A DNA stretch of 64,000 nucleotides from Bordetella parapertussis (GTDB taxonomy: Bacteria; Pseudomonadota; Gammaproteobacteria; Burkholderiales; Burkholderiaceae_C): contig CAMCTC010000006.1 in NCBI GenBank assembly GCA_945878355.1, positions 24,836 to 88,835 on the forward strand. Direction: 5' to 3'. The notes beneath the pieces are model-generated. The model searched no databases. It worked only from the letters and a program-made list of their open reading frames with translations, and was not told the DNA's origin. Positions 1-64,000 of this stretch are shown here, one piece after another. Made by a program: the position numbers and the translations under genes. The stretch's first letter is position 1. Each line of letters starts with the position of its first letter.

Positions 1-609
1 GACAGCTTCGCCGCGCTGCTGCTGTCGCATCTGGCGATCGTCGCACTGGCCAGCGCGGTGGCCACAGGCTTGGGCATCGCGGCGGGCGTCTTCGTCACGC
101 GCGCTGCGGGGCGTGAATTCCGCCCGCTCATCGAAACCTTGGTGGCGGTCGGCCAGACCATGCCGCCGGTGGCGGTGCTCGCGATCGCGGTGCCGCTGAT
201 CGGTTTTGGCGCACTGCCGGCGCTGATCGCGCTGGCGCTGTACGGTTTGCTACCGGTGCTCAGCGCGACCATCGCCGGTCTGGGCTCGGTGCCGCAGGGC
301 GCGATCGACGCCGCCGACGGCGCGGGCATGACCGGCGCGCAGCGTTTGCTGCGCATCGAACTGCCGTTGGCGCTGCCGGTGCTGCTGGTGGGCGTTCGAA
401 GTTCGGTGATCGGCAGCATCGGCACCGCGACAATCGCCTCGACGGTCGGCGCCAGCACGCTGGGATCGCCGATCATCGTCGGCCTGTCGGGCTTCAACCC
501 GGCTTATGTGATCCAAGGCGCGTTGCTGGTAGGCCTGTTGGCCTTGGTCACGGACCTGGGCTTGGCCCGCGCCGGCCGCCGCTGGTCGCGGTGGCAGCAG
601 GTCGACTGA
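1..609 (+). CDS. ABC transporter permease, osmoprotectant/glycine-betaine type (5' partial)
   Basis: The frame is open from base 1, so the start lies outside the window; 202 residues and the stop are visible. The protein is almost entirely hydrophobic, with several membrane segments. It carries the cytoplasmic EAA-type loop [20 protein letters not shown] (near bases 307-366), which contacts the ATPase in binding-protein-dependent permeases. The pattern [15 protein letters not shown] and the loop sequence resemble the OpuB/ProW/YehW-type permeases that move quaternary ammonium compatible solutes; the substrate is inferred from family only. Partner ATPase and binding protein would lie upstream. 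The next gene is on the opposite strand and converges on it, with 37 bases between. Confidence 0.8.
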
Positions 610-646
610 AGTGCAGGTCGACTGAGCGGCCGCAGCGAGCAGGGTT

Positions 647-3600
647 TCAGGCCTCCCTGTCTTCGCCGCGCAGCAAGGCCAGCATGTCGGCCGCGCCCAG
701 CAGCGCGCCGCCGCCGTCCTGGCCGGCCAGCACGCCCTCGGCCAACGCGCGCTTGCTGTGGTGCAGCTTGACGATGCGGTCTTCGATCGATCCTTGCGTG
801 ACCAGGCGGTAGACCGTGACCGGTCTTTGCTGGCCGATGCGGTGAGCGCGGGCGCTGGCCTGGTCTTCGGCGGCCGGGTTCCACCAGGGGTCGGCGATGA
901 TCACGTAGTCGGCCATCGTCAGGTTCAGGCCGAACCCGCCAGCCTTCAGGCTGATCAGGAAGAAATCGCCCTGGCCGGCCTGGAAAGCCGCGACGCGCTG
1001 GGTGCGCTGCGCTGCCGGCGTGCTGCCGTCGAGGTACTGGTAGCGCAGGCCCGCGCTGTCCAGCCGTTCGCGCAGCAGCGCCAGGAAATCGGTGAACTGG
1101 CTGAACACCAGCGCTTTGTGGCGCCCGGCCACCAGCTCTTGTGCCAGGCGCTCGAACTCCTGCACCTTGGCGCCGACCAGTCCGAGCTCGGGCGCAACCA
1201 GTCGCGGGTCGCAGGCGGCGCGGCGCAGCTTGGTCAGCGCGGCCAGCACGTGCATCTGGGCCTGGCCTTCGCCTGGGCCCGACCCCGCGTCAGCGGCCAG
1301 CACCTGGTTGACGCTCTCCTCGGCCTGCTGGCGCAGCGCCTCGAGCAGCGCGCGCTCGCGGCTGCCGGGCACCACCTCGTGGACGATCTCGGTGCGCGGC
1401 GGCAGGTCGTTGAGCACCTCGGTCTTGGTGCGGCGCAGCAGGAAAGGCGCGACCAGCCGGCGCAGGCGGCGCCCGGCTTGTGGGTCGCCGTCGCGCTCGA
1501 TCGGCGACGCGAAGCGCTGGTTGAACTGCTCCATGCTGCCGAGCAGGCCGGGGTTTGCAAAACCCATGATCGACCACAGCTCGCTCAAGCGGTTCTCGAT
1601 CGGCGTGCCAGTCAGCGCGAGCTTGAAATCGGCTTGCAGCGCCAGTGCTGCGCGGGCGCGCCGGGTGGTGGCGTTCTTGATCGCCTGGGCTTCGTCGAGC
1701 ACCGCGCTGTGCCAGGACCGGCTGGTCAGGATGTCGCCGTCGATCTGCAGCAGGCCGTAGCTGCACACCAGCACCTGGCCCGGGCCGAGCGCGGCGACTT
1801 GTTTGCGGCGCGCGGCCTGGCGCGCGCTGTCGGGGGGCGCGCTGTCTGGGGGCGTGCTGTCTGGGCGCGTGCTGCTGGCATCGGCGGGCGTCGGCAGCTC
1901 GACAGCGTCGTCGTCGATCTCTGCCAGCGCCGCGGTGTCGCCGTACATCTCGACCTGCAGCCCGGGCGCAAACCGCAGCGCCTCGGCCAGCCAGTTGCCG
2001 CAGACCGAGGTCGGCGCGACCACCAGCGCCGGGCCGCCTGCCGCACGCGCGACCAGCAGTCCCAGGGTCTGCAGTGTCTTGCCCAGCCCCATGTCGTCGG
2101 CCAGCACCGCGCCAAATCCGCTGGCGGCCAGGCGCATCAGCCATTGCCAGCCGGTGGTCTGGTAGTCACGCAGCTCGGCCTGCAGACCGGCCGGCAGCAC
2201 GAAGACCTGCGACTGCGCGGCGTCCCAGGCCTGGCTGCGCCGGCGCCAGGCGGTGTCGCCGCTGAGCATCGGCGCGTCGGTCTGCCCACCCCAGGCCAGC
2301 GCGGCGAGCGGCGACATGCGCTGGGTCTTGCCCTGGTTGTGCACCACCGATCGCAGATCGGCGAGTTGCTGGCGCAGGGTCTCGGTCAGCGCGAGGTAGC
2401 CGCCGTTGCCCAGCGCGACATAGCGGCTCTTGCCATGGCCCAGCAGCTCGAGCAGTTGGCGCAGGCGCAGCACCTCGCCGTCGTCGACCGTCAGCTCGCC
2501 GTCGACTTCGAGCCAGTCGCCCTTGCTCGCGACGCTGAGCTTGAGCTGGGACGCGGCCACGGTCTTGACCCGCAGCGACTTGCCCTTGGGCCATTCGCTG
2601 ACGATGCCGGGTTCGAGCGAAGACAGCGCTTCGACCACCGCCAGCGCCTGGTCGGGTTCGTCCAGCGTCCAGGCATGGCCGTCGTCGGCCAGCCAATCGA
2701 CCTTGTCGGTCAGTGCCTGTTGTTGGGCGCGCTCGGCCGCGAGGTCGCGCCGGGTCGACAGCGTCAAGCCTTGGTGGACGGTGGTCACGCGCTCGCGGCC
2801 CAGCCCCGGGCTCAGGCGTGGCCCGAAATCGCCAAAGGGCGCGGCCACCAGCCGCAGCGTCAGGCCGTCACTCTGGGGCGTGAGTTCGGCGCGCAGCGTC
2901 GCGCTGGCGGGGACTTCGTGGCCGGTGTCGGCGTCGCTGGCGAGCTGGAAATGGCTGGCCAGCACGCGCAGCGCGGCGTCCATCTCGTCGCGCGCGGCCA
3001 CCGGTACCTGCCAGCCCTGGCTGACCAGCTCGGCCACCCGCAGCTGCGCCGGTGTGATGCGCAGCAAGCGCGCACGATCGGCCCCATCGCGCAGCAGCAG
3101 CACGGTCGGCCCGCTGGGCTCGACCGTGCGGCGGTGGCCAAAGTCGAGCATCCAGCTGCGGTCGCCGAAGCTGTCGCCGTCGAGCTCATCGTCCTCGGGC
3201 AGATCGGTGTCTTCAGGGCGGATCGGGTCGACGACCCGGAACTGCAGGAACTCGCCTCGCGTCAGCACCTCGATCACCGGCAGGCCCTCGCTGACCTCGA
3301 TCAGCTGCAGCGGCGCATCGGACCAGGCGACCGCTGGATGGCGCACCAGGGCCTGAACGGCTTGCACCCGGTCGATCACCAGCTGGTTGCCGAAGGGCAG
3401 CTTCTTGACCGCACGCAGCACCGCCGCGTCGTGTGCGGGCAAGCCGACGCGCTTGGTCAGGCTGGCCAGCGAAGCCGGCTTGGGTTTGCCCAGACCGCGG
3501 GCACCGGCTTTTTGCTCGAGCGGCTCGATCTTGCGAACCCGGCCCTGTGCGTTGGTCTGCACCGTCCAGATCAGGCGATCGGCCACGGCACCGGCGGTTG

Positions 3601-4978
3601 CCGCACTGCCTGAGGCCCCGAGCGCGACGATCGCATCGAGCGCTTCGCGCCAGCGGTCGGCCGGCGCGCCGATCGGAAAGGGCTGGGCCGCATCGGCGGG
3701 TAGGGGCGTTTGGCCTAGCAGCAACGCGGTGCAGCGACGCGTCACCATCGCCAGCCAGGCTTGGCCGCAGGCCTCGAAGCGGCCGGCCAGCGCCTGGCCA
3801 TGGGCCGTCAGCGCTGTTGCTTGCACCGGCTTGTGGCCCAGCCAAGCCGCCAGCAGCAGGTGGCTGAGCTGCTGCAGGCTGCCCGCGCTGCTGCCGCTCG
3901 GCGCGAGCATGAAGCTGCGCGGGCTGCGTGGCGCGTCGCCCAGGCGCTGGTCGATCGCCTCCTGCCAGATGCCCCAGAAGGTGTAGGGGTCGGCATCGCG
4001 TCGGCCGGCCTCGGCGGCGGCGAACTTGCGGGCCCGGGTCCACTTTGCCGGGTCGGACTGGGCGATCAGCGCCAGCAGGTAGAGCCAGCTGCTGGCTTCG
4101 CCAAAAAGCTGCTTGCGCTTGCCCAGCAGCGCCGACTGTTCCTTCCAGGCCAGGTCGAAGGCCAGCGCGCCTTCGGCGTAGCGGCCGGCGGTGATCTCGT
4201 TGGCCGCGCGCAGCGCCTGGGCCTCGGGGTGGTCCAGCCCCAGCAGCACGCGGTGCGCTTCGTCGCCCTGGCCGCACAGCACCAGCCACTCGGCCAAGCG
4301 CAGGCGCGGCAGCTCCTGCAAGGCCTCCGGATTCGGCCGGCTCTGGGCCAGCAGCCATCGCCACAGCGGTTCTTGCACCGCCTCGGTGTCGCGGCCCGCG
4401 AGCGCTAGCAGATTGAGCAGCAGGTGGTAGCGCAGATCGGGGACGATGCCCTCCCACAGCGCTGCGTCGAAGGGACGCAGCAGCGCCACCCTCAGCGTGC
4501 TGACCTGGATCGGCGTGCCGCTGTTGCTCAGGTTGCACAGACGGTCGAATGCCGCTGGCGTGCCGCCGGCGTAGATCACCACCCGCAGCGCGCCGACCAG
4601 CGCGTCGTCGCCAAACAGCTCCAGGTGCCAGGTGTTGTCGAATCGAAACAGCCTGCGCCAGGCCGCCCACCATCGGGCTCGCTCTTCGGGTTGCTGGACC
4701 AGTGCGGTGAACCGGGCCCAGGACAGGCCGGGTTCGGCCCACCACTGGCCCTTGGGGTCGCGCAGCACCAGCCCGGTCTTGGCCAACTCGACCAGTTGCT
4801 TGCGCAACTCGACGCTGTGGAACCTGCCACCGCCGTAGGTCCGATGCTCGCCAAGCAGCTCGGCCAGGCGGTTGATGTTGATCGGCGCCTGCATGAAGCA
4901 CAGCGCGTCGAAGACGGTCTGCAGGTCGGGCGCGAGCCGGCGACTGGTCGAGGGGATGGGCGGAGCGGGCGATGACAT
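647..4978 (-). CDS. SNF2-family DEAD/DEAH-box ATPase/helicase
   Basis: A 1443-residue protein. The last third is a Swi2/Snf2 double RecA motor: Walker [11 protein letters not shown] near residue 960, DEAQ box near 1094, [15 protein letters not shown] after it, then the second lobe with [14 protein letters not shown] and the motif [10 protein letters not shown] near 1378. The first ~930 residues are an accessory region typical of long bacterial SNF2 proteins and have no catalytic motif I recognise. Family members translocate on duplex DNA and remodel protein-DNA complexes; the target here is unknown. A short tandem repeat (bases ~1826-1873, 15-bp unit encoding DSTPP-like repeats) sits between the Walker A and DEAQ motifs. 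The start was put at ATG 4978 rather than an in-frame TTG 21 bases upstream. It diverges from leuC. Confidence 0.9.
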
Positions 4979-5165
4979 GGCAGACCGGGTTCTGAGCAAT
5001 CGGGCTCACAAGTGTAGAAGCGGCATGGGCGGCCCTGCCGCAGCGCGAGCAGCCACGCCGGGCCACCCGCGACGCGGTCCGCGCCGGATGGCGCGACAAT
5101 CCGGGCCAAAATCTGACAGGCCGCTGCGAGCGGCGACCCCGGCGACGACTCGAGAGAAGAACCCT

Positions 5166-6590
5166 ATGACCGCACGCACCCTCTACGACAAGCTCTGGGA
5201 CGACCATGTCGTCCACACCGAGGACGATGGCACTGCCACGCTCTACATCGACCGCCACCTGGTGCACGAGGTGACCAGCCCGCAGGCCTACGAGGGTTTG
5301 CGTCTGGCCGGGCGCAAGGTCTGGCGCGTCAGCTCCATCGTTGCCACCGCTGACCACAACACCCCGACCACCGACTGGGCGCTGGGTTACGACGGCATCA
5401 AGGACCCGATCAGCAAGCTGCAGATCACCACGCTGGACGCCAACATCGCGGCTTTTGGCGCGGCAGCCTACTTTCCGTTTCTCGACCGGCGCCAAGGCAT
5501 CGTCCATGTGATCGGGCCTGAGCAGGGCGCGACGCTGCCGGGCATGACGGTGGTCTGCGGCGACAGCCACACCAGCACGCACGGCGCTTTTGGCGCACTG
5601 GCCCATGGCATCGGCACCAGCGAGGTCGAGCATGTGATGGCCACCCAGACGCTGCTGGCCAAGAAGGCGAAAAACCTGCTGGTCAAGGTCGACGGCGTGT
5701 TGACCCGGGGCGTGAGCGCCAAGGACATCGTGCTGGCGATCATCGGCAAGATTGGCACCGCAGGTGGCACCGGTTACACGATCGAGTTCGGCGGCTCGGC
5801 GATCCGTGCGCTGAGCATGGAAGGCCGGATGACGGTGTGCAACATGGCGATCGAGGCCGGCGCCCGGGCCGGGCTGGTGGCTGTTGATGAGACCACGATC
5901 AGCTATGTCAAGGGCCGGCCGTTCGCGCCCAAGGGCGTCGAGTTCGAGCATGCCGCAGCGCTGTGGCGTGGCCTGCGCAGCGACGAAGGCGCGCATTTCG
6001 ATCTGGTGGTCGAGGTCGACGCGACCCAGCTCAAGCCCCAGGTCACCTGGGGCACCAGCCCCGAGATGGTGCTGGCCATCGACGAGCGCGTGCCAGACCC
6101 CGACAAGGAGCGCGACGACACCAAGCGTGACGCGATCGAGCGCGCGCTGGTCTACATGGGCCTGGAGCCCAACAAGGCCGTCGCCGACATCCGCATCGAC
6201 AAGGTCTTCATCGGCTCGTGCACCAACAGCCGGATCGAGGACATGCGCGAGGCTGCGGCGGTGGTCCGCCGTATCGGCGGTCGGGTCGCGAGCAGCGTCA
6301 AGCTTGCGATGGTGGTGCCAGGGTCGGGATTGGTCAAAGTGCAGGCCGAGGCCGAAGGGCTGCACGAGATCTTCAAGGCTGCCGGTTTCGAGTGGCGCGA
6401 GCCAGGCTGCAGCATGTGTCTGGCGATGAACGCCGACCGTCTCGAGCCCGGCGAGCGTTGCGCATCGACCAGCAACCGCAACTTCGAAGGCCGCCAGGGC
6501 GCGGGGGGCCGAACCCACCTGGTCAGCCCGGCGATGGCCGCCGCCGCCGCTTTGGCAGGCCATTTCGTCGACGTCCGCCGAATCGCCTGA
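5166..6590 (+). CDS. leuC: 3-isopropylmalate dehydratase large subunit
   Basis: Large subunit of isopropylmalate isomerase (leucine pathway, 2- to 3-isopropylmalate), 474 residues, the usual length. The three cysteines that hold the [4Fe-4S] cluster are visible: Cys352 in GSCTNSR and Cys415/Cys418 in GCSMC. The N-terminus [16 protein letters not shown] is the standard LeuC start and is preceded by an AGAAGA ribosome site; the open frame extends further upstream, but that part is not LeuC-like. It heads the leuC-ecn-leuD-leuB-asd run; its partner subunit LeuD is encoded 200 bases downstream. The 187 bases between this start and the divergent SNF2 gene must hold the promoters; I saw no certain leader peptide. 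Confidence 0.97.
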
Positions 6591-6617
6591 GAGATGAACC
6601 ACATGAGGGTGACCCAT

Positions 6618-6749
6618 ATGACACGCTTGACCTTTATTTTCGCCGTTGTGATCGCCAGCCTGGGCCTGTCGGCCTGCAACACCCTCAAGGGCGTGGGGCA
6701 GGACATGCAGAAGGCCGGGCAGTCGATCGAGAACGCCACCAAGAAGTGA
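6618..6749 (+). CDS. Entericidin-family small lipoprotein
   Basis: A 43-residue predicted lipoprotein. MTRLTFIF plus a hydrophobic stretch ends in the lipobox LSAC, followed by NTLKGVGQDMQKAGQSIE, the conserved entericidin A/B core. Entericidins are tiny cell-envelope lipoproteins; the family's proposed toxin/antidote role was described in enterobacteria and cannot be assumed here. ATG 6618 is preferred because a GAGGG ribosome site (6605-6609) lies 8 bases upstream; in-frame ATGs at 6594 and 6603 would add a few residues before the signal sequence. It sits between leuC and leuD on the same strand, a position where Burkholderiales commonly carry an entericidin gene. Confidence 0.85.
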   Translation: MTRLTFIFAVVIASLGLSACNTLKGVGQDMQKAGQSIENATKK

Positions 6750-6793
6750 AACCGCTGGCGTGGCACCCACGGGTGACCGCGCAGGAGCCATGA

Positions 6794-7462
6794 ATGCAAG
6801 CCTTTACCGTACACAAGGGCCTGGTCGCGCCGATGGACCGTGCCAACGTCGACACCGACGCGATCATCCCCAAGCAGTTCCTGAAGTCGATCCAGCGCTC
6901 GGGTTTCGGCCCCAACCTGTTCGATGAATGGCGCTATCTCGACAAGGGCGAGCCGGGCCAACCTGAGGTGGTGCGCCGGCCCAACCCGGACTTCGTGTTG
7001 AACCAGCCGCGTTACCTGGCAGGGCCCAACGGTAGCCCGGGCGCCTCGATACTGCTCGCGCGCAAAAACTTTGGCTGCGGCTCCAGCCGCGAGCACGCAC
7101 CCTGGGCGCTCGAGCAATATGGTTTTCGGGCGCTGATCGCACCTAGCTATGCCGACATCTTCTTCAACAACTGCTTCAAGAACGGCATCCTGCCGATCGT
7201 GCTGCCCGAGTCGGTGGTGTCGCAGTTGTTCGACGAGGTTTTCGGCTTTGTCGGCTACCAGCTCACCATCGACCTGCCGCGCCAAGTGGTCGTCAAGCCC
7301 GACGGCAGCGAGATCGCTTTCGAGGTCCAGGACTTTCGCAAGTACTGCCTGGTCAACGGTTTCGACGACATCGGCTTGACGCTGCGACACGCCGACAAGA
7401 TCAAGGCTTTCGAGGCCGAGCGACTGGTCAGGATGCCCTGGCTCGACCAGCGCGTGCTCTGA
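6794..7462 (+). CDS. leuD: 3-isopropylmalate dehydratase small subunit
   Basis: Swivel-domain subunit that completes the LeuCD isomerase; 222 residues, normal for the proteobacterial form. Recognised from [18 protein letters not shown] near the N-terminus and the substrate-binding segment [13 protein letters not shown], followed by [21 protein letters not shown] ribosome site (6784-6787) lies six bases before ATG 6794; the ATG at 6790 is in another frame. It is followed 27 bases later by leuB. Confidence 0.97.
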
Positions 7463-7489
7463 ATCAACCCCATTCAAGGATCGACTGAC

Positions 7490-8599
7490 ATGAAGATTGC
7501 CATCCTGCCCGGCGACGGCATCGGAACCGAGATCGTCGCCGAGGCCGTCAAGGTGCTGGCAGTGCTGGACCTGGGCTTCGAGACCGAAACCGCACTGGTC
7601 GGCGGCGCGGCCTTCGAGGCCCACGGCCATCCCTTGCCCGACTCGACGCTGAACCTGGCCAAGGCCGCCGACGCGGTGCTGTTCGGTGCTGTCGGCGACT
7701 GGAAGTACGACAAGCTCGACCGCCCGCTGAGGCCCGAGCAGGCCATCCTGGGCTTGCGCAAGCACCTAGGCCTGTTCGCCAATTTCCGCCCCGCGATCTG
7801 CTACCCGCAGCTGACCCAGGCCTCGTCGCTCAAGCCCGAACTGGTGGCCGGTCTGGACATCCTGATCATCCGCGAGCTGACCGGCGACATCTACTTCGGC
7901 CAGCCGCGTGGGCGACGCGTCGCGATCGATGGTCATTTCCCCGGTGCCGAGGAAGCTTTCGACACGATGCGCTACAGCCGGCCTGAGATCGAGCGCATTG
8001 CCCATGTTGCTTTCCAGGCCGCACGCCGTCGCGCTGGCGGTGTTGGCGGCAAGGTCACCTCGGTCGACAAGGCGAATGTGCTCGAGACCTTCCAGTTCTG
8101 GAAGGACGTGGTCACCGAGGTCCATGCCCAGTACCCTGACGTCGCGCTCGACCATATGTACGTCGACAACGCCGCGATGCAGTTGGTCAAGGCGCCCAAA
8201 GCTTTCGACGTGGTGGTCACAGGCAATATGTTCGGCGACATCTTGTCGGACGCCGCAGCGATGCTGACCGGCTCGATCGGCATGCTGCCTTCGGCGTCGC
8301 TGGACAGGAACAACAAGGGCTTGTACGAGCCCAGCCACGGCAGCGCGCCCGACATCGCTGGCAAGGGCGTGGCCAACCCGCTCGCTACAATCCTCTCCGT
8401 TGCCATGATGCTCCGCTACACCTTGAACCAGACCGAAGCCGCCGACCGAATCGAATCCGCGGTCAGCGCGGTGCTGTCCGCGGGCTTGCGAACCGGTGAC
8501 ATCTGGTCCGAAGGCACGCAGCGGGTGGGCACACGCGAGATGGGCGATGCGGTCGTCGCCGTGCTGTCGGGCAAAACCACGTCGATTACCAAGAGCTAG
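7490..8599 (+). CDS. leuB: 3-isopropylmalate dehydrogenase
   Basis: NAD-dependent oxidative decarboxylase giving 2-ketoisocaproate, the last dedicated step before transamination to leucine. 369 residues. The N-terminal [16 protein letters not shown], the substrate loop [14 protein letters not shown] and the late segment [17 protein letters not shown] are diagnostic of the isocitrate/isopropylmalate dehydrogenase family, and ELTGDIYFG is the IPMDH version. Directly follows leuD. The 90-base gap to asd contains a GC-rich hairpin listed separately. Confidence 0.97.
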
Positions 8600-8625
8600 T
8601 CAGCTCCGGACCGTCTCGCCCCACT

Positions 8626-8661
8626 GGACCCCGGCGAAACGAGCCGGGCAGGCTGGGGTCC
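8626..8661 (+). promoter_or_regulatory. Two mutually exclusive GC-rich hairpins between leuB and asd
   Basis: GGACCCC (8626-8632) can pair with GGGGTCC (8655-8661), or CCCGGC (8630-8635) with GCCGGG (8643-8648). The two stems share bases 8630-8632, so they cannot fully form together. No U-tract follows, so it is not an ordinary intrinsic terminator. It may protect the leu message or modulate read-through into asd; this is inference. Confidence 0.35.
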
Positions 8662-8689
8662 CGAGATGAAGAAACCAAGGTGAACTGAC

Positions 8690-9859
8690 ATGGCAATCGC
8701 CAAGAACCCTCTCGTCGGCCTGGTTGGCTGGCGCGGCATGGTCGGCTCGGTGCTGATCGATCGGATGCAGGCTGAATCGGACTTCGCGCTGATCGAGCCG
8801 CTGTTCTTCTCGACCAGCAACGCCGGCGGTGTAGCGCCTGGCCAGGCCAAGAATGAGACCCTGCTGCAGGACGCGTTCGATATCACCGCGCTCAAGCGCT
8901 GCGACATCATCCTCACTGCCCAGGGCGGTGACTACACCAGCGAGGTCTTCCCCAAACTGCGCGCGGCGGGCTGGACCGGTCACTGGATCGACGCGGCGTC
9001 GACACTGCGCATGGCCGACGACGCGGTGATCGTGCTCGACCCTGTGAATCTGCCGGTGATCCAGGCCTCTTTGGCCCGGGGCGGGCGCAACTGGATCGGC
9101 GGCAATTGCACCGTCAGCTGCATGCTGATGGGCGTGGGCGCGCTCTACAAGGCGGGCCTGGTCGAGTGGATGAGCACCCAGACCTATCAAGCGGCCTCTG
9201 GCGGCGGCGCCCAGCACATGCGCGAACTGCTGACGCAGTACGGCACGCTCAACGCCGCAGTGCGCGAGTTGCTGGACGACCCCATGAGCGCAATCCTCGA
9301 GATCGACCGCCGGGTGATCGCCACCCAACGCGCAATGTCGGCGGCCGAGACCGCCAACTTCGGCGTGCCGCTGGGCGGCTCGCTGATTCCTTGGATCGAC
9401 AAGGACTTAGGCGTTGGCAAGAGCCGGGACGAGCCCGGCTGGGGCCTGTCCAAGGAAGAGTGGAAGGGCATGGCCGAGACCAACAAGATCCTCGGGCAAG
9501 GTGAGGGCTTCGGCTCAGCGGCCGTGCCAGTGGACGGTTTCTGCGTGCGGGTCGGTGCGATGCGCTGCCACAGCCAGGCCTTGACCTTCAAGCTCAAGCG
9601 CGACGTGCCGCTGGCCGATATCGAAGCCATGATTGCTGCCGACAACGCCTGGGTCAAGCTGGTGCCCAACAACCGTGAAGACACTTTGCGTGACCTGACG
9701 CCAGTGGCCGTGACCGGCACGATGACGATCCCGGTCGGCCGCGTTCGCAAGCTGGCCATGGGCCCTGAATATGTGGGCGCGTTCACGATCGGTGACCAGT
9801 TGCTGTGGGGCGCAGCCGAGCCGCTGCGCCGCATGCTGCGAATCCTGATCGAAGCCTGA
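8690..9859 (+). CDS. asd: Aspartate-semialdehyde dehydrogenase
   Basis: NADPH-dependent reduction of aspartyl phosphate to the semialdehyde, the branch point for lysine/diaminopimelate, methionine and threonine. 389 residues of the proteobacterial Asd type: N-terminal [13 protein letters not shown] nucleotide loop, catalytic Cys140 in GGNCTVSCM, and [15 protein letters not shown]. The AAGGTG ribosome site precedes ATG 8690. After it there is a 353-base region without a convincing gene before fimV. Confidence 0.97.
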
Positions 9860-10212
9860 GACCGGGTGACGGCCAGCCTGTGCTGGTCTGAGACCTGGAC
9901 TGTCGCAGCACTTCGTGGGCGCTGACCCGACTGGCCTGTGCGCTCTTGGCCTGCGCCTGCCGTCAGGGCTTGGCGCCGGTGGGTCGGTGTCGCCATGGCA
10001 ACATCGGGTCGTGGCTTTCGTCTGCAATAGCGTGCAAACGTTGGGCGTGGCGGGTCTTGAAGATGTGTTTGCAGGCATTTTTCATTCGGTGCGGCTGGGT
10101 TTAGGGGGATCATCTTGAGCTTGTCGTGCCTTGCTTGTCCTGGTGCCCTAGTGGGGTCTGGCCAGTCACCCTGGCAACCGGCCTGTCAAGGGCGTGCTGT
10201 TGTGGAGTTACT
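9860..10212 (+). other. Intergenic region between asd and fimV, no gene recognised
   Basis: About 350 bases with no open frame that looks like a protein on either strand. It should hold the asd terminator and fimV promoter. The only structure noted is a 7-bp inverted pair, TGCAAAC (10033-10039) and GTTTGCA (10067-10073), 27 bases apart; its meaning is unknown. The last bases carry the GGAG (10204-10207) that serves the TTG start of fimV. Confidence 0.5.
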
Positions 10213-12582
10213 TTGAAAAACCGCCTGTCGTTCGTCCCCCGAACCGTGCTGGCCCTGGCCGCGTTGGCGGCCTTGGGCGCCCCGGTCTTCGACGCGCAGG
10301 CGCTCGGCGTGGGCAGGCTCAACGTGCAGTCCGCGCTTGGCGAGGGCCTGCGGGCCGAGATCGACCTCATCAGCCTGTCGGCCGAGGAATCGGCCTCGCT
10401 GTCGGTGCGCATCGCCTCGCCCGAGGCTTATCGCCAAGCCGGGGTCGATTACAGCGCCGTGCTGGCCGGTACCCGGGCCGTGGTGGTGCAGGGTGCCGAT
10501 GGCCGGGCCTCGCTTCGCTTGAGCAGCGATCGCGCAGTCCAGGAGCCATTCATCGAGCTGATCCTCGAGTTGAACTGGACCTCTGGCCGCCTGGTGCGAG
10601 AGTTCACGCTGCTGTTCGATCCCCCGGGTGCTCGCGGGGCGGTGCAAGCGCCCGTTGCGCCAGTGATCAGTGCTGCGCCACCGGCCGCGACGCCCAAACC
10701 CTTGCCGGCAGCCCCGGCTGCTTCAGCAGAACCGGTCGCGCCCGCAGCGGCTTCGGCAGTGGTGGCTGTATCGCCCAGACCCGCCGCGCAGGTCATGCCA
10801 GCCAAGCCCAATGCTTTGATGCCAGACGCTGCCGTGTCATCGACCGGCCAGCGCTATCCGGTGCGTCCTGGTGACACGCTCTATGGCGTGGCCGGCCGCC
10901 TGCAATCGCCTGGGGTGTCGCTGGACCAGATGCTGGTCGGCTTGTACCGGGCGAATCCGGAAGCCTTTATAGAGCGCAACGTCAACCGCTTGCGTGCCGG
11001 TGTCGTGCTCGCGGTGCCCACGGCCGACGAAGTCCGCGACCTCAGCAACGCTGATTTGCAGCGTCTGATCAGTGCGCAGAGCATCGATTTTGGCGCTTAC
11101 CGCAACCGCTTGGCCCAGGGTGCGCCACAGGCTCAGGCGCAGGAGCCTGGTCGCCAGGCCCAGGGCAAGCTGCGGGCGGCAGTCGATGACCGCAAGCAGT
11201 CGGGCGCTGCTTCACCCGACAAGCTCAAGCTCAGCGGTGGAGCGGCTTCGGCGCCTGAGGCCGAGATCGCCAAGGCTGCTGAAAGTCGGGACAACGCTGC
11301 ACGGGTGGCTGAACTCTCGCGCAATGTCGAGGCGCTGAAAATACTCCAGCAAGGCGCTGCGGCGGTCAACACGGTGCCCGCGGGCGGCGCTGCTTCGGCG
11401 CCGCCGGCCGCCAGTGCGCCGCTGCCTGCCGACCCAGCCCAGGGCGGGATGATCGACAGTTTGGCTGCACAGCCCTGGCTGCTGCCGGGTGCAGGCGCGC
11501 TGGCCTTGTTGCTGGCTGGTTTTGGCGCCTGGCGACTGCGCCGGCGGTTTGGCAAAACGGCTGGCGAGACCTCGTTTCTCGCGAGCCGAGAGCAAGCCGA
11601 CTCGTTCTTTGGTGCCAGCGGCGGTCAGCAGGTCGACACCCGCGACGCGACCCGCTCGAGCACGCTGGGCTATTCGTTGAGCCAGATCGATGCGATCGGC
11701 GATGTCGATCCAGTGGCCGAGGCCGATGTCTACCTAGCCTACGGGCGCGACTTGCAGGCCGAGGAAATCCTCAAGGAGGCTTTGCGCAACACACCGGACC
11801 GGATGGCGGTTCGCATCAAGCTGCTGGAGCTCTACGCCAAGCGGCGCGACAGCAAAGCATTCGAGCTGCTCGCGACCGAGCTCCATGCGATGAGCCACGG
11901 TGTTGGCGAAGACTGGGCCCGGGCTCAGTCTCTGGGTCAGCAGCTCGACCCGGACAATGCGCTGTACCAAACCGATGGACGATCCGAGCCGCATGAGGGC
12001 GAACCCTTGGGCGGCGGACCGCTGGGCGCCAGCGCGCCGCGTTTGGCGCTCGACCCATCCGCCCAGGCGGCAGAGAGTGTGGGCTTGCCTGATCTCGCTG
12101 CGGGTGATCTCGATCTCGATCTCGGCGCGAGCGCTGACGATTTGGCCGTGCAGCCAGCCGCCGGGGCTTTGCCGTCGGTCGACTTGGGGCTGGATTTCGA
12201 ATTCGAGGATCGACCGCCTCAGCCATCCGGCGACGCCATGCCGCGCGCGCTGTCGCTCGATGTCGATGCGCTGGCGATGACGCTCGACGACGACGAGGAC
12301 ACCAAGCCCGGCGAGCTCGACGATGCAGGCGATACCGTGCTGGACTTCGGCCGTTTTCCGGAGGAGGCATCGGGCTTGCTGGCCGATGAGGACTCGATCG
12401 CCGCTGCCGACCTGGACGATTTCGCTGGCGGTGATCCGCTGCTGCGCAAGCTCGAACTGGCCGAGGAATTTCGCCAGATCGGCGATCTCGACGGCGCACG
12501 CGACCTGCTGGAGGAACTGCTGGTCAAAGCCAGCGGCAGCTTGCGCGACCGAGCGCAAGCGATGCTCGACGCCATGGCTTGA
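10213..12582 (+). CDS. fimV: FimV/HubP-family polar hub protein
   Basis: A 789-residue inner-membrane protein of the FimV/HubP family, which recruits cell-pole machinery and supports type IV pili. Order: signal peptide KNRLSFVPRTVLALAALAAL ending DAQA; FimV head LGVGRLNVQSALGEGLRAEI; Ala/Pro-rich linker; LysM domain from about residue 213 (RYPVRPGDTLYGVAGRL); one membrane helix near 420-444; acidic cytoplasmic tail with TPR-like segment VYLAYGRDLQAEEILKEAL; C-terminal FimV domain DLDGARDLLEELL. The start is taken as TTG 10213: GGAG lies 5 bases upstream and the signal peptide begins exactly there. The longer frame from ATG 10126 puts 29 unlikely residues in front. Followed by truA. Confidence 0.9.
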   Translation: MKNRLSFVPRTVLALAALAALGAPVFDAQALGVGRLNVQSALGEGLRAEIDLISLSAEESASLSVRIASPEAYRQAGVDYSAVLAGTRAVVVQGADGRASLRLSSDRAVQEPFIELILELNWTSGRLVREFTLLFDPPGARGAVQAPVAPVISAAPPAATPKPLPAAPAASAEPVAPAAASAVVAVSPRPAAQVMPAKPNALMPDAAVSSTGQRYPVRPGDTLYGVAGRLQSPGVSLDQMLVGLYRANPEAFIERNVNRLRAGVVLAVPTADEVRDLSNADLQRLISAQSIDFGAYRNRLAQGAPQAQAQEPGRQAQGKLRAAVDDRKQSGAASPDKLKLSGGAASAPEAEIAKAAESRDNAARVAELSRNVEALKILQQGAAAVNTVPAGGAASAPPAASAPLPADPAQGGMIDSLAAQPWLLPGAGALALLLAGFGAWRLRRRFGKTAGETSFLASREQADSFFGASGGQQVDTRDATRSSTLGYSLSQIDAIGDVDPVAEADVYLAYGRDLQAEEILKEALRNTPDRMAVRIKLLELYAKRRDSKAFELLATELHAMSHGVGEDWARAQSLGQQLDPDNALYQTDGRSEPHEGEPLGGGPLGASAPRLALDPSAQAAESVGLPDLAAGDLDLDLGASADDLAVQPAAGALPSVDLGLDFEFEDRPPQPSGDAMPRALSLDVDALAMTLDDDEDTKPGELDDAGDTVLDFGRFPEEASGLLADEDSIAAADLDDFAGGDPLLRKLELAEEFRQIGDLDGARDLLEELLVKASGSLRDRAQAMLDAMA

Positions 12583-12667
12583 GTGCTGTGCAGGCCTGGT
12601 GCTGACCAGGTTCGATCCGGCATCGTTGCGCCTGCATCGCCGCGCCGACACGGCCCGACACTCGCTC

Positions 12668-12673
12668 GATAAT
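12668..12673 (+). promoter_or_regulatory. Candidate -10 element upstream of truA
   Basis: GATAAT resembles a sigma-70 -10 hexamer, 20 bases before the truA ATG. No good -35 box is seen at the expected spacing, so this is a weak call. Confidence 0.25.
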
Positions 12674-12693
12674 GTCGGTTTGACCTCGAATCC

Positions 12694-13482
12694 ATGACCA
12701 CCCGACTGGCGCTGGGCATCAGCTACCGCGGCACGGCCTACCAGGGCTGGCAGCGCCAGCCTGGCGGGCGCACGGTGCAGGACCAGGTCGAGCGCGCGCT
12801 GTCGCGCTTTGTCGACGCGCCAGTGGCGACCTGGTGCGCCGGCCGCACCGACGCTGGCGTCCATGCGTTCAACCAGGTGGTGCACATCGACAGCCCGGTC
12901 ACGCGCGAGCCTTTTTCCTGGTTGCGCGGCACCAACCGCTACCTGCCGTCCGACATCGCGCTGCAGTGGTGCGAGGCGGTGCCGGCTGACTTCCACGCCC
13001 GATACTCGGCACAGGGTCGGCGCTACCGCTACCTGTTGCTGGAGTCCGCCGTGCGACCTGCGCTCGAAGCCGGCAGCGCGGGCTGGGTCTTTCGCCCGCT
13101 CGATGCGGATGCCATGCGCCAGGCGGCCTTGCACTTGATCGGCGAGCACGATTTCAGCAGCTTCAGGTCCTCCGAATGCCAAGCACGCAGCCCGGTCAAG
13201 ACCCTGCGCTCGCTGCAGATCAGCCGGCGCGGTGCTTACTGGCGCTTCGATGTCGACGGTTCGGCCTTCCTGCACCACATGGTCCGCAACATCATGGGCT
13301 GCCTGGTGGCCGTGGGCAGCGGTCGGCAATCGGCAGGCTGGCTGGCCGAGGTGCTGGCCGCGCGCAACCGCGACGCGGCAGCGCCGACCTTTGCTGCCGA
13401 TGGCCTGTACTTTGCCGGGCCATACTACGACCCCGCGCTCGGCCTGACCGAGCACAACCCGGCCATGGACTGGCTGCCCTGA
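12694..13482 (+). CDS. truA: tRNA pseudouridine(38-40) synthase
   Basis: Modifies uridines 38-40 in the anticodon stem-loop of tRNAs. 262 residues. The catalytic aspartate is Asp53 in CAGRTDAGVHA, and the N-terminal GISYRGTAYQGWQRQ and C-terminal FLHHMVRNIMG are characteristic TruA segments. It lies between fimV and trpF, a usual place in Burkholderiales. The gap to trpF is 20 bases. Confidence 0.97.
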   Translation: MTTRLALGISYRGTAYQGWQRQPGGRTVQDQVERALSRFVDAPVATWCAGRTDAGVHAFNQVVHIDSPVTREPFSWLRGTNRYLPSDIALQWCEAVPADFHARYSAQGRRYRYLLLESAVRPALEAGSAGWVFRPLDADAMRQAALHLIGEHDFSSFRSSECQARSPVKTLRSLQISRRGAYWRFDVDGSAFLHHMVRNIMGCLVAVGSGRQSAGWLAEVLAARNRDAAAPTFAADGLYFAGPYYDPALGLTEHNPAMDWLP

Positions 13483-13502
13483 GCGAAATGGGGATCGAGC
13501 CG

Positions 13503-14162
13503 ATGAATCAACGCACCCGCATCAAGATCTGTGGTCTGACCCGTGAGGCTGACCTGAGCGCTGCCGTTGACGCGGGCGCCGATGCGATCGGCTTCGTCCT
13601 CTATGCCAGGAGCCCGCGGGCGGTCACGGTGGCGCGCGCTGCCGAACTGGCGCGGCGACTGCCGCCCTTTGTCACGCCGGTGTGCCTGTTCGTCAATGCC
13701 GAAGCGGCCTTGATCGACGACGCGGTGCAATCCATTCCGGGGGCGCTTCTGCAGTTCCACGGCGACGAGTCGCCGGCGCACTGTGAAGCCCTGTTCCAGG
13801 CCAGCGGCCGGCCCTACCTGCGCGCTGCGCGGATGAAGCCGGGGTTTGCTTTGATAGACTTCGCGGCTGCGCATTCAAGCGCTGCCGCGATCCTGCTCGA
13901 CACCGATGTCGAGGGCTACGGCGGCGGTGGAAAGGTTTTCGATTGGTCACTCGTGCCACGCCACGTGCCCCGTCCAGTCGTTTTGTCTGGTGGGTTGAAT
14001 CCTGCAAACGTGATCGATGGGATCACGCATGTCCGGCCCTGGGCTGTTGACGTGAGCTCTGGCGTGGAGTTCGCCAAGGGCCAGAAGGATGCGGCGCTGA
14101 TGCGCCAGTTTTGCCAGGCAGTGCGTGAAGCGGATTCACGGATCGCCGACGATTGGCAATGA
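13503..14162 (+). CDS. trpF: Phosphoribosylanthranilate isomerase
   Basis: Amadori rearrangement of phosphoribosylanthranilate in tryptophan synthesis. 219-residue TIM barrel with the N-terminal RIKICGLTREADL (catalytic Cys), ADAIGFVLYARSPR, LQFHGDESP, and the C-terminal phosphate-binding SGGLNPANV and VDVSSGVE. ATG 13503 (MNQRTRIK) is chosen; an in-frame ATG at 13488 would add five residues. First of the trpF-trpB-trpA set, separated from trpB by 53 bases. Confidence 0.95.
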   Translation: MNQRTRIKICGLTREADLSAAVDAGADAIGFVLYARSPRAVTVARAAELARRLPPFVTPVCLFVNAEAALIDDAVQSIPGALLQFHGDESPAHCEALFQASGRPYLRAARMKPGFALIDFAAAHSSAAAILLDTDVEGYGGGGKVFDWSLVPRHVPRPVVLSGGLNPANVIDGITHVRPWAVDVSSGVEFAKGQKDAALMRQFCQAVREADSRIADDWQ

Positions 14163-14215
14163 ACCAAGGACGCCGGGCTGCCAGGCTGCCCAGGCGCTGA
14201 CCACAGGAATTTTCA

Positions 14216-15481
14216 ATGTTCGACTACCAACAACCCGATGCTCAAGGGCACTTCGGGCCTTACGGCGGCACTTTTGTCGCCGAGACGCTGGTCCATGCGC
14301 TCGACGAGCTCAAGGCAGCTTACGCGCGCTACAGCCAGGACGCCGAGTTCATGGCCGAGTACCGCCATGAGTTGGCGCATTTCGTCGGCCGGCCCTCACC
14401 TATCTACCACGCCGCACGCATGAGTCGAGAGATCGGCGGGGCGCAGATCCACTTGAAGCGAGAGGACCTGAACCACACCGGCGCGCACAAGATCAACAAC
14501 ACCATCGGCCAGGCTTTGCTGGCCAAGCGCATGGGCAAGCCGCGCGTGATCGCCGAGACCGGTGCCGGTCAGCACGGCGTGGCCACTGCCACCATCTGTG
14601 CCCGTTACGGCATGGAATGCGTGGTCTACATGGGCAGCGCTGACGTGCTGCGGCAAAGCCCCAACGTCTACCGCATGCACCTGCTGGGTGCCAAGGTGGT
14701 ACCGGTCGAGAGCGGCAGCAAGACGCTGAAGGACGCGCTCAACGAGGCCTTGCGCGACTGGGTGACGAACGTCGAGAACACTTTCTACATCATCGGCACG
14801 GTAGCCGGCCCGCATCCTTACCCGACGATAGTTCGCGACTTCCAGCGCGTGATCGGCGACGAGTGCCTGGTGCAGATGCCGGCACAGATCGGCCGCCAAC
14901 CCGATGCGGTGATCGCCTGCGTCGGCGGTGGCAGCAACGCGATGGGCATCTTCTATCCGTATATTCAGCATGAAAAGGTGCGCTTGATAGGCGTCGAGGC
15001 GGCCGGTATGGGGCTGGAAAGCGGCAAGCATTCAGCCAGCCTGATCGCCGGCAGCCCTGGCGTTCTGCACGGCAACCGCACATATTTGCTGCAGGACGAC
15101 AACGGCCAGATCACAGAGACCCACTCGATCTCTGCCGGCTTGGACTACCCCGGCGTCGGACCCGAGCATTCGTTCCTCAAGGACATCGGCCGGGCCGAGT
15201 ACGTGGGCATCACCGACGACGAGGCGCTGTCGGCCTTCCACCGGCTGTGCCGTACCGAGGGCATCATCCCGGCGCTGGAGTCCAGCCACGCGGTGGCTTA
15301 CGCGATGAAGCTGGCCGCGACGATGCGGCCCGACCAACACCTGCTGGTCAACCTGTCAGGCCGTGGCGACAAGGACATCGGCACCGTGGCCGACCTGTCA
15401 GGCGCAGAGTTTTTCTGCCGACCGTCTTGCAAAGGCCAATCGGTCAAAGGCGGTGTACAGACCATCGAGGTGACGCGATGA
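14216..15481 (+). CDS. trpB: Tryptophan synthase beta chain
   Basis: PLP enzyme joining indole and serine. 421 residues. The PLP-binding lysine is Lys92 in [10 protein letters not shown]; the phosphate-binding [10 protein letters not shown] and [11 protein letters not shown] near the end are clear. The AGGAA ribosome site lies just before ATG 14216. Its stop overlaps the trpA start (ATGA, 15478-15481), consistent with coupled translation of the two subunits of one complex. Confidence 0.98.
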
Positions 15482-16290
15482 GCCGGATCGCTGCGACGCT
15501 GCAAGCGCTGAAAGACCAGGGCCGCAAGGCGCTGATTCCCTATGTCACCGCCGGCGACCCTTATGCCGACGCGACGGTCGAGATCATGCAGGCGCTGGCC
15601 GACGGCGGCGCTGACATCATCGAGCTCGGTGTGCCTTTCTCCGACCCGATGGCCGACGGTCCGGTGATCGCCCAGGCCAGCGAGCGTGCGCTGGCGCGCG
15701 GCATCGGCCTGACCCAAGTGTTGGCCTATGTCCGTTCCTTCCGTGCCGTGAATGCCAGCACCCCGGTGGTGCTGATGGGTTATGCCAACCCGGTCGAGCG
15801 CTACGATCAGATGCATGGCGCCGGCAGCTTCATCCGCGACGCGGCCAGCGCCGGTGTCGACGGCCTGCTGGTGGTCGACTACCCGCCCGAAGAGTGCGAG
15901 GTCTTCGCCGCTGACCTGAAGGCCGCAGGCCTGGATTTGATTTTTTTGCTCGCACCCACGTCCACCGAGGCGCGCATCCGCGAGGTCGGTTTGATCGCCT
16001 CGGGCTATGTCTACTACGTCTCGCTCAAGGGCGTGACCGGTGCCGGCCACCTCGACACCGATGCGGTGGCGCAAGCTGTTCCGCGAATCCGTGCCCATGT
16101 CAAGGTGCCGGTTGGGGTAGGCTTCGGCATTCGCGACGCATCGACCGCCCGGGCCGTGGCCCGGGTGTCTGACGCGGTGGTGATCGGCTCTCGGCTGGTG
16201 CAGATCCTGCACGATTCGCCGCGTTCGACGGCCGCCGGCGCGGGCAAGGCCTTCATGGCCGAAATTCGACAAGCGATCGACACGCTGTAA
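15478..16290 (+). CDS. trpA: Tryptophan synthase alpha chain
   Basis: Cleaves indole-3-glycerol phosphate to indole for channelling to TrpB. 270 residues; the catalytic acids fall exactly at Glu49 and Asp60 within [16 protein letters not shown], matching the enterobacterial numbering. The segment [13 protein letters not shown] is the mobile loop 6 region, and [12 protein letters not shown] binds phosphate. The start is fixed by the 4-base overlap with trpB. accD follows 18 bases later. Confidence 0.98.
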
Positions 16291-16308
16291 ACCATTGGAG
16301 AGCGCAAG

Positions 16309-17181
16309 ATGAGCTGGCTTGAAAAACTGCTGCCGCCCAAGATCCAGCAGACCGACCCGACCGAGCGTCGCTCGGTGCCCGAAGGTCTGTGGATCAAATG
16401 CCCGGCCTGCGAGACGGTGCTCTACAACGCCGACTTGGCGAAGAACGTCAATGTTTGTCCCAAGTGCAGCCACCACCACCGCATCGGTGCCAGGGCCAGG
16501 CTTGACGCATTCCTCGATGCCGAAGGTCGCTACGAGATTGGCCAGGAGGTGTTGCCTGTCGATCCGCTGAAGTTCAAGGACAGCCGCAAATACACCGAGC
16601 GGCTGAAGGTCGCGCTAGAGACCACCGGCGAGACCGATGCGCTGGTCGTGATCGGCGGCGCGGTGATGAGCGTGCCGCTGGTCGCTGCTTGCTTCGAGTT
16701 CGACTTCATGGGGGGGTCGATGGGGTCGGTCGTGGGTGAGCGCTTCGTTCGTGGCGTCGAGTCTGCGATCGAGCAAAAAGTGCCGTTCCTGTGTTTTGCG
16801 GCCACGGGTGGCGCCCGGATGCAGGAGGGTCTTTTCAGCCTTTTCCAGATGGCCAAGACCAATGCTGCACTGACCCATCTGGCCAAAGCCAAGCTGCCCT
16901 ACATCAGTGTGTTGACCGATCCGACCATGGGCGGCGTGTCGGCCAGCTTTGCGTTTCTGGGCGACGTGGTGATCGCTGAGCCGCGCGCGCTAGTCGGATT
17001 TGCTGGCCCGAGGGTGATCGAAAACACGGTTCGCGAGAAGCTGCCCGAGGGTTTCCAGCGCGCTGAATTCCTGCTCGGCAAAGGGGCGATTGACCAAATC
17101 GTTGACCGACGCCAGCTGCGCTCGACCATTGCGCAGTTGCTTGCGATGCTGCAGCGCCAAAGCGCTGATGCCGTGTCTTGA
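16309..17181 (+). CDS. accD: Acetyl-CoA carboxylase carboxyltransferase subunit beta
   Basis: Transfers carboxyl from biotin to acetyl-CoA in the first step of fatty-acid synthesis, acting with AccA. 290 residues. The N-terminal zinc ribbon has Cys31, Cys34, Cys50 and Cys53 (CPACE and CPKCS). Then the crotonase fold with [26 protein letters not shown] and [18 protein letters not shown] precedes the ATG. The order trpA-accD-folC is conserved widely in proteobacteria. Confidence 0.98.
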
Positions 17182-17241
17182 CGCCGCTTGTTCCCACCAC
17201 CACCGGGCCCAGTTGGGCCCGGGCCTGTTTTTGAAAGCCCG

Positions 17242-18549
17242 ATGAGCAATCCCTCCACGCTGGCCGACTGGCTCGCTCACTGCGAGCAGCTGCATCCCAA
17301 GACCATCGACATGACGCTGGAGCGTTTGGTGGCGGTGCGTGACAGGCTGGAGCTCCGCTTCTCGGTGCCGGTCATCAGTGTGGCGGGCACCAACGGCAAA
17401 GGCTCCTCATGTGCGATGCTCGAGGCGGTGGCGCTGCAGGCTGGCTACCGGGTGGGTGTCTACATCAAGCCGCACCTGGTGCACTTTGAGGAGCGGTGCC
17501 GCATCAACGGCGCGATGGTCAGCGCCGAATCGCTGCTGCCACATTTCGAGGCGGTTGAAGCCGCGCGTCAGGGCGTCACGCTGACCTGGTTCGAGTTCAC
17601 CACCTTGGCCATCATGCGTGCGCTGGCCGCAGCGCCACTCGACTTGGTGATCCTGGAGGTCGGCATGGGCGGGCGGCTCGATGCGGTCAACGCGGTCGAT
17701 GCCGACTGTGCACTGATCACCAGCATCGCGCTCGACCACACAGAGTTCCTCGGCAGCGACCGCGAGGCGATCGCGTTCGAAAAAGCCGGCATCATGCGCC
17801 CAGGCAAGCCTGTGATCGTCAGCGACCCCGTTCCTCCTGCCGCGCTGCAGGCGCGAGCTGATGCGGTCGGCGCTGACCTGTGGTTGCTGGGACGCGACTA
17901 CAACTTCCAGGGTGACAAGCTGCAGTGGGCTTGGCGCGGGCGGCAGCAGCGCTTCAACGGCCTGGCCTATCCGGCGCTGCGTGGCGCCAATCAATTGATC
18001 AATGCCGCCGGCGCGTTGGCGGTGTTCGAGGCGATGCGTGACCGACTGCCGATCAACGCCCAAGCGGTGCGCAATGGCTTGGCCATGGTCGAGCTGCCGG
18101 GCCGCTTCCAGGTCATCGCCGGCCAACCTGCGCTGGTGCTCGACGTGGCGCACAACCCGCAGTCGGTCGCGGCGCTGGCCAACAACCTCGACCAGATGGG
18201 CTATTTCCCCCAGACCCACGCGGTGTTTGGGGCGATGCGCGACAAAGACCTGTCGACGATGCTCGCGCACATCGCGCCATTGGTCGACCATTGGCACCTG
18301 GCCGATCTGCCCGCGGCAAGGGCGGCTGGCGCTTCTGAATTGGCGGCAGCTATTCGTGCTGCCAGCGCTGGCCGGGCCGTCAGCATGACGCTGCATCCTG
18401 ACCCTGAAGCGGCGCTGCAAGCGGCCGCTTCAGCGGCTGACCCGGCTGATAGAATCGTGGTCTTTGGCTCCTTCTACACCGTGGGCGGTGTGCTGAAAAA
18501 CGGCTTGCCAAGGCTGTCAGCCCGGCATCTTGGGCCGGGCCCAGCTTGA
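17242..18549 (+). CDS. folC: Bifunctional folylpolyglutamate synthase/dihydrofolate synthase
   Basis: Mur-ligase-like enzyme that adds glutamate to dihydropteroate and folates. 435 residues. The ATP loop VAGTNGKGSSCAMLE, the central domain segment LEVGMGGRLDAVN and the C-terminal DVAHNPQSVAALANNL are clear. ATG 17242 (MSNPSTLADWL) matches the family N-terminus; an 18-residue proline-rich upstream extension in the open frame is not family-like. A 72-base gap leads to the SPOR-domain gene. Confidence 0.96.
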   Translation: MSNPSTLADWLAHCEQLHPKTIDMTLERLVAVRDRLELRFSVPVISVAGTNGKGSSCAMLEAVALQAGYRVGVYIKPHLVHFEERCRINGAMVSAESLLPHFEAVEAARQGVTLTWFEFTTLAIMRALAAAPLDLVILEVGMGGRLDAVNAVDADCALITSIALDHTEFLGSDREAIAFEKAGIMRPGKPVIVSDPVPPAALQARADAVGADLWLLGRDYNFQGDKLQWAWRGRQQRFNGLAYPALRGANQLINAAGALAVFEAMRDRLPINAQAVRNGLAMVELPGRFQVIAGQPALVLDVAHNPQSVAALANNLDQMGYFPQTHAVFGAMRDKDLSTMLAHIAPLVDHWHLADLPAARAAGASELAAAIRAASAGRAVSMTLHPDPEAALQAAASAADPADRIVVFGSFYTVGGVLKNGLPRLSARHLGPGPA

Positions 18550-18621
18550 TCCCGGTCGCCGGCTTGGCGAATTCAGGCCCGTCCCCGTTCTTTCACCCCA
18601 CTCGGCTGCGGCCCGCCTCGC

Positions 18622-19362
18622 ATGGGTCTGCTGTCTTACTTCAAGCGCAAGTCCGAAGCGTCTGCCGCTGCGATACCGCCGGCAGAGATGGATGGCGTCG
18701 CGGCCGCGCGAACCCTGGCCCGTCGCCGCTTGATCGGTGCCACCGTGTTGCTGGGGATCGGTGTGGTCGGGTTTCCGCTGCTGTTCGAAACCCAGCCTCG
18801 ACCGATTGCGATCGACATCCCGATCGAGATTCCGCGCAAGGACGGTGCGCCAGCATTGGTCTTGCCACCGGCTGTCACCGCGCCGGCCGCCGCGCCCGCG
18901 GCCAAGGTCGCCAGCGTGCCTGCCGAAATCGTCGAGCGCTCTGCCGACGAAGGTCGGGAGTTGGCAGCATCCGCGCCTGCGCTCAAGCCAAGCGCTAAAT
19001 CCACGCCCAAGCCAGCGTCGGCAGCGAGCCTGGTGCCTGCCAAGCCACTGCCCGCCGCACCCAAGCCTGCTGACGATGGTGGCCGGGCCCGCGCGCTGCT
19101 CGACGGCGAGACCAGCCCATCCAGCGCCCCCAGCGCCCGTGTGGTGGTGCAGGTGGGCGCTTTTGCCGATGCCGGCAAGCTCGCCGAGGTGCGTCACAAG
19201 CTCGAAAAGCTGGGCTTGAAGACCTATACCCAGGTGGTTGAGGTCGAGGGCAGCAAGCGCACCCGTGTTCGGGTCGGGCCGTTCGACAATCGGGCCGAGG
19301 CCGACAAGGCCGCAGCACGGATCCGGGCCGCTGGTTTGCCGGCGGCGATCCTCACGCTGTGA
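18622..19362 (+). CDS. SPOR-domain membrane protein (DedD-like)
   Basis: A 246-residue bitopic protein. The short cytoplasmic N-terminus is followed by one membrane helix (LIGATVLLGIGVVGFPLL, about residues 38-55), a long Ala/Pro/Lys-rich periplasmic linker, and a C-terminal SPOR domain beginning VVVQVGAFADAGKL with the RVRVGPFDNRAEAD repeat. SPOR domains bind denuded septal peptidoglycan; DedD in this genomic position helps cell constriction. The stop overlaps the GTG of cvpA. Confidence 0.9.
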   Translation: MGLLSYFKRKSEASAAAIPPAEMDGVAAARTLARRRLIGATVLLGIGVVGFPLLFETQPRPIAIDIPIEIPRKDGAPALVLPPAVTAPAAAPAAKVASVPAEIVERSADEGRELAASAPALKPSAKSTPKPASAASLVPAKPLPAAPKPADDGGRARALLDGETSPSSAPSARVVVQVGAFADAGKLAEVRHKLEKLGLKTYTQVVEVEGSKRTRVRVGPFDNRAEADKAAARIRAAGLPAAILTL

Positions 19363-19865
19363 TCGTCGAGCCTGCGTTGGGTTGGGTCGACTGGGCTCTG
19401 TTGTCGGTGCTGGCCTTGTCGGTGCTGGTGGGTCTGTGGCGCGGTCTGGTCTTCGAGTTGATGTCGCTGGTCGGCTGGGTCGTGGCCTATGTCTTGGCGC
19501 AGATGTTTTCACCCCAGCTCGCGGATTATTTGCCCGTCGGTGCGCCGGGTACGGCCTTGCACCAGGGGCTGGCTTTTGTGCTGAGCTTTGTCGGCGTGCT
19601 GATCGCCTGGTCACTGTTGGCCAAGCTGGTTCGAATGGGTCTGCATGCCACACCGCTGACCTTGATTGACCGATTGCTCGGTGCTGGCTTCGGCCTGTTG
19701 CGAGGTTCGGCCTTGCTGCTGGTATTGGCGACCATCGTGGCCTTCACACCTGTCCTGCGCTCGCCGCCTTGGCAGGCATCGCAGGGTGCGGCCTGGCTGG
19801 GTCAGTTGCTGCTGGGGCTCAAGCCCCTGTTGCCGGCCGAGATGGCCCGCCACTTCCCGGTTTGA
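19359..19865 (+). CDS. cvpA: CvpA family membrane protein
   Basis: 168 residues with four predicted membrane helices, beginning MIVEPALGWVDWALLSVLAL and containing LVGLWRGLVFELMSLVGWV, the CvpA hallmark. In enterobacteria CvpA is linked to colicin V production and envelope homeostasis, and lies next to purF as it does here. It starts at GTG in a GTGA overlap with the preceding gene, so translation is probably coupled. purF begins 60 bases after the stop. Confidence 0.93.
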   Translation: MIVEPALGWVDWALLSVLALSVLVGLWRGLVFELMSLVGWVVAYVLAQMFSPQLADYLPVGAPGTALHQGLAFVLSFVGVLIAWSLLAKLVRMGLHATPLTLIDRLLGAGFGLLRGSALLLVLATIVAFTPVLRSPPWQASQGAAWLGQLLLGLKPLLPAEMARHFPV

Positions 19866-19925
19866 CGGGCCAAGGCATTCGGCCCCGACTGACTCTTTCA
19901 TCTCGTATCCCCAGGACTCCCCACC

Positions 19926-21461
19926 ATGTGCGGCATTGTTGGCGTGATCTCCAAAGCGCCGGTCAACCAGTTGATCTACGACGCGCTGCTGCTGCTGCAG
20001 CACCGCGGACAAGATGCCGCCGGCATCGTCACGATGCAGGGCACGCAGTGCTTCATGCACAAGGCTCGCGGCATGGTCAAGGACGTGTTCCGCACCCGCA
20101 ACATGCGCGCGCTGCCCGGCGCCGTGGGGCTGGGCCAGGTGCGTTACCCGACCGCCGGCAACGCTTTCAACGAGGAAGAGGCGCAGCCCTTCTACGTCAA
20201 CGCGCCTTACGGCATCGTGCTGGTGCACAACGGCAACCTGACCAATGCCCATGCACTCAAGCAAGAGCTGTTCGATGTCGACCGTCGCCACATCAACACC
20301 GGCAGCGACACCGAGGTGCTGATCAACGTGCTGGCGCACGAAATGGAACTCGCTGGTCGCGATGTGCCGCTGACGCCGGCCTTGGTGTTTCGTGCGGTGC
20401 GGGCGGTGCACCGGCGGATCAGAGGTTCCTATGCGGTGATCGCGCTGATCGCTGGCTATGGACTGCTGGCATTTCGCGACCCCTATGGCATCCGGCCGCT
20501 GGTCTTTGGCGAGGCCGAGTTGTCGGCCGCCGAGGGCGGCGGCAAGACCGTGATGTTGGCCAGCGAAACGGTGGCGCTCGAAGGCACAGGTCATCAGGTG
20601 GTTCGCGACGTGGCGCCGGGCGAAGCGATCTTCATCGATACAGCTGGTCAGCTGCACAGTCAACAGTGCGCCGACGCGCCGTCGCTGCATCCCTGCATGT
20701 TCGAGTATGTCTACCTGGCGCGGCCTGATTCGGTGATCGACGGCATCTCGGTCTACCAGGCGCGGCTGAACCTGGGCGAGAGTCTGGCGCAACGCGTGAT
20801 CAACACCATGCCGCCCAGTGATATCGACGTGGTGATCCCGATTCCCGAGTCGAGCCGGCCGTCGGCGATGCAGTTGGCGCAAAAAATCGGCAAACCCTAC
20901 CGCGAAGGTTTCGTGAAGAACCGCTATGTCGGTCGCACCTTCATCATGCCGGGCCAGCAGGCGCGCAAGAAGAGCGTGCGCCAGAAGCTCAATGCGATCG
21001 GTGTCGAGTTCAAGGGCCGCAATGTGCTGCTGGTCGACGATTCGATCGTTCGCGGCACGACCAGCAAGGAGATCGTGCAGATGGCGCGCGAGGCCGGTGC
21101 GCGTCGCGTCTACATGGCCTCGGCAGCGCCGCCGGTGCGCTACCCCAATGTCTACGGCATCGACATGCCCACGCCGGAGGAGCTGATCGCCCATGGCCGC
21201 ACGCAGGAGCAGATCCGCGAGTTCATCGGGGCCGATGCGCTGATCTATCAAGACGTCGACGTGATGAAGCGCGTCGTCGGGGCACTCAACCCGGCGATCC
21301 AGGGCTTTGAGGCGAGTTGCTTTGACGGCCACTACATCACCGGTGACATCAGCCTGGCCGATTTCGAGGCAATCGAAACCCAGCGCATCGAAGCCCGTCT
21401 GCAAGACGAAGACAGCAGTGACCGAACCCGCCTGACGCTGCAAAGCCGGGCTGACACATGA
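19926..21461 (+). CDS. purF: Amidophosphoribosyltransferase
   Basis: First committed purine step: PRPP plus glutamine gives phosphoribosylamine. 511 residues. The glutaminase half begins MCGIVGVIS with Cys2 as nucleophile after Met removal; the phosphoribosyltransferase half carries NVLLVDDSIVRGTT near residue 370. The tail runs past QGFEASCFDGHYITGD. AGGA lies before the ATG. The 3' end overlaps metZ by 4 bases. Confidence 0.98.
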   Translation: MCGIVGVISKAPVNQLIYDALLLLQHRGQDAAGIVTMQGTQCFMHKARGMVKDVFRTRNMRALPGAVGLGQVRYPTAGNAFNEEEAQPFYVNAPYGIVLVHNGNLTNAHALKQELFDVDRRHINTGSDTEVLINVLAHEMELAGRDVPLTPALVFRAVRAVHRRIRGSYAVIALIAGYGLLAFRDPYGIRPLVFGEAELSAAEGGGKTVMLASETVALEGTGHQVVRDVAPGEAIFIDTAGQLHSQQCADAPSLHPCMFEYVYLARPDSVIDGISVYQARLNLGESLAQRVINTMPPSDIDVVIPIPESSRPSAMQLAQKIGKPYREGFVKNRYVGRTFIMPGQQARKKSVRQKLNAIGVEFKGRNVLLVDDSIVRGTTSKEIVQMAREAGARRVYMASAAPPVRYPNVYGIDMPTPEELIAHGRTQEQIREFIGADALIYQDVDVMKRVVGALNPAIQGFEASCFDGHYITGDISLADFEAIETQRIEARLQDEDSSDRTRLTLQSRADT

Positions 21462-22702
21462 TGAGCATGAAACCACAAGACCCCAAGAAAATTCCCCGCG
21501 TCGCGTTACCCGCTGATGCCAGACCCGACACGCTGGCGGTGCGCGAAGGCTTGCCGCGCACGGTCTGGGGTGAAAACAGCGAGGCGCTGTTTCTGACCAG
21601 CAGCTTTGTCCAGCCTGACGCCGCCACGGCCGCCGCGCGCTTTGCCAACGAGGAAGAGGCTTTCACCTACAGCCGATTTTCCAATCCGACGGTGATGATG
21701 ATGGAGCGGCGCCTGGCCGCACTCGAGGGCACCAGCGGCTGCATCGCCACTGCCAGCGGCATGGCTGCGATCATGCTGCTGGTGATGGGACTGCTCAAGG
21801 CGGGTGACCATGTGGTGTGCTCGCGCAGCGTGTTCGGTTCGACCATCAAGCTGCTGCAGAGCGAGTTTGGCAAGTTCGGCGTTCAAAGCACTTTTGTCTC
21901 GCAGACCGATCTGGCCGAGTGGCGCGCGGCGATCCAGCCCAACACCCGCTTGCTGTTCGCCGAGACGCCGAGCAATCCGCTGACCGAGGTCTGCGATATC
22001 CGCGCGCTGGCCGAGATCGCCCATGCCTGCGGCGCCTGGCTGGCGGTGGACAACTGCTTTTGCTCGCCGGCGCTGCAGCGACCGGCCGAGTACGGCGCCG
22101 ATTTCATCATCCATTCCGGCACCAAGTACCTCGATGGCCAGGGAAGGGTGATCGCCGGCGCGATCTGCGGATCGGCTGAGATGGTCGAGCAGAAGTTCGT
22201 GCCGGTGATGCGATCTTGCGGCCTGAGCCTGTCGCCGTTCAACGCCTGGGTCGTGCTCAAGGGCATGGAGACGCTGGCGATCCGAATGCGCGAGCAAAGT
22301 GCGCGCGCCTTGCAACTGGCGACCTGGCTGGAGTCACAAGCGCAGGTCGCGAGGGTCTACTACCCTGGTTTGGTCTCCCATCCACAGCATGCGTTGGCGA
22401 TGACCCAGCAAGCCGGCCTCGGAGGCGCCGTGTTGAGCTTTGTTGTACGGGGCGAGGGCGCGGTCGCGGCACGGGCGAATGCCTTTGCCGTGATTGACCA
22501 CACCCAGATCTGCTCGATAACGGCCAATTTGGGCGACACCAAAACCACGATCACCCACCCGGCCAGCACCTCGCACGGCAGGCTGACCGAGGTCCAGCGC
22601 CAGGCGGCAGGCATTGCGCAGGGCTTGATCCGGGTCGCGGTCGGTCTCGACGATGTCGAGGATTTGAAGGCCGACCTGCTGCGTGGCCTGGTGACGCTGT
22701 GA
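21458..22702 (+). CDS. metZ: O-succinylhomoserine sulfhydrylase
   Basis: PLP-dependent trans-sulfuration family enzyme, 414 residues, forming homocysteine directly from acylated homoserine and sulfide. The PLP lysine is Lys223 in [39 protein letters not shown] and ETPSNPL fit the Cys/Met metabolism family, and the purF-metZ linkage is the usual one for MetZ in betaproteobacteria. Sub-assignment (succinyl versus acetyl substrate, MetZ versus MetB-like) rests on synteny. The start overlaps the purF stop; its own stop overlaps gltX. Confidence 0.9.
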
Positions 22703-24102
22703 TGGCTTCGACAAGCCTTGTCAGGACCCGAATCGCGCCGTCGCCGACGGGTTTTCTTCACCTGGGAACGGCGCGCACAGCGCTCTACTCCTGGGCCTAT
22801 GCCCGCCACTATGGCGGCGAGTTTGTGCTGCGCATCGAAGACACCGATGTCGCGCGTTCGACCCAGGATTCGGTCAGCCAGATTCTCGACTCGATGCGCT
22901 GGCTCGGGCTGGACTATGACGAAGGGCCGATCTACCAGATGCAGCGGCTGGCGCGCTACCACGCCGTGGTCGAGCAGATGCTGGCCGCCGGCACCGCCTA
23001 CCGCTGTTACTGCACGCCCGAGGAACTGGACGCGATGCGCGAAGCCCAGCGCGAGCGCGGCGAGAAGACCCATTACGACGGCCGCTGGCGACCTGCGCCG
23101 GGCAAGCGGCTGCCGCCGGTGCCCGCAGGCGTCAAGCCGGTGGTTCGATTTGCCAACCCGGTCGACGGCATCGTCAGCTGGGACGACCTGGTCAAGGGCA
23201 GCATCAGCATCTCCAACCACGAGATCGACGACCTGATCATCCTGCGTCCCGACGGGGTGCCGACCTACAATTTTGCGGTCGTTGTCGACGACTGGGACAT
23301 GGCGATCAGCCATGTGTTTCGTGGCGACGAGCACATCAACAACACGCCTTGGCAGATCAACCTGTTCAACGCGCTGGGCGCGCCTTTGCCGCGATTCGGG
23401 CATTGCCCGATCATCCTGGGCGATGACGGTCAGAAGCTGTCCAAGCGCCGCGGCGCGGTCAGCGTCACCGCTTATGAACAGGCCGGCTACCTGCCCGAGG
23501 CGATGCTCAACTACCTGGCGCGTCTGGGTTGGAGTCATGGCGACGAAGAGCTGTTCAGCCTGGCGCAGATGGTGGATTGGTTTGACGGCAGCCATCTCGC
23601 CAAGAGCCCGGCGCAATGGGATCCGGCCAAGCTGGCCTGGGTCAATGCGCAGCATCTCAAGCTTGCCGACGACGGCAGGTTGGCAGGGCTGGTGGCAGCG
23701 CAGTTGGCCAGCCGTGGCGTCACGGTGACGGCGGATGAGCGGCTGGCGGCGATGTGCGCGCTCTACAAGGACCGCTGCAACACGACGGTCGAGTTGGCCG
23801 ACTGGCTGGGCATGTACTTTGTGCCCGTCGCAGCACCGGCGGACGAACTGGCGCCGCTGCTGACCGATGCGGTTCGCGCAGCCTTGGTGGCGCTGCGCGA
23901 TCGGCTGGCGGGCTGTGAATGGGACAAGGCGGCGATTGGCCAGGCCCTCAAGTCCAGCTTGGCCGAACACCAGCTCAAGATGCCACAGCTCGCGATTCCT
24001 CTGCGTCTGTTGCTGTGTGGTCGGGCGCAGACGCCATCGGTTGATGCGGTGGTGGCGCTGTTTGATCGATCGACTGCGCTCAGCCGCTTGCAATCGCTCT
24101 GA
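22702..24102 (+). CDS. gltX: Glutamyl-tRNA synthetase
   Basis: Charges tRNA-Glu. 466 residues of the discriminating bacterial class I type: the HIGH motif variant [12 protein letters not shown] near residue 10, the KMSKS variant KLSKRRGAV near 246, and [13 protein letters not shown] between them. ATG 22702 overlaps the metZ stop; GTG 22699 is also possible. A tRNA-Glu gene lies about 220 bases downstream, so enzyme and substrate are neighbours. Confidence 0.98.
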
Positions 24103-24117
24103 GAATCATGCTACAGT
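24088..24117 (+). promoter_or_regulatory. Candidate sigma-70 promoter for the tRNA pair
   Basis: TTGCAA (24088-24093) and TACAGT (24112-24117) are separated by 18 bases and lie at the end of gltX, about 63 bases before tRNA-Ala. Assigned by eye only. Confidence 0.35.
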
Positions 24118-24180
24118 CATGGACTCGCTTGAACAGCAAGTGATGACGTACAAGCTTGAAGAAGCGAGTGCGGTATCTAC

Positions 24181-24256
<76 letters not shown>

Positions 24257-24319
24257 TTTTCTTGGGACTCAGGTTTTGGGGAAATTCAGGTGGCGCTGTT
24301 CAAGTCGGTAAAGATGTCA

Positions 24320-24395
24320 GTCCCCTTCGTCTAGAGGCCTAGGACACCACCCTTTCACGGTGATTACAGGGGTTCGAATCCCCTAGGGGACGCCA
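24320..24395 (+). tRNA. tRNA-Glu (anticodon UUC)
   Basis: 76 bases with CCA encoded. The acceptor stem GTCCCCT pairs with AGGGGAC; the anticodon loop CTTTCAC gives UUC; the T arm is GGGGTTCGAATCCCC. It sits close behind the gltX gene and just before a strong terminator. Confidence 0.95.
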
Positions 24396-24425
24396 GATTC
24401 ACCGCCTCAATGCGGTGGCAAAAAA

Positions 24426-24447
24426 GAGCACTCAGGTGCTCTTTTTT
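24426..24447 (+). terminator. Intrinsic terminator after the tRNA pair
   Basis: GAGCAC (24426-24431), loop TCAG, GTGCTC (24436-24441), then six T residues; A residues before the stem make it work on both strands. A second small hairpin ACCGC/GCGGT (24401-24416) lies just upstream. Confidence 0.9.
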
Positions 24448-24501
24448 GTTTCTTCAGCGGTTTTTGCCACGGCAGGACGAGTGTCCTGCCGGCTGAGACC
24501 G

Positions 24502-24675
24502 TCAGGAAAATCCCAGCAGTCGCTTGGCGTTTTCCTTCAGGATCAGCGGTTTGACCTTGTCCTTGAAGCCGGCTTCGTCGAAGTCTTTCATCCAGCGCTC
24601 GGGCGTGATCAGCGGGTAATCGCTGCCGAACAGCACGCGGTCTTTGAGCAAGGTGTTGGCGTACTGCACCAGCTG
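24502..24675 (-). pseudogene. Amidohydrolase (family 2) C-terminal remnant
   Basis: The last ~57 codons of a metal-dependent amidohydrolase are intact: QYANTLLKDRVLFGSDYP, then LKENAKRLLGF and a stop. The FGSDYP aspartate is a catalytic metal ligand in this superfamily. The open frame continues upstream to about 24894, but beyond 24676 the translation no longer resembles the family, and it runs into the oppositely oriented marR gene. The N-terminal four fifths of the enzyme, including the HxH metal site, is absent. It lies directly behind the tRNA-Glu terminator, a usual spot for insertion and decay. I read it as a decayed 3' fragment rather than a working gene. Confidence 0.75.
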
Positions 24676-24797
24676 TGATCGAGACCTACCTCGGCGCGGC
24701 GCGCAAGCCATCTTGACGCGATCCTGGGGCTCAAGCGCGATGTGGTTCTGCCAGGCGGCCGGCATGCTGAAGATGATGACCAGGGCGACTTGCTGGC

Positions 24798-25274
24798 ATG
24801 GCGCGTGATCCTGCCTCGGCTGTAGAACGCCCGGCAGACGCTTCGGCGCTGTCGTTGGGTCCGCTGAGCGGCGTGCTGGGCTATCACATCGCACAGGCCT
24901 CGGTCACCACAGGCGAGCTGTTTGAGCGCCATATCGGTCACCCGCTCGGTCTGCGCAAGGTGGAGTATTCGCTGCTGATGTTGATCCTGGCCAATGGTCC
25001 GCTCGCGCCCAAGCGCCTGGCCAAGGCGCTGGCGCTGTCGGCGCCGAATCTGACGATGTTGCTGGACCGTCTGCAGGAGCGCGGTCTGCTGTGGCGAGAG
25101 CGCAGCCAGGTCGATCGCCGTTCGCAGAACGTGGGGCTGACCGAGGAGGGCGAGCGCATCGCACGGGTCTCAGCCGACGCTGCATCCACCATGGAACTGG
25201 CTTTGTTCGACCGCCTGAGTCGCGCCGAGCACGCCATGCTGATTGAACTGCTGCGAAAAGTCGCTGCCCGATGA
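24798..25274 (+). CDS. MarR family transcriptional regulator
   Basis: A 158-residue winged-helix regulator: helix-turn-helix around APKRLAKALALSAPNLTMLLD, then the wing RERSQVDRRSQNVGLTEEGER, which is the MarR signature (DxRxxxxxLTxxG). Family members are dimers that release DNA on binding aromatic or phenolic ligands. The Rieske oxygenase gene converges on it 120 bases downstream, so it may regulate that gene, but nothing in the sequence proves it. The ribosome site before ATG 24798 is weak. Confidence 0.88.
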   Translation: MARDPASAVERPADASALSLGPLSGVLGYHIAQASVTTGELFERHIGHPLGLRKVEYSLLMLILANGPLAPKRLAKALALSAPNLTMLLDRLQERGLLWRERSQVDRRSQNVGLTEEGERIARVSADAASTMELALFDRLSRAEHAMLIELLRKVAAR

Positions 25275-25394
25275 CAGGGTTTCGCGCTGTCGGCGGCGTG
25301 GCGCGATGCGATGGAGTCCGTCGAGGCGATGGTCGGCGGGCAAGTTGGCCCAGCCTGTCGTCAGCGAGCCCGCCGATAGGCGCGCTCGCCGCGA

Positions 25395-26549
25395 TCACCA
25401 GGGTGCACGGCCTATTCCCATCACGCGCCGGTACCACTCGTGGAAGTGCTGCATGCCGTCTTCCATCGGGCTCTGGTAAGGCCCGGCCTCGTCGTCGCCG
25501 CGTTCCATCAGCGCCTTGCGCCCGGCGTCCATGCGCAGCGCGATCTCGTCATCCTCGACACAGGTCTCCATGTAGGCGGCCTGCTCAGCAGCGATGAATT
25601 CGCGCTCGAAGGCGGCGATCTCCTCGGGGTAATAGAACTCCACCATGTTGACCGTTTTCTGCGGCCCTTTGGGGTAGAGCGTCGAGACCACCAGCACATG
25701 CGGATACCACTCGACCATGATGTTCGGGTAGTAAGTCAGCCAGATCGCGCCCTGTTTGGGTGGCGCGCCATTGCCCAGCGCCAGCACCGCCTCATGCCAG
25801 CGCTTGTAGGCCGGTGATCCCGCCTGGCGCAGCGAGTCGTTGATGCCCACGGTCTGCACCGAATGATGGCGGCTGAACTCCCATTTCAGGTCGTCGCAGC
25901 TGACAAAGCGGCCCAGTCCCGGGTGGAACGGTCCGACGTGGTAATCCTCCAGGTAGACCTCGATGAAGGTCTTCCAGTTGTAGGCGCACTCGTGCAGATG
26001 CACCTTGTCGAGCACATAGCCCGTGAAATCGAGATCAGCGCGCGGTCCTACATGGCCGAGCTCGGTCTCGATGTCACGACCGTTGTCCTCGAACACCATG
26101 CCGTTCCAGGTTCGGGTGGGGTAGTTGTTGAGGTGCAGGCAGGGGTCGTGGTCGAACAGCGGCGCACCGAGCAACTTGCCCTTCAGGTCGTAGGTCCAGC
26201 GGTGCAGCGGGCAGACGATCTGGCCAGCGGCGCCTCCGCGCACCTGACCTCGTCCGCGCAGCATCAGCGCCTGGCGGTGTCGGCAGACGTTGGAGACCAA
26301 TTCCACGCCTTGCGGCGTGCGCACCAAGGCCCGGCCCTCGCCCTCTTGGGGCAGTGCATAGAAATCGCCCACCTCAGGCACTGACAGCTCGTGCCCCAGG
26401 TAGCGGGGCCCGTGCTGAAAGATCAGCTCCATCTCGCGACGGAACAAATCATCCGAAAAATAGGTGGTGACGGAGAGTTGCGAGCGGGCCGACACGTCGT
26501 CAAGACGTTCGCGCGCAAGAGCTTCGAGACTGACGCTCAGGTTCGACAT
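25395..26549 (-). CDS. Rieske-type aromatic ring-hydroxylating oxygenase alpha subunit
   Basis: 384 residues. The N-terminal Rieske [2Fe-2S] domain has ligands Cys89, His91, Cys113 and His116 (CRH and CPLH). The catalytic domain holds the mononuclear iron motif EDYHVGPFHPG with His204 and His209. Family enzymes insert oxygen using electrons from a reductase; no reductase or ferredoxin gene is adjacent. The substrate is not predictable; relatives act on aromatic acids, quaternary amines and sterol-like compounds. ATG 26549 (MSNLSVSLEAL) is preferred; a 101-residue upstream extension in the open frame is not family-like. It diverges from ispA. Confidence 0.88.
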   Translation of the reverse strand: MSNLSVSLEALARERLDDVSARSQLSVTTYFSDDLFRREMELIFQHGPRYLGHELSVPEVGDFYALPQEGEGRALVRTPQGVELVSNVCRHRQALMLRGRGQVRGGAAGQIVCPLHRWTYDLKGKLLGAPLFDHDPCLHLNNYPTRTWNGMVFEDNGRDIETELGHVGPRADLDFTGYVLDKVHLHECAYNWKTFIEVYLEDYHVGPFHPGLGRFVSCDDLKWEFSRHHSVQTVGINDSLRQAGSPAYKRWHEAVLALGNGAPPKQGAIWLTYYPNIMVEWYPHVLVVSTLYPKGPQKTVNMVEFYYPEEIAAFEREFIAAEQAAYMETCVEDDEIALRMDAGRKALMERGDDEAGPYQSPMEDGMQHFHEWYRRVMGIGRAPW

Positions 26550-26668
26550 GATCCCCGGGATCTCCAGCAAGGATGTCAAAAACCCTCCCACCCGGTGGCC
26601 CTGCGGATGGGCATGTTCAACAATGATGAAAAACGGTTCCAATCCAGGATCCGCATTCGGGAATTGTA

Positions 26669-26704
26669 GTCGGCTGCTGTGGTCAGCCCACCACAGCCAG
26701 CGAC
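26669..26704. repeat. Inverted repeat between Rieske oxygenase and ispA
   Basis: Perfect 8-bp arms GCTGTGGT (26676-26683) and ACCACAGC (26690-26697) around a 6-base loop, with outer GTCG (26669-26672) and CGAC (26701-26704) also complementary. It lies in the 301-base divergent region that has no gene. TAAAAT (26705-26710), a possible -10 for ispA, directly abuts it. An operator or a transcript hairpin are both possible. Confidence 0.45.
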
Positions 26705-26850
26705 TAAAATCCTTCGGTTGTTGAACCTTATCGCTTGTCCTTGCGCCCGCTTCCCATGATCTTCTGTGCATCGCCAATGACCCAGCCCGACTGCTTAGAA
26801 GCGGTCCGCTTCGCGCGCGGCGATGCGTCACAGCGGCGCCGGATACCGGC

Positions 26851-27738
26851 ATGACCCAGGACGCTTTCGACCGCTGGATGCTCGAAACGCTGGCGATGGT
26901 CGAGCAGCGCTTGTCGCTGTGGGTGCCTTCATCCGCACCTGCCGGCTTGGGCGAAGCGATGCGCTATGGTGTGCTCGACGGCGGCAAACGCTTGCGACCC
27001 TTGCTGGTGCTCGCAGCCTGCGAGGCGGTGGATGGTCATGTTGAAGCGGCGCTGCGGGCAGCGGTGGCGGTCGAGTTGATCCATGCCTATTCGCTGGTGC
27101 ATGACGACATGCCCTGCATGGACAACGATGTGCTGCGCCGCGGCAAGCCCACCGTCCATGTCCGCTTCGGCGAGGCTGGTGCGATGCTGGCCGGCGATGC
27201 GATGCAGGCCTTGGCTTTTGAGGTCCTCACACCCGAGCAAGGCATCGCGCCCGAGTTGCAAGCCAGGCTTTGTGGGCTGTTGGCACGTGCCGCTGGCCAT
27301 GACGGCATGGCCGGCGGCCAGGCGATCGACCTGGCCAGCACTGGCATGAGCCTCGACGAAGCCTGTCTGCGCGACATGCATCGCCGCAAGACTGGCGCGC
27401 TGCTGCGGACCAGCGTGTTGATGGGCGCAGCCACGGGCGCATGCTCTGCCGCAGCCTGGGCCGCGCTGACCGAATTCGGTGACGCGATCGGCCTGGCCTT
27501 CCAGGTGGTCGACGACATCCTCGACGTTACCCAGGCGTCTGAAAAACTGGGCAAGACGGCCGGCAAGGATCTGCATGCCAACAAGCCGACTTACGTCACC
27601 GTGCTCGGTCTGACCGAAGCGCGGCGCCAGGCGCATGCGCTGCATGGCCAGGCACAAGACGCCCTCATGCGCAGTGGACTTGCCGATGCAGGCCGGCTGC
27701 GCTTGCTCGCCGACATGGTGGTCGAGCGCGACAGCTGA
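26851..27738 (+). CDS. ispA: Polyprenyl (farnesyl) diphosphate synthase
   Basis: Condenses IPP with DMAPP/GPP to farnesyl diphosphate. 295 residues, the normal IspA size. The first Asp-rich motif DDMPCMDND starts at Asp85, the second DDILD at Asp221; GGKRLRPLL precedes the first. The short spacer between DDM and the next aspartates (DDMPCMD) is the bacterial FPP type. dxs follows 13 bases after the stop, so both isoprenoid genes are probably co-transcribed. Confidence 0.95.
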
Positions 27739-27751
27739 CCCGAAAGCGCTC

Positions 27752-29665
27752 ATGCCCTCCTCCTTGTTGGACACCATCAACGCACCAGCCGACCTGCGTC
27801 GCTTGTCGCGCAGCGAACTCGAGCGCTTGGCCAGCGAATTGCGCAGCTTCGTGCTGAACACGGTGAGCAAGACCGGCGGCCACCTGTCGTCCAACCTGGG
27901 CACGATCGAGCTGACGGTTGCGCTGCACTATGTGTTCAACACCCCGCACGACCGCATCGTCTGGGACGTGGGCCACCAGACCTACCCGCACAAGATCCTC
28001 ACGGGACGTCGCGAGGCGATGGCCACGCTCAAGCAATTGGGCGGCATCAGCGGTTTTCCGCGCCGCGTCGAAAGCGAGTACGACACATTCGGTACCGGTC
28101 ACTCGTCGACATCGATCTCCGCGGCTTTGGGCATGGCCCATGCGGCCAAACTCAAGGGCGAGCGCCGCCGCGCGGTGGCGGTGATCGGCGACGGGGCTTT
28201 GACCGGCGGCATGGCCTTCGAGGCCCTCAATCACGGCGGGGCGGCCGACGGTGTGGGCCTGGCCGACTTGCTGGTGATCCTCAACGACAACGACATGTCG
28301 ATCAGCCCGCCAGTGGGTGCGCTGAACAAGCACTTGGCGCGATTGATCAGCGGTAACTTCTACACCGCGGCTCGCGAAGGCGCGAAGAGCGTGCTGAAGA
28401 ACACACCGCTGTACGAATTGGCGCGCCGATTCGAAGAGCACACCAAGGGCATGGTCGTGCCTGGCACCATCTTCGAAGAGCTCGGCTTCACCTATGTCGG
28501 CCCGATCGATGGCCACGACCTGGATGCACTGATCCCGACCTTGGAAAATCTGCGTGACCGGCCTGGCCCGCAGTTCCTGCACGTCATCACGAAGAAAGGC
28601 AACGGTTACAAGCTGGCCGAAGCCGACCCGATCAACTACCACGGGCCGAGCAAGTTCGACCCTGCCGTCGGCCTGCAAAAACCGACGACTGCGCCCAAGC
28701 TCAGTTTCACCCAGGTCTTTGGTCACTGGTTGTGCGACATGGCAGCGGCTGACGAGCGCCTGGTGGCCATCACCCCGGCGATGCGCGAGGGCTCCGGCTT
28801 GGTCGAGTTTGAGCAGCGCTACCCCAAGCGCTACTTCGACGTCGGCATCGCAGAGCAGCACGCCGTCACTTTCGCCGCAGGCCTGGCCTGTGAAGGTCTC
28901 AAGCCGGTGCTGGCGATTTACTCCACCTTCTTGCAGCGCGGTTACGACCAGCTGATCCACGACGTGGCGCTGCAGAACCTGCCGGTGGTGTTTGCGCTTG
29001 ACCGTGCTGGACTCGTCGGCGCCGACGGTGCCACCCATGCCGGGGCCTACGACATCGCCTACCTGCGCTGCATCCCCAACCTCAGCGTGCTGACACCCGC
29101 AGATGAAGATGAATGCCGCAAGGCGCTGACCAGCGCATTCCGCCAGGACCATCCCGTGGCGGTGCGCTACCCGCGCGGTGCAGGCATCGGCAAGGCTGTC
29201 GAGCCAGGTCTTGCCGAACTGCCTTGGGGTCGAGGCGAATTGCGACGTCAATCCGCAATGCCGGTTGGATCAGGCCGGCGCATTGCGATCCTGGCTTTCG
29301 GCACCTTGCTGTATCCGGCCTTGGCTGCGGCGGACAAGCTGGACGCCACCGTGGCCAATATGCGTTTCGCCAAACCGATCGACGCCGCGCTGGTGATGGA
29401 ACTCGCGCGCAGCCACGATGCACTGGTCACGGTCGAAGAAGGTGCGATCAGCGGCGGTGCGGGCAGCGCCGTCGGGGAATGTCTGGCGGCCGCTGGCCTC
29501 ACGCTGCCGCTGCTCCACCTGGGCTTGCCCGATGAGTTCATCGAGCACGGTGATGCGGGCAAGCTGCTGATGGGCTTGGGCCTGGATGCAGCAGGCATCG
29601 AGGCCGCGGTGCGCAAGCGCTTCGGTGGCCACCTCTCGCTGGTCAAGCCAGCGGTCAACGAGTGA
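27752..29665 (+). CDS. dxs: 1-deoxy-D-xylulose-5-phosphate synthase
   Basis: TPP-dependent first enzyme of the MEP isoprenoid route, 637 residues. The histidine in [12 protein letters not shown], the TPP motif [18 protein letters not shown]...NDND, and the transketolase C-terminal segments [15 protein letters not shown] and RYPRGAG are all present. ATG 27752 ([12 protein letters not shown]) matches the family; the open frame extends upstream inside ispA. The next gene starts 37 bases after the stop. Confidence 0.97.
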
Positions 29666-29702
29666 GCGGCGCTCGCTCGCCTGGGTTGTGGAGCATGGCG
29701 CT

Positions 29703-30950
29703 GTGAGCATGGGCGCTGGCTTGATCGACGCTGCGGTGCACGACGCGCAGGCCATGCGCCGGGCCGATGCCGGGCTGCTGTCGCTGGCCTTGATGGACGC
29801 TCGCAACCGCACCTTGGGTTGGCTGGCGGCTTTCGAAGGCTTGCCGCTGGACTTGACGTTTGATGGCTTTGACCCGCCTTGGTGGCTGGCGGGGCAAGCG
29901 GCCTGGTTCCAGGAGTTCTGGGTTGCCCGCCATGTGCAACGGGGCCGCGGCGAAGCTGCTGACCCGGCAGGGCTGCGCTTGGCGTCCGTCGAGCCGCGCG
30001 CCGACGGTTGGTTCGGTGCCCGCGCCAGTGGTCGGTCGCAGCGCTGGCAGCAGTCTCCGCCCAGGCTCGATGAGCTGCAGGCCTTTCTGGCGCTGACGCT
30101 GGAGACCACGCTCGACTTGCTCGACAAGGCAGAACCCGGCGACCAGGGCTTGCATGTCTTTCGCATGGCGCTGCTCAACGAGGACCGACTGGGCGAGACC
30201 TTGGCGGTGCTGGTGCAGGGCTTGGCGTTGGCGCCTGAGCGCTACCAAGCCTTGATGGAGCGCGGCTTGTGGCCCAGTTTGCCGAGTCGCAGCCGGCGCG
30301 ACCCGCTGCACTTGCCGGGTCAGATGCTGATGCTGGGTTCGCCCCCGGGTGGCGCTGTGCCTGACGCCGAGAGGTGGGCACACCAGGTGCAGGTGCCTGA
30401 ATTCGAGATCGATGCGCAGCCCGTGACCTGGTCGCAGTTTGTCGAGTTTGTCGATGACGGTGGCTACGACGACAGGCGCTGGTGGACCCAGGCCGGTTGG
30501 ACGGCGCTGGCGGCCAGCACCAGGCGCTCGCCGCGCTATGTCGAGCAGATGGCCGGCGGCGTGCTGGCGCGCCGTCAGGGCCGACTGCAGCGTCTACCGC
30601 TGGCACAAGCACTGGTGCATGTCAGTGCGCATGAGGCCGTTGCCTGGTGCAACTGGTCCGGGCGACGCTTGCCCACCGAGGCCGAATGGACCTTGGCGGC
30701 CACCACCGCCAGCGCCCGCGGGTTTGCCTGGGGTGAATTGCTGGAGTGGGTGGCTGGCCAGGCCGGGCCTTACCCTGGGAATCCGGGCGGACCGGCGGCT
30801 TTGGATGCGCAGGACTTTGTAACGGGCTGGCGTGTGTTGCGGGGGGCTTCAGCTTGGGGCAGTCCGCGCCTTCGCCACCCGCAAGCCCGCCGCTTCGCAG
30901 CCCCCGAGCGCGATGAGTTGTTTGTCGGATTTCGCAGCTGCGCGGTGTAG
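29703..30950 (+). CDS. EgtB/SenA-like SUMF1-fold protein with substituted metal ligands
   Basis: 415 residues in two parts: an N-terminal DinB-like helical domain (ARNRTLGWLAAFE, PPWWLAGQAAWFQEFW) and a C-terminal formylglycine-generating-enzyme fold (PVTWSQFVEFVDDGGY, HVSAHEAVAWCNWSGRRLPT, FVGFRSC). This is the architecture of EgtB and SenA, non-heme-iron enzymes that couple a thiol or selenosugar to hercynine. In those, iron is held by one histidine in the GHxxWFQE segment and two in HxxxHxE. Here the equivalent residues read Gln65, Asn159 and Leu163, so the iron site appears lost. No hercynine methyltransferase or senB/senC lies nearby. GTG 29703 is chosen (GGAG about 9 bases upstream); ATG 29709 is possible. 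Probably a non-catalytic or repurposed homologue. Confidence 0.75.
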   Translation: MSMGAGLIDAAVHDAQAMRRADAGLLSLALMDARNRTLGWLAAFEGLPLDLTFDGFDPPWWLAGQAAWFQEFWVARHVQRGRGEAADPAGLRLASVEPRADGWFGARASGRSQRWQQSPPRLDELQAFLALTLETTLDLLDKAEPGDQGLHVFRMALLNEDRLGETLAVLVQGLALAPERYQALMERGLWPSLPSRSRRDPLHLPGQMLMLGSPPGGAVPDAERWAHQVQVPEFEIDAQPVTWSQFVEFVDDGGYDDRRWWTQAGWTALAASTRRSPRYVEQMAGGVLARRQGRLQRLPLAQALVHVSAHEAVAWCNWSGRRLPTEAEWTLAATTASARGFAWGELLEWVAGQAGPYPGNPGGPAALDAQDFVTGWRVLRGASAWGSPRLRHPQARRFAAPERDELFVGFRSCAV

Positions 30951-31062
30951 CGCGGTCTGATGTCGACCCGCTTGCGATGCGGGCCGAACGGCGTGACCAG
31001 ATCGCCTGTGAGGACTTGAGGCCATTGGCGTTGACGGAAAATTTTTCAGCTTCAACGCCCGC

Positions 31063-33258
31063 ATGTCGCTGTTCTCCTGCTCTGTATTTCTTCGCTTTTT
31101 CGCCATGAAACTCGCCGCTGCCGTATTGAATCGCCTGACCAAGGCCTTTGTCGCGGCTTGTCTGGTGGCGTGGCAGCTGCCAACAGCCTGGGCCGCCGAG
31201 GTCGTTGTCACCGGCTCGGCGCGGGCGCAACAAGTGCTCGACGCACCATTCGCCATCACTGTGGTCGACGCTTCGGCGCTGCGTGACGCCGGTCCGATGG
31301 TCAACCTGTCCGAGGTGATGGCCCGGGTGCCGGGGCTGGTGGTCAACAACCGCAACAACTACGCCCAGGACTTGCAGATCAGCTCGCGCGGTTTTGGCGC
31401 CCGGGCGGCTTTCGGCGTTCGCGGGCTGAGGCTTTATGCCGACGGCATCCCCGCGACTATGCCCGACGGTCAAGGCCAGGCGGCGCATTTCGACCTCGCT
31501 GCAGCGCAGCGCATCGAGGTGCTGCGCGGGCCGTTTTCGGTGCTTTACGGCAACGCGTCGGGTGGCGTGATCGCGATGTTCTCGGCGCCGGTCAAGCAGG
31601 CCCAGACCGAGTTGTCGCTCGATGCGGGCAGTTTCGGTCTGCGCCAGCAACGTTTCAGCGTTGCCAGCCCACTGGACGGCGGCTTAGACCTGCGCGCCAG
31701 CCACGCCGACCTGGATATCGATGGCTTCCGACCCCAAAGCGCGGCGCATCGCAGCTTGGGCAACCTGCGGCTGGGCTGGCAGGGCGGCGCCGACAAACTG
31801 ACGCTGCTGGTGTCGGACCACCATCAGCGGGCGCAGGACCCGCTGGGGCTGACCGCAGCGCAGCTTGCCGCCAACCCAAGGCAGACTGCGCCCGAGGCGC
31901 TGGCTTACGACACCCGCAAGACGATTCGCCAGACCCAGGCCGGGCTCAACTGGCGGCATGATTTTGGCGACGCCAGCGTGCTGCGTGAGAGTTCGTTGAC
32001 GGTCTACCACGGCTCGCGTGGCGTCACGCAGTGGCAGGCGATCACGCCGGCTGCTCAAGCCAATGCCAAGAGCGGCGGCGGCGTGGTCGATTTCGACCGA
32101 CTCTATGGCGGCGTCGAAGGCAAGCTGACGCTGCAGCTCGGCGCCACCGACCTTGTCGCCGGCGTCAGCGTCGAATCGCTGCGCGACGACCGCCAGGGCT
32201 ACGAGAACTTCAGCGGCCCATTGGCCACGCCGACCGTGCTGGGCATCATCGGCAGGCTGCGGCGCAACGAGGTCAACCATGCCAGCACCACTGACGGTTT
32301 TGTGCAGGCGCGCAGGCCGTTTGCCGAGGGCTGGGACCTGACCGGCGGCGTGCGCGCAGGTCGGGTCGAACTCAGCACCGAGGACCGCTTTGCCGTCAGC
32401 GCTGCCAACCCTGACGACTCTGGCAAGTTGTCTTACGCCTACGCCAACCCGGTGCTAGGCCTGCGCTGGACGCCTGCGCCCGCTTGGGCCCTGCATGCCA
32501 GCGTGGCGCGCGGTTTCGAATCGCCCACCTTGGGCGAATTGGCTTACAGCACGGCATCGGCGGGCGGATTCAACAACGCACTCAAGGGTCAAACCAGCCG
32601 TCAACTCGAGCTCGGCGCCAAATGGCGCAGCGCGGTGTTGGAGCTAGACGCCGCGTTGTTCAAGGTCGCCACATCGAACGAGATCGGTGTGCTGTCGAAC
32701 AGCGGCGGTCGCTCGATTTACCAAAATGTCGGTCGCACCCAGCGCTACGGCGCTGAACTCTCAGGCTTGTGGCGCCCGGCGCCCGGCCTGCGCCTGCAGG
32801 CGGCGCTGTCACTGCTGCATGCGCAGTACATCGACAGCTTTCCGACCTGCACCGGCACACCTTGCAGCCCCACCAGCAACGCGGCCACTGTGCGGGCTGG
32901 CAACCAGATCTCGGGCACCCAAAAGGCGACCGGCTGGGCCGAGGCCGCGTGGCGACCTGGCACGGTCTTGGCCGGATTTCCAGGCGAACTGGGGCTGGAG
33001 TGGCGCGGCATCGCGCGCACGCTGGCCAACGACACCAACAATGCCGTGGCTGCAGGCTATGTGCTGGCCAACTTGCGCTGGAGTGCCAGCTTGGCGCTGG
33101 GTGCGCAGGACTCGATCGAGGCGCTGGCGCGGATCGACAACCTGTTTGACAAGGCATTCGTTGGCAGCGTGATCGTCAACGACGGCAACAGCCGATTTTT
33201 CGAGCCCGGTGCGCCGCGCAGCGCGCTGGTGTCGCTGCGCTGGCAGCATCGCTGGTGA
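31063..33258 (+). CDS. TonB-dependent outer-membrane receptor
   Basis: 731 residues. A signal peptide ending LPTAWA is followed by the plug domain (EVVVTGSARAQQVLDAPFAI, SEVMARVPGLVVNN, ISSRGFGARAAFGVRGLRLY, IEVLRGPFSVLYG) and a 22-strand-type barrel ending PRSALVSLRWQHRW with the terminal aromatic residue. It imports iron chelates, vitamins or other large solutes; the ligand is unknown and no ABC or biosynthesis gene is next to it to suggest one. ATG 31105 (MKLAAAV) would give a more classical signal peptide; neither start has a good ribosome site. Confidence 0.88.
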   Translation: MSLFSCSVFLRFFAMKLAAAVLNRLTKAFVAACLVAWQLPTAWAAEVVVTGSARAQQVLDAPFAITVVDASALRDAGPMVNLSEVMARVPGLVVNNRNNYAQDLQISSRGFGARAAFGVRGLRLYADGIPATMPDGQGQAAHFDLAAAQRIEVLRGPFSVLYGNASGGVIAMFSAPVKQAQTELSLDAGSFGLRQQRFSVASPLDGGLDLRASHADLDIDGFRPQSAAHRSLGNLRLGWQGGADKLTLLVSDHHQRAQDPLGLTAAQLAANPRQTAPEALAYDTRKTIRQTQAGLNWRHDFGDASVLRESSLTVYHGSRGVTQWQAITPAAQANAKSGGGVVDFDRLYGGVEGKLTLQLGATDLVAGVSVESLRDDRQGYENFSGPLATPTVLGIIGRLRRNEVNHASTTDGFVQARRPFAEGWDLTGGVRAGRVELSTEDRFAVSAANPDDSGKLSYAYANPVLGLRWTPAPAWALHASVARGFESPTLGELAYSTASAGGFNNALKGQTSRQLELGAKWRSAVLELDAALFKVATSNEIGVLSNSGGRSIYQNVGRTQRYGAELSGLWRPAPGLRLQAALSLLHAQYIDSFPTCTGTPCSPTSNAATVRAGNQISGTQKATGWAEAAWRPGTVLAGFPGELGLEWRGIARTLANDTNNAVAAGYVLANLRWSASLALGAQDSIEALARIDNLFDKAFVGSVIVNDGNSRFFEPGAPRSALVSLRWQHRW

Positions 33259-33289
33259 GCTGACGGCGACCGCTCGGCCGTATTGACGC

Positions 33290-34771
33290 ATGCAACTGGA
33301 CCTGATGCGTCTGGTGATGAGGCGAGCCGGCTCAGTTGCCGCAGCGGTGCTGTTGCTGGCGCTAGGCTTGGGGCTGGCGCGCATGGGCGTGGACATCGAC
33401 GACGAGGTCGATGCCGCGGTCACTCTGGCCCAGTTGGTGTCTAAACTGACTGCTGCGGCGCCGCTCGACGACGCCGCCGCTTTGGGTGAACTGCGCAAGA
33501 TCGTTGCCGATCACCCGCCGCGCCACCTGCTGCTCAGCGTGCAGGACGGCGACGGTCGATTGCTGTTGGCACCACCACCGCCGCCGCCGACCGTTGCGTT
33601 GGACGGGCTGCTGGCACTGCATCGCCGCCTGCTCTCTGCGCCAGACGCGCGCTATGTCAGCTGGGACCTGCTTCGGCCTGGCGGAGCACGCTGGATCATC
33701 ACGCTGGCCGCATCGCGCGAGAGCGAACGCCGCGAGGCGATGGTCCATCTGGTCGGCACGCTGGCGCTGCTGCTGGCCTGCATCGTCGGGCTGCTGCTGG
33801 CGATGCGCTGGAACCTGCGCCGGGCGCTGGCGCCGTTGGAACGCTTGCTGGCGGCGATCGGCGGCATCGAAGGCCCTGACGCGCAGGCTGTTCAGGCCTT
33901 GCCGGCGATGCCGGTTCGCGAGCTTGAAGCCTTGGCCTCAGCCTTGCGCCATCTGGGTCGCGCGCTCGATGCCGCGCAAGCACAGCGGCGCTTGCTCAGC
34001 CAGCAGGTGCTGACGCTGCAGGAGGACGAGCGCACCCGATTGGCGCGCGAACTGCACGACGAGTTCGGGCAGCGCTTGACGGCTTTGCGCTTGGATGCCG
34101 TCTGGCTGTCGCACCAGCTTGCAGGACAACCCTTGCTCAAGCCGGTGGTCGAAGGCATGGCACGGCAATGCGCGCTGGTCCAGCAAGACATCCGCTCGCT
34201 GCTGTCGCGGCTGCAGCCTTTTGGTCACGACGACGATGCCGACAGCGAGAGCTTGTTGCGACTGGTCTCCTTGCTGCGCGCGTTGGTGGGCAGTTGGACC
34301 CAGCCTGGTCGTGAGCTGGCCACTGTCTGCCAGCTCGATCTGCGCTGGCTGGACTCGAGCGGTCAGCCCAGCGCCTGGCCTTCTGACTCTTACGCCGAGG
34401 CCTTGCGCCTGCCGAGCACGCTGGCGCTGGCGATTTACCGCATCAGTCAAGAGGCGTTGACCAACGTCGCCCGTCACGCGCAGGCCAGTGCGGCGACGCT
34501 GACGCTGAGTTGCTGGGGCGACGCCAGGCCTGGCGCGTCGCTGCGTATCGATTGGTCAGCCAGTGACGACGGCCTTGGCCTGCCAGATGCCGTGGCAGTG
34601 AGCCTTCGCGGCAAGGGCATCGCCGGCATCCGGGCGCGGGTCTGGGCCCAGGGCGGCGAGCTGCGCTGCGAACCTTTGCAAGCCGGCAGCGCAAACCCCG
34701 GTCTGCGGTTGTCGGCCAGTTTCAGCAGCGCCTGGTGTGCAAAGAGCGTGCCGCTGGAGACCCGCCCATGA
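33290..34771 (+). CDS. NarL-partner type sensor histidine kinase (HisKA_3)
   Basis: 493 residues: membrane helix near 12-32, a periplasmic sensor loop, second helix near 150-172, HAMP-like linker, then HisKA_3 dimerisation domain with phospho-acceptor His256 in LARELHDEFGQRL. The ATPase domain follows with YRISQEALTNVARHA (N box) and GKGIAGIRARVWAQGG (G box). Kinases of this class pair with LuxR/NarL response regulators. The regulator gene that should follow overlaps its stop by four bases but is truncated, so the kinase now looks orphaned. It follows the TonB receptor by 31 bases. Confidence 0.9.
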   Translation: MQLDLMRLVMRRAGSVAAAVLLLALGLGLARMGVDIDDEVDAAVTLAQLVSKLTAAAPLDDAAALGELRKIVADHPPRHLLLSVQDGDGRLLLAPPPPPPTVALDGLLALHRRLLSAPDARYVSWDLLRPGGARWIITLAASRESERREAMVHLVGTLALLLACIVGLLLAMRWNLRRALAPLERLLAAIGGIEGPDAQAVQALPAMPVRELEALASALRHLGRALDAAQAQRRLLSQQVLTLQEDERTRLARELHDEFGQRLTALRLDAVWLSHQLAGQPLLKPVVEGMARQCALVQQDIRSLLSRLQPFGHDDDADSESLLRLVSLLRALVGSWTQPGRELATVCQLDLRWLDSSGQPSAWPSDSYAEALRLPSTLALAIYRISQEALTNVARHAQASAATLTLSCWGDARPGASLRIDWSASDDGLGLPDAVAVSLRGKGIAGIRARVWAQGGELRCEPLQAGSANPGLRLSASFSSAWCAKSVPLETRP

Positions 34772-34908
34772 CCGTCTCGGTGATGCGGGTTGATGAACAC
34801 GCCTTGGCGATATCGGCTGATCGGCGCCGGCATTCGCTCGATCGAGTCTTGCTAACCGCCATATGCCATGTCCAGGATACCTGCTGCCCCAGGCTGTTTG
34901 CCCATTGA
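34768..34908 (+). pseudogene. Truncated NarL-type response regulator remnant
   Basis: Starts at an ATG overlapping the kinase stop (ATGA). The first residues MTVSVMRVDEHALAISADRR match the start of a receiver domain (compare the usual VxVDDHxxxRxGxRxLL), then similarity ends and the frame stops after 46 codons. The phospho-accepting aspartate, the rest of the receiver and the DNA-binding domain are all missing. The dispersed palindromic repeat begins 18 bases after the stop, suggesting a deletion or rearrangement at that point. Confidence 0.7.
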
Positions 34909-34925
34909 AGCTTGAGCGTTGAGGG

Positions 34926-35006
34926 CTCTCAAGTCAATGTGGCTTGGCCGCTTTGCTTGACCCCCCATGGGGGGCGGCCGGCGTCGGCCGGCCTCGGGGC
35001 GCTCAG
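34926..35006 (+). repeat. Dispersed palindromic repeat, copy 1 (intergenic)
   Basis: 81 bases nearly identical to copy 2 at 43307-43386. The core is a hairpin: GGCCGGC (34976-34982), tetraloop GTCG, GCCGGCC (34987-34993), preceded by a C-run/G-run pair CCCCCC-AT-GGGGGG. It lies between the response-regulator remnant and the 3' end of the Bug gene. Confidence 0.85.
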
Positions 35007-35016
35007 TGCCGCGCGC

Positions 35017-36006
35017 TCAATCGGTGGTGCCGGCCAGCCCCAGCCGGTCGACCACCCGCCGCTCGCTCTCGTAGGCCTTGCGCAACGAGCGGGCATAGTC
35101 TTCCGGGCCCAGGTAGCTGATCTCCTGGTCGTAGAGCGCCAGCTCGGCCAGGTGTTCGGGGTCGTTCATCGCACTGCGGAAGGCGTCGTGCAGGATTTGC
35201 ACGACGGGCGGTGGGATGCCGGCAGGCCCGGCGATGCCATAGGGCGAGCTCGCGACGATGCCGTGACCCAGCTCTTTCAGCGTGGGCACGCTGGGCCAGC
35301 GCTTGCTGCGGTGTTCGCCGAAGGTCACCATCAGGCGCAGTCGGCCGCTGTCGACGAAGGGTGCGAAGCCGTTGGAGTTCACGCCGACCATCACCTGGCC
35401 CGACGAGACCGCGATCATCTGCTCAGCCGTGCCCTTGTAGGGTACGTGGATGTAGCTCAAGCCCCGCTTGCCGAACAACTCGTCGACCACCCCATGCGGC
35501 GTGGTGCCGGCGCCGTTGGTGGCGATGGTCAGCATGCCTGGGTGGGCCCGTGCATAGGCGAACAAGTCGTCCAGGCTGCGCAGACTGCTGGCCGCTGGCA
35601 CGACGATGCCGAAGGTCACGCCCGAGAGCTGGATGATGGGCGTGGTGTCGCGAATCGGGTCCCACAGCACCTTGCGGGTCCAGGGCGCGCGCAACACGGT
35701 CTGCGGCATCTGTGCCAGCGTGTAGCCGTCGGGCGCGGCCTGCTGCAGGATGGGCATTGCGAGCGTGCCGCTGGCGCCGCCCCGGTTCTGCACCAAGATC
35801 TTCTGACCGAGCTGGCGCGCCGCGGCTTCGCACAGCACGCGAAAGCTCAGGTCGGTGGCGCCACCGGCTGGCCAGGGCAGCCAGAGATTGATCGGCCGGG
35901 TCGGGAAGCGCTGCGGCGCCTGGGCCAGCGCGGCGCCCCAGGCTGGCCCCAGTGCTGCGGTGGACAGCCAAGCCAGCAGCTGTCGGCGCTTGCCTGCGCG
36001 GTTCAC
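35017..36006 (-). CDS. Bug-family tripartite tricarboxylate transporter binding protein
   Basis: 329 residues. An Arg-rich N-region and hydrophobic helix ending in ALAQA form the export signal. Then the Bug/TctC fold: RFPTRPINLWLPWPAGGATD, QNRGGASGTLA, AAPDGYTL, and HVPYKGTAEQM. These periplasmic proteins bind carboxylates or related small acids. No TctA/TctB permease is nearby, which is usual for this hugely expanded family in Burkholderiales. The ligand cannot be inferred. Its 3' end lies 10 bases from repeat copy 1. Confidence 0.9.
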   Translation of the reverse strand: MNRAGKRRQLLAWLSTAALGPAWGAALAQAPQRFPTRPINLWLPWPAGGATDLSFRVLCEAAARQLGQKILVQNRGGASGTLAMPILQQAAPDGYTLAQMPQTVLRAPWTRKVLWDPIRDTTPIIQLSGVTFGIVVPAASSLRSLDDLFAYARAHPGMLTIATNGAGTTPHGVVDELFGKRGLSYIHVPYKGTAEQMIAVSSGQVMVGVNSNGFAPFVDSGRLRLMVTFGEHRSKRWPSVPTLKELGHGIVASSPYGIAGPAGIPPPVVQILHDAFRSAMNDPEHLAELALYDQEISYLGPEDYARSLRKAYESERRVVDRLGLAGTTD

Positions 36007-36118
36007 GCCGGCCTCCCGCGTTGGGTCGGTGCTTCGGCCTGCAATCGAGCTGTTGTGAGGGCTATTTTCATGGGCGCTGTTTGTAGTGGCTCAGCCCACG
36101 ACTGCAAAGCTGCGCGGA

Positions 36119-36147
36119 TTGCTCGCAAGCCCTTGCTGGACTATATC
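36119..36147 (+). promoter_or_regulatory. Candidate promoter for the SDR gene at 36282
   Basis: TTGCTC (36119-36124) and TATATC (36142-36147) are 17 bases apart in the 275-base divergent region between the Bug and SDR genes. No gene is seen in that region. By-eye assignment only. Confidence 0.35.
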
Positions 36148-36281
36148 GGTCAGATGCGCAAGTACAGGCCTGCCACGAAAGCCGTTCGCCGTCGACAATG
36201 GCCGCTGGAGCGCCGGGCAGACAAGCCTGCGCTTGTCGTGTCGACGTGGCACAGTCCGGTTCAAACCCCAGGAGAAAACGA

Positions 36282-37070
36282 ATGGATCTCGGAATTTCAG
36301 GCAAGTGGGCATTGGTCTGCGCGGCCAGCAAAGGCCTGGGCAAGGGTTGCGCGCAGGCGCTGGTTCGCGAGGGCTGCAACGTCGTCATCACAGCGCGCGG
36401 CGATGAAGCGCTGCAGGCGACTGCCGCCGAATTGCGGGGCATCAACCCTGGCGTCAAGGTGATCGCGGTGGCCGGCGACATCACCACGCCCGAAGGCAGG
36501 GCGGCGGCGCTGGCAGCCTGTCCGCAAGTCGACATCCTCGTCAACAACGCTGGTGGACCGGCACCGGGCGACTTCAGGACCTGGGACCGCGAGGCTTGGA
36601 TCAAGGCCTTGGACGCCAACATGCTCACACCGATCGAACTGATCAAGGCATGCGTCGACTCGATGGCCGAGCGCGGTTTCGGACGCATCGTCAACATCAC
36701 CTCGGCCGCTGTGAAAGCGCCTATCGACATCCTGGGTCTGAGCAATGGCGCCAGGTCAGGCTTGACCGGTTTTGTCGCCGGTGTTGCGCGGCAGACGGCG
36801 CTGGCTTCGCGCAATGTGACGATCAACGGCCTGCTGCCTGGTCCGTTCGACACCGACCGACTGCGCACCACGATGGCTGGTGCGGCGCAAAAGAGCGGGC
36901 AACCGATCGAGGACGTGCTGGCCTCGCGCCGCAAGCTCAACCCGACCCAGCGCTTCGGCTCGGCCGAAGAGTTCGGTGCGTTTTGCGCTTTCATGTGCAG
37001 CGCCCATGCCGGCTACATGACCGGGCAGAACATCCTGCTCGACGGCGGCGCCTATCCCGGCACCTACTGA
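36282..37070 (+). CDS. SDR family oxidoreductase with atypical active site
   Basis: 262 residues with a normal Rossmann start (CAASKGLGKGCA), NNAGGP and catalytic-type Ser141 (NITSAAVK), and the C-terminal GQNILLDGG. The usual YxxxK pair is not present: the aligned segment GLSNGARSGLTGF has Ser154 where Tyr and Arg158 where Lys is expected. This variant occurs in a subgroup annotated as 3-oxoacyl-reductase-like SDRs; whether they reduce anything is unclear. AGGAGAAAACGA before ATG 36282 is a strong ribosome site that decides the start. It converges on the Liv operon. Confidence 0.85.
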   Translation: MDLGISGKWALVCAASKGLGKGCAQALVREGCNVVITARGDEALQATAAELRGINPGVKVIAVAGDITTPEGRAAALAACPQVDILVNNAGGPAPGDFRTWDREAWIKALDANMLTPIELIKACVDSMAERGFGRIVNITSAAVKAPIDILGLSNGARSGLTGFVAGVARQTALASRNVTINGLLPGPFDTDRLRTTMAGAAQKSGQPIEDVLASRRKLNPTQRFGSAEEFGAFCAFMCSAHAGYMTGQNILLDGGAYPGTY

Positions 37071-37082
37071 CCTGATGGCCGA

Positions 37083-37101
37083 GGCCCGCAGCCTGCGGGC
37101 C
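37083..37101. terminator. Hairpin between convergent SDR and Liv genes
   Basis: GGCCCGCA (37083-37090), loop GCC, TGCGGGCC (37094-37101): a perfect 8-bp stem in the 51-base gap between two convergent genes. No U-tract, so termination strength is uncertain. Confidence 0.5.
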
Positions 37102-37121
37102 AGGGCTGGCTCAGTTGCCGA

Positions 37122-39635
37122 CTAAAGCCACAACACCTTGCGTCGCAGTTCGAGGTCGCGCGACAGTTCGGCCGACGGGCCGAGGTAAGTGACCGCGCCG
37201 CGCTCCAGCGCGACGGTGCGGTCCGACAGCGCGAGCGCCAGGTCGAGGTGGTGGTCGACGATCAGGATCGCCACCTCGTGGCGCAACTTGTCGAAGGCCT
37301 CGAACAACTCCTCGACGATGGCCGGTGCCAGTCCCTCGAAGGGCTCATCGAGCAGCAGCACGCGGGTGTCACCCGACAGCGCCCGGGCCACCGCGACCAT
37401 CTGCTGCTCGCCGCCGGACAGGTAGTCTGCAGGCGAGCGCCAGCGCTGTTTGATGCGCGGGAAGAAGCCGAAGATTTTCTCCTCTTCCCAGTGGATGCCA
37501 GCGTTGTTGCGCCGCTTCAGGCGTCCCAACTCCATGTTCTCGGCCACCGACATGCCGGCAAACAGGCCGCGGCCCTGCGGAACATAGGCCACGCCGCGGC
37601 GCGCGATCTCGGCCGATGGGCGGCGCGCCAAGGATTCGGTCCCGAGCGTGATCTGGCCGCTGGCCGGTGGGCTGATGCCGATGATGGTCTTGAGCAGCGT
37701 CGACTTGCCCGCGCCGTTGCGTCCGAGCAGCGCGACGATCTCGTTGTCGCGCAACTCGAAGCTGACATCGCGCAGGATGTGGCTCTTGCCGTAGAAGGTG
37801 TTCACGCCTTCGACCCTGAGCAGTGTGGTGTCGCGCGCTGCGCTAGCCCGCTCGACGGACGCCAGCGCATGCGAGCCCGCACCGATGTAGACCGCCTGCA
37901 CCTGCGCCGAGTCGCGCGCATCGTCGACGCTGCCGTCGACCAGCACCTCACCGTCGTTCATCACCGTGACACTGTCGGCCAGCGCAAACACCCGGTCGAT
38001 GTCGTGCTCGACCAGCAGCACCGGCAGGTCGGCCGAAATGCGTTTGATCAGGCTGCCGACGCGTTCGCGCTCGGCCGCTGCCAGACCCGCCAGCGGTTCG
38101 TCTAGCAGCAGCAAGCGCGGCCGGGTGGCCAGCGCCAGCGCCATGTCGAGCAGTCGCTGGCCGCCATAGGACAGCGACGCGGCCTGCGCCTGTTCGACAC
38201 CGGCCAGCCCCATCGTGCGAACCACTTCGGCGGCGTCGCGGTTGACATCGTGCAGCGATGCCGCGTCGGCCCACAGCGCGAATCGCTTCGGATGCCTGGC
38301 CTGGATCGCCAAGCGCACGTTCTCGGCCACCGACAGCGTCGCGAACAGGTTGGTGATCTGGAACGAGCGACCGATGCCGGCTTGGGTCACTTGCTCGGGC
38401 GCCAGCCCGGCGATGGCTTGGCCGCCCAGCGTGATCGTGCCGCGGTCGGGCGCAAACAGGCCTGAGATCAGGTTGAAGGCGCTGGTCTTGCCAGCGCCGT
38501 TGGGCCCGATCAGCGCATGCAGCTTGCGGTCGCGCAGGCGCAGCGACATGTTCTTGATCGCCTGGATACCGCCAAAGCTCTTGGCCAGGCCCGTGGCCAC
38601 CAGCACCTCCTCGGGGCCGCCTCGCGCCGGCTGCAGGAAGTCAGGCAGCGTCACCAGACCTGGCAAGCGCAGCGCCATCGCCGCGTCGTGCTCGACCGAT
38701 TTGCGCCAGCGTGCGGTGGCGCGCTCGTACAAGCCGACCAGTCCGGTGGGCGAGAAGACGATGAAGGCGACGAACAGCAGACCGAAGAAGAGCAACCAGT
38801 TTTCGGTCACGCGCGACAGCGAGTCGCGAAATATCACGAAGAACAAGGCGCCCAGCGCCGGGCCCAGGAAGGACCGCATGCCGCCGATGATCACCATCGC
38901 CAGCAATTCGCCTGAGAACGCAACCGAGATCGGCTCGGCCGAAGTCATGCGGTTGTTGAATGCCAGCAGCATGCCGGCGAGCCCGGTCAGGCTGGCCGAG
39001 GCGACGAATGCGGTGAGCTTGACGCGGTTGGTCGGGTAACCGACGAAGCGCGCGCGCTGCTCGTTCTCCCGTATCGCCACCAGCACGGTCCCCAGCGGCG
39101 AGCGGTGAAAGCGCCACAGCGCCAGCAGCGCGGCGAAGCTGATTGCCGCGACCATCGCGTAATAGGCTGCAGCGCTGTCGAAGGACAAGCCGCCCAGCGT
39201 CGGCCTGGCGATGCCGCCCAGACCGTTTTCGCCGCCGGTGAACTCGGTCCAGCGAAACGCTACCGAGTACAGCATCGCCGACAGCGCGAGCGTGAGCAGT
39301 GAGAAATACACGCCGCGTCGGCGCAGGATCAGGAAGCCGAATGCCCAGGCGATGGCCGCCACCAGCGCCAGTCCCAGCGCCAGCGGGGCGAAGAAAGCGC
39401 CCGGGAACAGGTCGCGCTGGACCATCGCTGCGGCATAGGCCGCCAGCCCGAACCAAGCGCCGTGGCCGAAGGAGGTCAGGCCTGAATAGCCGACCAGGAT
39501 GTTCAGGCCCATGCAGGCCAGCGCGAAGATCACCACCTCGGTGGCCGATGTCACGCCCAGGCCCAGCAGCGACAGCGCGAAAGGCAGCAGCAGCAGGGCC
39601 AGCGCGGCAACGAGGAGGTCGCGTTTCTGGGGCAT
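37122..39635 (-). CDS. LivM-LivG-LivF fusion: branched-chain-type ABC permease with two ATPase domains
   Basis: One uninterrupted 837-residue frame. Residues 1-318 are a LivM permease (NILVGYSGLTSFGHGAWFGL, GVYFSLLTLALSA, FVASASLTGLAGML). Residues 342-585 are a LivG ATPase: Walker A GPNGAGKT 377-384, signature LSYGGQ 488-493, Walker B LLLLDEP. Residues 605-837 are a LivF ATPase: Walker A GRNGAGKS 638-645, signature LSGGEQ 739-744, LLLDEP, then VDHH as H-loop. Linkers of about 20 residues (319-341, 584-604) join them. LivM-LivG fusions are familiar; adding LivF is less common. The start is ATG 39635, two bases after the livH stop. Imports amino acids, amides or similar small solutes; substrate unknown. 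Confidence 0.88.
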   Translation of the reverse strand: MPQKRDLLVAALALLLLPFALSLLGLGVTSATEVVIFALACMGLNILVGYSGLTSFGHGAWFGLAAYAAAMVQRDLFPGAFFAPLALGLALVAAIAWAFGFLILRRRGVYFSLLTLALSAMLYSVAFRWTEFTGGENGLGGIARPTLGGLSFDSAAAYYAMVAAISFAALLALWRFHRSPLGTVLVAIRENEQRARFVGYPTNRVKLTAFVASASLTGLAGMLLAFNNRMTSAEPISVAFSGELLAMVIIGGMRSFLGPALGALFFVIFRDSLSRVTENWLLFFGLLFVAFIVFSPTGLVGLYERATARWRKSVEHDAAMALRLPGLVTLPDFLQPARGGPEEVLVATGLAKSFGGIQAIKNMSLRLRDRKLHALIGPNGAGKTSAFNLISGLFAPDRGTITLGGQAIAGLAPEQVTQAGIGRSFQITNLFATLSVAENVRLAIQARHPKRFALWADAASLHDVNRDAAEVVRTMGLAGVEQAQAASLSYGGQRLLDMALALATRPRLLLLDEPLAGLAAAERERVGSLIKRISADLPVLLVEHDIDRVFALADSVTVMNDGEVLVDGSVDDARDSAQVQAVYIGAGSHALASVERASAARDTTLLRVEGVNTFYGKSHILRDVSFELRDNEIVALLGRNGAGKSTLLKTIIGISPPASGQITLGTESLARRPSAEIARRGVAYVPQGRGLFAGMSVAENMELGRLKRRNNAGIHWEEEKIFGFFPRIKQRWRSPADYLSGGEQQMVAVARALSGDTRVLLLDEPFEGLAPAIVEELFEAFDKLRHEVAILIVDHHLDLALALSDRTVALERGAVTYLGPSAELSRDLELRRKVLWL

Positions 39636-39637
39636 GG

Positions 39638-40507
39638 CTACTCGAATCGCTGAATACGGTCGCCAAACAGGCCGCGCGGGCGCACCAGCAGCACCAGCAG
39701 CATCAGCAGGTAGATCGCGGCTTCGGAGTACTGCGAATAGCCCAGTGCCGTGACCACGCCTTTGGTCAGGCCCACGACCAGCGCGGCCAGCACCACGCCC
39801 CAGAACGATCCCAGTCCGCCGATCACGACCACCACAAAGGCCGAGGTGATGATCTCGGCGCCCATCGCCGGGTGGATCGCGAAGATGGGCGCCAACATCA
39901 CGCCTGCCAACCCGGCCAGGCCCACGCCCAGGAAAGCGATCGCTGCCATATAGGGCTCGAGCGAGATGCCCAGCGCCCCCACCATGTCGGGGTTCTGCAC
40001 GCCGGCTCGCACCACCCGGCCGAACGGCGTTCGCTGCAACAGGTACCACAGGCCAGCCACACAGGCCGCAGCGACCAGCAGCAGCAGCATGCGGTAGCGC
40101 GGGTAGACGAAGTCGCCGATAAAGATCTGGCCGCGCAGTTCCTGAGGTATCGACCACGCCAGCGGCGGCGCGCCGTAGACCATGCGCAGCGTCTGCTCGG
40201 CGACCATCGCCAGGCCGAAGGTCAGCAGCAGCGACAGCGCCGGATCGGACTTGTAAAAGCGACGAAACAGCAGTCGCTCGACCACCACACCCAAGCCGCC
40301 GACCGCCAGCGGCGACAGCAGCACCGCACCGGTGAACCCGAGCGACTGCCCGATGCTCACGGCCAGGTAAGCGCCTATCGCGTAGAACGCACCGTGCGCC
40401 AGATTGACGATGCCGCCGAGCGAGAAGATCAGCGACAGGCCGAGGGCAATCAGCAGGTAATAAGCCCCTGCCAGCAGACCGTTGAGCAGTTGTTGGACGA
40501 ACAGCAC
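39638..40507 (-). CDS. livH: Branched-chain amino acid-type ABC permease LivH
   Basis: 289 residues, wholly hydrophobic. Recognised from QQLLNGLLAGAYYLLIALGL, FSLGGIVNLAHGAFYAIGAYL, the segment GRVVRAGVQNPDMVGALGI and VVVIGGLGSFWG, all LivH features. It starts at GTG. The fused LivM-LivG-LivF gene starts two bases after its stop, so with the binding protein upstream the three genes encode a complete HAAT-family importer. Confidence 0.92.
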   Translation of the reverse strand: MLFVQQLLNGLLAGAYYLLIALGLSLIFSLGGIVNLAHGAFYAIGAYLAVSIGQSLGFTGAVLLSPLAVGGLGVVVERLLFRRFYKSDPALSLLLTFGLAMVAEQTLRMVYGAPPLAWSIPQELRGQIFIGDFVYPRYRMLLLLVAAACVAGLWYLLQRTPFGRVVRAGVQNPDMVGALGISLEPYMAAIAFLGVGLAGLAGVMLAPIFAIHPAMGAEIITSAFVVVVIGGLGSFWGVVLAALVVGLTKGVVTALGYSQYSEAAIYLLMLLVLLVRPRGLFGDRIQRFE

Positions 40508-40542
40508 GTGGCGGGCGGGCGCGGGGTCAGGCTGTCATGGCG

Positions 40543-40563
40543 CAGGCCGGGGAGTCAGGCCTG
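40543..40563 (-). promoter_or_regulatory. Intercistronic hairpin between binding-protein gene and livH
   Basis: CAGGCC (40543-40548) and GGCCTG (40558-40563) form a 6-bp stem with a 9-base loop in the 63-base gap. Such hairpins after binding-protein genes often protect the upstream transcript so the binding protein is made in excess; that role is inferred. Confidence 0.35.
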
Positions 40564-40570
40564 GTGCCGC

Positions 40571-41815
40571 TCAGCTCATCTTGCACTCGTTCTCTTCCAC
40601 CGTGCTGGCGATCACCTCCAGCGATTCGTTGGCTGCGGGCACCGGCGCCGACGAGCGGAAGATGTCGTAGTTGTTCTTGATCTCCGAGGCCGGCAGCGCC
40701 TGCACCGTGTACATCTCGTGCATCATCTGATGGTCCGATTTGCGGAAGTAGCCCTCACGCGTCTTCATCAGGCCGAATTTCGCGCCTTTTTCGAAGTGCT
40801 CGACGAGCTTGATCGAGTCGGTCGACTTGGTCTCGATCATCGCCTGCGCGGTGAGCTTGATCGCGTTGTAGTCGCCCCAGGCCTGGTTTTCCGGCGGGCG
40901 ACCGAAGCGTTTGATGAAGTCGCCGACGAACTTCTTGGTCGCCGGCGTGTCGATCAGGTGGTGCCACACCACGGGCCAGGTGCCCAGGAAGTTGCCTCGG
41001 CCCGCCGCCCAGGCCAGCGCGGTGTCGAAGCCGAAGCCGGCCACCGGAAACGCCAGGCCGAACTCCGAGTACTGCTTCAGAAAGCTGGTGATCTGGTTGC
41101 CGGCCAGGTTGCAGATCACCAGGTCGGGCTTGGCGTTGCGGATTTCGAGCAGCAGCGGCGACAAGTCGGTGGCGTCGGTGGGCACCAGCTTGTCGGCGGC
41201 GAAGTCGCCGCCGTTGGCCGACATGAATCGCTTGGACACGCGCAGCAAGTCGTGTCCAAAGGCATAGTCGGCGGTCAGCGAAAACCACTTCTTGCCTTTG
41301 ACCAGCCCTTGCGCCATCAGCGAGCGGCCGCAGGTCTTGACGTACATCGAGTTCTGGCTCTCGATGTGGAACATGAATTTCTTGCAGCTCTTGCCGCGCA
41401 ATTCGTCGGAGTTCGCGCCGGTGTTGATGAACAGCGTGCGGGTGCGTTCGGCGACCTGGCTGATCGTCAGCGCCGAAGCTGACGAGATCTCGCCGATGAT
41501 GCAGGACACTTTGTCGCGCTCGATCATGCGCTCGGCCTTGGTCGACGCGGTCTGTGGGTTGACCGAGTCTTCCTTGAGCAGTTCGACTTTGCGGCCGTTG
41601 ATGCCGCCGGCCGCATTGATCTCGGCCACCGCCATGTCGGCGGCTTGCACCGCGTACTCACCCAGCGGCCCGAGGAAACCGGTTCGCGGTGTCAGGTGGC
41701 CTATCCGGATCACATCAGATTGGCCGCGTGACAGTGCGGGAAATCCGAGTATCGCGGCGCCGGCGGTCGCGCCGACCAGCAGATTGCGGCGACCGGTGTC
41801 GGTGGTTTCGCTCAT
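40571..41815 (-). CDS. ABC transporter substrate-binding protein (LivK/UrtA-like, HAAT family)
   Basis: 414 residues with a twin-arginine-like leader: GRRNLLVGATAGAAILGFPA. The periplasmic-binding fold type I follows: IRIGHLTPRTGFLGPLGEYA, NAAGGINGRKVELL, EDSVNPQTASTKAERMI. The ligand could be an amino acid, amide or aromatic acid; sequence alone does not decide. ATG 41815 has AGGAG just upstream; the open frame extends 38 codons further but without signal features. First gene of the Liv operon. A 321-base region separates it from the divergent CBS gene. Confidence 0.88.
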   Translation of the reverse strand: MSETTDTGRRNLLVGATAGAAILGFPALSRGQSDVIRIGHLTPRTGFLGPLGEYAVQAADMAVAEINAAGGINGRKVELLKEDSVNPQTASTKAERMIERDKVSCIIGEISSASALTISQVAERTRTLFINTGANSDELRGKSCKKFMFHIESQNSMYVKTCGRSLMAQGLVKGKKWFSLTADYAFGHDLLRVSKRFMSANGGDFAADKLVPTDATDLSPLLLEIRNAKPDLVICNLAGNQITSFLKQYSEFGLAFPVAGFGFDTALAWAAGRGNFLGTWPVVWHHLIDTPATKKFVGDFIKRFGRPPENQAWGDYNAIKLTAQAMIETKSTDSIKLVEHFEKGAKFGLMKTREGYFRKSDHQMMHEMYTVQALPASEIKNNYDIFRSSAPVPAANESLEVIASTVEENECKMS

Positions 41816-42136
41816 GACTTGTCTCCTTGGGCCTGTGATGGATGGCATTGACCGTGGCAGTGTCGGGCTAGGGGCAGCGGCGGATGCGCTGGTCTGGACG
41901 TGCTTTTCAAATGTTGTGGTCCGTGTCATCCTGTACCAGATCGCCTGGCTTGTCCAGAGAGGGTCTTCACCGAGTGCTTGCCAAACATGGTCACGGTTGG
42001 CAATCCCAAGGTTCGCATATGGCGCCGGCTAATGGGTTAGGTGATGGGTCGATTGACGGCTCTCAACCGTCGATCGACGCGTCGTAGCCCAATGGCTTGC
42101 CAAGCCACTTTCATACCGACTTGCCGAGGAGAAATC
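41816..42136 (+). other. Divergent intergenic region between Liv operon and CBS gene
   Basis: 321 bases without a recognisable gene. It should carry both promoters. It holds the 11-bp inverted repeat at 42049-42077 and, at its right end, a GAGGAG ribosome site for the CBS gene. Confidence 0.5.
42049..42077. repeat. Inverted repeat upstream of the CBS-domain gene
   Basis: TCGATTGACGG (42049-42059) and CCGTCGATCGA (42067-42077) pair over 11 positions (one G-T wobble) around a 7-base loop, 60 bases before the ATG. It could be an operator or a 5'-UTR hairpin. Confidence 0.5.
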
Positions 42137-42661
42137 ATGAAGATTGCAAGCATTTGCCAGCGCCGAATCGTCACCATCGACAACGCCAGCAGCCTGGTCC
42201 AGGCCGCTGGATTGATGCGCGAACACCATGTGGGCGCGCTGGTCGTCACCACCGAGTCATCCGAGGGGCCGCGGGTCACGGGGGTGGTCACCGACCGCGA
42301 CCTGGTGATCGATGTGCTGGCACGCGGTCTGGCGGGCACGGCGGTGGCCATCGGCGATCTGGCTAGTCACCGCATCGCCAGCGTTTCAGAAAATGACGAC
42401 CTCGACCAGGCGATCGCGGCGATGCAGGAAAGCGGGGTTCGCCGCTTGTTGGTCGTCGATCACGAGCGGCGGCTCACCGGGATCGTCTCACTCGACGATC
42501 TGATGGCGGCATGCGCCGGGCAGGTCGCAGGCCTGTCCGAGGTGATCCGCAGCGGTATCGACCGCGAGTCGGCCGAGACCTCGCCCTTGCCGACGCCAGT
42601 CCAACCGATGCTGCGGATTCCGGCCATGGGCACATTGGCCTGGGGTCCGGCGTCAGCCTGA
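42137..42661 (+). CDS. CBS-domain pair protein
   Basis: 174 residues: two CBS motifs (SICQRRIVTIDNASSLVQAA...VVTDRDLVIDVL and HRIASVSENDDLDQAI...GIVSLDDLM) and a 40-residue tail without recognised domain. Stand-alone CBS pairs bind adenine nucleotides such as AMP, ATP or SAM and act as energy sensors on partner proteins. The neighbour downstream is a PRPP-synthetase homologue, an AMP-producing enzyme, which is suggestive only. GAGGAG before ATG 42137 fixes the start; 32 upstream codons in the open frame are ignored. Confidence 0.88.
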   Translation: MKIASICQRRIVTIDNASSLVQAAGLMREHHVGALVVTTESSEGPRVTGVVTDRDLVIDVLARGLAGTAVAIGDLASHRIASVSENDDLDQAIAAMQESGVRRLLVVDHERRLTGIVSLDDLMAACAGQVAGLSEVIRSGIDRESAETSPLPTPVQPMLRIPAMGTLAWGPASA

Positions 42662-42685
42662 GTCTGCCCGTCACCCGCGCGGCCC

Positions 42686-43723
42686 ATGCTGCTGTTCTCG
42701 ATCGACCCTGAATGCGGTTTTGCGTCGGCGCTGGCCGACGCGCTGGACGAATCGTTGTCGCCGCACGAGGATAGAAGCTTCGAGGATGGCGAGCACAAGC
42801 TGCGACCGCTGGTCGACCCGCGCGGCGCCGATGTCTATGTGCTGAGCAGCCTGCACGGCAGCCCGCGCTTCAGCCCGCACGACCGCTTGTGCCGTTTGCT
42901 GATGTTCGTCGCGACCTTGCGCGATCACGGCGCGGCCCGCGTGACCGCGCTGGTGCCGTATCTGGCCTACGGTCGCAAAGACCGCCAGACCCAGCCCTTC
43001 GATCCTGTTGCGCCACGCTACCTGGCGCAGCTTTTCGAGGCGGTCCGGGTAGACCAGTTGGTCGTGCTCGAAGCCCATAATCTGGCGGCTTTCCAGAATG
43101 CTTTCCGTTGCCCGACGCTGCATCTGGCCGCGCATCTTGCCTTCGATGCCGTCGTGCCAGCCTGGGTCGGTGACCGACCGGTGGCGATCGCCTCGCCCGA
43201 TCCCAGTGGCGTCAAGCACGCCCAGCTGTGGCAGGCGTCGCTCGAACAGCGCCTGGCGCGGCCGGTCGGCTTCGCGATGGTCGACAAGCGCCGCAGCGCA
43301 GGGCAACTCTCAAGCAAATGTGGCTTTGCCACTTTGCTTGATCCCCACGGGGGGCGGCCGGCTTCGGCCGGCCTTGGGGCGTTCAGCAGCTGCGGTCTGG
43401 TGGCCGGTGAGGTTGAAGGCATGGCCGTGCTGCTGATCGACGACCTGATCGCCAGCGGCCAGACGCTGCGCCATGCCGCGCAGGCATTGCGCCAGGCCGG
43501 CGCACGCGAGGTGATGGCCTGCGCAGCGCATGGCTTGTTCACGGGCCAGGCCGCCGAGGCCTTGGCCGATCCGTCGCTAGCGCGGGTGTTGGTGACCGAC
43601 AGCGTGCCTGATCTGCGCTTGCCGGCGACGGCGCAGGTCCGCGACAAGCTGCAGGTCGTCACGGTGGCGCCGTTGTTCGCGCAGGCCGTCAGGGCTTGCC
43701 GCGACGCTTGGCCGCAGCGCTAG
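42686..43723 (+). CDS. Ribose-phosphate pyrophosphokinase homologue with in-frame repeat insertion
   Basis: 345 residues. PRPP-synthetase features are present: LVPYLAYGRKDRQ (90-101), catalytic KRR at 201-203 in AMVDKRRSAG, and the PRPP-binding LLIDDLIASGQT (249-260). Between the last two, residues ~208-234 (LSSKCGFATLLDPHGG and onward) are encoded by repeat copy 2; homologues go almost directly from KRRSAG to a short linker and GEVxG. That is the flexible catalytic loop, so activity may be altered or lost. It differs from the housekeeping Prs type and may be a second copy in this genome. The stop overlaps the stop of the convergent esterase gene by two bases. Confidence 0.85.
   Translation: MLLFSIDPECGFASALADALDESLSPHEDRSFEDGEHKLRPLVDPRGADVYVLSSLHGSPRFSPHDRLCRLLMFVATLRDHGAARVTALVPYLAYGRKDRQTQPFDPVAPRYLAQLFEAVRVDQLVVLEAHNLAAFQNAFRCPTLHLAAHLAFDAVVPAWVGDRPVAIASPDPSGVKHAQLWQASLEQRLARPVGFAMVDKRRSAGQLSSKCGFATLLDPHGGRPASAGLGAFSSCGLVAGEVEGMAVLLIDDLIASGQTLRHAAQALRQAGAREVMACAAHGLFTGQAAEALADPSLARVLVTDSVPDLRLPATAQVRDKLQVVTVAPLFAQAVRACRDAWPQR
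43307..43386 (+). repeat. Dispersed palindromic repeat, copy 2 (inside the PRPP-synthetase gene)
   Basis: 80 bases, same orientation as copy 1 (34926-35006) with a few substitutions and one length difference. The hairpin is GGCCGGC (43356-43362), loop TTCG, GCCGGCC (43367-43373), a C(UUCG)G-type very stable stem-loop. It is translated without a stop in the host gene, with the same reading frame (HGGRPASAGLGA) that is open in copy 1. Confidence 0.88.
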
Positions 43724-44682
43724 TGCGCGTTTGACGTCACCCAGCCGGTTCGTTGGGCGACGAAATCCACGATGTGCTCGATCGCCCGCGCCGACTCGGG
43801 CAGGAAAGGCGCGACCTGGAACACATGCGGGGTTTCGGGCCAGAGTTCGACCGCGACATCGACACCTGCGGCATGGGCTTTGTGCGCGACGCGAACGGCT
43901 TCGTCTCGCAGTAACTCGGAGCTACCGGCCTGCAGGAGCAATGGCGGGAAGCCGGTGAAATCGGCAAACAGCGGCGACACCTCGGGGTGGGTGTAGAGCG
44001 CAGGCGATGGCACATAGTGTCCTCGCAACACCAGCAGGTTGCTCAGTCGCAGCACCGGGTCGCTGTGCTGGTTGTCGACCATGCTCGGGCTGCTGAGCGT
44101 GCAGTCCACCGCGGGTGACAGCAGCACCGCGCAGGCCGGCATCGGCTCGCCTGCACCCATGGCACGTTGCAGCGTCACGAGCGCGAGGTTGCCGCCGGCC
44201 GAGTCGCCGACGAACACCAGCTCACGCGGATTGCAGCCGCCAGCCAGCAGCCAGCGGTAAGCGGTGTGGCAATCGTCGGGCGCGGCCGGAAACGGATTCT
44301 CAGGCGCGAGTCGGTAATCGGGGATCAGCGCCCGCGCGCCGAGCCGGCTGCAAAGCCGAGCGGCGAATGCGGCGTGGGTGTTCGGGAACCTGAACGCGAA
44401 CGAGCCACCGTGCAGGCACAACAGCACGCGCTCCGGGCGGCTCTCGGGCAGGCTGACCCACTCCGCCGCCACGCCCAGGCAATCCACGGCCTCGCGCCTG
44501 GCGCGTCTGTCGACCGGCGCATGTTGGGCGTCCAGCGCCTCATAGCGCTTGCGCATCGCGCCGAGGTCGGCATTTGGCAGCAGCGGCTTGCCCGCCAAGG
44601 TCCGTAAAAAGGTGTTGAAGGCGCGATTGCGCCAGCTGGCACGGCCTTCGATCATGCGCACCAACGGGGCCGGGCTCGTCAT
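43720..44682 (-). CDS. Alpha/beta hydrolase, hormone-sensitive-lipase (family IV) type esterase
   Basis: 320 residues. The oxyanion-hole motif HGGSFAF (91-97), the nucleophile elbow GDSAGGN with Ser161 and the late histidine in WPETPHVFQ match the HSL/family IV carboxylesterases; PDYRLAPENPFPAA is also typical. It hydrolyses small to medium acyl esters, substrate unknown. ATG 44682 (MTSPAPLV) has AAGGA upstream. It converges with the PRPP gene, sharing two bases of stop codon. Confidence 0.9.
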   Translation of the reverse strand: MTSPAPLVRMIEGRASWRNRAFNTFLRTLAGKPLLPNADLGAMRKRYEALDAQHAPVDRRARREAVDCLGVAAEWVSLPESRPERVLLCLHGGSFAFRFPNTHAAFAARLCSRLGARALIPDYRLAPENPFPAAPDDCHTAYRWLLAGGCNPRELVFVGDSAGGNLALVTLQRAMGAGEPMPACAVLLSPAVDCTLSSPSMVDNQHSDPVLRLSNLLVLRGHYVPSPALYTHPEVSPLFADFTGFPPLLLQAGSSELLRDEAVRVAHKAHAAGVDVAVELWPETPHVFQVAPFLPESARAIEHIVDFVAQRTGWVTSNAH

Positions 44683-44811
44683 GGGATCCTTTCGACAGGT
44701 CCAGTCTGAGCCGGCGCGCAATGCGCTTGTTGCGCAACGACAAGCGGGTCTTGAGGGTCCCCGCGTTTCCGGGGTCTCGGCGGTAGGCCTTGCTGGACTC
44801 GCCGCGCCCCG

Positions 44812-44836
44812 CTGATCAGCGCCAGGCGCCGATCAG
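44812..44836 (-). terminator. Palindrome at the end of the TRAP operon
   Basis: CTGATC-A-GCGCC-A-GGCGC-C-GATCAG, a 25-base near-perfect palindrome that includes the DctM stop codon (44833-44835). No U-tract, so it may be an mRNA 3' end protector rather than a strict terminator. Confidence 0.45.
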
Positions 44837-46131
44837 CCCATCTGCCGCGGCAAGAAGGTGACGATGCCCGGAAAGAACCAGATCAGCGCGACTGCGACGA
44901 CCATCAGAAAGAAGAACGGCAGCGTGACGCGGGCGATCCAGCCGATCTCTCGCCGCGTCATGCCTTGCAGCACGAACAGGTTGAAGCCCACCGGCGGCGT
45001 GATCTGCGCCATCTCGACCACCAACACGATGAAGATGCCGAACCACAGCAGGTCGATACCGGCTTTCTGCACGGTTGGCAGGATCACGCCCATCGTCAGC
45101 ACGACCATCGAGATGCCATCGAGAAAGCAGCCCAGCACGATGTAGAACAGCATCAGCGCGGTCAGCAGCGCGACCGGCGACAGGCTCAACGAGCCTATCC
45201 ACTCGGCCAGGTGCCGGGGCAGGCCGATGTAGCCCATCGCCAATGTCAGAAAGCTCGCGCCAGTCAGGATCAGCGCGATCATGCAGTACAGCCGGGTGCC
45301 GCCCATCAGCGCTTGCTTGAAGCTGTCCCAGTTCAGCGATCCTTGCAGCGCCGACAGCACCAGCGAGCCGAGAACGCCCACTGCCGCGGCCTCGGTGGCG
45401 GTGGCCACGCCCGAGTAGATCGAGCCCAGCACGGCGGCTATCAAACCGACGACCGGGATCAGGTGTCGCGACTCGAAAAGCTTTTGCTTGAAGCTCATCG
45501 GCACGTCGGCAGGCGGCACGCGTCCAGGGTTGAGCAGGGCCCAGACCACCAGGTAGCCCGAGAACAGCGTGGCCAGCATCACGCCCGGCAGCACCCCGGC
45601 GATGAACAGCTTGGCGATCGACACGTCGGCGCTGACGCCGTAGACGATCATGATGATCGACGGCGGGATCAACAGCCCCAGCGTACCGGCCCCTGCCAGC
45701 GAGCCGATCGAAATGTCGTCGGGGTAGCCACGGCGCTTCAACTCGGGCAGGGTCATCTTGCCGATGGTCGCGCAAGTCGCCGCGCTAGATCCCGACACCG
45801 CCGCGAAGATGGCGCAGCCGATCACATTGGTGTGCAGCAGTCTGCCTGGCAAGGCCTGAACCCAGGGCGACAGGCCGCGGAACATGTCGTTCGACAAGCG
45901 GGTGCGGAACAGAATTTCGCCCATCCAGATGAACAGCGGCAAGGCGGTCAGGGTCCAGCTTGACGATGAGCCCCAGATGGTGACAGCCATCGCGTCACCC
46001 GCGGGCCGGCTGGAAAACAACTCCATGCCGATCCATGCCACACCCGACAATGCCAGGCCGATCCAGACGCCGCTGCCCAGTATCGCGAACAGGGCTGCGA
46101 TCAGCAGCGTGGTGATCAGCAGGTCGTTCAC
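44833..46131 (-). CDS. TRAP transporter large permease (DctM family)
   Basis: 432 residues, about twelve membrane segments. DctM features: PLFIWMGEILFRT, AIFAAVSGSSAATCATIGKM, PELKRRGYPDDISIGSLAGA, GTLGLLIPPSIIMIVYG. It forms the ion-coupled channel of a tripartite ATP-independent periplasmic importer with the DctQ and DctP proteins encoded just upstream. GTG 46131 gives the standard N-terminus MNDLLITTLL and starts 7 bases after the dctQ stop; ATG 46161 would overlap it by 23 bases. Confidence 0.9.
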   Translation of the reverse strand: MNDLLITTLLIAALFAILGSGVWIGLALSGVAWIGMELFSSRPAGDAMAVTIWGSSSSWTLTALPLFIWMGEILFRTRLSNDMFRGLSPWVQALPGRLLHTNVIGCAIFAAVSGSSAATCATIGKMTLPELKRRGYPDDISIGSLAGAGTLGLLIPPSIIMIVYGVSADVSIAKLFIAGVLPGVMLATLFSGYLVVWALLNPGRVPPADVPMSFKQKLFESRHLIPVVGLIAAVLGSIYSGVATATEAAAVGVLGSLVLSALQGSLNWDSFKQALMGGTRLYCMIALILTGASFLTLAMGYIGLPRHLAEWIGSLSLSPVALLTALMLFYIVLGCFLDGISMVVLTMGVILPTVQKAGIDLLWFGIFIVLVVEMAQITPPVGFNLFVLQGMTRREIGWIARVTLPFFFLMVVAVALIWFFPGIVTFLPRQMG

Positions 46132-46138
46132 GGTGGTT

Positions 46139-46663
46139 TCATTCGTTGTGCAGCATCTCATCGCTGACGGACGCGACGCGCAGTCCGCGCCACTCCAGCA
46201 CCAACTCGTCGAGCAGTGCCAGCAGCAGGATCAGCGTGCCGGCGGCCATCGCGATCTGCGGTAGCCACAGCGGCGTTGCGTCGTTGCCGGTCGAGATGTC
46301 GTTGAAGCTGTGCGACTGCCAGGCCAGCCGAACGCTGTAGTACGCCAGCAGCGCGGCCAGTGCCGACGCGCCGGTCAGCGCCCAGAGTTCGAGCGCGTGC
46401 TTGGCGCGGCCTTCCAGCGCGCCTAGCAGCAAGGTCACGCGGATGTGCTCACCGCACTTGAGCGTGTGGGCCAGCGCCAGAAAGCCCGCGCCCGCCATCA
46501 GGTAGCCGGCGTAAGCGTCGGTGCCCGGCACGTGAAAGTGCAGCAAGCGGCCGACGATGCCCAGCATCACCATCACCAGCAGCGCCACCATGCACAGCGC
46601 GGCCAGCGCCGCTGCGCCGTCGAACAAGGCGTCTAGGGCGCGCCGGACGGCAGGGGTGGTCAC
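46139..46663 (-). CDS. TRAP transporter small permease (DctQ family)
   Basis: 174 residues with four membrane helices: LCMVALLVMVMLGIVGRLL, GTDAYAGYLMAGAGFLALAH, then LKCGEHIRVTLLLG, the DctQ hallmark. It anchors the large permease. It starts at GTG within a GTGA overlap with the binding-protein stop, so the three TRAP genes are translationally linked. Confidence 0.9.
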   Translation of the reverse strand: MTTPAVRRALDALFDGAAALAALCMVALLVMVMLGIVGRLLHFHVPGTDAYAGYLMAGAGFLALAHTLKCGEHIRVTLLLGALEGRAKHALELWALTGASALAALLAYYSVRLAWQSHSFNDISTGNDATPLWLPQIAMAAGTLILLLALLDELVLEWRGLRVASVSDEMLHNE

Positions 46664-47652
46664 TTCAGGAAAGCGTCGACCAGTGCCTTGCCTTCCGGAC
46701 CGGCTTTTTCAAGCCACTCCTTGATCATGGTGTCGCCGACCTTCTTCATGTCGGCCTTGAGCTGCGTAGAGGGCGGCAGGATCGTCATGCCGTTCTTCTT
46801 CAGCAGGTCCAGGTATTCACCGTTCTTGACCTTGGACACGGCCCAACCGCGGGTCTCGGCATCCGCGCCGGCCTTGAGCAGCGCGGCTTGGGTGGGTTTG
46901 TCCAGCGCGTCGAATGCGGCCTTGTTGACCAGCACCGCGTTCTTCGGCAGCCAAGCCTGGGTGTCGACAAAGTATTTCAGGTGTTCGAAGGTCTTGGTAT
47001 CTAAGCCGGTCGAACCCGACGACATGTAGCTCTCGATCACGCCGGTGGCCATGGCCTGACTCAGTTCGGCCGCTTGCACGGTGACCGGCTGCGCCCCCAC
47101 CAGTTCGGCGATGCGCGAGGTGCTGGGGCTGTAGGCGCGCCATTTCACGCCCTTCAGGTCGGCCGCGCTGTTGATCGGCTTCTTGGCGTAGATGCCTTGC
47201 GGCGGCCAGGCCACCGAGTACAGCAGCAGCATGCCTTGCTCGGCCAGTTTCTTCTCTAGCAGTGGCTTCTGCACCTTGTAGAGCTTGGCCGCTTCGTCGT
47301 AGCTGTCGGCCAGGAAAGGCAGGCCGTCGGCGGCGTAGATCGGCCATTCGTTGCTGAAGTTGGCGAGCAAGATCTCGCCGATCTGTGCCTGCCCGCCTTG
47401 CACCGCGCGCTTGATCTCGGTGGCCTTGAACAGCGATGCGTTGGCATGCACGGTGATCTTGAGCTTGCCGCTGCTGGCCTTGTCGACATCGGCGGCGAAT
47501 TGCGCCAGGTTCTCGGTGTGGAAGTTGCTCGCCGCGTAGCCCGCTGGCAAGTCCCATTTGGTCTGTGCCTGCGCACTGGACAGGCTGGCGGCGACCAGGC
47601 CGACAACGGTGACCGTCGCTGCGGCGGTTTGGGTGAGGAATCGCTTGAACAT
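46660..47652 (-). CDS. TRAP transporter substrate-binding protein (DctP family)
   Basis: 330 residues. Signal peptide MFKRFLTQTAAATVTVVGLV ending SAQA; mature start TKWDLPAGYAASNFHTENLA. DctP features: GKLKITVHANASLFK, IKRAVQGGQAQIGE, and the ligand-carboxylate segment GVKWRAYSPSTSRIAELVGA with its arginine. TRAP ligands are usually carboxylates. The divergent gene 158 bases away is 5-oxoprolinase followed by pyroglutamyl peptidase, so pyroglutamate is a reasonable guess. AGGAG lies upstream of ATG 47652. Confidence 0.9.
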   Translation of the reverse strand: MFKRFLTQTAAATVTVVGLVAASLSSAQAQTKWDLPAGYAASNFHTENLAQFAADVDKASSGKLKITVHANASLFKATEIKRAVQGGQAQIGEILLANFSNEWPIYAADGLPFLADSYDEAAKLYKVQKPLLEKKLAEQGMLLLYSVAWPPQGIYAKKPINSAADLKGVKWRAYSPSTSRIAELVGAQPVTVQAAELSQAMATGVIESYMSSGSTGLDTKTFEHLKYFVDTQAWLPKNAVLVNKAAFDALDKPTQAALLKAGADAETRGWAVSKVKNGEYLDLLKKNGMTILPPSTQLKADMKKVGDTMIKEWLEKAGPEGKALVDAFLK

Positions 47653-47810
47653 CTTTGGGCTCCTGGGCATTCTGAGGGTGTCGAGGATAACGGCTGCTCG
47701 GCAGCATGCCATGGTCTATGTCCTGAATCCAGGCAAGACCCTGGCCAAGGCCTGGGTGGCCGATACTGCATGTCTTGCACCGGAGCGGGCTGACGGGCCC
47801 GATCAGATTG

Positions 47811-50800
47811 ATGAACATTGGCAACCCGACCGCAACGCAACCACTGCTCGATCCGCGCCGCTGGCAGTTCTGGATAGACCGAGGCGGCACCTTCACCGAC
47901 ATCGTCGCCCGCCGGCCCGATGGCAGCCTGGCCACCGCCAAGCTGCTGAGCGAGGACCCCGAGCATTACCCGGATGCCGCGGTCGAGGGCATCAGGCGCT
48001 TGCTCGGCCTGCAGCCCGGCGAAGCGATCACGCCGGCCCAGGTCGACTGCGTGAAGATGGGCACCACCGTGGCCACCAACGCACTGCTGGAGCGCCGCGG
48101 CGACCGCACTGTGCTGGTGATCACCCGGGGCTTTCGCGATGCACTGCGCATCGCCACCCAGGCCAGGCCGCGGCTGTTCGACCGCCGCATCGTGCTGCCT
48201 GAGCTGCTCTACGAACAAGTGGTCGAGGCCGACGAACGGCTGGACGCGCAGGGGCAGCAATTGCAGGCCTTGGACGAAGCCGCGCTGCGTCGCGACCTGC
48301 AGCCGGTATTCGACGCCGGCATCCGCGCCTGCGCGATCGTCTTGATGCACGGTTGGCGCAGCCCTGGGCATGAGCTGATCGCTGAACGTCTTGCGCTCGC
48401 GATCGGCTTCACCCAGGTCAGCGTTTCACACAAGGTGAGCCCGCTGATCAAGCTGATCCCGCGCGGCGACACCACCGTGGTCGACGCCTACCTGTCGCCT
48501 ATCCTGCGACGCTACGTGGCCCAGGTCGAAGCGCAAATGCCCGGCGTGCCGCTCTACATGATGCAGAGCTCGGGCGGATTGACTTCGGCCCAGCGCTTTC
48601 AGGGCAAGGACGCGATCCTGTCCGGTCCGGCGGGTGGCATCGTCGGCATGGTGCGCACCGGGCTGGCGGCGGGTCATGGTCAGTTGATCGGTTTCGACAT
48701 GGGCGGCACCTCGACCGATGTGTCGCACTACGCCGTGGGTGCTGACGGCCAGCCGGGCGAGTTCGAGCGCGCTTTCGACACCCAGGTCGCAGGGGTTCGG
48801 ATGCGCGCGCCGATGATGAGCATCCACACCGTGGCCGCGGGTGGGGGGTCAATCATCGGTTTCGATGGCGCGCGGTTGCGCGTCGGGCCCTCGTCGGCAG
48901 GCGCCAATCCCGGCCCGGCGGCCTATCGGCGCGGCGGGCCGCTGACGGTGACCGATGCCAACGTGATGCTGGGCCGGATCCAGCCGGCGCACTTTCCGGC
49001 GCTGTTCGGCCCTGGCGCCGACCAGCGATTGGATGCCGACGTGGTGCGGACTCACTTTACCGAGCTGGCCCGTCGCATCACGGAAGCCACCGGCCGGGCC
49101 GCGGTGGCCGAAGACGTGGCTGCTGGCGCGCTGCAGATTGCGGTGGCCAATATGGCCAATGCGATCAAGCGCATCTCGGTGGCGCGAGGTCACGACGTCA
49201 CCGCTTACACCTTGCAGTGCTTTGGCGGCGCAGGCGGCCAACACGCTTGCGCGGTGGCTGATGCGCTGGGCATGCGCCAGGTGCTGATCCACCCGCTGGC
49301 GGGGGTGTTGTCGGCCTACGGCATGGGCCTGGCCGACCAGACGGCGATGCGCGAAGCCTCGATCGAACTGCCGCTCGGCGACGATGGGCTGGCGCTGGCC
49401 CGCCAGCGCCTGGCCTTGCTTGGCGATGCCGCGCAAGCCGAGGTCCAGGCCCAAGGCGTGTCGGCCGATCGCATCCGTCGTGTCGAGCGTTTATTGCTGC
49501 GTTACCAAGGCACCGACACCGCGTTGCCGGTGGCGCTGGCTGGTGTCGAGGCGATGCGCGCGGCCTTCGAGGCGGCCTATCTGCAGCGCTATTCCTTCGG
49601 CATGCCCGGACGATCGATGGTGATCGAGGCGGTCACGGTCGAGGCGGTTGGCAGCTCACACGAAGTCGGGCCAGCGCCCCGAGCCGGCGAACCCGAGGCC
49701 AAACCACCTGCGCCGCTGGCCTTGGTGCAGATGCACTGCGCGCAGGACGACGGCAGTAACGATGCTTGGCGCCAGACCGCACTGCACCAGCGCGAATCCT
49801 TGGCTGCCGGCGCGACCCTCGACGGCCCGGCAGTGATCGCCGAGCGCAACGCGACCACGGTGGTCGAGCCCGGCTGGCAGGCGCAGGTCGGTGCCGACGG
49901 CGCGCTGACGCTGCGTCGGATTCGGCCACGCCCCACCGCGCAGGCCATCGGCACTGCCGCCGACCCGGTGATGCTCGAGGTCTTCAACAACCTGTTCATG
50001 AACATCGCCGAGCAGATGGGCTTGCGGCTGCAGAACACCGCGCACTCGGTCAACATCAAGGAGCGGCTGGACTTCTCCTGCGCGCTGTTCGACGCCCAAG
50101 GTGCGTTGATCGCCAACGCGCCGCACATGCCGGTGCACCTGGGATCGATGAGCGAGTCGATCAAGACCGTGATCGCGCGCAACCCGGATATGCAGCCGGG
50201 CGATGTCTACGTGCTCAACGACCCCTACCACGGCGGCACCCATCTGCCTGACGTCACCGTCGTCACCCCCGTCTATCTGGCGGGTGGGCGGCAAGACGGT
50301 GGCGTGTCGCGTGAGGCCACGTTTTATGTAGCCTCCCGCGGCCACCACGCCGATATCGGTGGCATCACGCCGGGCTCGGTGCCGCCTTTCTCGCGCAGCA
50401 TCGACGAGGAGGGCGTGCTGCTCGACAACCTGCTGCTGGTGCGCGACGGCCGGTTTCTTGAGGCCGAGTTGCGTGCCAAGCTTGCCAGCGGTCCCTGGCC
50501 TGCGCGCAACCCTGACCAGACGCTGGCCGATCTGCGGGCCCAGGTCGCGGCCAACGAGAAAGGTGTGCAGGAACTGCACGCGATGGTCGCGCAGTGGGGC
50601 TTGGCCACGGTGGTGGCTTACATGGGTCATGTGCAGGACAACGCCGAGGAGTCGGTGCGTCGGGTGATCACTGCGCTGGCGGCCAAGCCCTCGCTCGGGT
50701 CGGACGGGCAGTTCACCCTGCCGATGGACAACGGCGCGCAGATCCAGGTCAAGGTCACGGTCGACGCCGCCAGACGCGAGGCGGTGATCGATTTCAGCGG

Positions 50801-51566
50801 CACCAGCGCCCAGCTGCCTGACAACTTCAACGCCCCGAAGGCGGTGACGATGGCCGCGGTGCTCTATGTGTTCCGAACCTTGGTCGATGACGACATCCCG
50901 CTCAACGCCGGTTGCCTCAAGCCGCTGCGGGTGATCGTTCCCGAGGGCTGCATGCTCAACCCGCGATCTCCGGCGGCGGTGGTGGCTGGCAATGTCGAGA
51001 CCTCGTCCTGCGTCACCAATGCGCTCTACGGTGCGCTCGGCGTGTTGGCGTCTAGCCAGCAGACGATGAACAACTTCACCTTCGGCGACGCGACCCACCA
51101 GTATTACGAGACCATCTCGGGTGGCTCTGGCGCTGGCCCGGATTTCGACGGCACGAGCGTGGTTCAGACCCATATGACGAACTCGCGCCTGACCGACCCA
51201 GAGGTGCTCGAGTTCCGCTTCCCGGTGCGGCTAGACAGCTACGAGATCCGCGTTGGCTCGGGCGGCGCTGGCCGCTGGCGCGGCGGCGACGGCGGGGTGC
51301 GGCGCGTCCGATTCCTGCAGCCGATGACCGCTGCCATCCTGAGCAACGGCAGGCTGCACGGCGCATTCGGCGCTGCCGGCGGCGGGGCTGGCGCCTCAGG
51401 TGTCAACCGCGTCGAGCGCAGCGACGGCCGCATCGAAGCCTTGGGCTATATCGGCAGCGTCGAGATGCAGGTTGGCGATGTGTTCGTGATCGAAACCCCG
51501 GGTGGCGGCGGCTGGGGCCGGGTCGACACAGGCGCAGGTGAACAGACAGCAAAGGACATTGCGTGA
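47811..51566 (+). CDS. 5-oxoprolinase / hydantoinase, fused HyuA-HyuB
   Basis: 1251 residues, the length of the fused ATP-dependent 5-oxoprolinase. The HyuA half has [16 protein letters not shown] at the N-terminus, [13 protein letters not shown] and an actin-like ATPase fold. The HyuB half starts near residue 720 ([17 protein letters not shown]) with [28 protein letters not shown] and the Gly-rich C-terminus. It opens cyclic amide rings using ATP, in the oxoprolinase case giving glutamate. Its coupling (GTGA overlap) to pyroglutamyl peptidase favours 5-oxoproline over hydantoins. ATG 47811 (MNIGNPT) is chosen; 12 upstream codons are possible. Confidence 0.9.
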
Positions 51567-52213
51567 ACAAGATCTTGCTCACGGGCTTCGAGCCTTTTGG
51601 CGGCGAAATGGTCAACCCGTCTTGGGAGGTGGCCTCGGCGCTGGACGGCGAGGTGATCGGCGGCGCGACGGTGGTGGCGGTGCAGCTGCCTTGCGTGTTC
51701 GCGTTGGCGCTGGGCGCGCTCGACGCCGCGCGACAGGTCCATCAACCGCGCTGGGTGCTCGCGCTGGGGCTGGCGGGCAGCCGCTCGGCGATCAGCGTCG
51801 AGCGCGTGGCGGTCAACCTGGTCGATGCCCGCATCCCCGACAACGCCGGCGCCCAACCGGTCGACATGCCCGTGGTAGCGGGCGCCCCGGCGGCCTACTT
51901 CACCGGCTTGCCGGCCAAGGCCATCGTCGCTGGCCTGCAGCACGCCGGATACCATGCCGAGCTGTCGCACACAGCCGGCAGCTATGTCTGCAACCAGGTG
52001 TTCTACGGCCTGATGCATGCGCTGTGTCTTGGTGCCGAGTCGGGCGTCAGGGGCGGCTTCATCCACCTGCCGCCGCTGCCCGAGCAGGCCGACTGCCATC
52101 TGCAGTCCAGGCCGATGGCGCTGGACGAACAGGTCGCTGCGCTGCGGCTGGCGGTCGAGATGCTGGTGGCCGACACGCCTGAACTGCATGTCGTGGGCGG
52201 ACGCATCGACTGA
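51563..52213 (+). CDS. pcp: Pyroglutamyl-peptidase I (pyrrolidone-carboxylate peptidase)
   Basis: 216 residues. Cysteine peptidase C15 that removes N-terminal pyroglutamate from peptides. The N-terminus [12 protein letters not shown] is diagnostic, and the catalytic triad is complete: Glu80 (ISVERVAVN), Cys143 (SYVCNQVFY) and His168 ([11 protein letters not shown]). GTG start overlaps the oxoprolinase stop by four bases, so the pyroglutamate released would be the substrate of the enzyme encoded just before it. Confidence 0.95.
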
Positions 52214-52372
52214 CCGGACGATCTTCAGGCGCTGCGGGGCCTGGCTCACGCCGGCGCAGCAGCGGGTATTCACCCGAGATCGAGGCGGCGAACAATGGCA
52301 TGATCTGCGGTGGATAGGCTGTTGTCTGGCCTTGCATTCCCGATCTGCCACATCTAGCCTTGTCGACAACCG

Positions 52373-53137
52373 ATGCCCGCCTTTGCCCGCTACCCCAGCC
52401 TGCAAGATCGAACAGTGCTTGTTACCGGCGGCGCCACAGGCATCGGGGCCGCGCTGGTCGAACAATTTGCTCGGCAGGGCGCGCGGGTAGGGTTCATCGA
52501 CATCGATGAAAGCTCGGCCGCAAGCCTGGTGACGCGCCTTGAAGATTCACGGCATGCGCCTGTATTTTCTGCCGCCGACCTGACCGACATCGGCGCGCTC
52601 GACGCTGCGATTGCAAGGCTTCGCGGCCAGATCGGACCGATCGCCGCACTGATCAACAACGCTGCCAACGACCAACGCCACGCCATCGATGTGACCACGC
52701 CAGAAAGCTGGGATGCCGGCATGGCGGTCAATCTCAAGCACCAATTTTTCGCAGCAAAAAACGTCGCTGCCGACATGAAAGCGGCGGGCGCCGGGTCGAT
52801 CGTCAACCTTGGCTCGGTCAGCTGGATGCTCAAGCAAGGGGGCATGCCCGTGTACACCACGGCCAAAGCCGCTGTGCAAGGCCTGACCCGCAGCCTGGCG
52901 CGAGACTTCGGACCCTTCGGCATCCGCGTCAACACCTTGGTGCCGGGTTGGGTGATGACCGACAGGCAACTGCGCTTGTGGGTCGATGACCAGGCGCGCG
53001 CCAGGATAGCGCGCGGCCAGTGCCTCGCGCCTCCTCTGATGCCTGACGACATCGCACGCATGGCCTTGTTTCTCAGCGCCGACGACAGCGCGATGTGCAC
53101 GGCGCAGGACTTTGTCGTCGACGGTGGCTGGGTCTGA
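52373..53137 (+). CDS. SDR family oxidoreductase (classical)
   Basis: 254 residues with a canonical active site: cofactor loop TGGATGIG (18-25), NNAAN, Ser148, Tyr161 and Lys165 (YTTAKAAVQG). The aspartate in FIDIDE after the second strand favours NAD(H). Close in style to sugar or polyol 1-dehydrogenases (galactose/arabinose type), but the substrate is not provable. It begins a plus-strand run with a beta-hydroxyacid dehydrogenase and a metallo-hydrolase, perhaps a small catabolic set. The 159 bases before it hold no gene. Confidence 0.88.
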   Translation: MPAFARYPSLQDRTVLVTGGATGIGAALVEQFARQGARVGFIDIDESSAASLVTRLEDSRHAPVFSAADLTDIGALDAAIARLRGQIGPIAALINNAANDQRHAIDVTTPESWDAGMAVNLKHQFFAAKNVAADMKAAGAGSIVNLGSVSWMLKQGGMPVYTTAKAAVQGLTRSLARDFGPFGIRVNTLVPGWVMTDRQLRLWVDDQARARIARGQCLAPPLMPDDIARMALFLSADDSAMCTAQDFVVDGGWV

Positions 53138-53211
53138 GAGTTGTATCGCCGCTGCGATTCAGTTCTGCGTCACCCTTTCCGCTGCCCGTCAACCCTAGCC
53201 CAAAGTCCGCC

Positions 53212-53370
53212 ATGCGCAGCTTCAAGAGCTTGCTGTTTGCCCTTTCCACCCTGCCGCTGGTCAGCGGAGCACAGGCTCAGGAACTGGCGATGGACACCTC
53301 CTGCTACGTCGACCCGAACCGCGGTGTCGATGGCGTGTCGGACAACTCGCTGGCGGTCGCCGATCTATGA
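53212..53370 (+). CDS. Short secreted peptide or 5' remnant of an exported protein
   Basis: 52 codons: MRSFKSLLFALSTLPLVSG ending AQA is a good signal peptide, leaving about 30 mature residues (QELAMDTSCYVDPN onward). I do not recognise the mature part. The stop overlaps the next start (ATGA), which can mean coupling, but the junction lies inside a 15-bp tandem duplication, so the frame may have been cut off by it. No clear ribosome site. Could be a truncated gene. Confidence 0.35.
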   Translation: MRSFKSLLFALSTLPLVSGAQAQELAMDTSCYVDPNRGVDGVSDNSLAVADL

Positions 53371-53393
53371 CTTCCAAATCTATGACTTCCAAA
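53364..53393 (+). repeat. 15-bp perfect tandem duplication at a start codon
   Basis: TCTATGACTTCCAAA occurs twice in a row (53364-53378, 53379-53393). Each copy carries an ATG in the frame of the dehydrogenase, giving the protein the repeated N-terminus MTSKSMTSK. Confidence 0.9.
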
Positions 53394-54269
53394 GGGCGAC
53401 TCGGCTTCATCGGCCTGGGTGTGATGGGCGAACCCATCTGCCGCAACCTGGCCCGCAAGTCGGGTCTGACGATGCAGGCTTACGACATCGACAGCGCTGC
53501 GCTGGTGCGTCTGGAGGCCGACGCGGTCACTGGCGCCGGATCGATCGCCGAGCTGATGGCTCGCTGCGACATCGTGTTTCTCTCGCTGCCCTCCGGCGAG
53601 GTGGTGCAGCAGATCTCGCTGCAAGCCGGCGGCCTGCTTGAAGCGGCGCGCAGCGGACAGGTGATCGTCGACCTGAGCACCTCGGCGGTCGACACGACGC
53701 GTGAATTGGCGCAGCGCTTCGCAGCCAAAGGTCTTGTGTTCGTCGATGCGCCGGTGGCGCGAACCCGTGCTGCAGCCGAAGCCGGCACGCTGTCGGTGAT
53801 GGTCGGCGCCGAGCCGGCGGTCTTTGATCGCTTGCGCGCTTTGCTGGCCACCTTCGCGAGCGACATCACGCTGTGCGGGCCGGTCGGTTGCGGGCAGGTC
53901 GTGAAGATCCTCAACAACATGGTGTTGTTCGAAACCGTGGTCGCGATCTGCGAGGCCAAGGCGATCGGCGAACGTGCTGGCGTCGATGCCACGCTGCTGT
54001 TCGACACCTTGACCAAGGGTTCGGCCGACAGCTTCGCGCTGCGCAACCACGGCATCAAGGCGGTGTTGCCAGGCGAATTCCCGCAGCGTGCTTTCTCGGT
54101 CCGCTATGCCCGCAAAGACCTGGCTTATGCGCTGAAACTGGCTTCGGCCACGGGTGTCGATGCGCGCGCCGCGCACACGGTCGACGCCTGGTTCGGGCAG
54201 GCGATCGACGCCGGTCTGGGCGACGATTACCACCCGGTCATCAGCCGCCTGATCGGCGCTGAGCGATGA
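53367..54269 (+). CDS. NAD(P)-dependent beta-hydroxyacid dehydrogenase (HIBADH/GarR family)
   Basis: 300 residues from the first ATG. Rossmann motif LGFIGLGVMGEPI, the substrate-binding segment DAPVARTRAAAEAGTLSVMVG, and catalytic Lys180 in GCGQVVKILNNMV; all family hallmarks. Oxidises or reduces small 3-hydroxyacids such as 3-hydroxyisobutyrate or tartronate semialdehyde. Two in-frame ATGs (53367 and 53382) are copies produced by a tandem duplication; either could start translation. A metallo-hydrolase gene follows 60 bases later. Confidence 0.88.
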   Translation: MTSKSMTSKGRLGFIGLGVMGEPICRNLARKSGLTMQAYDIDSAALVRLEADAVTGAGSIAELMARCDIVFLSLPSGEVVQQISLQAGGLLEAARSGQVIVDLSTSAVDTTRELAQRFAAKGLVFVDAPVARTRAAAEAGTLSVMVGAEPAVFDRLRALLATFASDITLCGPVGCGQVVKILNNMVLFETVVAICEAKAIGERAGVDATLLFDTLTKGSADSFALRNHGIKAVLPGEFPQRAFSVRYARKDLAYALKLASATGVDARAAHTVDAWFGQAIDAGLGDDYHPVISRLIGAER

Positions 54270-54329
54270 GTTCTATACCATCCATCGGCCTGGGTCACCG
54301 GGACGGTCGATATCCAACAAGGAATCACC

Positions 54330-55136
54330 ATGCGTCATGACGATCCGGGCGAGTGCTACGAGGTTCATGCGGTCAGGTACGCGAACATGCCGCGCCGGCG
54401 GCGCGACAACTTCATGTCGGCAGATGACCACGATGGCCCGATGCCGATGGACTTCTTCGTCTGGCTGCTGAAATCGCCCAAGCGCACGATCCTGGTCGAT
54501 ACCGGCTTCAATGCGCATACGGCCGAGCGCCGCCAGCGCAAGCTGCTGCGTTGCCCGATCGATGCGTTGCGCCTGCTCGGGGTCGATCCTGATTCGATCC
54601 AGGATGTTGTGCTGACCCACCTGCACTACGACCACGCGGGCAACATCGGCAAGCTGCCGCAAGCGCGGTTTCACGTGCAGGACAACGAGCTCGAATACGC
54701 CACCGGCCGCTGCATGTGCCACCCGATGCTGCGCCATGCCTATGGCGTCGATGAGGTGGTCGAACTGGTCCGCAAGGTCTACGCCGACCGGGTGGTTTTC
54801 CACGCCGGCGATGCGGTGCTGGCACCCGGTGTCGAACTGATGCTGATCGGCGGGCACACGCGAGGGTTGCAAGCGGTGCGCGTGTACACGCAGCGCGGTT
54901 GGGTGGTGCTGGCGTCAGACGCGAGCCATTACTACGAGAACATGGCTGAGGCGAGGCCGTTTCCGATTGTCTTCAACGTCGCCGACATGCTCGAGGGCTA
55001 CCGCCGCCTGCATGCGGCGGCAGACTCGCCCCAGCATGTCGTGCCTGGTCACGACCCGGACGTGCTGCGACGCTATCCGCGGCTCGCCAGTGACCCGATC
55101 GGCACCGCGATCCTGCACCTGGCGCCGACCGAATAG
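54330..55136 (+). CDS. Metallo-beta-lactamase fold hydrolase (AHL-lactonase-like)
   Basis: 268 residues. The zinc motif HxHxDH is His97, His99, Asp101, His102 in LTHLHYDHAGN; later metal-site residues are in GGHTRG and ASDASHYYEN, with PGHDPDV near the C-terminus. The arrangement and the lack of a class B lactamase signal peptide match the N-acyl-homoserine-lactonase-like group, which open lactone rings. With the neighbouring SDR and hydroxyacid dehydrogenase, a sugar-lactone substrate is also possible. Substrate unproven. Confidence 0.85.
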   Translation: MRHDDPGECYEVHAVRYANMPRRRRDNFMSADDHDGPMPMDFFVWLLKSPKRTILVDTGFNAHTAERRQRKLLRCPIDALRLLGVDPDSIQDVVLTHLHYDHAGNIGKLPQARFHVQDNELEYATGRCMCHPMLRHAYGVDEVVELVRKVYADRVVFHAGDAVLAPGVELMLIGGHTRGLQAVRVYTQRGWVVLASDASHYYENMAEARPFPIVFNVADMLEGYRRLHAAADSPQHVVPGHDPDVLRRYPRLASDPIGTAILHLAPTE

Positions 55137-55151
55137 CGCGCTGTTGGCCGC

Positions 55152-55703
55152 TCAGCGCGGCGGTCGGGCTATCAGGCCGGCCAGCAGCGTGAGTTGCTGC
55201 TGCTGGATCGCCAGCAACTCGGTCCATTGCTTTTGCCGCAGCTGGTCGATCTTGTCGTGCAGCAGCATGATCTCCAACTCGGCCTTGAGGTTGACCTCGT
55301 AGTCGTGCTCGGCGCCGATGCGGTCTTTCTCGGCTTGGCGGTTTTGCGACATCAGCACGATCGGCGCCTGGATCGCTGCCAGCATCGACAGGAACAGGTT
55401 GAGCAGGATGTAAGGGTAGGGGTCGAAGGTGCTGCCGCGCGCCATCAGCAGCACGCCGTTCAGGCCGAACCAGACCAACATCGTCGCACCGAACAGGCCG
55501 ACGAAAGTCCAGGACCCACCGAACGACGCCACCGCATCGGCAGCGCGCTGGCCTCGCGTCGGTGGTTTTCCGGGGTCGGTGGACAGGTTGCGCGCGATGT
55601 GTTTGCGCTCGGCGATGTGGCGCGCCACCTTCTGCGTGCGCTCGTCTAGCGCGTCATACGGCCGCCCGAGCAGTTTGGCAGCGATCTCGTCGGGGTGGTG
55701 CAT
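55152..55703 (-). CDS. DUF1003 family membrane protein
   Basis: 183 residues. Two membrane helices (FVGLFGATMLVWFGLNGVLL and a second at PYILLNLFLSMLAAIQAPIV) followed by the conserved LMSQNRQAEKDRIGAEHDYEVN and a C-terminal coiled coil. This is the DUF1003 core. Function unknown. It converges on the metallo-hydrolase gene and is separated from the nitrile hydratase operon by 12 bases on the same strand. Confidence 0.88.
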   Translation of the reverse strand: MHHPDEIAAKLLGRPYDALDERTQKVARHIAERKHIARNLSTDPGKPPTRGQRAADAVASFGGSWTFVGLFGATMLVWFGLNGVLLMARGSTFDPYPYILLNLFLSMLAAIQAPIVLMSQNRQAEKDRIGAEHDYEVNLKAELEIMLLHDKIDQLRQKQWTELLAIQQQQLTLLAGLIARPPR

Positions 55704-55715
55704 CGCAGGTGCGGG

Positions 55716-56084
55716 TCAGCGCGGGAAATCGGCCGGCTGCAGCACGATGGGCTGGCCGTGCGGCGTGCGGTCTGCGGCTTGGTCCCAGGCCTGGGCGCAA
55801 CGCGAGAGTTCGCTGGCGTCGGTCGCGCCCTTTTCGGCGACCAGGGTCTCGAGCGCTGCGAGCCAGTGCCGGTAATAGGTGTCGCCGAGGTCGGCGTCGC
55901 CACCTGCTTGCGCCGTGGCGATCTGTGCCGACAGCGCCGCAGCCCATTCGGGCCAGCTGAACAGGCCGCGCTGGTGCAGCTGCAGCGTCATCGCGAAAGC
56001 CTGGGCCTGCCAGGGTTCGGCGAACACCGGCGCGTCGCCCGGCGGCAGGGCCGGATCATCGGGGCGACAGGGCAGGGCGCTCAT
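55716..56084 (-). CDS. Nitrile hydratase accessory/activator protein
   Basis: 122 residues. Third gene of the nitrile hydratase operon, overlapping the beta gene by 4 bases. It resembles the N-terminal part of the beta subunit in the same operon: EPWQAQAFAMTLQL here against [14 protein letters not shown] in beta, and YYRHWLAALETLVAEKG against [17 protein letters not shown]. Such small proteins act as metallochaperone or self-subunit-swapping partners that deliver cobalt and allow cysteine oxidation in the alpha subunit. Confidence 0.88.
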   Translation of the reverse strand: MSALPCRPDDPALPPGDAPVFAEPWQAQAFAMTLQLHQRGLFSWPEWAAALSAQIATAQAGGDADLGDTYYRHWLAALETLVAEKGATDASELSRCAQAWDQAADRTPHGQPIVLQPADFPR

Positions 56085-56758
56085 ACGGACGCCTTTGCGA
56101 CGACGGCTTCAAGACAGCTCTCCCAGATGTCTATCGACACCTGCAGGCCGGGCTCAGCGTCGGCACCCCACAGCGTCTGGCCATCGAACACCACGCCGTA
56201 AAGCCATTGCGGCTGCTCGCCCAGGCCTTGCGCGTGGGTGTCGGCAAACACATGGGCGCCATGTACCCGCTCGATGCGACCTGGCTTGCCGCGCGCATAA
56301 GCCGGCAGCCGGCTGTGGTGGTCGGGGACTTGCGAGCTCGTCGCCACGGCATCGCCGACCGCAAACCGCGCTGGCGCGGAGGCGGGCCGCTCGGTCGGTG
56401 ATCCCTTGGCCAGCGCTGCGGCGACTTGCTCGGCCGCCAGTCTTCGAGGCAGCGGCAAGCTTGGATGCAGCGCATGGCCCGCGGCCAGTTCATCGGCGCC
56501 GACCAGGCCTCGATCGGCCAGCAGGCGCTGCAGTCCGGCCAGCCAGATCCGGTAGTAATCGAGCTCGCCATAGTCGGGCAGGGTTTCACGCGCTGCGCGG
56601 CTCTGGTCGATGTTCCAGGCACCGGTCGCGCCCGCCGCCAGCGTCAGCGCGAGCACCCGCGGTTCCCAGCGCGCGTGCCAGAGTTCGCCTTCGGGTTCGG
56701 GCCTGACCGCGCCATGGCCTGGCCGGCCGCCCAGGTCGGCATGGGTTTGGTAGCTCAT
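56081..56758 (-). CDS. nthB: Nitrile hydratase subunit beta
   Basis: 225 residues. N-terminal helical domain ([36 protein letters not shown]) and C-terminal SH3-like barrel ([46 protein letters not shown]), the standard beta plan. It forms a heterodimer with alpha, with metal site and substrate channel at the interface. ATGA overlaps on both sides place it in an alpha-beta-accessory operon. Confidence 0.94.
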
Positions 56759-57423
56759 GCCGGTGCTCCCGCATGAGCCACTGCCGGCAGCGATCCTGGC
56801 AGCATCGCCAGTCCTGTGCCAATCATCGAGTCGCGGGTGACCAGATCGGCCAGGCCGGCTTCATCCAGGCTGTCGCTGCCTGCGGGTCGTTGCGGGATCA
56901 CCAGGTAGCGAACTTCGGCCGTCGAGTCCCAGACCCGGATCGAGGTATCGGCCGGCAGGCTGACGCCAAAATCGGCCAGCACGCCGCGCGGATCCTTGAC
57001 CGCTCGCGACCGGTACGGCGCGCTTTTGTACCAGGTCGGCGGCAGGCCCAGCACCGGCCAGGGGTAGCAGCTGCACAGCGTGCACACCACCAGGTTGTGC
57101 TGCGCAGGCGTGTTGAACACCGCGACCATGTGCTCGCCCTGGCGCCCGGTGTAGCCCAGCGACGCGATCGCCGCGCTGGCGTCGCGCAGCAGCCAATCCT
57201 TGAAGCCCGGGTCAGCCCAGGCCTTGGCGACCACGCGCGCGCCGTTGCGTGGGCCTATCCGGGTCTGGTAGGTGTCTATCAGCACGTCGAGCGCTGCCGG
57301 GTCGATGTAGCCTTTTTCGGTCAGCACGGTCTCTAGCGCGCGCACCCGCAAGTCCATCGGGCCGAGTTCGCTGTGCTCATGCTCGTGGTGATGGTCGTGA
57401 TCGTGGTCGTGGTCGTGGTTCAT
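56755..57423 (-). CDS. nthA: Nitrile hydratase subunit alpha, cobalt type
   Basis: 222 residues. The metal-binding claw is Cys114-Thr-Leu-Cys117-Ser118-Cys119 ([14 protein letters not shown]); Thr in the second position is the cobalt-type signature, while Fe-type enzymes have Ser. Catalyses hydration of nitriles to amides. The N-terminus is unusually His-rich: residues 3-17 alternate His with Asp or Glu, encoded by a GTGGTC-like repeat on the plus strand (57385-57420). That stretch could bind cobalt. No amidase, nitrilase or cobalt transporter gene is nearby. First gene of the operon. Confidence 0.94.
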
Positions 57424-57460
57424 CGCATCCTCCTGGTGGACTTGTCGGTCGGGCCTCGCC

Positions 57461-59209
57461 TCACAGCGCGGCTTCGACCACCATCTGCAGCCGTTGCTGG
57501 CCCTGGAACTCGTTGAGGTTGAGCCGGTAGGCCAGCCTCACTCGGGGTGCTACAGGCTCGACATGGCCGAACCAGATTGCATCGCGCAACTGGCCGGCAT
57601 GGCGCAGCCGCAGCTTCAGGTGTTTTTCGCCGACCAGGCGCTGGGTCAGCACATCGACCTCGTCGCAGAACAGCGGTGCCTCGAAACCCTGGCCCCAGAC
57701 CTGGGCATCGAGCTGGGCCACGGTGGCGACGTTGAAGTACTCCAGCCCTAGCGGGCCGTCGGTGGCCAGGCAGCGGTTCAAGGCCTCGGGCTGCAGCCAC
57801 TCGGTGGCGACTTGCTGCAGCGCGGCGGCGAAAGTGGCCAGATCGGCTTCTTCGAGCGTGCAGCCCGCGGCCATCGCATGGCCGCCGAAGCGGCGCAGCA
57901 CGCCGGGGTGGCGCTTGCTGACCAGGTCGAGCGCATCGCGCAGGTGAAAGCCGGCGATCGACCGGCCCGAGCCCTTGAGCAGCCCGTCCTGGCCGCGTGC
58001 CAGCACGAAGGTCGGCCGATGCAACTGGTCTTTGACCCTGCCCGCGACGATGCCGACCACGCCTTCGTGAAACTCGGGGTCAAACAGCACCAGCGCCGGC
58101 GGTGTGGCGCCGCTGTCGACTTGTCGCGCCAGCAATTGCTCGAGCAGTAGCTCGGCCTGCTGGCGCATGTCGGCCTCGACGACGCGGCGCTCGCGGTTGA
58201 TCGCGTCGAGCTGACCGGCCAATTCGGCCGCCCGCGCCGGGTCGTCGGTGCTCAGGCATTCGATGCCCAAGGTCATGTCCGACAGTCGGCCGGCGGCGTT
58301 GATTCGCGGCCCCAGCGCAAAGCCGAAATCAAAGCCCGCGGCTTGCTCGAAAGACCTGCCCGCGGCGACAAACAGCGCGGCCACGCCGGCCTGCATCCGG
58401 CCGGCCCGCACCCGCTTCAGGCCTTGGGCGACCAGCCTGCGGTTGTTGCCGTCGAGCTTGACCACGTCGGCCACCGTGCCGAGCGCGACCAGGTCCAGCA
58501 GCGCGTCGAGCCTGGGCTGCGAAGCGGCGTCGTACAGCCCGCGGCTGCGCTGCTCGGCACGCAGCGCCAGCAGCACATAGAACATCACGCCGACGCCGGC
58601 CAGCGACTTGCTCTCGAAGCCGCAGCCGGGCTGCGAGGGGTTGACGATCACGTTGGCGTCCGGCAACTCGATCGCGCCGTCGGCGCCCAGCGCTGGCAAA
58701 TGGTGGTCGGTGACGAGCACGCGCAGCCCCAGCGCGCGGGCATGGGCCACGCCGGCAATGCTGGCGATGCCGTTGTCCACCGTCACCAGCAGCGCCGGCG
58801 GCTTGCCTGGCTGCCTGGCGATGGCCAGGTCGACGATCGCTGGCGTCAGGCCATAGCCGTGCACTGCCCGGTCGGGCACCACATAGCCGACGCTGGCCGG
58901 CGCAGCGCCCAGCATCACCAGTCCGCGCAGCGCCACGGCGCAGGCGGTGGCGCCGTCGCAGTCGTAGTCGGCGACGATGCAGATGCGCTGGCCCGCGGCG
59001 ATCGCATCGGCCAGCAGCACGCCGGCATCGACCGCGCCTTTCAGGCCTGAAGGCGCCAGCAGCCGGTTCAGCCCATCGTCGAGCTCGGCCGCTGACTTCA
59101 CGCCGCGGGCCGCGAACAGCCTGGCCAGCAGCGGGTGCACACCGGCTTGCTCGAGTGCGAAAGCCGCCCTGGGCGGCACGTCGCGAACGCTCAGCGACGG
59201 CGTGTTCAC
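57461..59209 (-). CDS. recJ: Single-stranded-DNA-specific exonuclease RecJ
   Basis: 582 residues. 5'-3' ssDNA exonuclease used in recombination and mismatch repair. DHH-family motifs: Asp81, Asp83, Asp85 in [11 protein letters not shown], and the namesake Asp168-His169-His170 in [22 protein letters not shown] is also diagnostic, and the C-terminal DHHA1/OB part has [15 protein letters not shown] 59209 ([10 protein letters not shown]) overlaps the upstream stop by 4 bases; the longer open frame is not RecJ-like. Confidence 0.96.
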
Positions 59210-60159
59210 AGCCCGCCCAGCAGGCCGTGCAGCGCGGGCTTGCGCCAGCGCGCCGACAGCGCCTGCCACCATGGGCGGTCCTGATGCGCCAGCGTCAGCG
59301 CGCAGCGTTCGCCGCACAGCGTCAGCCGCGCCGACATCGAGTCGCGGGCCAACGCAGCCACAGGCCCGGCGTCAAGCGCGCGCCAGGCCTCGCACCAGGC
59401 GGCCCAGTCCTCGGACAACGCCGGACCGCGCAGCCTGTCGTCGACCTGCGCAGCGCCGTCCAGCGCAGCGGCATTGGCCGGCAAGCTGCCGCAGCCGCTG
59501 AGCCAGAAAGAGTTGACCGTCGGCAGGCCTGCGGCCTCGCGCCGGTCGTTGACGCTGTGGGTGTAGAGCACCATCTGGACCTCGTTTTGCAGCCGCCGGA
59601 TCAGCCGCGCGGCGCGCAGATCGGGCAGCCAGGGGTTGACGTTGCGGCCGATCACCCGGTCCAGCGACGCGCTGGTCATCGCATTGAACAGTGGATGGCT
59701 TGCCAGCCACTGCAGCGGTGCGGACCAGTGCAGCGCGAAACCCTCTGACTCGAACAGCGGGCGGACGATCTCTAGCAGTTCGCGCGATCCGGCTTCGTCC
59801 AGCGCCAGCGAATCGGGGTCGGTCAGGCTGATGCCGTCGCTGCTGACCTGCAGGTGCACCGGCGTCAGCAGGCCCCAGGCCGCGTGCTTGTCGGGCGGCG
59901 CGTGCAGCCCAAGCTCAGCGGCTCGGGCCGCGGCAAACGGCAATGCAGCATCGGCCAGGCTGGCGAGGCCATCGCTCCAGCCGATGGCCTGGGCTATCGC
60001 CTGCTCGTGCGGCGTGTTCAGGCTGAACTCGTCGCTGCCCAGCGCTGGCCCGGGCGACAAGCGGGCCAGCAGTTGCTCGAGGTGGGGCAGCGCCAGCGAT
60101 TGCAGGGCCTGCTGGCCGGCCTCCGAGACGGTGCCGGCGAAGGGGACGATGAGGTGCAT
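59206..60159 (-). CDS. RpfE-like / phosphoglycerate-mutase-related conserved protein
   Basis: 317 residues beginning MHLIVPFAGTVSEAGQQAL, with ALPFAAARAAELGL, WGLLTPVHLQVSSDGISL and a central NSFWLSGCGSLP. This looks like the RpfE-type family (COG4255), distantly related to cofactor-independent phosphoglycerate mutase but without its metal motifs as far as I can see. It is regularly encoded directly upstream of recJ in beta- and gammaproteobacteria, as here with a 4-base overlap. Function not established. Confidence 0.7.
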   Translation of the reverse strand: MHLIVPFAGTVSEAGQQALQSLALPHLEQLLARLSPGPALGSDEFSLNTPHEQAIAQAIGWSDGLASLADAALPFAAARAAELGLHAPPDKHAAWGLLTPVHLQVSSDGISLTDPDSLALDEAGSRELLEIVRPLFESEGFALHWSAPLQWLASHPLFNAMTSASLDRVIGRNVNPWLPDLRAARLIRRLQNEVQMVLYTHSVNDRREAAGLPTVNSFWLSGCGSLPANAAALDGAAQVDDRLRGPALSEDWAAWCEAWRALDAGPVAALARDSMSARLTLCGERCALTLAHQDRPWWQALSARWRKPALHGLLGGL

Positions 60160-60198
60160 GTGGCGGTCATTATCCGGGCCCGACCGAGCAGGCCAGGG

Positions 60199-61056
60199 TC
60201 AGCCCTTCGGTGCAAACGCCTGGTTCAATGCATTGAGATCAAACCCGTTCACCCCAGGACGACCGGTGGCGTAGCAATACAGCGCTGCGGCATAAATGCC
60301 ACCCAGCGCCGCATGCGCCAACGCGGTAGCGACCAGCGCCACCAGCCAGGCCAGGAAACCCAGGCCAATCGCGATGGCGCCGGCGCCCGACGAAACAATG
60401 GCATACACCATCGAAAAGCCGATCAGCACGACCAGGAGATAGAGCAAGCCAAAAACGGCACCGATGCCTGCCTGGCCGGCGATATTCTCGCCCCAGGTTT
60501 TCTTCAAGATGATCGCGCTTTCCTTGATCGCGTCGACCGGGCCGATATCGCGTGTGACCAGGACCGGCACCACCAGATAGGTCGCCACCGTCCAGCCCGC
60601 ACCGAGCATGCTGACGATCAGCCGCCCGAGGAACTCAACGCGCTCCTGGATCGCCCTCAGGACCATGCCCACTGTCGCGGCGATGACCGCGTAGCCCAGG
60701 ATGCTGCCGAGCTTGGTGTTGGCGACCCGCAGGCCGTCACTGAGCGTCGGGTCGCCGCCACTGAAACGGATCATTGCGGCAGCGACCAGCGCGACATTGA
60801 AATAGAACATCACGAAATACAGGCAGACGTAGAACGCGAACCCGACCAGCAGCGCAGAGGCCGACAGCAGGTTGCCGGTACCGCCCGACAGGTGGCCGAG
60901 CGCATTCAGGCCAAAGACCGGCAGCGCAAACGAGGCCATCACGACCAGCGCGGCCAATCCCGAGATCAACGGAAACAGCAACAACTCCGGGTCTGCCCTG
61001 AGCACGTTCGTGCTGGCTTTGACCAAGTGCCAGCTTCTGACCAAGCGGTCGAACAT
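60199..61056 (-). CDS. DUF6159 family integral membrane protein
   Basis: 285 residues starting MFDRLVRSWHLVKASTNVLR, followed by LFPLISGLAALVVMASFALP and further helices, about six in total. This N-terminal pattern (SWxLxKAS..VLRxDxELLxFP) marks the DUF6159 family, membrane proteins of unknown role. AGGAG precedes ATG 61056. The upstream 170 bases are conspicuously A+T-rich between about 61110 and 61205. Confidence 0.8.
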   Translation of the reverse strand: MFDRLVRSWHLVKASTNVLRADPELLLFPLISGLAALVVMASFALPVFGLNALGHLSGGTGNLLSASALLVGFAFYVCLYFVMFYFNVALVAAAMIRFSGGDPTLSDGLRVANTKLGSILGYAVIAATVGMVLRAIQERVEFLGRLIVSMLGAGWTVATYLVVPVLVTRDIGPVDAIKESAIILKKTWGENIAGQAGIGAVFGLLYLLVVLIGFSMVYAIVSSGAGAIAIGLGFLAWLVALVATALAHAALGGIYAAALYCYATGRPGVNGFDLNALNQAFAPKG

Positions 61057-61226
61057 GAGGTGTCTCCTGGAAGAGGGCCCGCGTTTCGCGAAGGCCGGAT
61101 GACGCTGAAACAAGACTGGTTTTGACAGATTAACTGCTCAAAACTTTTCAACTGATTGTTTGCAATCCGAAATTATCAAAAAAATCAATTGCCTGAATAT
61201 TATGAGGGGCAGAGGCGTTGAGCCGG
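61057..61226 (-). other. A+T-rich intergenic region
   Basis: 170 bases with no gene; bases ~61120-61205 are rich in A and T (runs such as AAAACTTTT and ATCAAAAAAAT) in an otherwise very GC-rich window. It probably contains the promoter of the DUF6159 gene and the terminator region of the DMT transporter gene. TTGACA occurs at 61122-61127 on the plus strand, but no plus-strand gene follows. Confidence 0.5.
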
Positions 61227-62108
61227 TCAGCCTTTGGCCCGTTTGCCCAGACGCGGCACCAGGTCCAGCGTCAGCGCCGTCCCCACGATGATCACCGCGC
61301 AGGCTGTGATCATTCTCAGCGTGAGTGCCTCACCCAGGTAGAGCGCGCCCAAGATCATCGTGACCACGGGCGTCAGAAAACTGACCGAGGTCGCTCGCAC
61401 AGCACCGATCCTGCGGATCAGTCCGAAGTAGAGCAGGAAGCCGCATCCCGAAGCGACGATGCCCATGAACGTCACCTCGGCCCAGGCGCGAAGGCCGGGG
61501 GCCTGCTGCGGCCAGTTCATCATTGCACTGGGGGCCAGCACCAGCGCGCCGATGCCGATGCTGCCGGTGGCCAGCACGATGGGATCGACGTCGTGCAGCG
61601 TGCGCGCGTAGTTTGACGACACGCCCCACAACACGGTGACCAGCAGCGTGACGATGATGGCCAGCCCGGCGTCACTGCGCACGCCGATCTGGTCCCAGAC
61701 CAGCAGTGTGACGCCGGCAAAACCGATGACCAGCCCCGCTGCACGCATCGGCGTGATCGGCTCTTTGGTCCACCAGCGGGCGATCAGCGCGGAAAACAGC
61801 GGCGCGGCCGACTGCAGGACGGCCAGCAGCCCGGCGGAGATCGAGCGCGCCGACCAGCCCAGCCCGATGAACGGCACCGCAGTGAACAATGTGCCGTAGA
61901 TCAGCAGCGGCTTCCAGTGCCGTATGAGCGGGCCTGGGCCAAATTTCCACAATGTGAGCGGCAGCAACACCAGCAGGCTGCCCATGGCCAGGCGAAGAAA
62001 CACCATCGGTGCTGCGCCGAAAGCCGGCACCGCAGCGCGCATGAACAGGTAGGCGCCGCCCCAGGCACAGGCGAGCATCAGGAGTTGGAAAAGGTCGGCA
62101 GGGCGCAT
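61227..62108 (-). CDS. DMT superfamily (EamA) transporter
   Basis: 293 residues, ten membrane helices in two EamA repeats: LMLACAWGGAYLFMRAAVPA in the first and GIVASGCGFLLYFGLIRRIGA plus FLTPVVTMILGALYLGE in the second. Exporters of this family move amino acids, nucleosides or metabolites; the substrate is unknown. ATG 62108 (MRPADLFQLL) is the natural start; 43 upstream codons in the open frame are non-hydrophobic and unlikely. The 237 bases before it hold no gene. Confidence 0.88.
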   Translation of the reverse strand: MRPADLFQLLMLACAWGGAYLFMRAAVPAFGAAPMVFLRLAMGSLLVLLPLTLWKFGPGPLIRHWKPLLIYGTLFTAVPFIGLGWSARSISAGLLAVLQSAAPLFSALIARWWTKEPITPMRAAGLVIGFAGVTLLVWDQIGVRSDAGLAIIVTLLVTVLWGVSSNYARTLHDVDPIVLATGSIGIGALVLAPSAMMNWPQQAPGLRAWAEVTFMGIVASGCGFLLYFGLIRRIGAVRATSVSFLTPVVTMILGALYLGEALTLRMITACAVIIVGTALTLDLVPRLGKRAKG

Positions 62109-62345
62109 GTGAGCGGGGGGTGGACCCGTCAGGGCACCGGGTTGTGTCCTCGAAGAGGAGCCGTTCTCCCGCTCAACGGCTGACCAGGGGTGCACATCGT
62201 AGCGGAAGGTCCTGCAACTGCCTGGCCGGTTGCCCATCGGTCGGCGTCGATGCTGGCGTGGGCACCTGCCCGCGCCAGCTGCGGCATGCGAAGAAGCTCG
62301 TCGCGACGGAGCTGGTCAACAGCGCGGGCTGTCGCCGCAACGCTT

Positions 62346-63278
62346 TCAGCCGGCGATGTCTTTCTTGATTTGGAAGCCGAATCGAGGGAAATGGACGTGC
62401 ACGGTGCCGGCGCGCGGGTCCTGTCGACGCAGGGTGACCGATTCAGACGACAGGCCGACCAGCGTACCGGCCACGGCGTCGCTGCCGTAGTCGGTGGCGG
62501 CGACGGTGATCGCCTGGCCGGCATCGAAACCCAGACCCGGTGCCACGCCGACCGGCGCATGGCCCGCGGCGTCGGCTGCCACGGCGATGGCTTCGGTGCT
62601 GCTCATCACGGTGTGCTGGTGGTGGCCGATGGCCAGCAGACGGTCCAGCCAAGGTCCGATCGCCGGGTAGTCATCGAGCAGATACGCCACCGGTTTGGCC
62701 AGGCGGATGAACCACAGGCAGTGTCCGACCGAAAAGTCGGCGATGCTCGGCGACGCGCCCAGCAGCCAGGTGCCACCCGCGGCGAGCTGGGCGTTCAGCG
62801 CGGCCAGGTGGGCTTTCAACTGCACCGCGCCGTCGGCCGGGGTCAAGCGTGGCGCGCCGACGCTGCGCATCGCGGCGCGGTCAGCAGCGAAGCCTTTCAG
62901 CACCTCGGGCGAGGGATTGCCCATGATCGCTGCGACACCGGCGGGTTGCATCGCCCAGCTGACCGCCGCGCCGAACAACATGCCGTCGGCCCATTGCGCC
63001 AGCAGCGGCGCCAAAGGCATGTCACGCGGGTACAGACTGCGGCTGGGCTGCGCTGCCTCCAGCACGCGGGCGATCAGCGCGGTGTCGCAATACACATCGG
63101 CACCTACCTGCAGCACTGGCGTCTTGCGGTAGCCACCGGTCAGCGCCACCACGTCGGGCTTGGGCATCACTGGCGGGATGTGCACCGAGCGCCAGGCCAA
63201 CTGCTTGTAGCCCAGCATCAACCGCACCTTCTCGCCGAAGGGGGACATGTCGTAGTGGTGCAGTATCAGTTCAGTCAT
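62346..63278 (-). CDS. Glutathione S-transferase family protein with C-terminal extension
   Basis: 310 residues. Thioredoxin-like N-terminal domain (LILHHYDMSPFGEKVRLMLGY, GGYRKTPVLQVGADVYCDT, the cis-Pro and Asp/Ser-type glutathione site) and a helical C-terminal domain (GTWLLGASPSIADFSVGHCLW, the N-capping box). After about residue 222 there is an extra segment of some 85 residues, rich in Ala, Val and Gly (VGVAPGLGFDAGQAITVAAT onward), not part of a normal 200-230 residue GST. Probable detoxification role. AGGAG before ATG 63278. Confidence 0.87.
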   Translation of the reverse strand: MTELILHHYDMSPFGEKVRLMLGYKQLAWRSVHIPPVMPKPDVVALTGGYRKTPVLQVGADVYCDTALIARVLEAAQPSRSLYPRDMPLAPLLAQWADGMLFGAAVSWAMQPAGVAAIMGNPSPEVLKGFAADRAAMRSVGAPRLTPADGAVQLKAHLAALNAQLAAGGTWLLGASPSIADFSVGHCLWFIRLAKPVAYLLDDYPAIGPWLDRLLAIGHHQHTVMSSTEAIAVAADAAGHAPVGVAPGLGFDAGQAITVAATDYGSDAVAGTLVGLSSESVTLRRQDPRAGTVHVHFPRFGFQIKKDIAG

Positions 63279-63761
63279 GGTTTTTTGGCTCCTGAGGGTC
63301 GGTGCTTGGATTCGAGGTCGATGCTCGCATTCGGATCATCGGCAGGCGGCCCGGAGTGTGACAGGTCGCGAAGTTCTGCCGACGGCAGCTTGGCAACGGC
63401 GGGTGCTGGCGGTCTGGCCGATGTCTGGACTTGCCCTGAGCGTGGAGCTCAGGGGTGAGCCGCTTGAACTGTTTCTCCGTCAAGTCGCGGTGGGCATCGC
63501 CAGATCGAACCCAACCGATCTCATCCAAGCGCAAGATCTTGGGCGGATGCTTGGTAGGGTAGAGCAAAAAACGGTCGCGCTCTCATGTGTGAACTGGCGT
63601 AAGCGGTGGCTGCCCTCCCGCTGTTCTTTGCTGTCCAGCGTTGTCCATTATTTCGTTACATGACAACAACTTAACCTTCATTCCTGTCCGATGCGGTCTT
63701 GACTACTCCAGCTGAATCCGACGATGATTTGATAGTCGCTTTGATAGTCGAGGACTAACTG
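63279..63761 (+). other. Gene-poor region before the integrase
   Basis: About 480 bases with no gene I trust. A 98-codon minus-strand frame (63271-63567) contains a segment that faintly resembles transposase starts (DLTEKQFKRL), too weak to call. From about 63570 the composition becomes less GC-rich than the rest of the window. GTTGTC (near 63635) and GACAAC (near 63662) are complementary. The right end holds the tandem repeat listed next. Confidence 0.4.
63728..63750 (+). repeat. Tandem TTTGATAGTCG repeat upstream of the integrase
   Basis: TTTGATAGTCG at 63728-63738 and again at 63740-63750, a 12-bp period, 11 bases before the integrase ATG. Paired short direct repeats beside an integrase gene can be arm-type binding sites; that is inference. 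Confidence 0.6.
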
Positions 63762-64000
63762 ATGGGCAAGCTCACGGCGAAAGAAGTCGAGAAGAAGGCC
63801 ACTCCCGGGCTCAAGGGGACGGGGGCAGACTGACCCTCCAGATTACCAAGGCCGGCGTGAAGTCTTGGCTGTTCCGCTACATGATCGACGGTAGAGCCTA
63901 CGCGATGGGACTAGGCCCTGTGCATACGATCACGCTGGCTCAGGCCAGGCAAAGGGCGACCGACGCCCGCCGGATGGTCCTCGACGGCATCAACCCGCTG
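63762..64000 (+). CDS. Phage-type tyrosine integrase, N-terminal arm-binding domain (3' partial)
   Basis: The frame from ATG 63762 is open to the window edge (79 codons). LTLQITKAGVKSWLFRYMID followed by GRAYAMGLGPVHTITLAQAR and ARRMVLDGINPL is the DUF4102/arm-DNA-binding domain of P4-like site-specific integrases. Residues 8-19 (RSREEGHSRAQG) do not fit the family, whereas the +1 frame of the same bases reads KEVEKKATPGLKG, which does. This indicates an extra A near 63780 and a missing G near 63816-63819 that compensate. The catalytic domain lies beyond the window. The gene marks the likely left end of an integrated element. Confidence 0.8.

Follow-up and report, generated by a model that had tools for sequence, protein, structure and literature searches.

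A dispersed 75-bp hairpin repeat inserted in frame in a PRPP synthetase-like gene and frequently located at stop codons

In-frame landing in genes is already known for bacterial repeats. The RPEs of Rickettsia, about 150 bp in length, are described as inserting in frame into unrelated genes (PMC10969869). The published description of the GTAG REPs concerns hairpin repeats near the 3' ends of ORFs, in which the REP end often supplies a TAG stop, and hence already reports a stop-codon link similar to the one described below; some REPs lie inside ORFs, and dimers or groups of them there encode 20–30 residues (Di Nocera et al. 2013, PMC3733652). Enterobacterial RU-1, RU-2 and RU-3 are described as small mobile repeats with open frames that become fused to genes, and such fusions were reported not to be found inside conserved domains (Delihas 2007, PMC2759123). 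The BRE is described as a repeat of 75–91 bp at full length, with partial copies of 40–60 bp and tandem copies separated by no or few bases. It is usually intergenic, with some copies overlapping ORF ends by a few bases and some wholly within coding sequence; its reported hosts are Bordetella, Polaromonas, Delftia, Acidovorax and Rhodoferax, with about 29 copies in Polaromonas sp. JS666 (BMC Genomics 2011, 12:207, PMC3110155). Here we describe a repeat whose tie to stop codons has been little explored.

The window, by which we mean the entire 64,000-nucleotide stretch of Bordetella parapertussis DNA that was analyzed, contains a PRPP-synthetase-like ORF of 345 codons (42686–43723, + strand) that carries a repeat insertion. 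The protein scored 171.8 bits against TIGR01251 (cut-off 113) and matched the Pfam domains Pribosyltran_N, Pribosyl_synth and Pribosyltran. Its score did not reach the cut-off of any other ribose-phosphate diphosphokinase model listed, and the gene, referred to here as prs, is therefore probably a paralogue of the housekeeping Prs. The original prediction was that an element of about 80 bp occurs both in this gene and in an intergenic location, and the repeat is real: the copies at 43307–43386 and 34926–35006 lie on the same strand and are identical in 71 of 81 columns (E = 1e-23 in the window), and the core hairpin pattern matched the window twice compared to 0.00 matches expected from 100 shuffles. 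Comparison with homologues set the size of the net unit at 75 bp (43307–43381, + strand), running from CTCTCAAG to GGGGCG and translated as LSSKCGFATLLDPHGGRPASAGLGA, since the final TTCAG (43382–43386) is the old target, which reads CTCAG in the two close relatives L001 and L002. Accordingly, the gene gained 25 residues rather than about 27 (345 codons versus 320 in each of these relatives), and the insert begins four residues past KRR, after KRRSAGQ, rather than directly behind KRR. We take the segment around KRRSAGQ to be the catalytic flexible loop, a role known from PRPP synthetase structures; with this placement, the prediction that a palindromic mobile repeat has entered that loop in frame is upheld.

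L001 and L002 expose the empty site at prs. Apart from the insert, the coding sequence of the window gene aligned to theirs without gaps, and their proteins are 87% identical to the window protein. The junction reads ...GGGCA GCTCAGC... in both relatives and ...GGGCA ACTCTCAAG...GGGGC GTTCAGC... in the window. A second allele, P0001, which is 98% identical to the window protein and belongs to a cluster of 35 members, contains the same insert, and therefore an assembly error in a single contig does not account for the insertion. The flexibility of this loop in the structure model described below would suit natural variation in loop length, but the extra residues were missing from all 10 of the best homologues aligned, each from another genome (L001–L010). 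Moreover, the repeat is dispersed across genomes instead of being a conserved part of Prs genes, with its letters recurring at more than 100 other places. Loop-length variation is thus refuted, and we assign it practically no probability.

AlphaFold2 modeling of the window protein with 35 sequences gave a pTM of 0.82. Residues 204–236, which enclose the insert, had pLDDT values below 50, while the rest was well folded. K201, R203, D252 and D253 were all present and invariant in a 35-row alignment. The predicted enzyme would carry 25 extra residues beside its active site, with a possible effect on function. The dN/dS of the window gene relative to L001 and L002 was 0.14–0.145, and three insert-free pairs gave 0.11–0.14. 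The window protein deviated at 9 of 160 columns that are invariant in L001–L010, G174S and R178H among them, and P0001 deviated at 5 of the same 160 columns; when single homologues were left out in turn, they deviated at 0 to 13 columns, with L010 the extreme. The nine changes hint at relaxed constraint. They would also fit an insertion that was merely part of the decay of a gene that was already a pseudogene, but the frame stays open with its 75 bp, the dN/dS of 0.14 resembles that of insert-free relatives, and the second allele, which stands for a cluster of 35 members, has the same insert. Prior decay is therefore unlikely in our view; the gene does not appear to have been a free-running pseudogene for long, and a weakened constraint is possible.

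The insertion rule was established by comparing empty and filled sites. Three such comparisons were clear (prs with L001/L002, L102 with L224, and L141 with L263) and two were rough (L176 with L264, and L185 with L226). At L102 in G002 compared with L224 in G027, the empty site reads ...GCG/CTCAATG, where the slash marks the insertion point. At the clear sites the unit had been added directly 5' of CTCA, a position immediately 3' of TGAG on the other strand, and the target was not duplicated. Read on the strand opposite prs, the element is TGAG/CGCCCC...GCTTGAGAG, and its old target at 43382–43386 (− strand), with the repeat directly 3' of it, is CTGAA in the window and CTGAG in L001 and L002. 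Of 92 distinct junctions at which the end was full-length, 78 had TGAG; the base in front of it was C in 49 and T in 22 of those 78. From these data we conclude that the element inserts directly 3' of (C/T)TGAG without target duplication. Some distant copies are located at TAA or TAG stops, and thus TGAG is not the whole rule. MITEs are defined by terminal inverted repeats together with a target duplication. The element is not a MITE, as CTCTCAAG and GGGGCG, its two ends, do not form inverted repeats and the clear empty sites lack duplication. IS200/IS605-type elements insert 3' of a short motif without duplicating the target, which is the pattern observed at the three clear and two rough sites.

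The repeat consists of two unlike hairpins with a small CCCC/GGGG stem between them. In the prs copy, hairpin 1 spans 43310–43341 (TCAAGCAAA.GTGGC / GCCACTTTGCTTGA) and hairpin 2 spans 43356–43373 (GGCCGGC-TTCG-GCCGGCC). The whole prs copy folded with a z score of −5.0, and none of 200 shuffles folded as well. Among 54 copies, 11 of 26 pairs had changed on both sides, compared to a mean of 2.3 for shuffled data and 3–4 for slid partners; an alternative fold with long-range CCCC/GGGG pairing gave 9 of 25, against 2–4 for slid partners. Most of the covariation came from hairpin 1 (8 of 14 pairs in the 54 copies), hairpin 2 being little variable, with just 1 of 7 pairs changed on both sides. The net length of 99 complete copies ranged from 70 to 79 bp: 60 were 75 bp, 12 were 70 bp and 27 fell within 71–79 bp; 14 in all were shorter than 73 bp. 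Head-to-tail tandem copies share ends with zero spacing. The consensus, a 25-codon prototype, is open in four of six phases. The 12 copies of 70 bp (L154, L158, L159, L168 and others) form a subtype in which hairpin 1 is shortened (TTTGCGGCTTGA); it would shift the reading frame and is absent from the 12 copies in coding sequence described below. In the partial copies L107, L110, L118 and L127 only the first ~49 bases match. L118 and L127 continue into a different hairpin (CTGACGCGAAGCGGCAGG), which is also present in L298, and hairpin 2 therefore seems exchangeable.

We examined where copies sit with a codon-model gene finder made from the loci, which was run on 1.19 Mb of G027 and on 120 distinct copies, these being what remained of 137 after removal of copies whose flanks were identical or that lay too close to the end of a contig. 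Of the 120, 42 were at a stop codon, 66 were intergenic and 12 were in coding sequence, i.e. in a spanning ORF. The 4177 YTGAG sites in the 1.19 Mb of G027 comprised 188 at stop codons, 548 intergenic and 3441 in coding sequence. Hence copies avoid coding sequence (12/120 versus 3441/4177, p = 4e-67) and, outside it, are in excess at stop codons (42/108 copies versus 188/736 sites or 25.5%, p = 0.0016). In the 42 cases the preceding gene ends at the target's own TGA, and therefore its product is unchanged. A covariance model built on 54 diverse copies (R1) supplied 60 further copies from eight other genomes. In 34 of these an ORF stop was no more than three bases away from the junction, exactly at the TGA position in 28 (p = 3e-4 compared to 188/736 sites) and within three bases in 6 more. 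The far end of the same 60 copies had an ORF stop in one case, and control YTGAG sites elsewhere in the same loci were at an ORF stop in 27 of 238. Placement within three bases of a stop was uneven among the genomes: 9/9 in G128, 7/8 in both G126 and G160, 5/10 in G191, 1/3 in both G060 and G225, and low in G269 (3/12) and G077 (1/7). At least five orthologous pairs occur among the copies, and so they are not all independent. Selection alone, through survival of insertions at harmless sites, may explain the stop-codon and coding-sequence pattern partly or wholly; the other cause considered is insertion that prefers stop-codon contexts.

The same placement could instead mean that the repeat functions in RNA at 3' ends, as a terminator or mRNA stabilizer selected behind stops, in which case the prs copy would be a stray. 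A stop within three bases in 34 of 60 copies, reaching 9/9 in G128, agrees with this explanation, as do the stable and covarying hairpins. However, the consensus has no T run after the hairpins, copies differ between homologous sites of relatives, few copies in G269 and G077 are at stops, and most copies are placed to the exact base, a precision better explained by target choice. Although somewhat less improbable than prior decay of prs, a selected RNA element is doubtful as the primary explanation, and we prefer that of a mobile repeat entering at its target.

Each of the 12 copies in coding sequence adds 75 bp by alignment, a uniformity that is partly built in because the spanning-ORF search favors in-frame lengths. 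By our reading six are in mid-gene (prs, L136, L183, L082, L091 and L098), and six are near the end of an ORF that may be over-extended (L086, L112, L132, L105, L108 and L146). Three copies are read forward, prs and L136 in one phase and L183 in another, and nine in reverse; altogether five phases are used, the fifth of which is open in L086, where a TGA has become CGA. A single preferred reading frame is rejected by these five phases, and also by the finding that the reverse-strand peptide retrieves conserved proteins. Searches with the forward peptide identified 31 proteins, including P0001, and those with the reverse peptide 22; many further peptide matches lack a Pfam domain and could be spurious ORFs. 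In proteins with known Pfam domains, the peptide lies within or next to a CheB receiver domain (P0014), fasciclin (P0012, P0018), EamA transporters (P0024, P0031), a histidine kinase ATPase domain (P0025), PIN (P0047), a short-chain dehydrogenase or SDR (P0052) and an RsmE-type methyltransferase domain (P0041); in P0007, which we read as ProB, it lies ahead of the kinase domain. A strict frame-independent search, the threshold of which misses prs, found 11 genes that run into the repeat: eight read through, two stop inside it (L089 and L172) and one stops at the junction, with no clear mid-gene frameshift among the 11. The original suggestion that the element can serve as coding filler thus holds in that other genes carry it in frame, but this is the exception, a spanning ORF being present for 12 of the 120 copies.

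Some proteins retrieved by these searches have unusual arrangements. In P0002, P0013, P0022 and P0028 the repeat joins RatA-like (Polyketide_cyc) and cyclic-nucleotide-binding domains in frame, possibly a gene fusion made by the repeat. In P0033 and P0040 a second repeat-like coding stretch (HPGARRDP...VDPGLRRDDGR) encloses the reverse-frame peptide and follows a FixQ-like domain. In P0037 a TsaD-family domain is accompanied by two tandem peptides, both derived from hairpins but unlike each other.

The second copy in the window is intergenic, 76 bp in length (34926–35001, + strand), and its right end is 15 bp away from where the ORF at 35017–36006 (− strand), which we read as TctC-like, has its stop codon. 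The same frame had been predicted to be open in both copies. Because the intergenic copy is 1 bp longer, this is true only of its 3' half, which is open in HGGRPASAGLGA; its 5' half is in another frame (SQVNVAWPLCLTP). This copy folded with a z score of −2.1, and 6 of 200 shuffles folded as well. Measured as the distance between matches rather than by base-by-base alignment, its flanks are closer together in relatives, at 41 bp in G027 versus 258 in the window and 136 bp in G001 versus 209. A search of the whole window at the Rfam gathering level returned two tRNAs only, and a loose threshold around the repeat copy returned just two chance-level matches. The window has adjacent tRNA genes at 24181–24253 and 24320–24392.

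A DNA search of the genomes behind L001–L010, with up to 40 candidates scored in each genome, gave at least 30 matches in G001, 44 in G002 and 35 in G008, and none among the matches scored in the remaining seven. Within the genus of G002, 14 of 21 genomes had matches, at least 26 of them in G027. A family-wide DNA search, considering the best three candidates per genome, found the repeat in at least 14 of 299 genomes. The covariance model found more: of 250 genomes sampled from the family, 69 contained related copies, as did 4 of the 81 genomes in the genus to which the Polaromonas record L007 belongs. The order-wide DNA search (at least 1 of 399, namely G002 itself, with the best two candidates per genome) says little. 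Phage records had no match to the repeat, exact hairpin 1 was absent from viral contigs, and plasmid records had two matches. On the IncP plasmids pAKD16 and pAKD34 the space separating the convergent genes selA and sdpA is taken up by a related copy, which in pAKD16 adjoins the TAA stop of sdpA. Short words of the repeat retrieved two papers from the literature texts, both unrelated. We consider it slightly better than an even chance that the repeat is the already named BRE, and that the prs copy is of the kind in coding sequence that the BRE paper mentions. Its length of 70–79 bp, its spacer-free tandems, its partial copies and its occurrence in both the family and the genus of L007 are in keeping with that identity. 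However, none of the 81 genomes of that genus showed about 29 copies among the best 57 candidates each, although JS666 may be outside the 81, and the likeness is one of description.

The signature of the HUH/Y1 class is an element with a hairpin near each end that inserts 3' of a short, fixed motif and produces no duplication. As the repeat matches this signature, we infer HUH/Y1 chemistry, namely single-strand cut-and-paste by a transposase acting in trans, of the IS200/IS605 or RAYT type. Y1_Tnp genes were present in 10 of 16 genomes, but no repeat copy was near any of 12 Y1_Tnp loci, whose flanks were examined for 0.1–1.5 kb per side, and several of these loci have their own, different repeats. 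Of the 21 genomes in the genus of G002, 20 have a Y1 gene, including six of the seven without the repeat. RAYT as the mobilizer is therefore unsupported both by copies near the 12 loci and by presence and absence. No Y1 link was found in the genomes, and such a mechanism is suggested by the insertion signature. At L273, L274 and L198, Y1 transposase-like genes have other repeats, inverted or direct, on either side (GGGTTCAGATTTGAGACCCGGTCCC; GACCTGACCCC), which may represent additional REP-like families of these genomes.

Taken as a whole, the repeat is likely a non-autonomous hairpin mobile repeat of Burkholderiales that inserts 3' of YTGAG, with prs a surviving hit in coding sequence. The element enters directly 3' of (C/T)TGAG and leaves the target unduplicated, and where the TGA is the stop codon of the preceding gene, as it often is, the product is kept intact. 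Since 75 bp is a multiple of three and four phases are open, hits within genes can survive as 25 extra residues. The prs gene is such a survivor, its insert situated in a loop that the structure model leaves disordered. Copies within genes are probably tolerated rather than useful, and copies behind stop codons may serve as 3' mRNA hairpins. A more tentative proposal, which we hold to be possible but not probable, is that the element is doubly silent: it would use a stop-like target (YTGAG, or TAA and TAG in distant copies) and insert just behind it, so that the product of the gene stays intact, and its 25 codons and open phases would make hits in genes survivable. It would then be adapted to dense bacterial genomes and be a source of 25-residue insertions in active-site loops. 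An exact insertion rule makes the mobilizer findable and suggests a route of spread in gene-dense genomes, and prs, CheB, PIN and SDR offer natural experiments on how enzymes cope with a foreign 25-residue segment in conserved domains.

The resemblance to RPEs that had been proposed holds for the in-frame habit, as the repeat occurs in frame in several unrelated genes, but the nearest described elements are the REPs and the BRE. Compared with RPEs, and by description only, the present repeat is 75 bp, belongs to Burkholderiales and has most of its copies outside coding sequence. It is similar to the GTAG and CGTC REPs in having hairpins near ORF ends and some copies within ORFs. In contrast to those REPs, it is a 75-bp unit of two unlike hairpins, and its tag is TGAG (78 of 92 full-length ends), which is already present in the empty site; the unpaired GTAG or CGTC end tag of those REPs is lacking. 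A RAYT gene flanked by copies, the arrangement of a REPtron, was seen at none of the 12 Y1_Tnp loci, some of them with flanks of just 0.1 kb. Whereas RU fusions are described as lying outside conserved domains, several copies of this repeat lie inside them. The repeat resembles the BRE, again by description only, in length, tandem habit, partial copies, host group and copies in coding sequence: spacer-free tandems, Betaproteobacterial hosts and coding-sequence copies are shared, and the range of 70–79 bp overlaps partly with 75–91 bp. The insertion rule, the stop-codon link and the hairpin covariation do not figure in the available portion of the BRE account (PMC3110155). If the repeat is the BRE, then these three features, together with an insertion in an active-site loop, are what the present analysis adds to its description.
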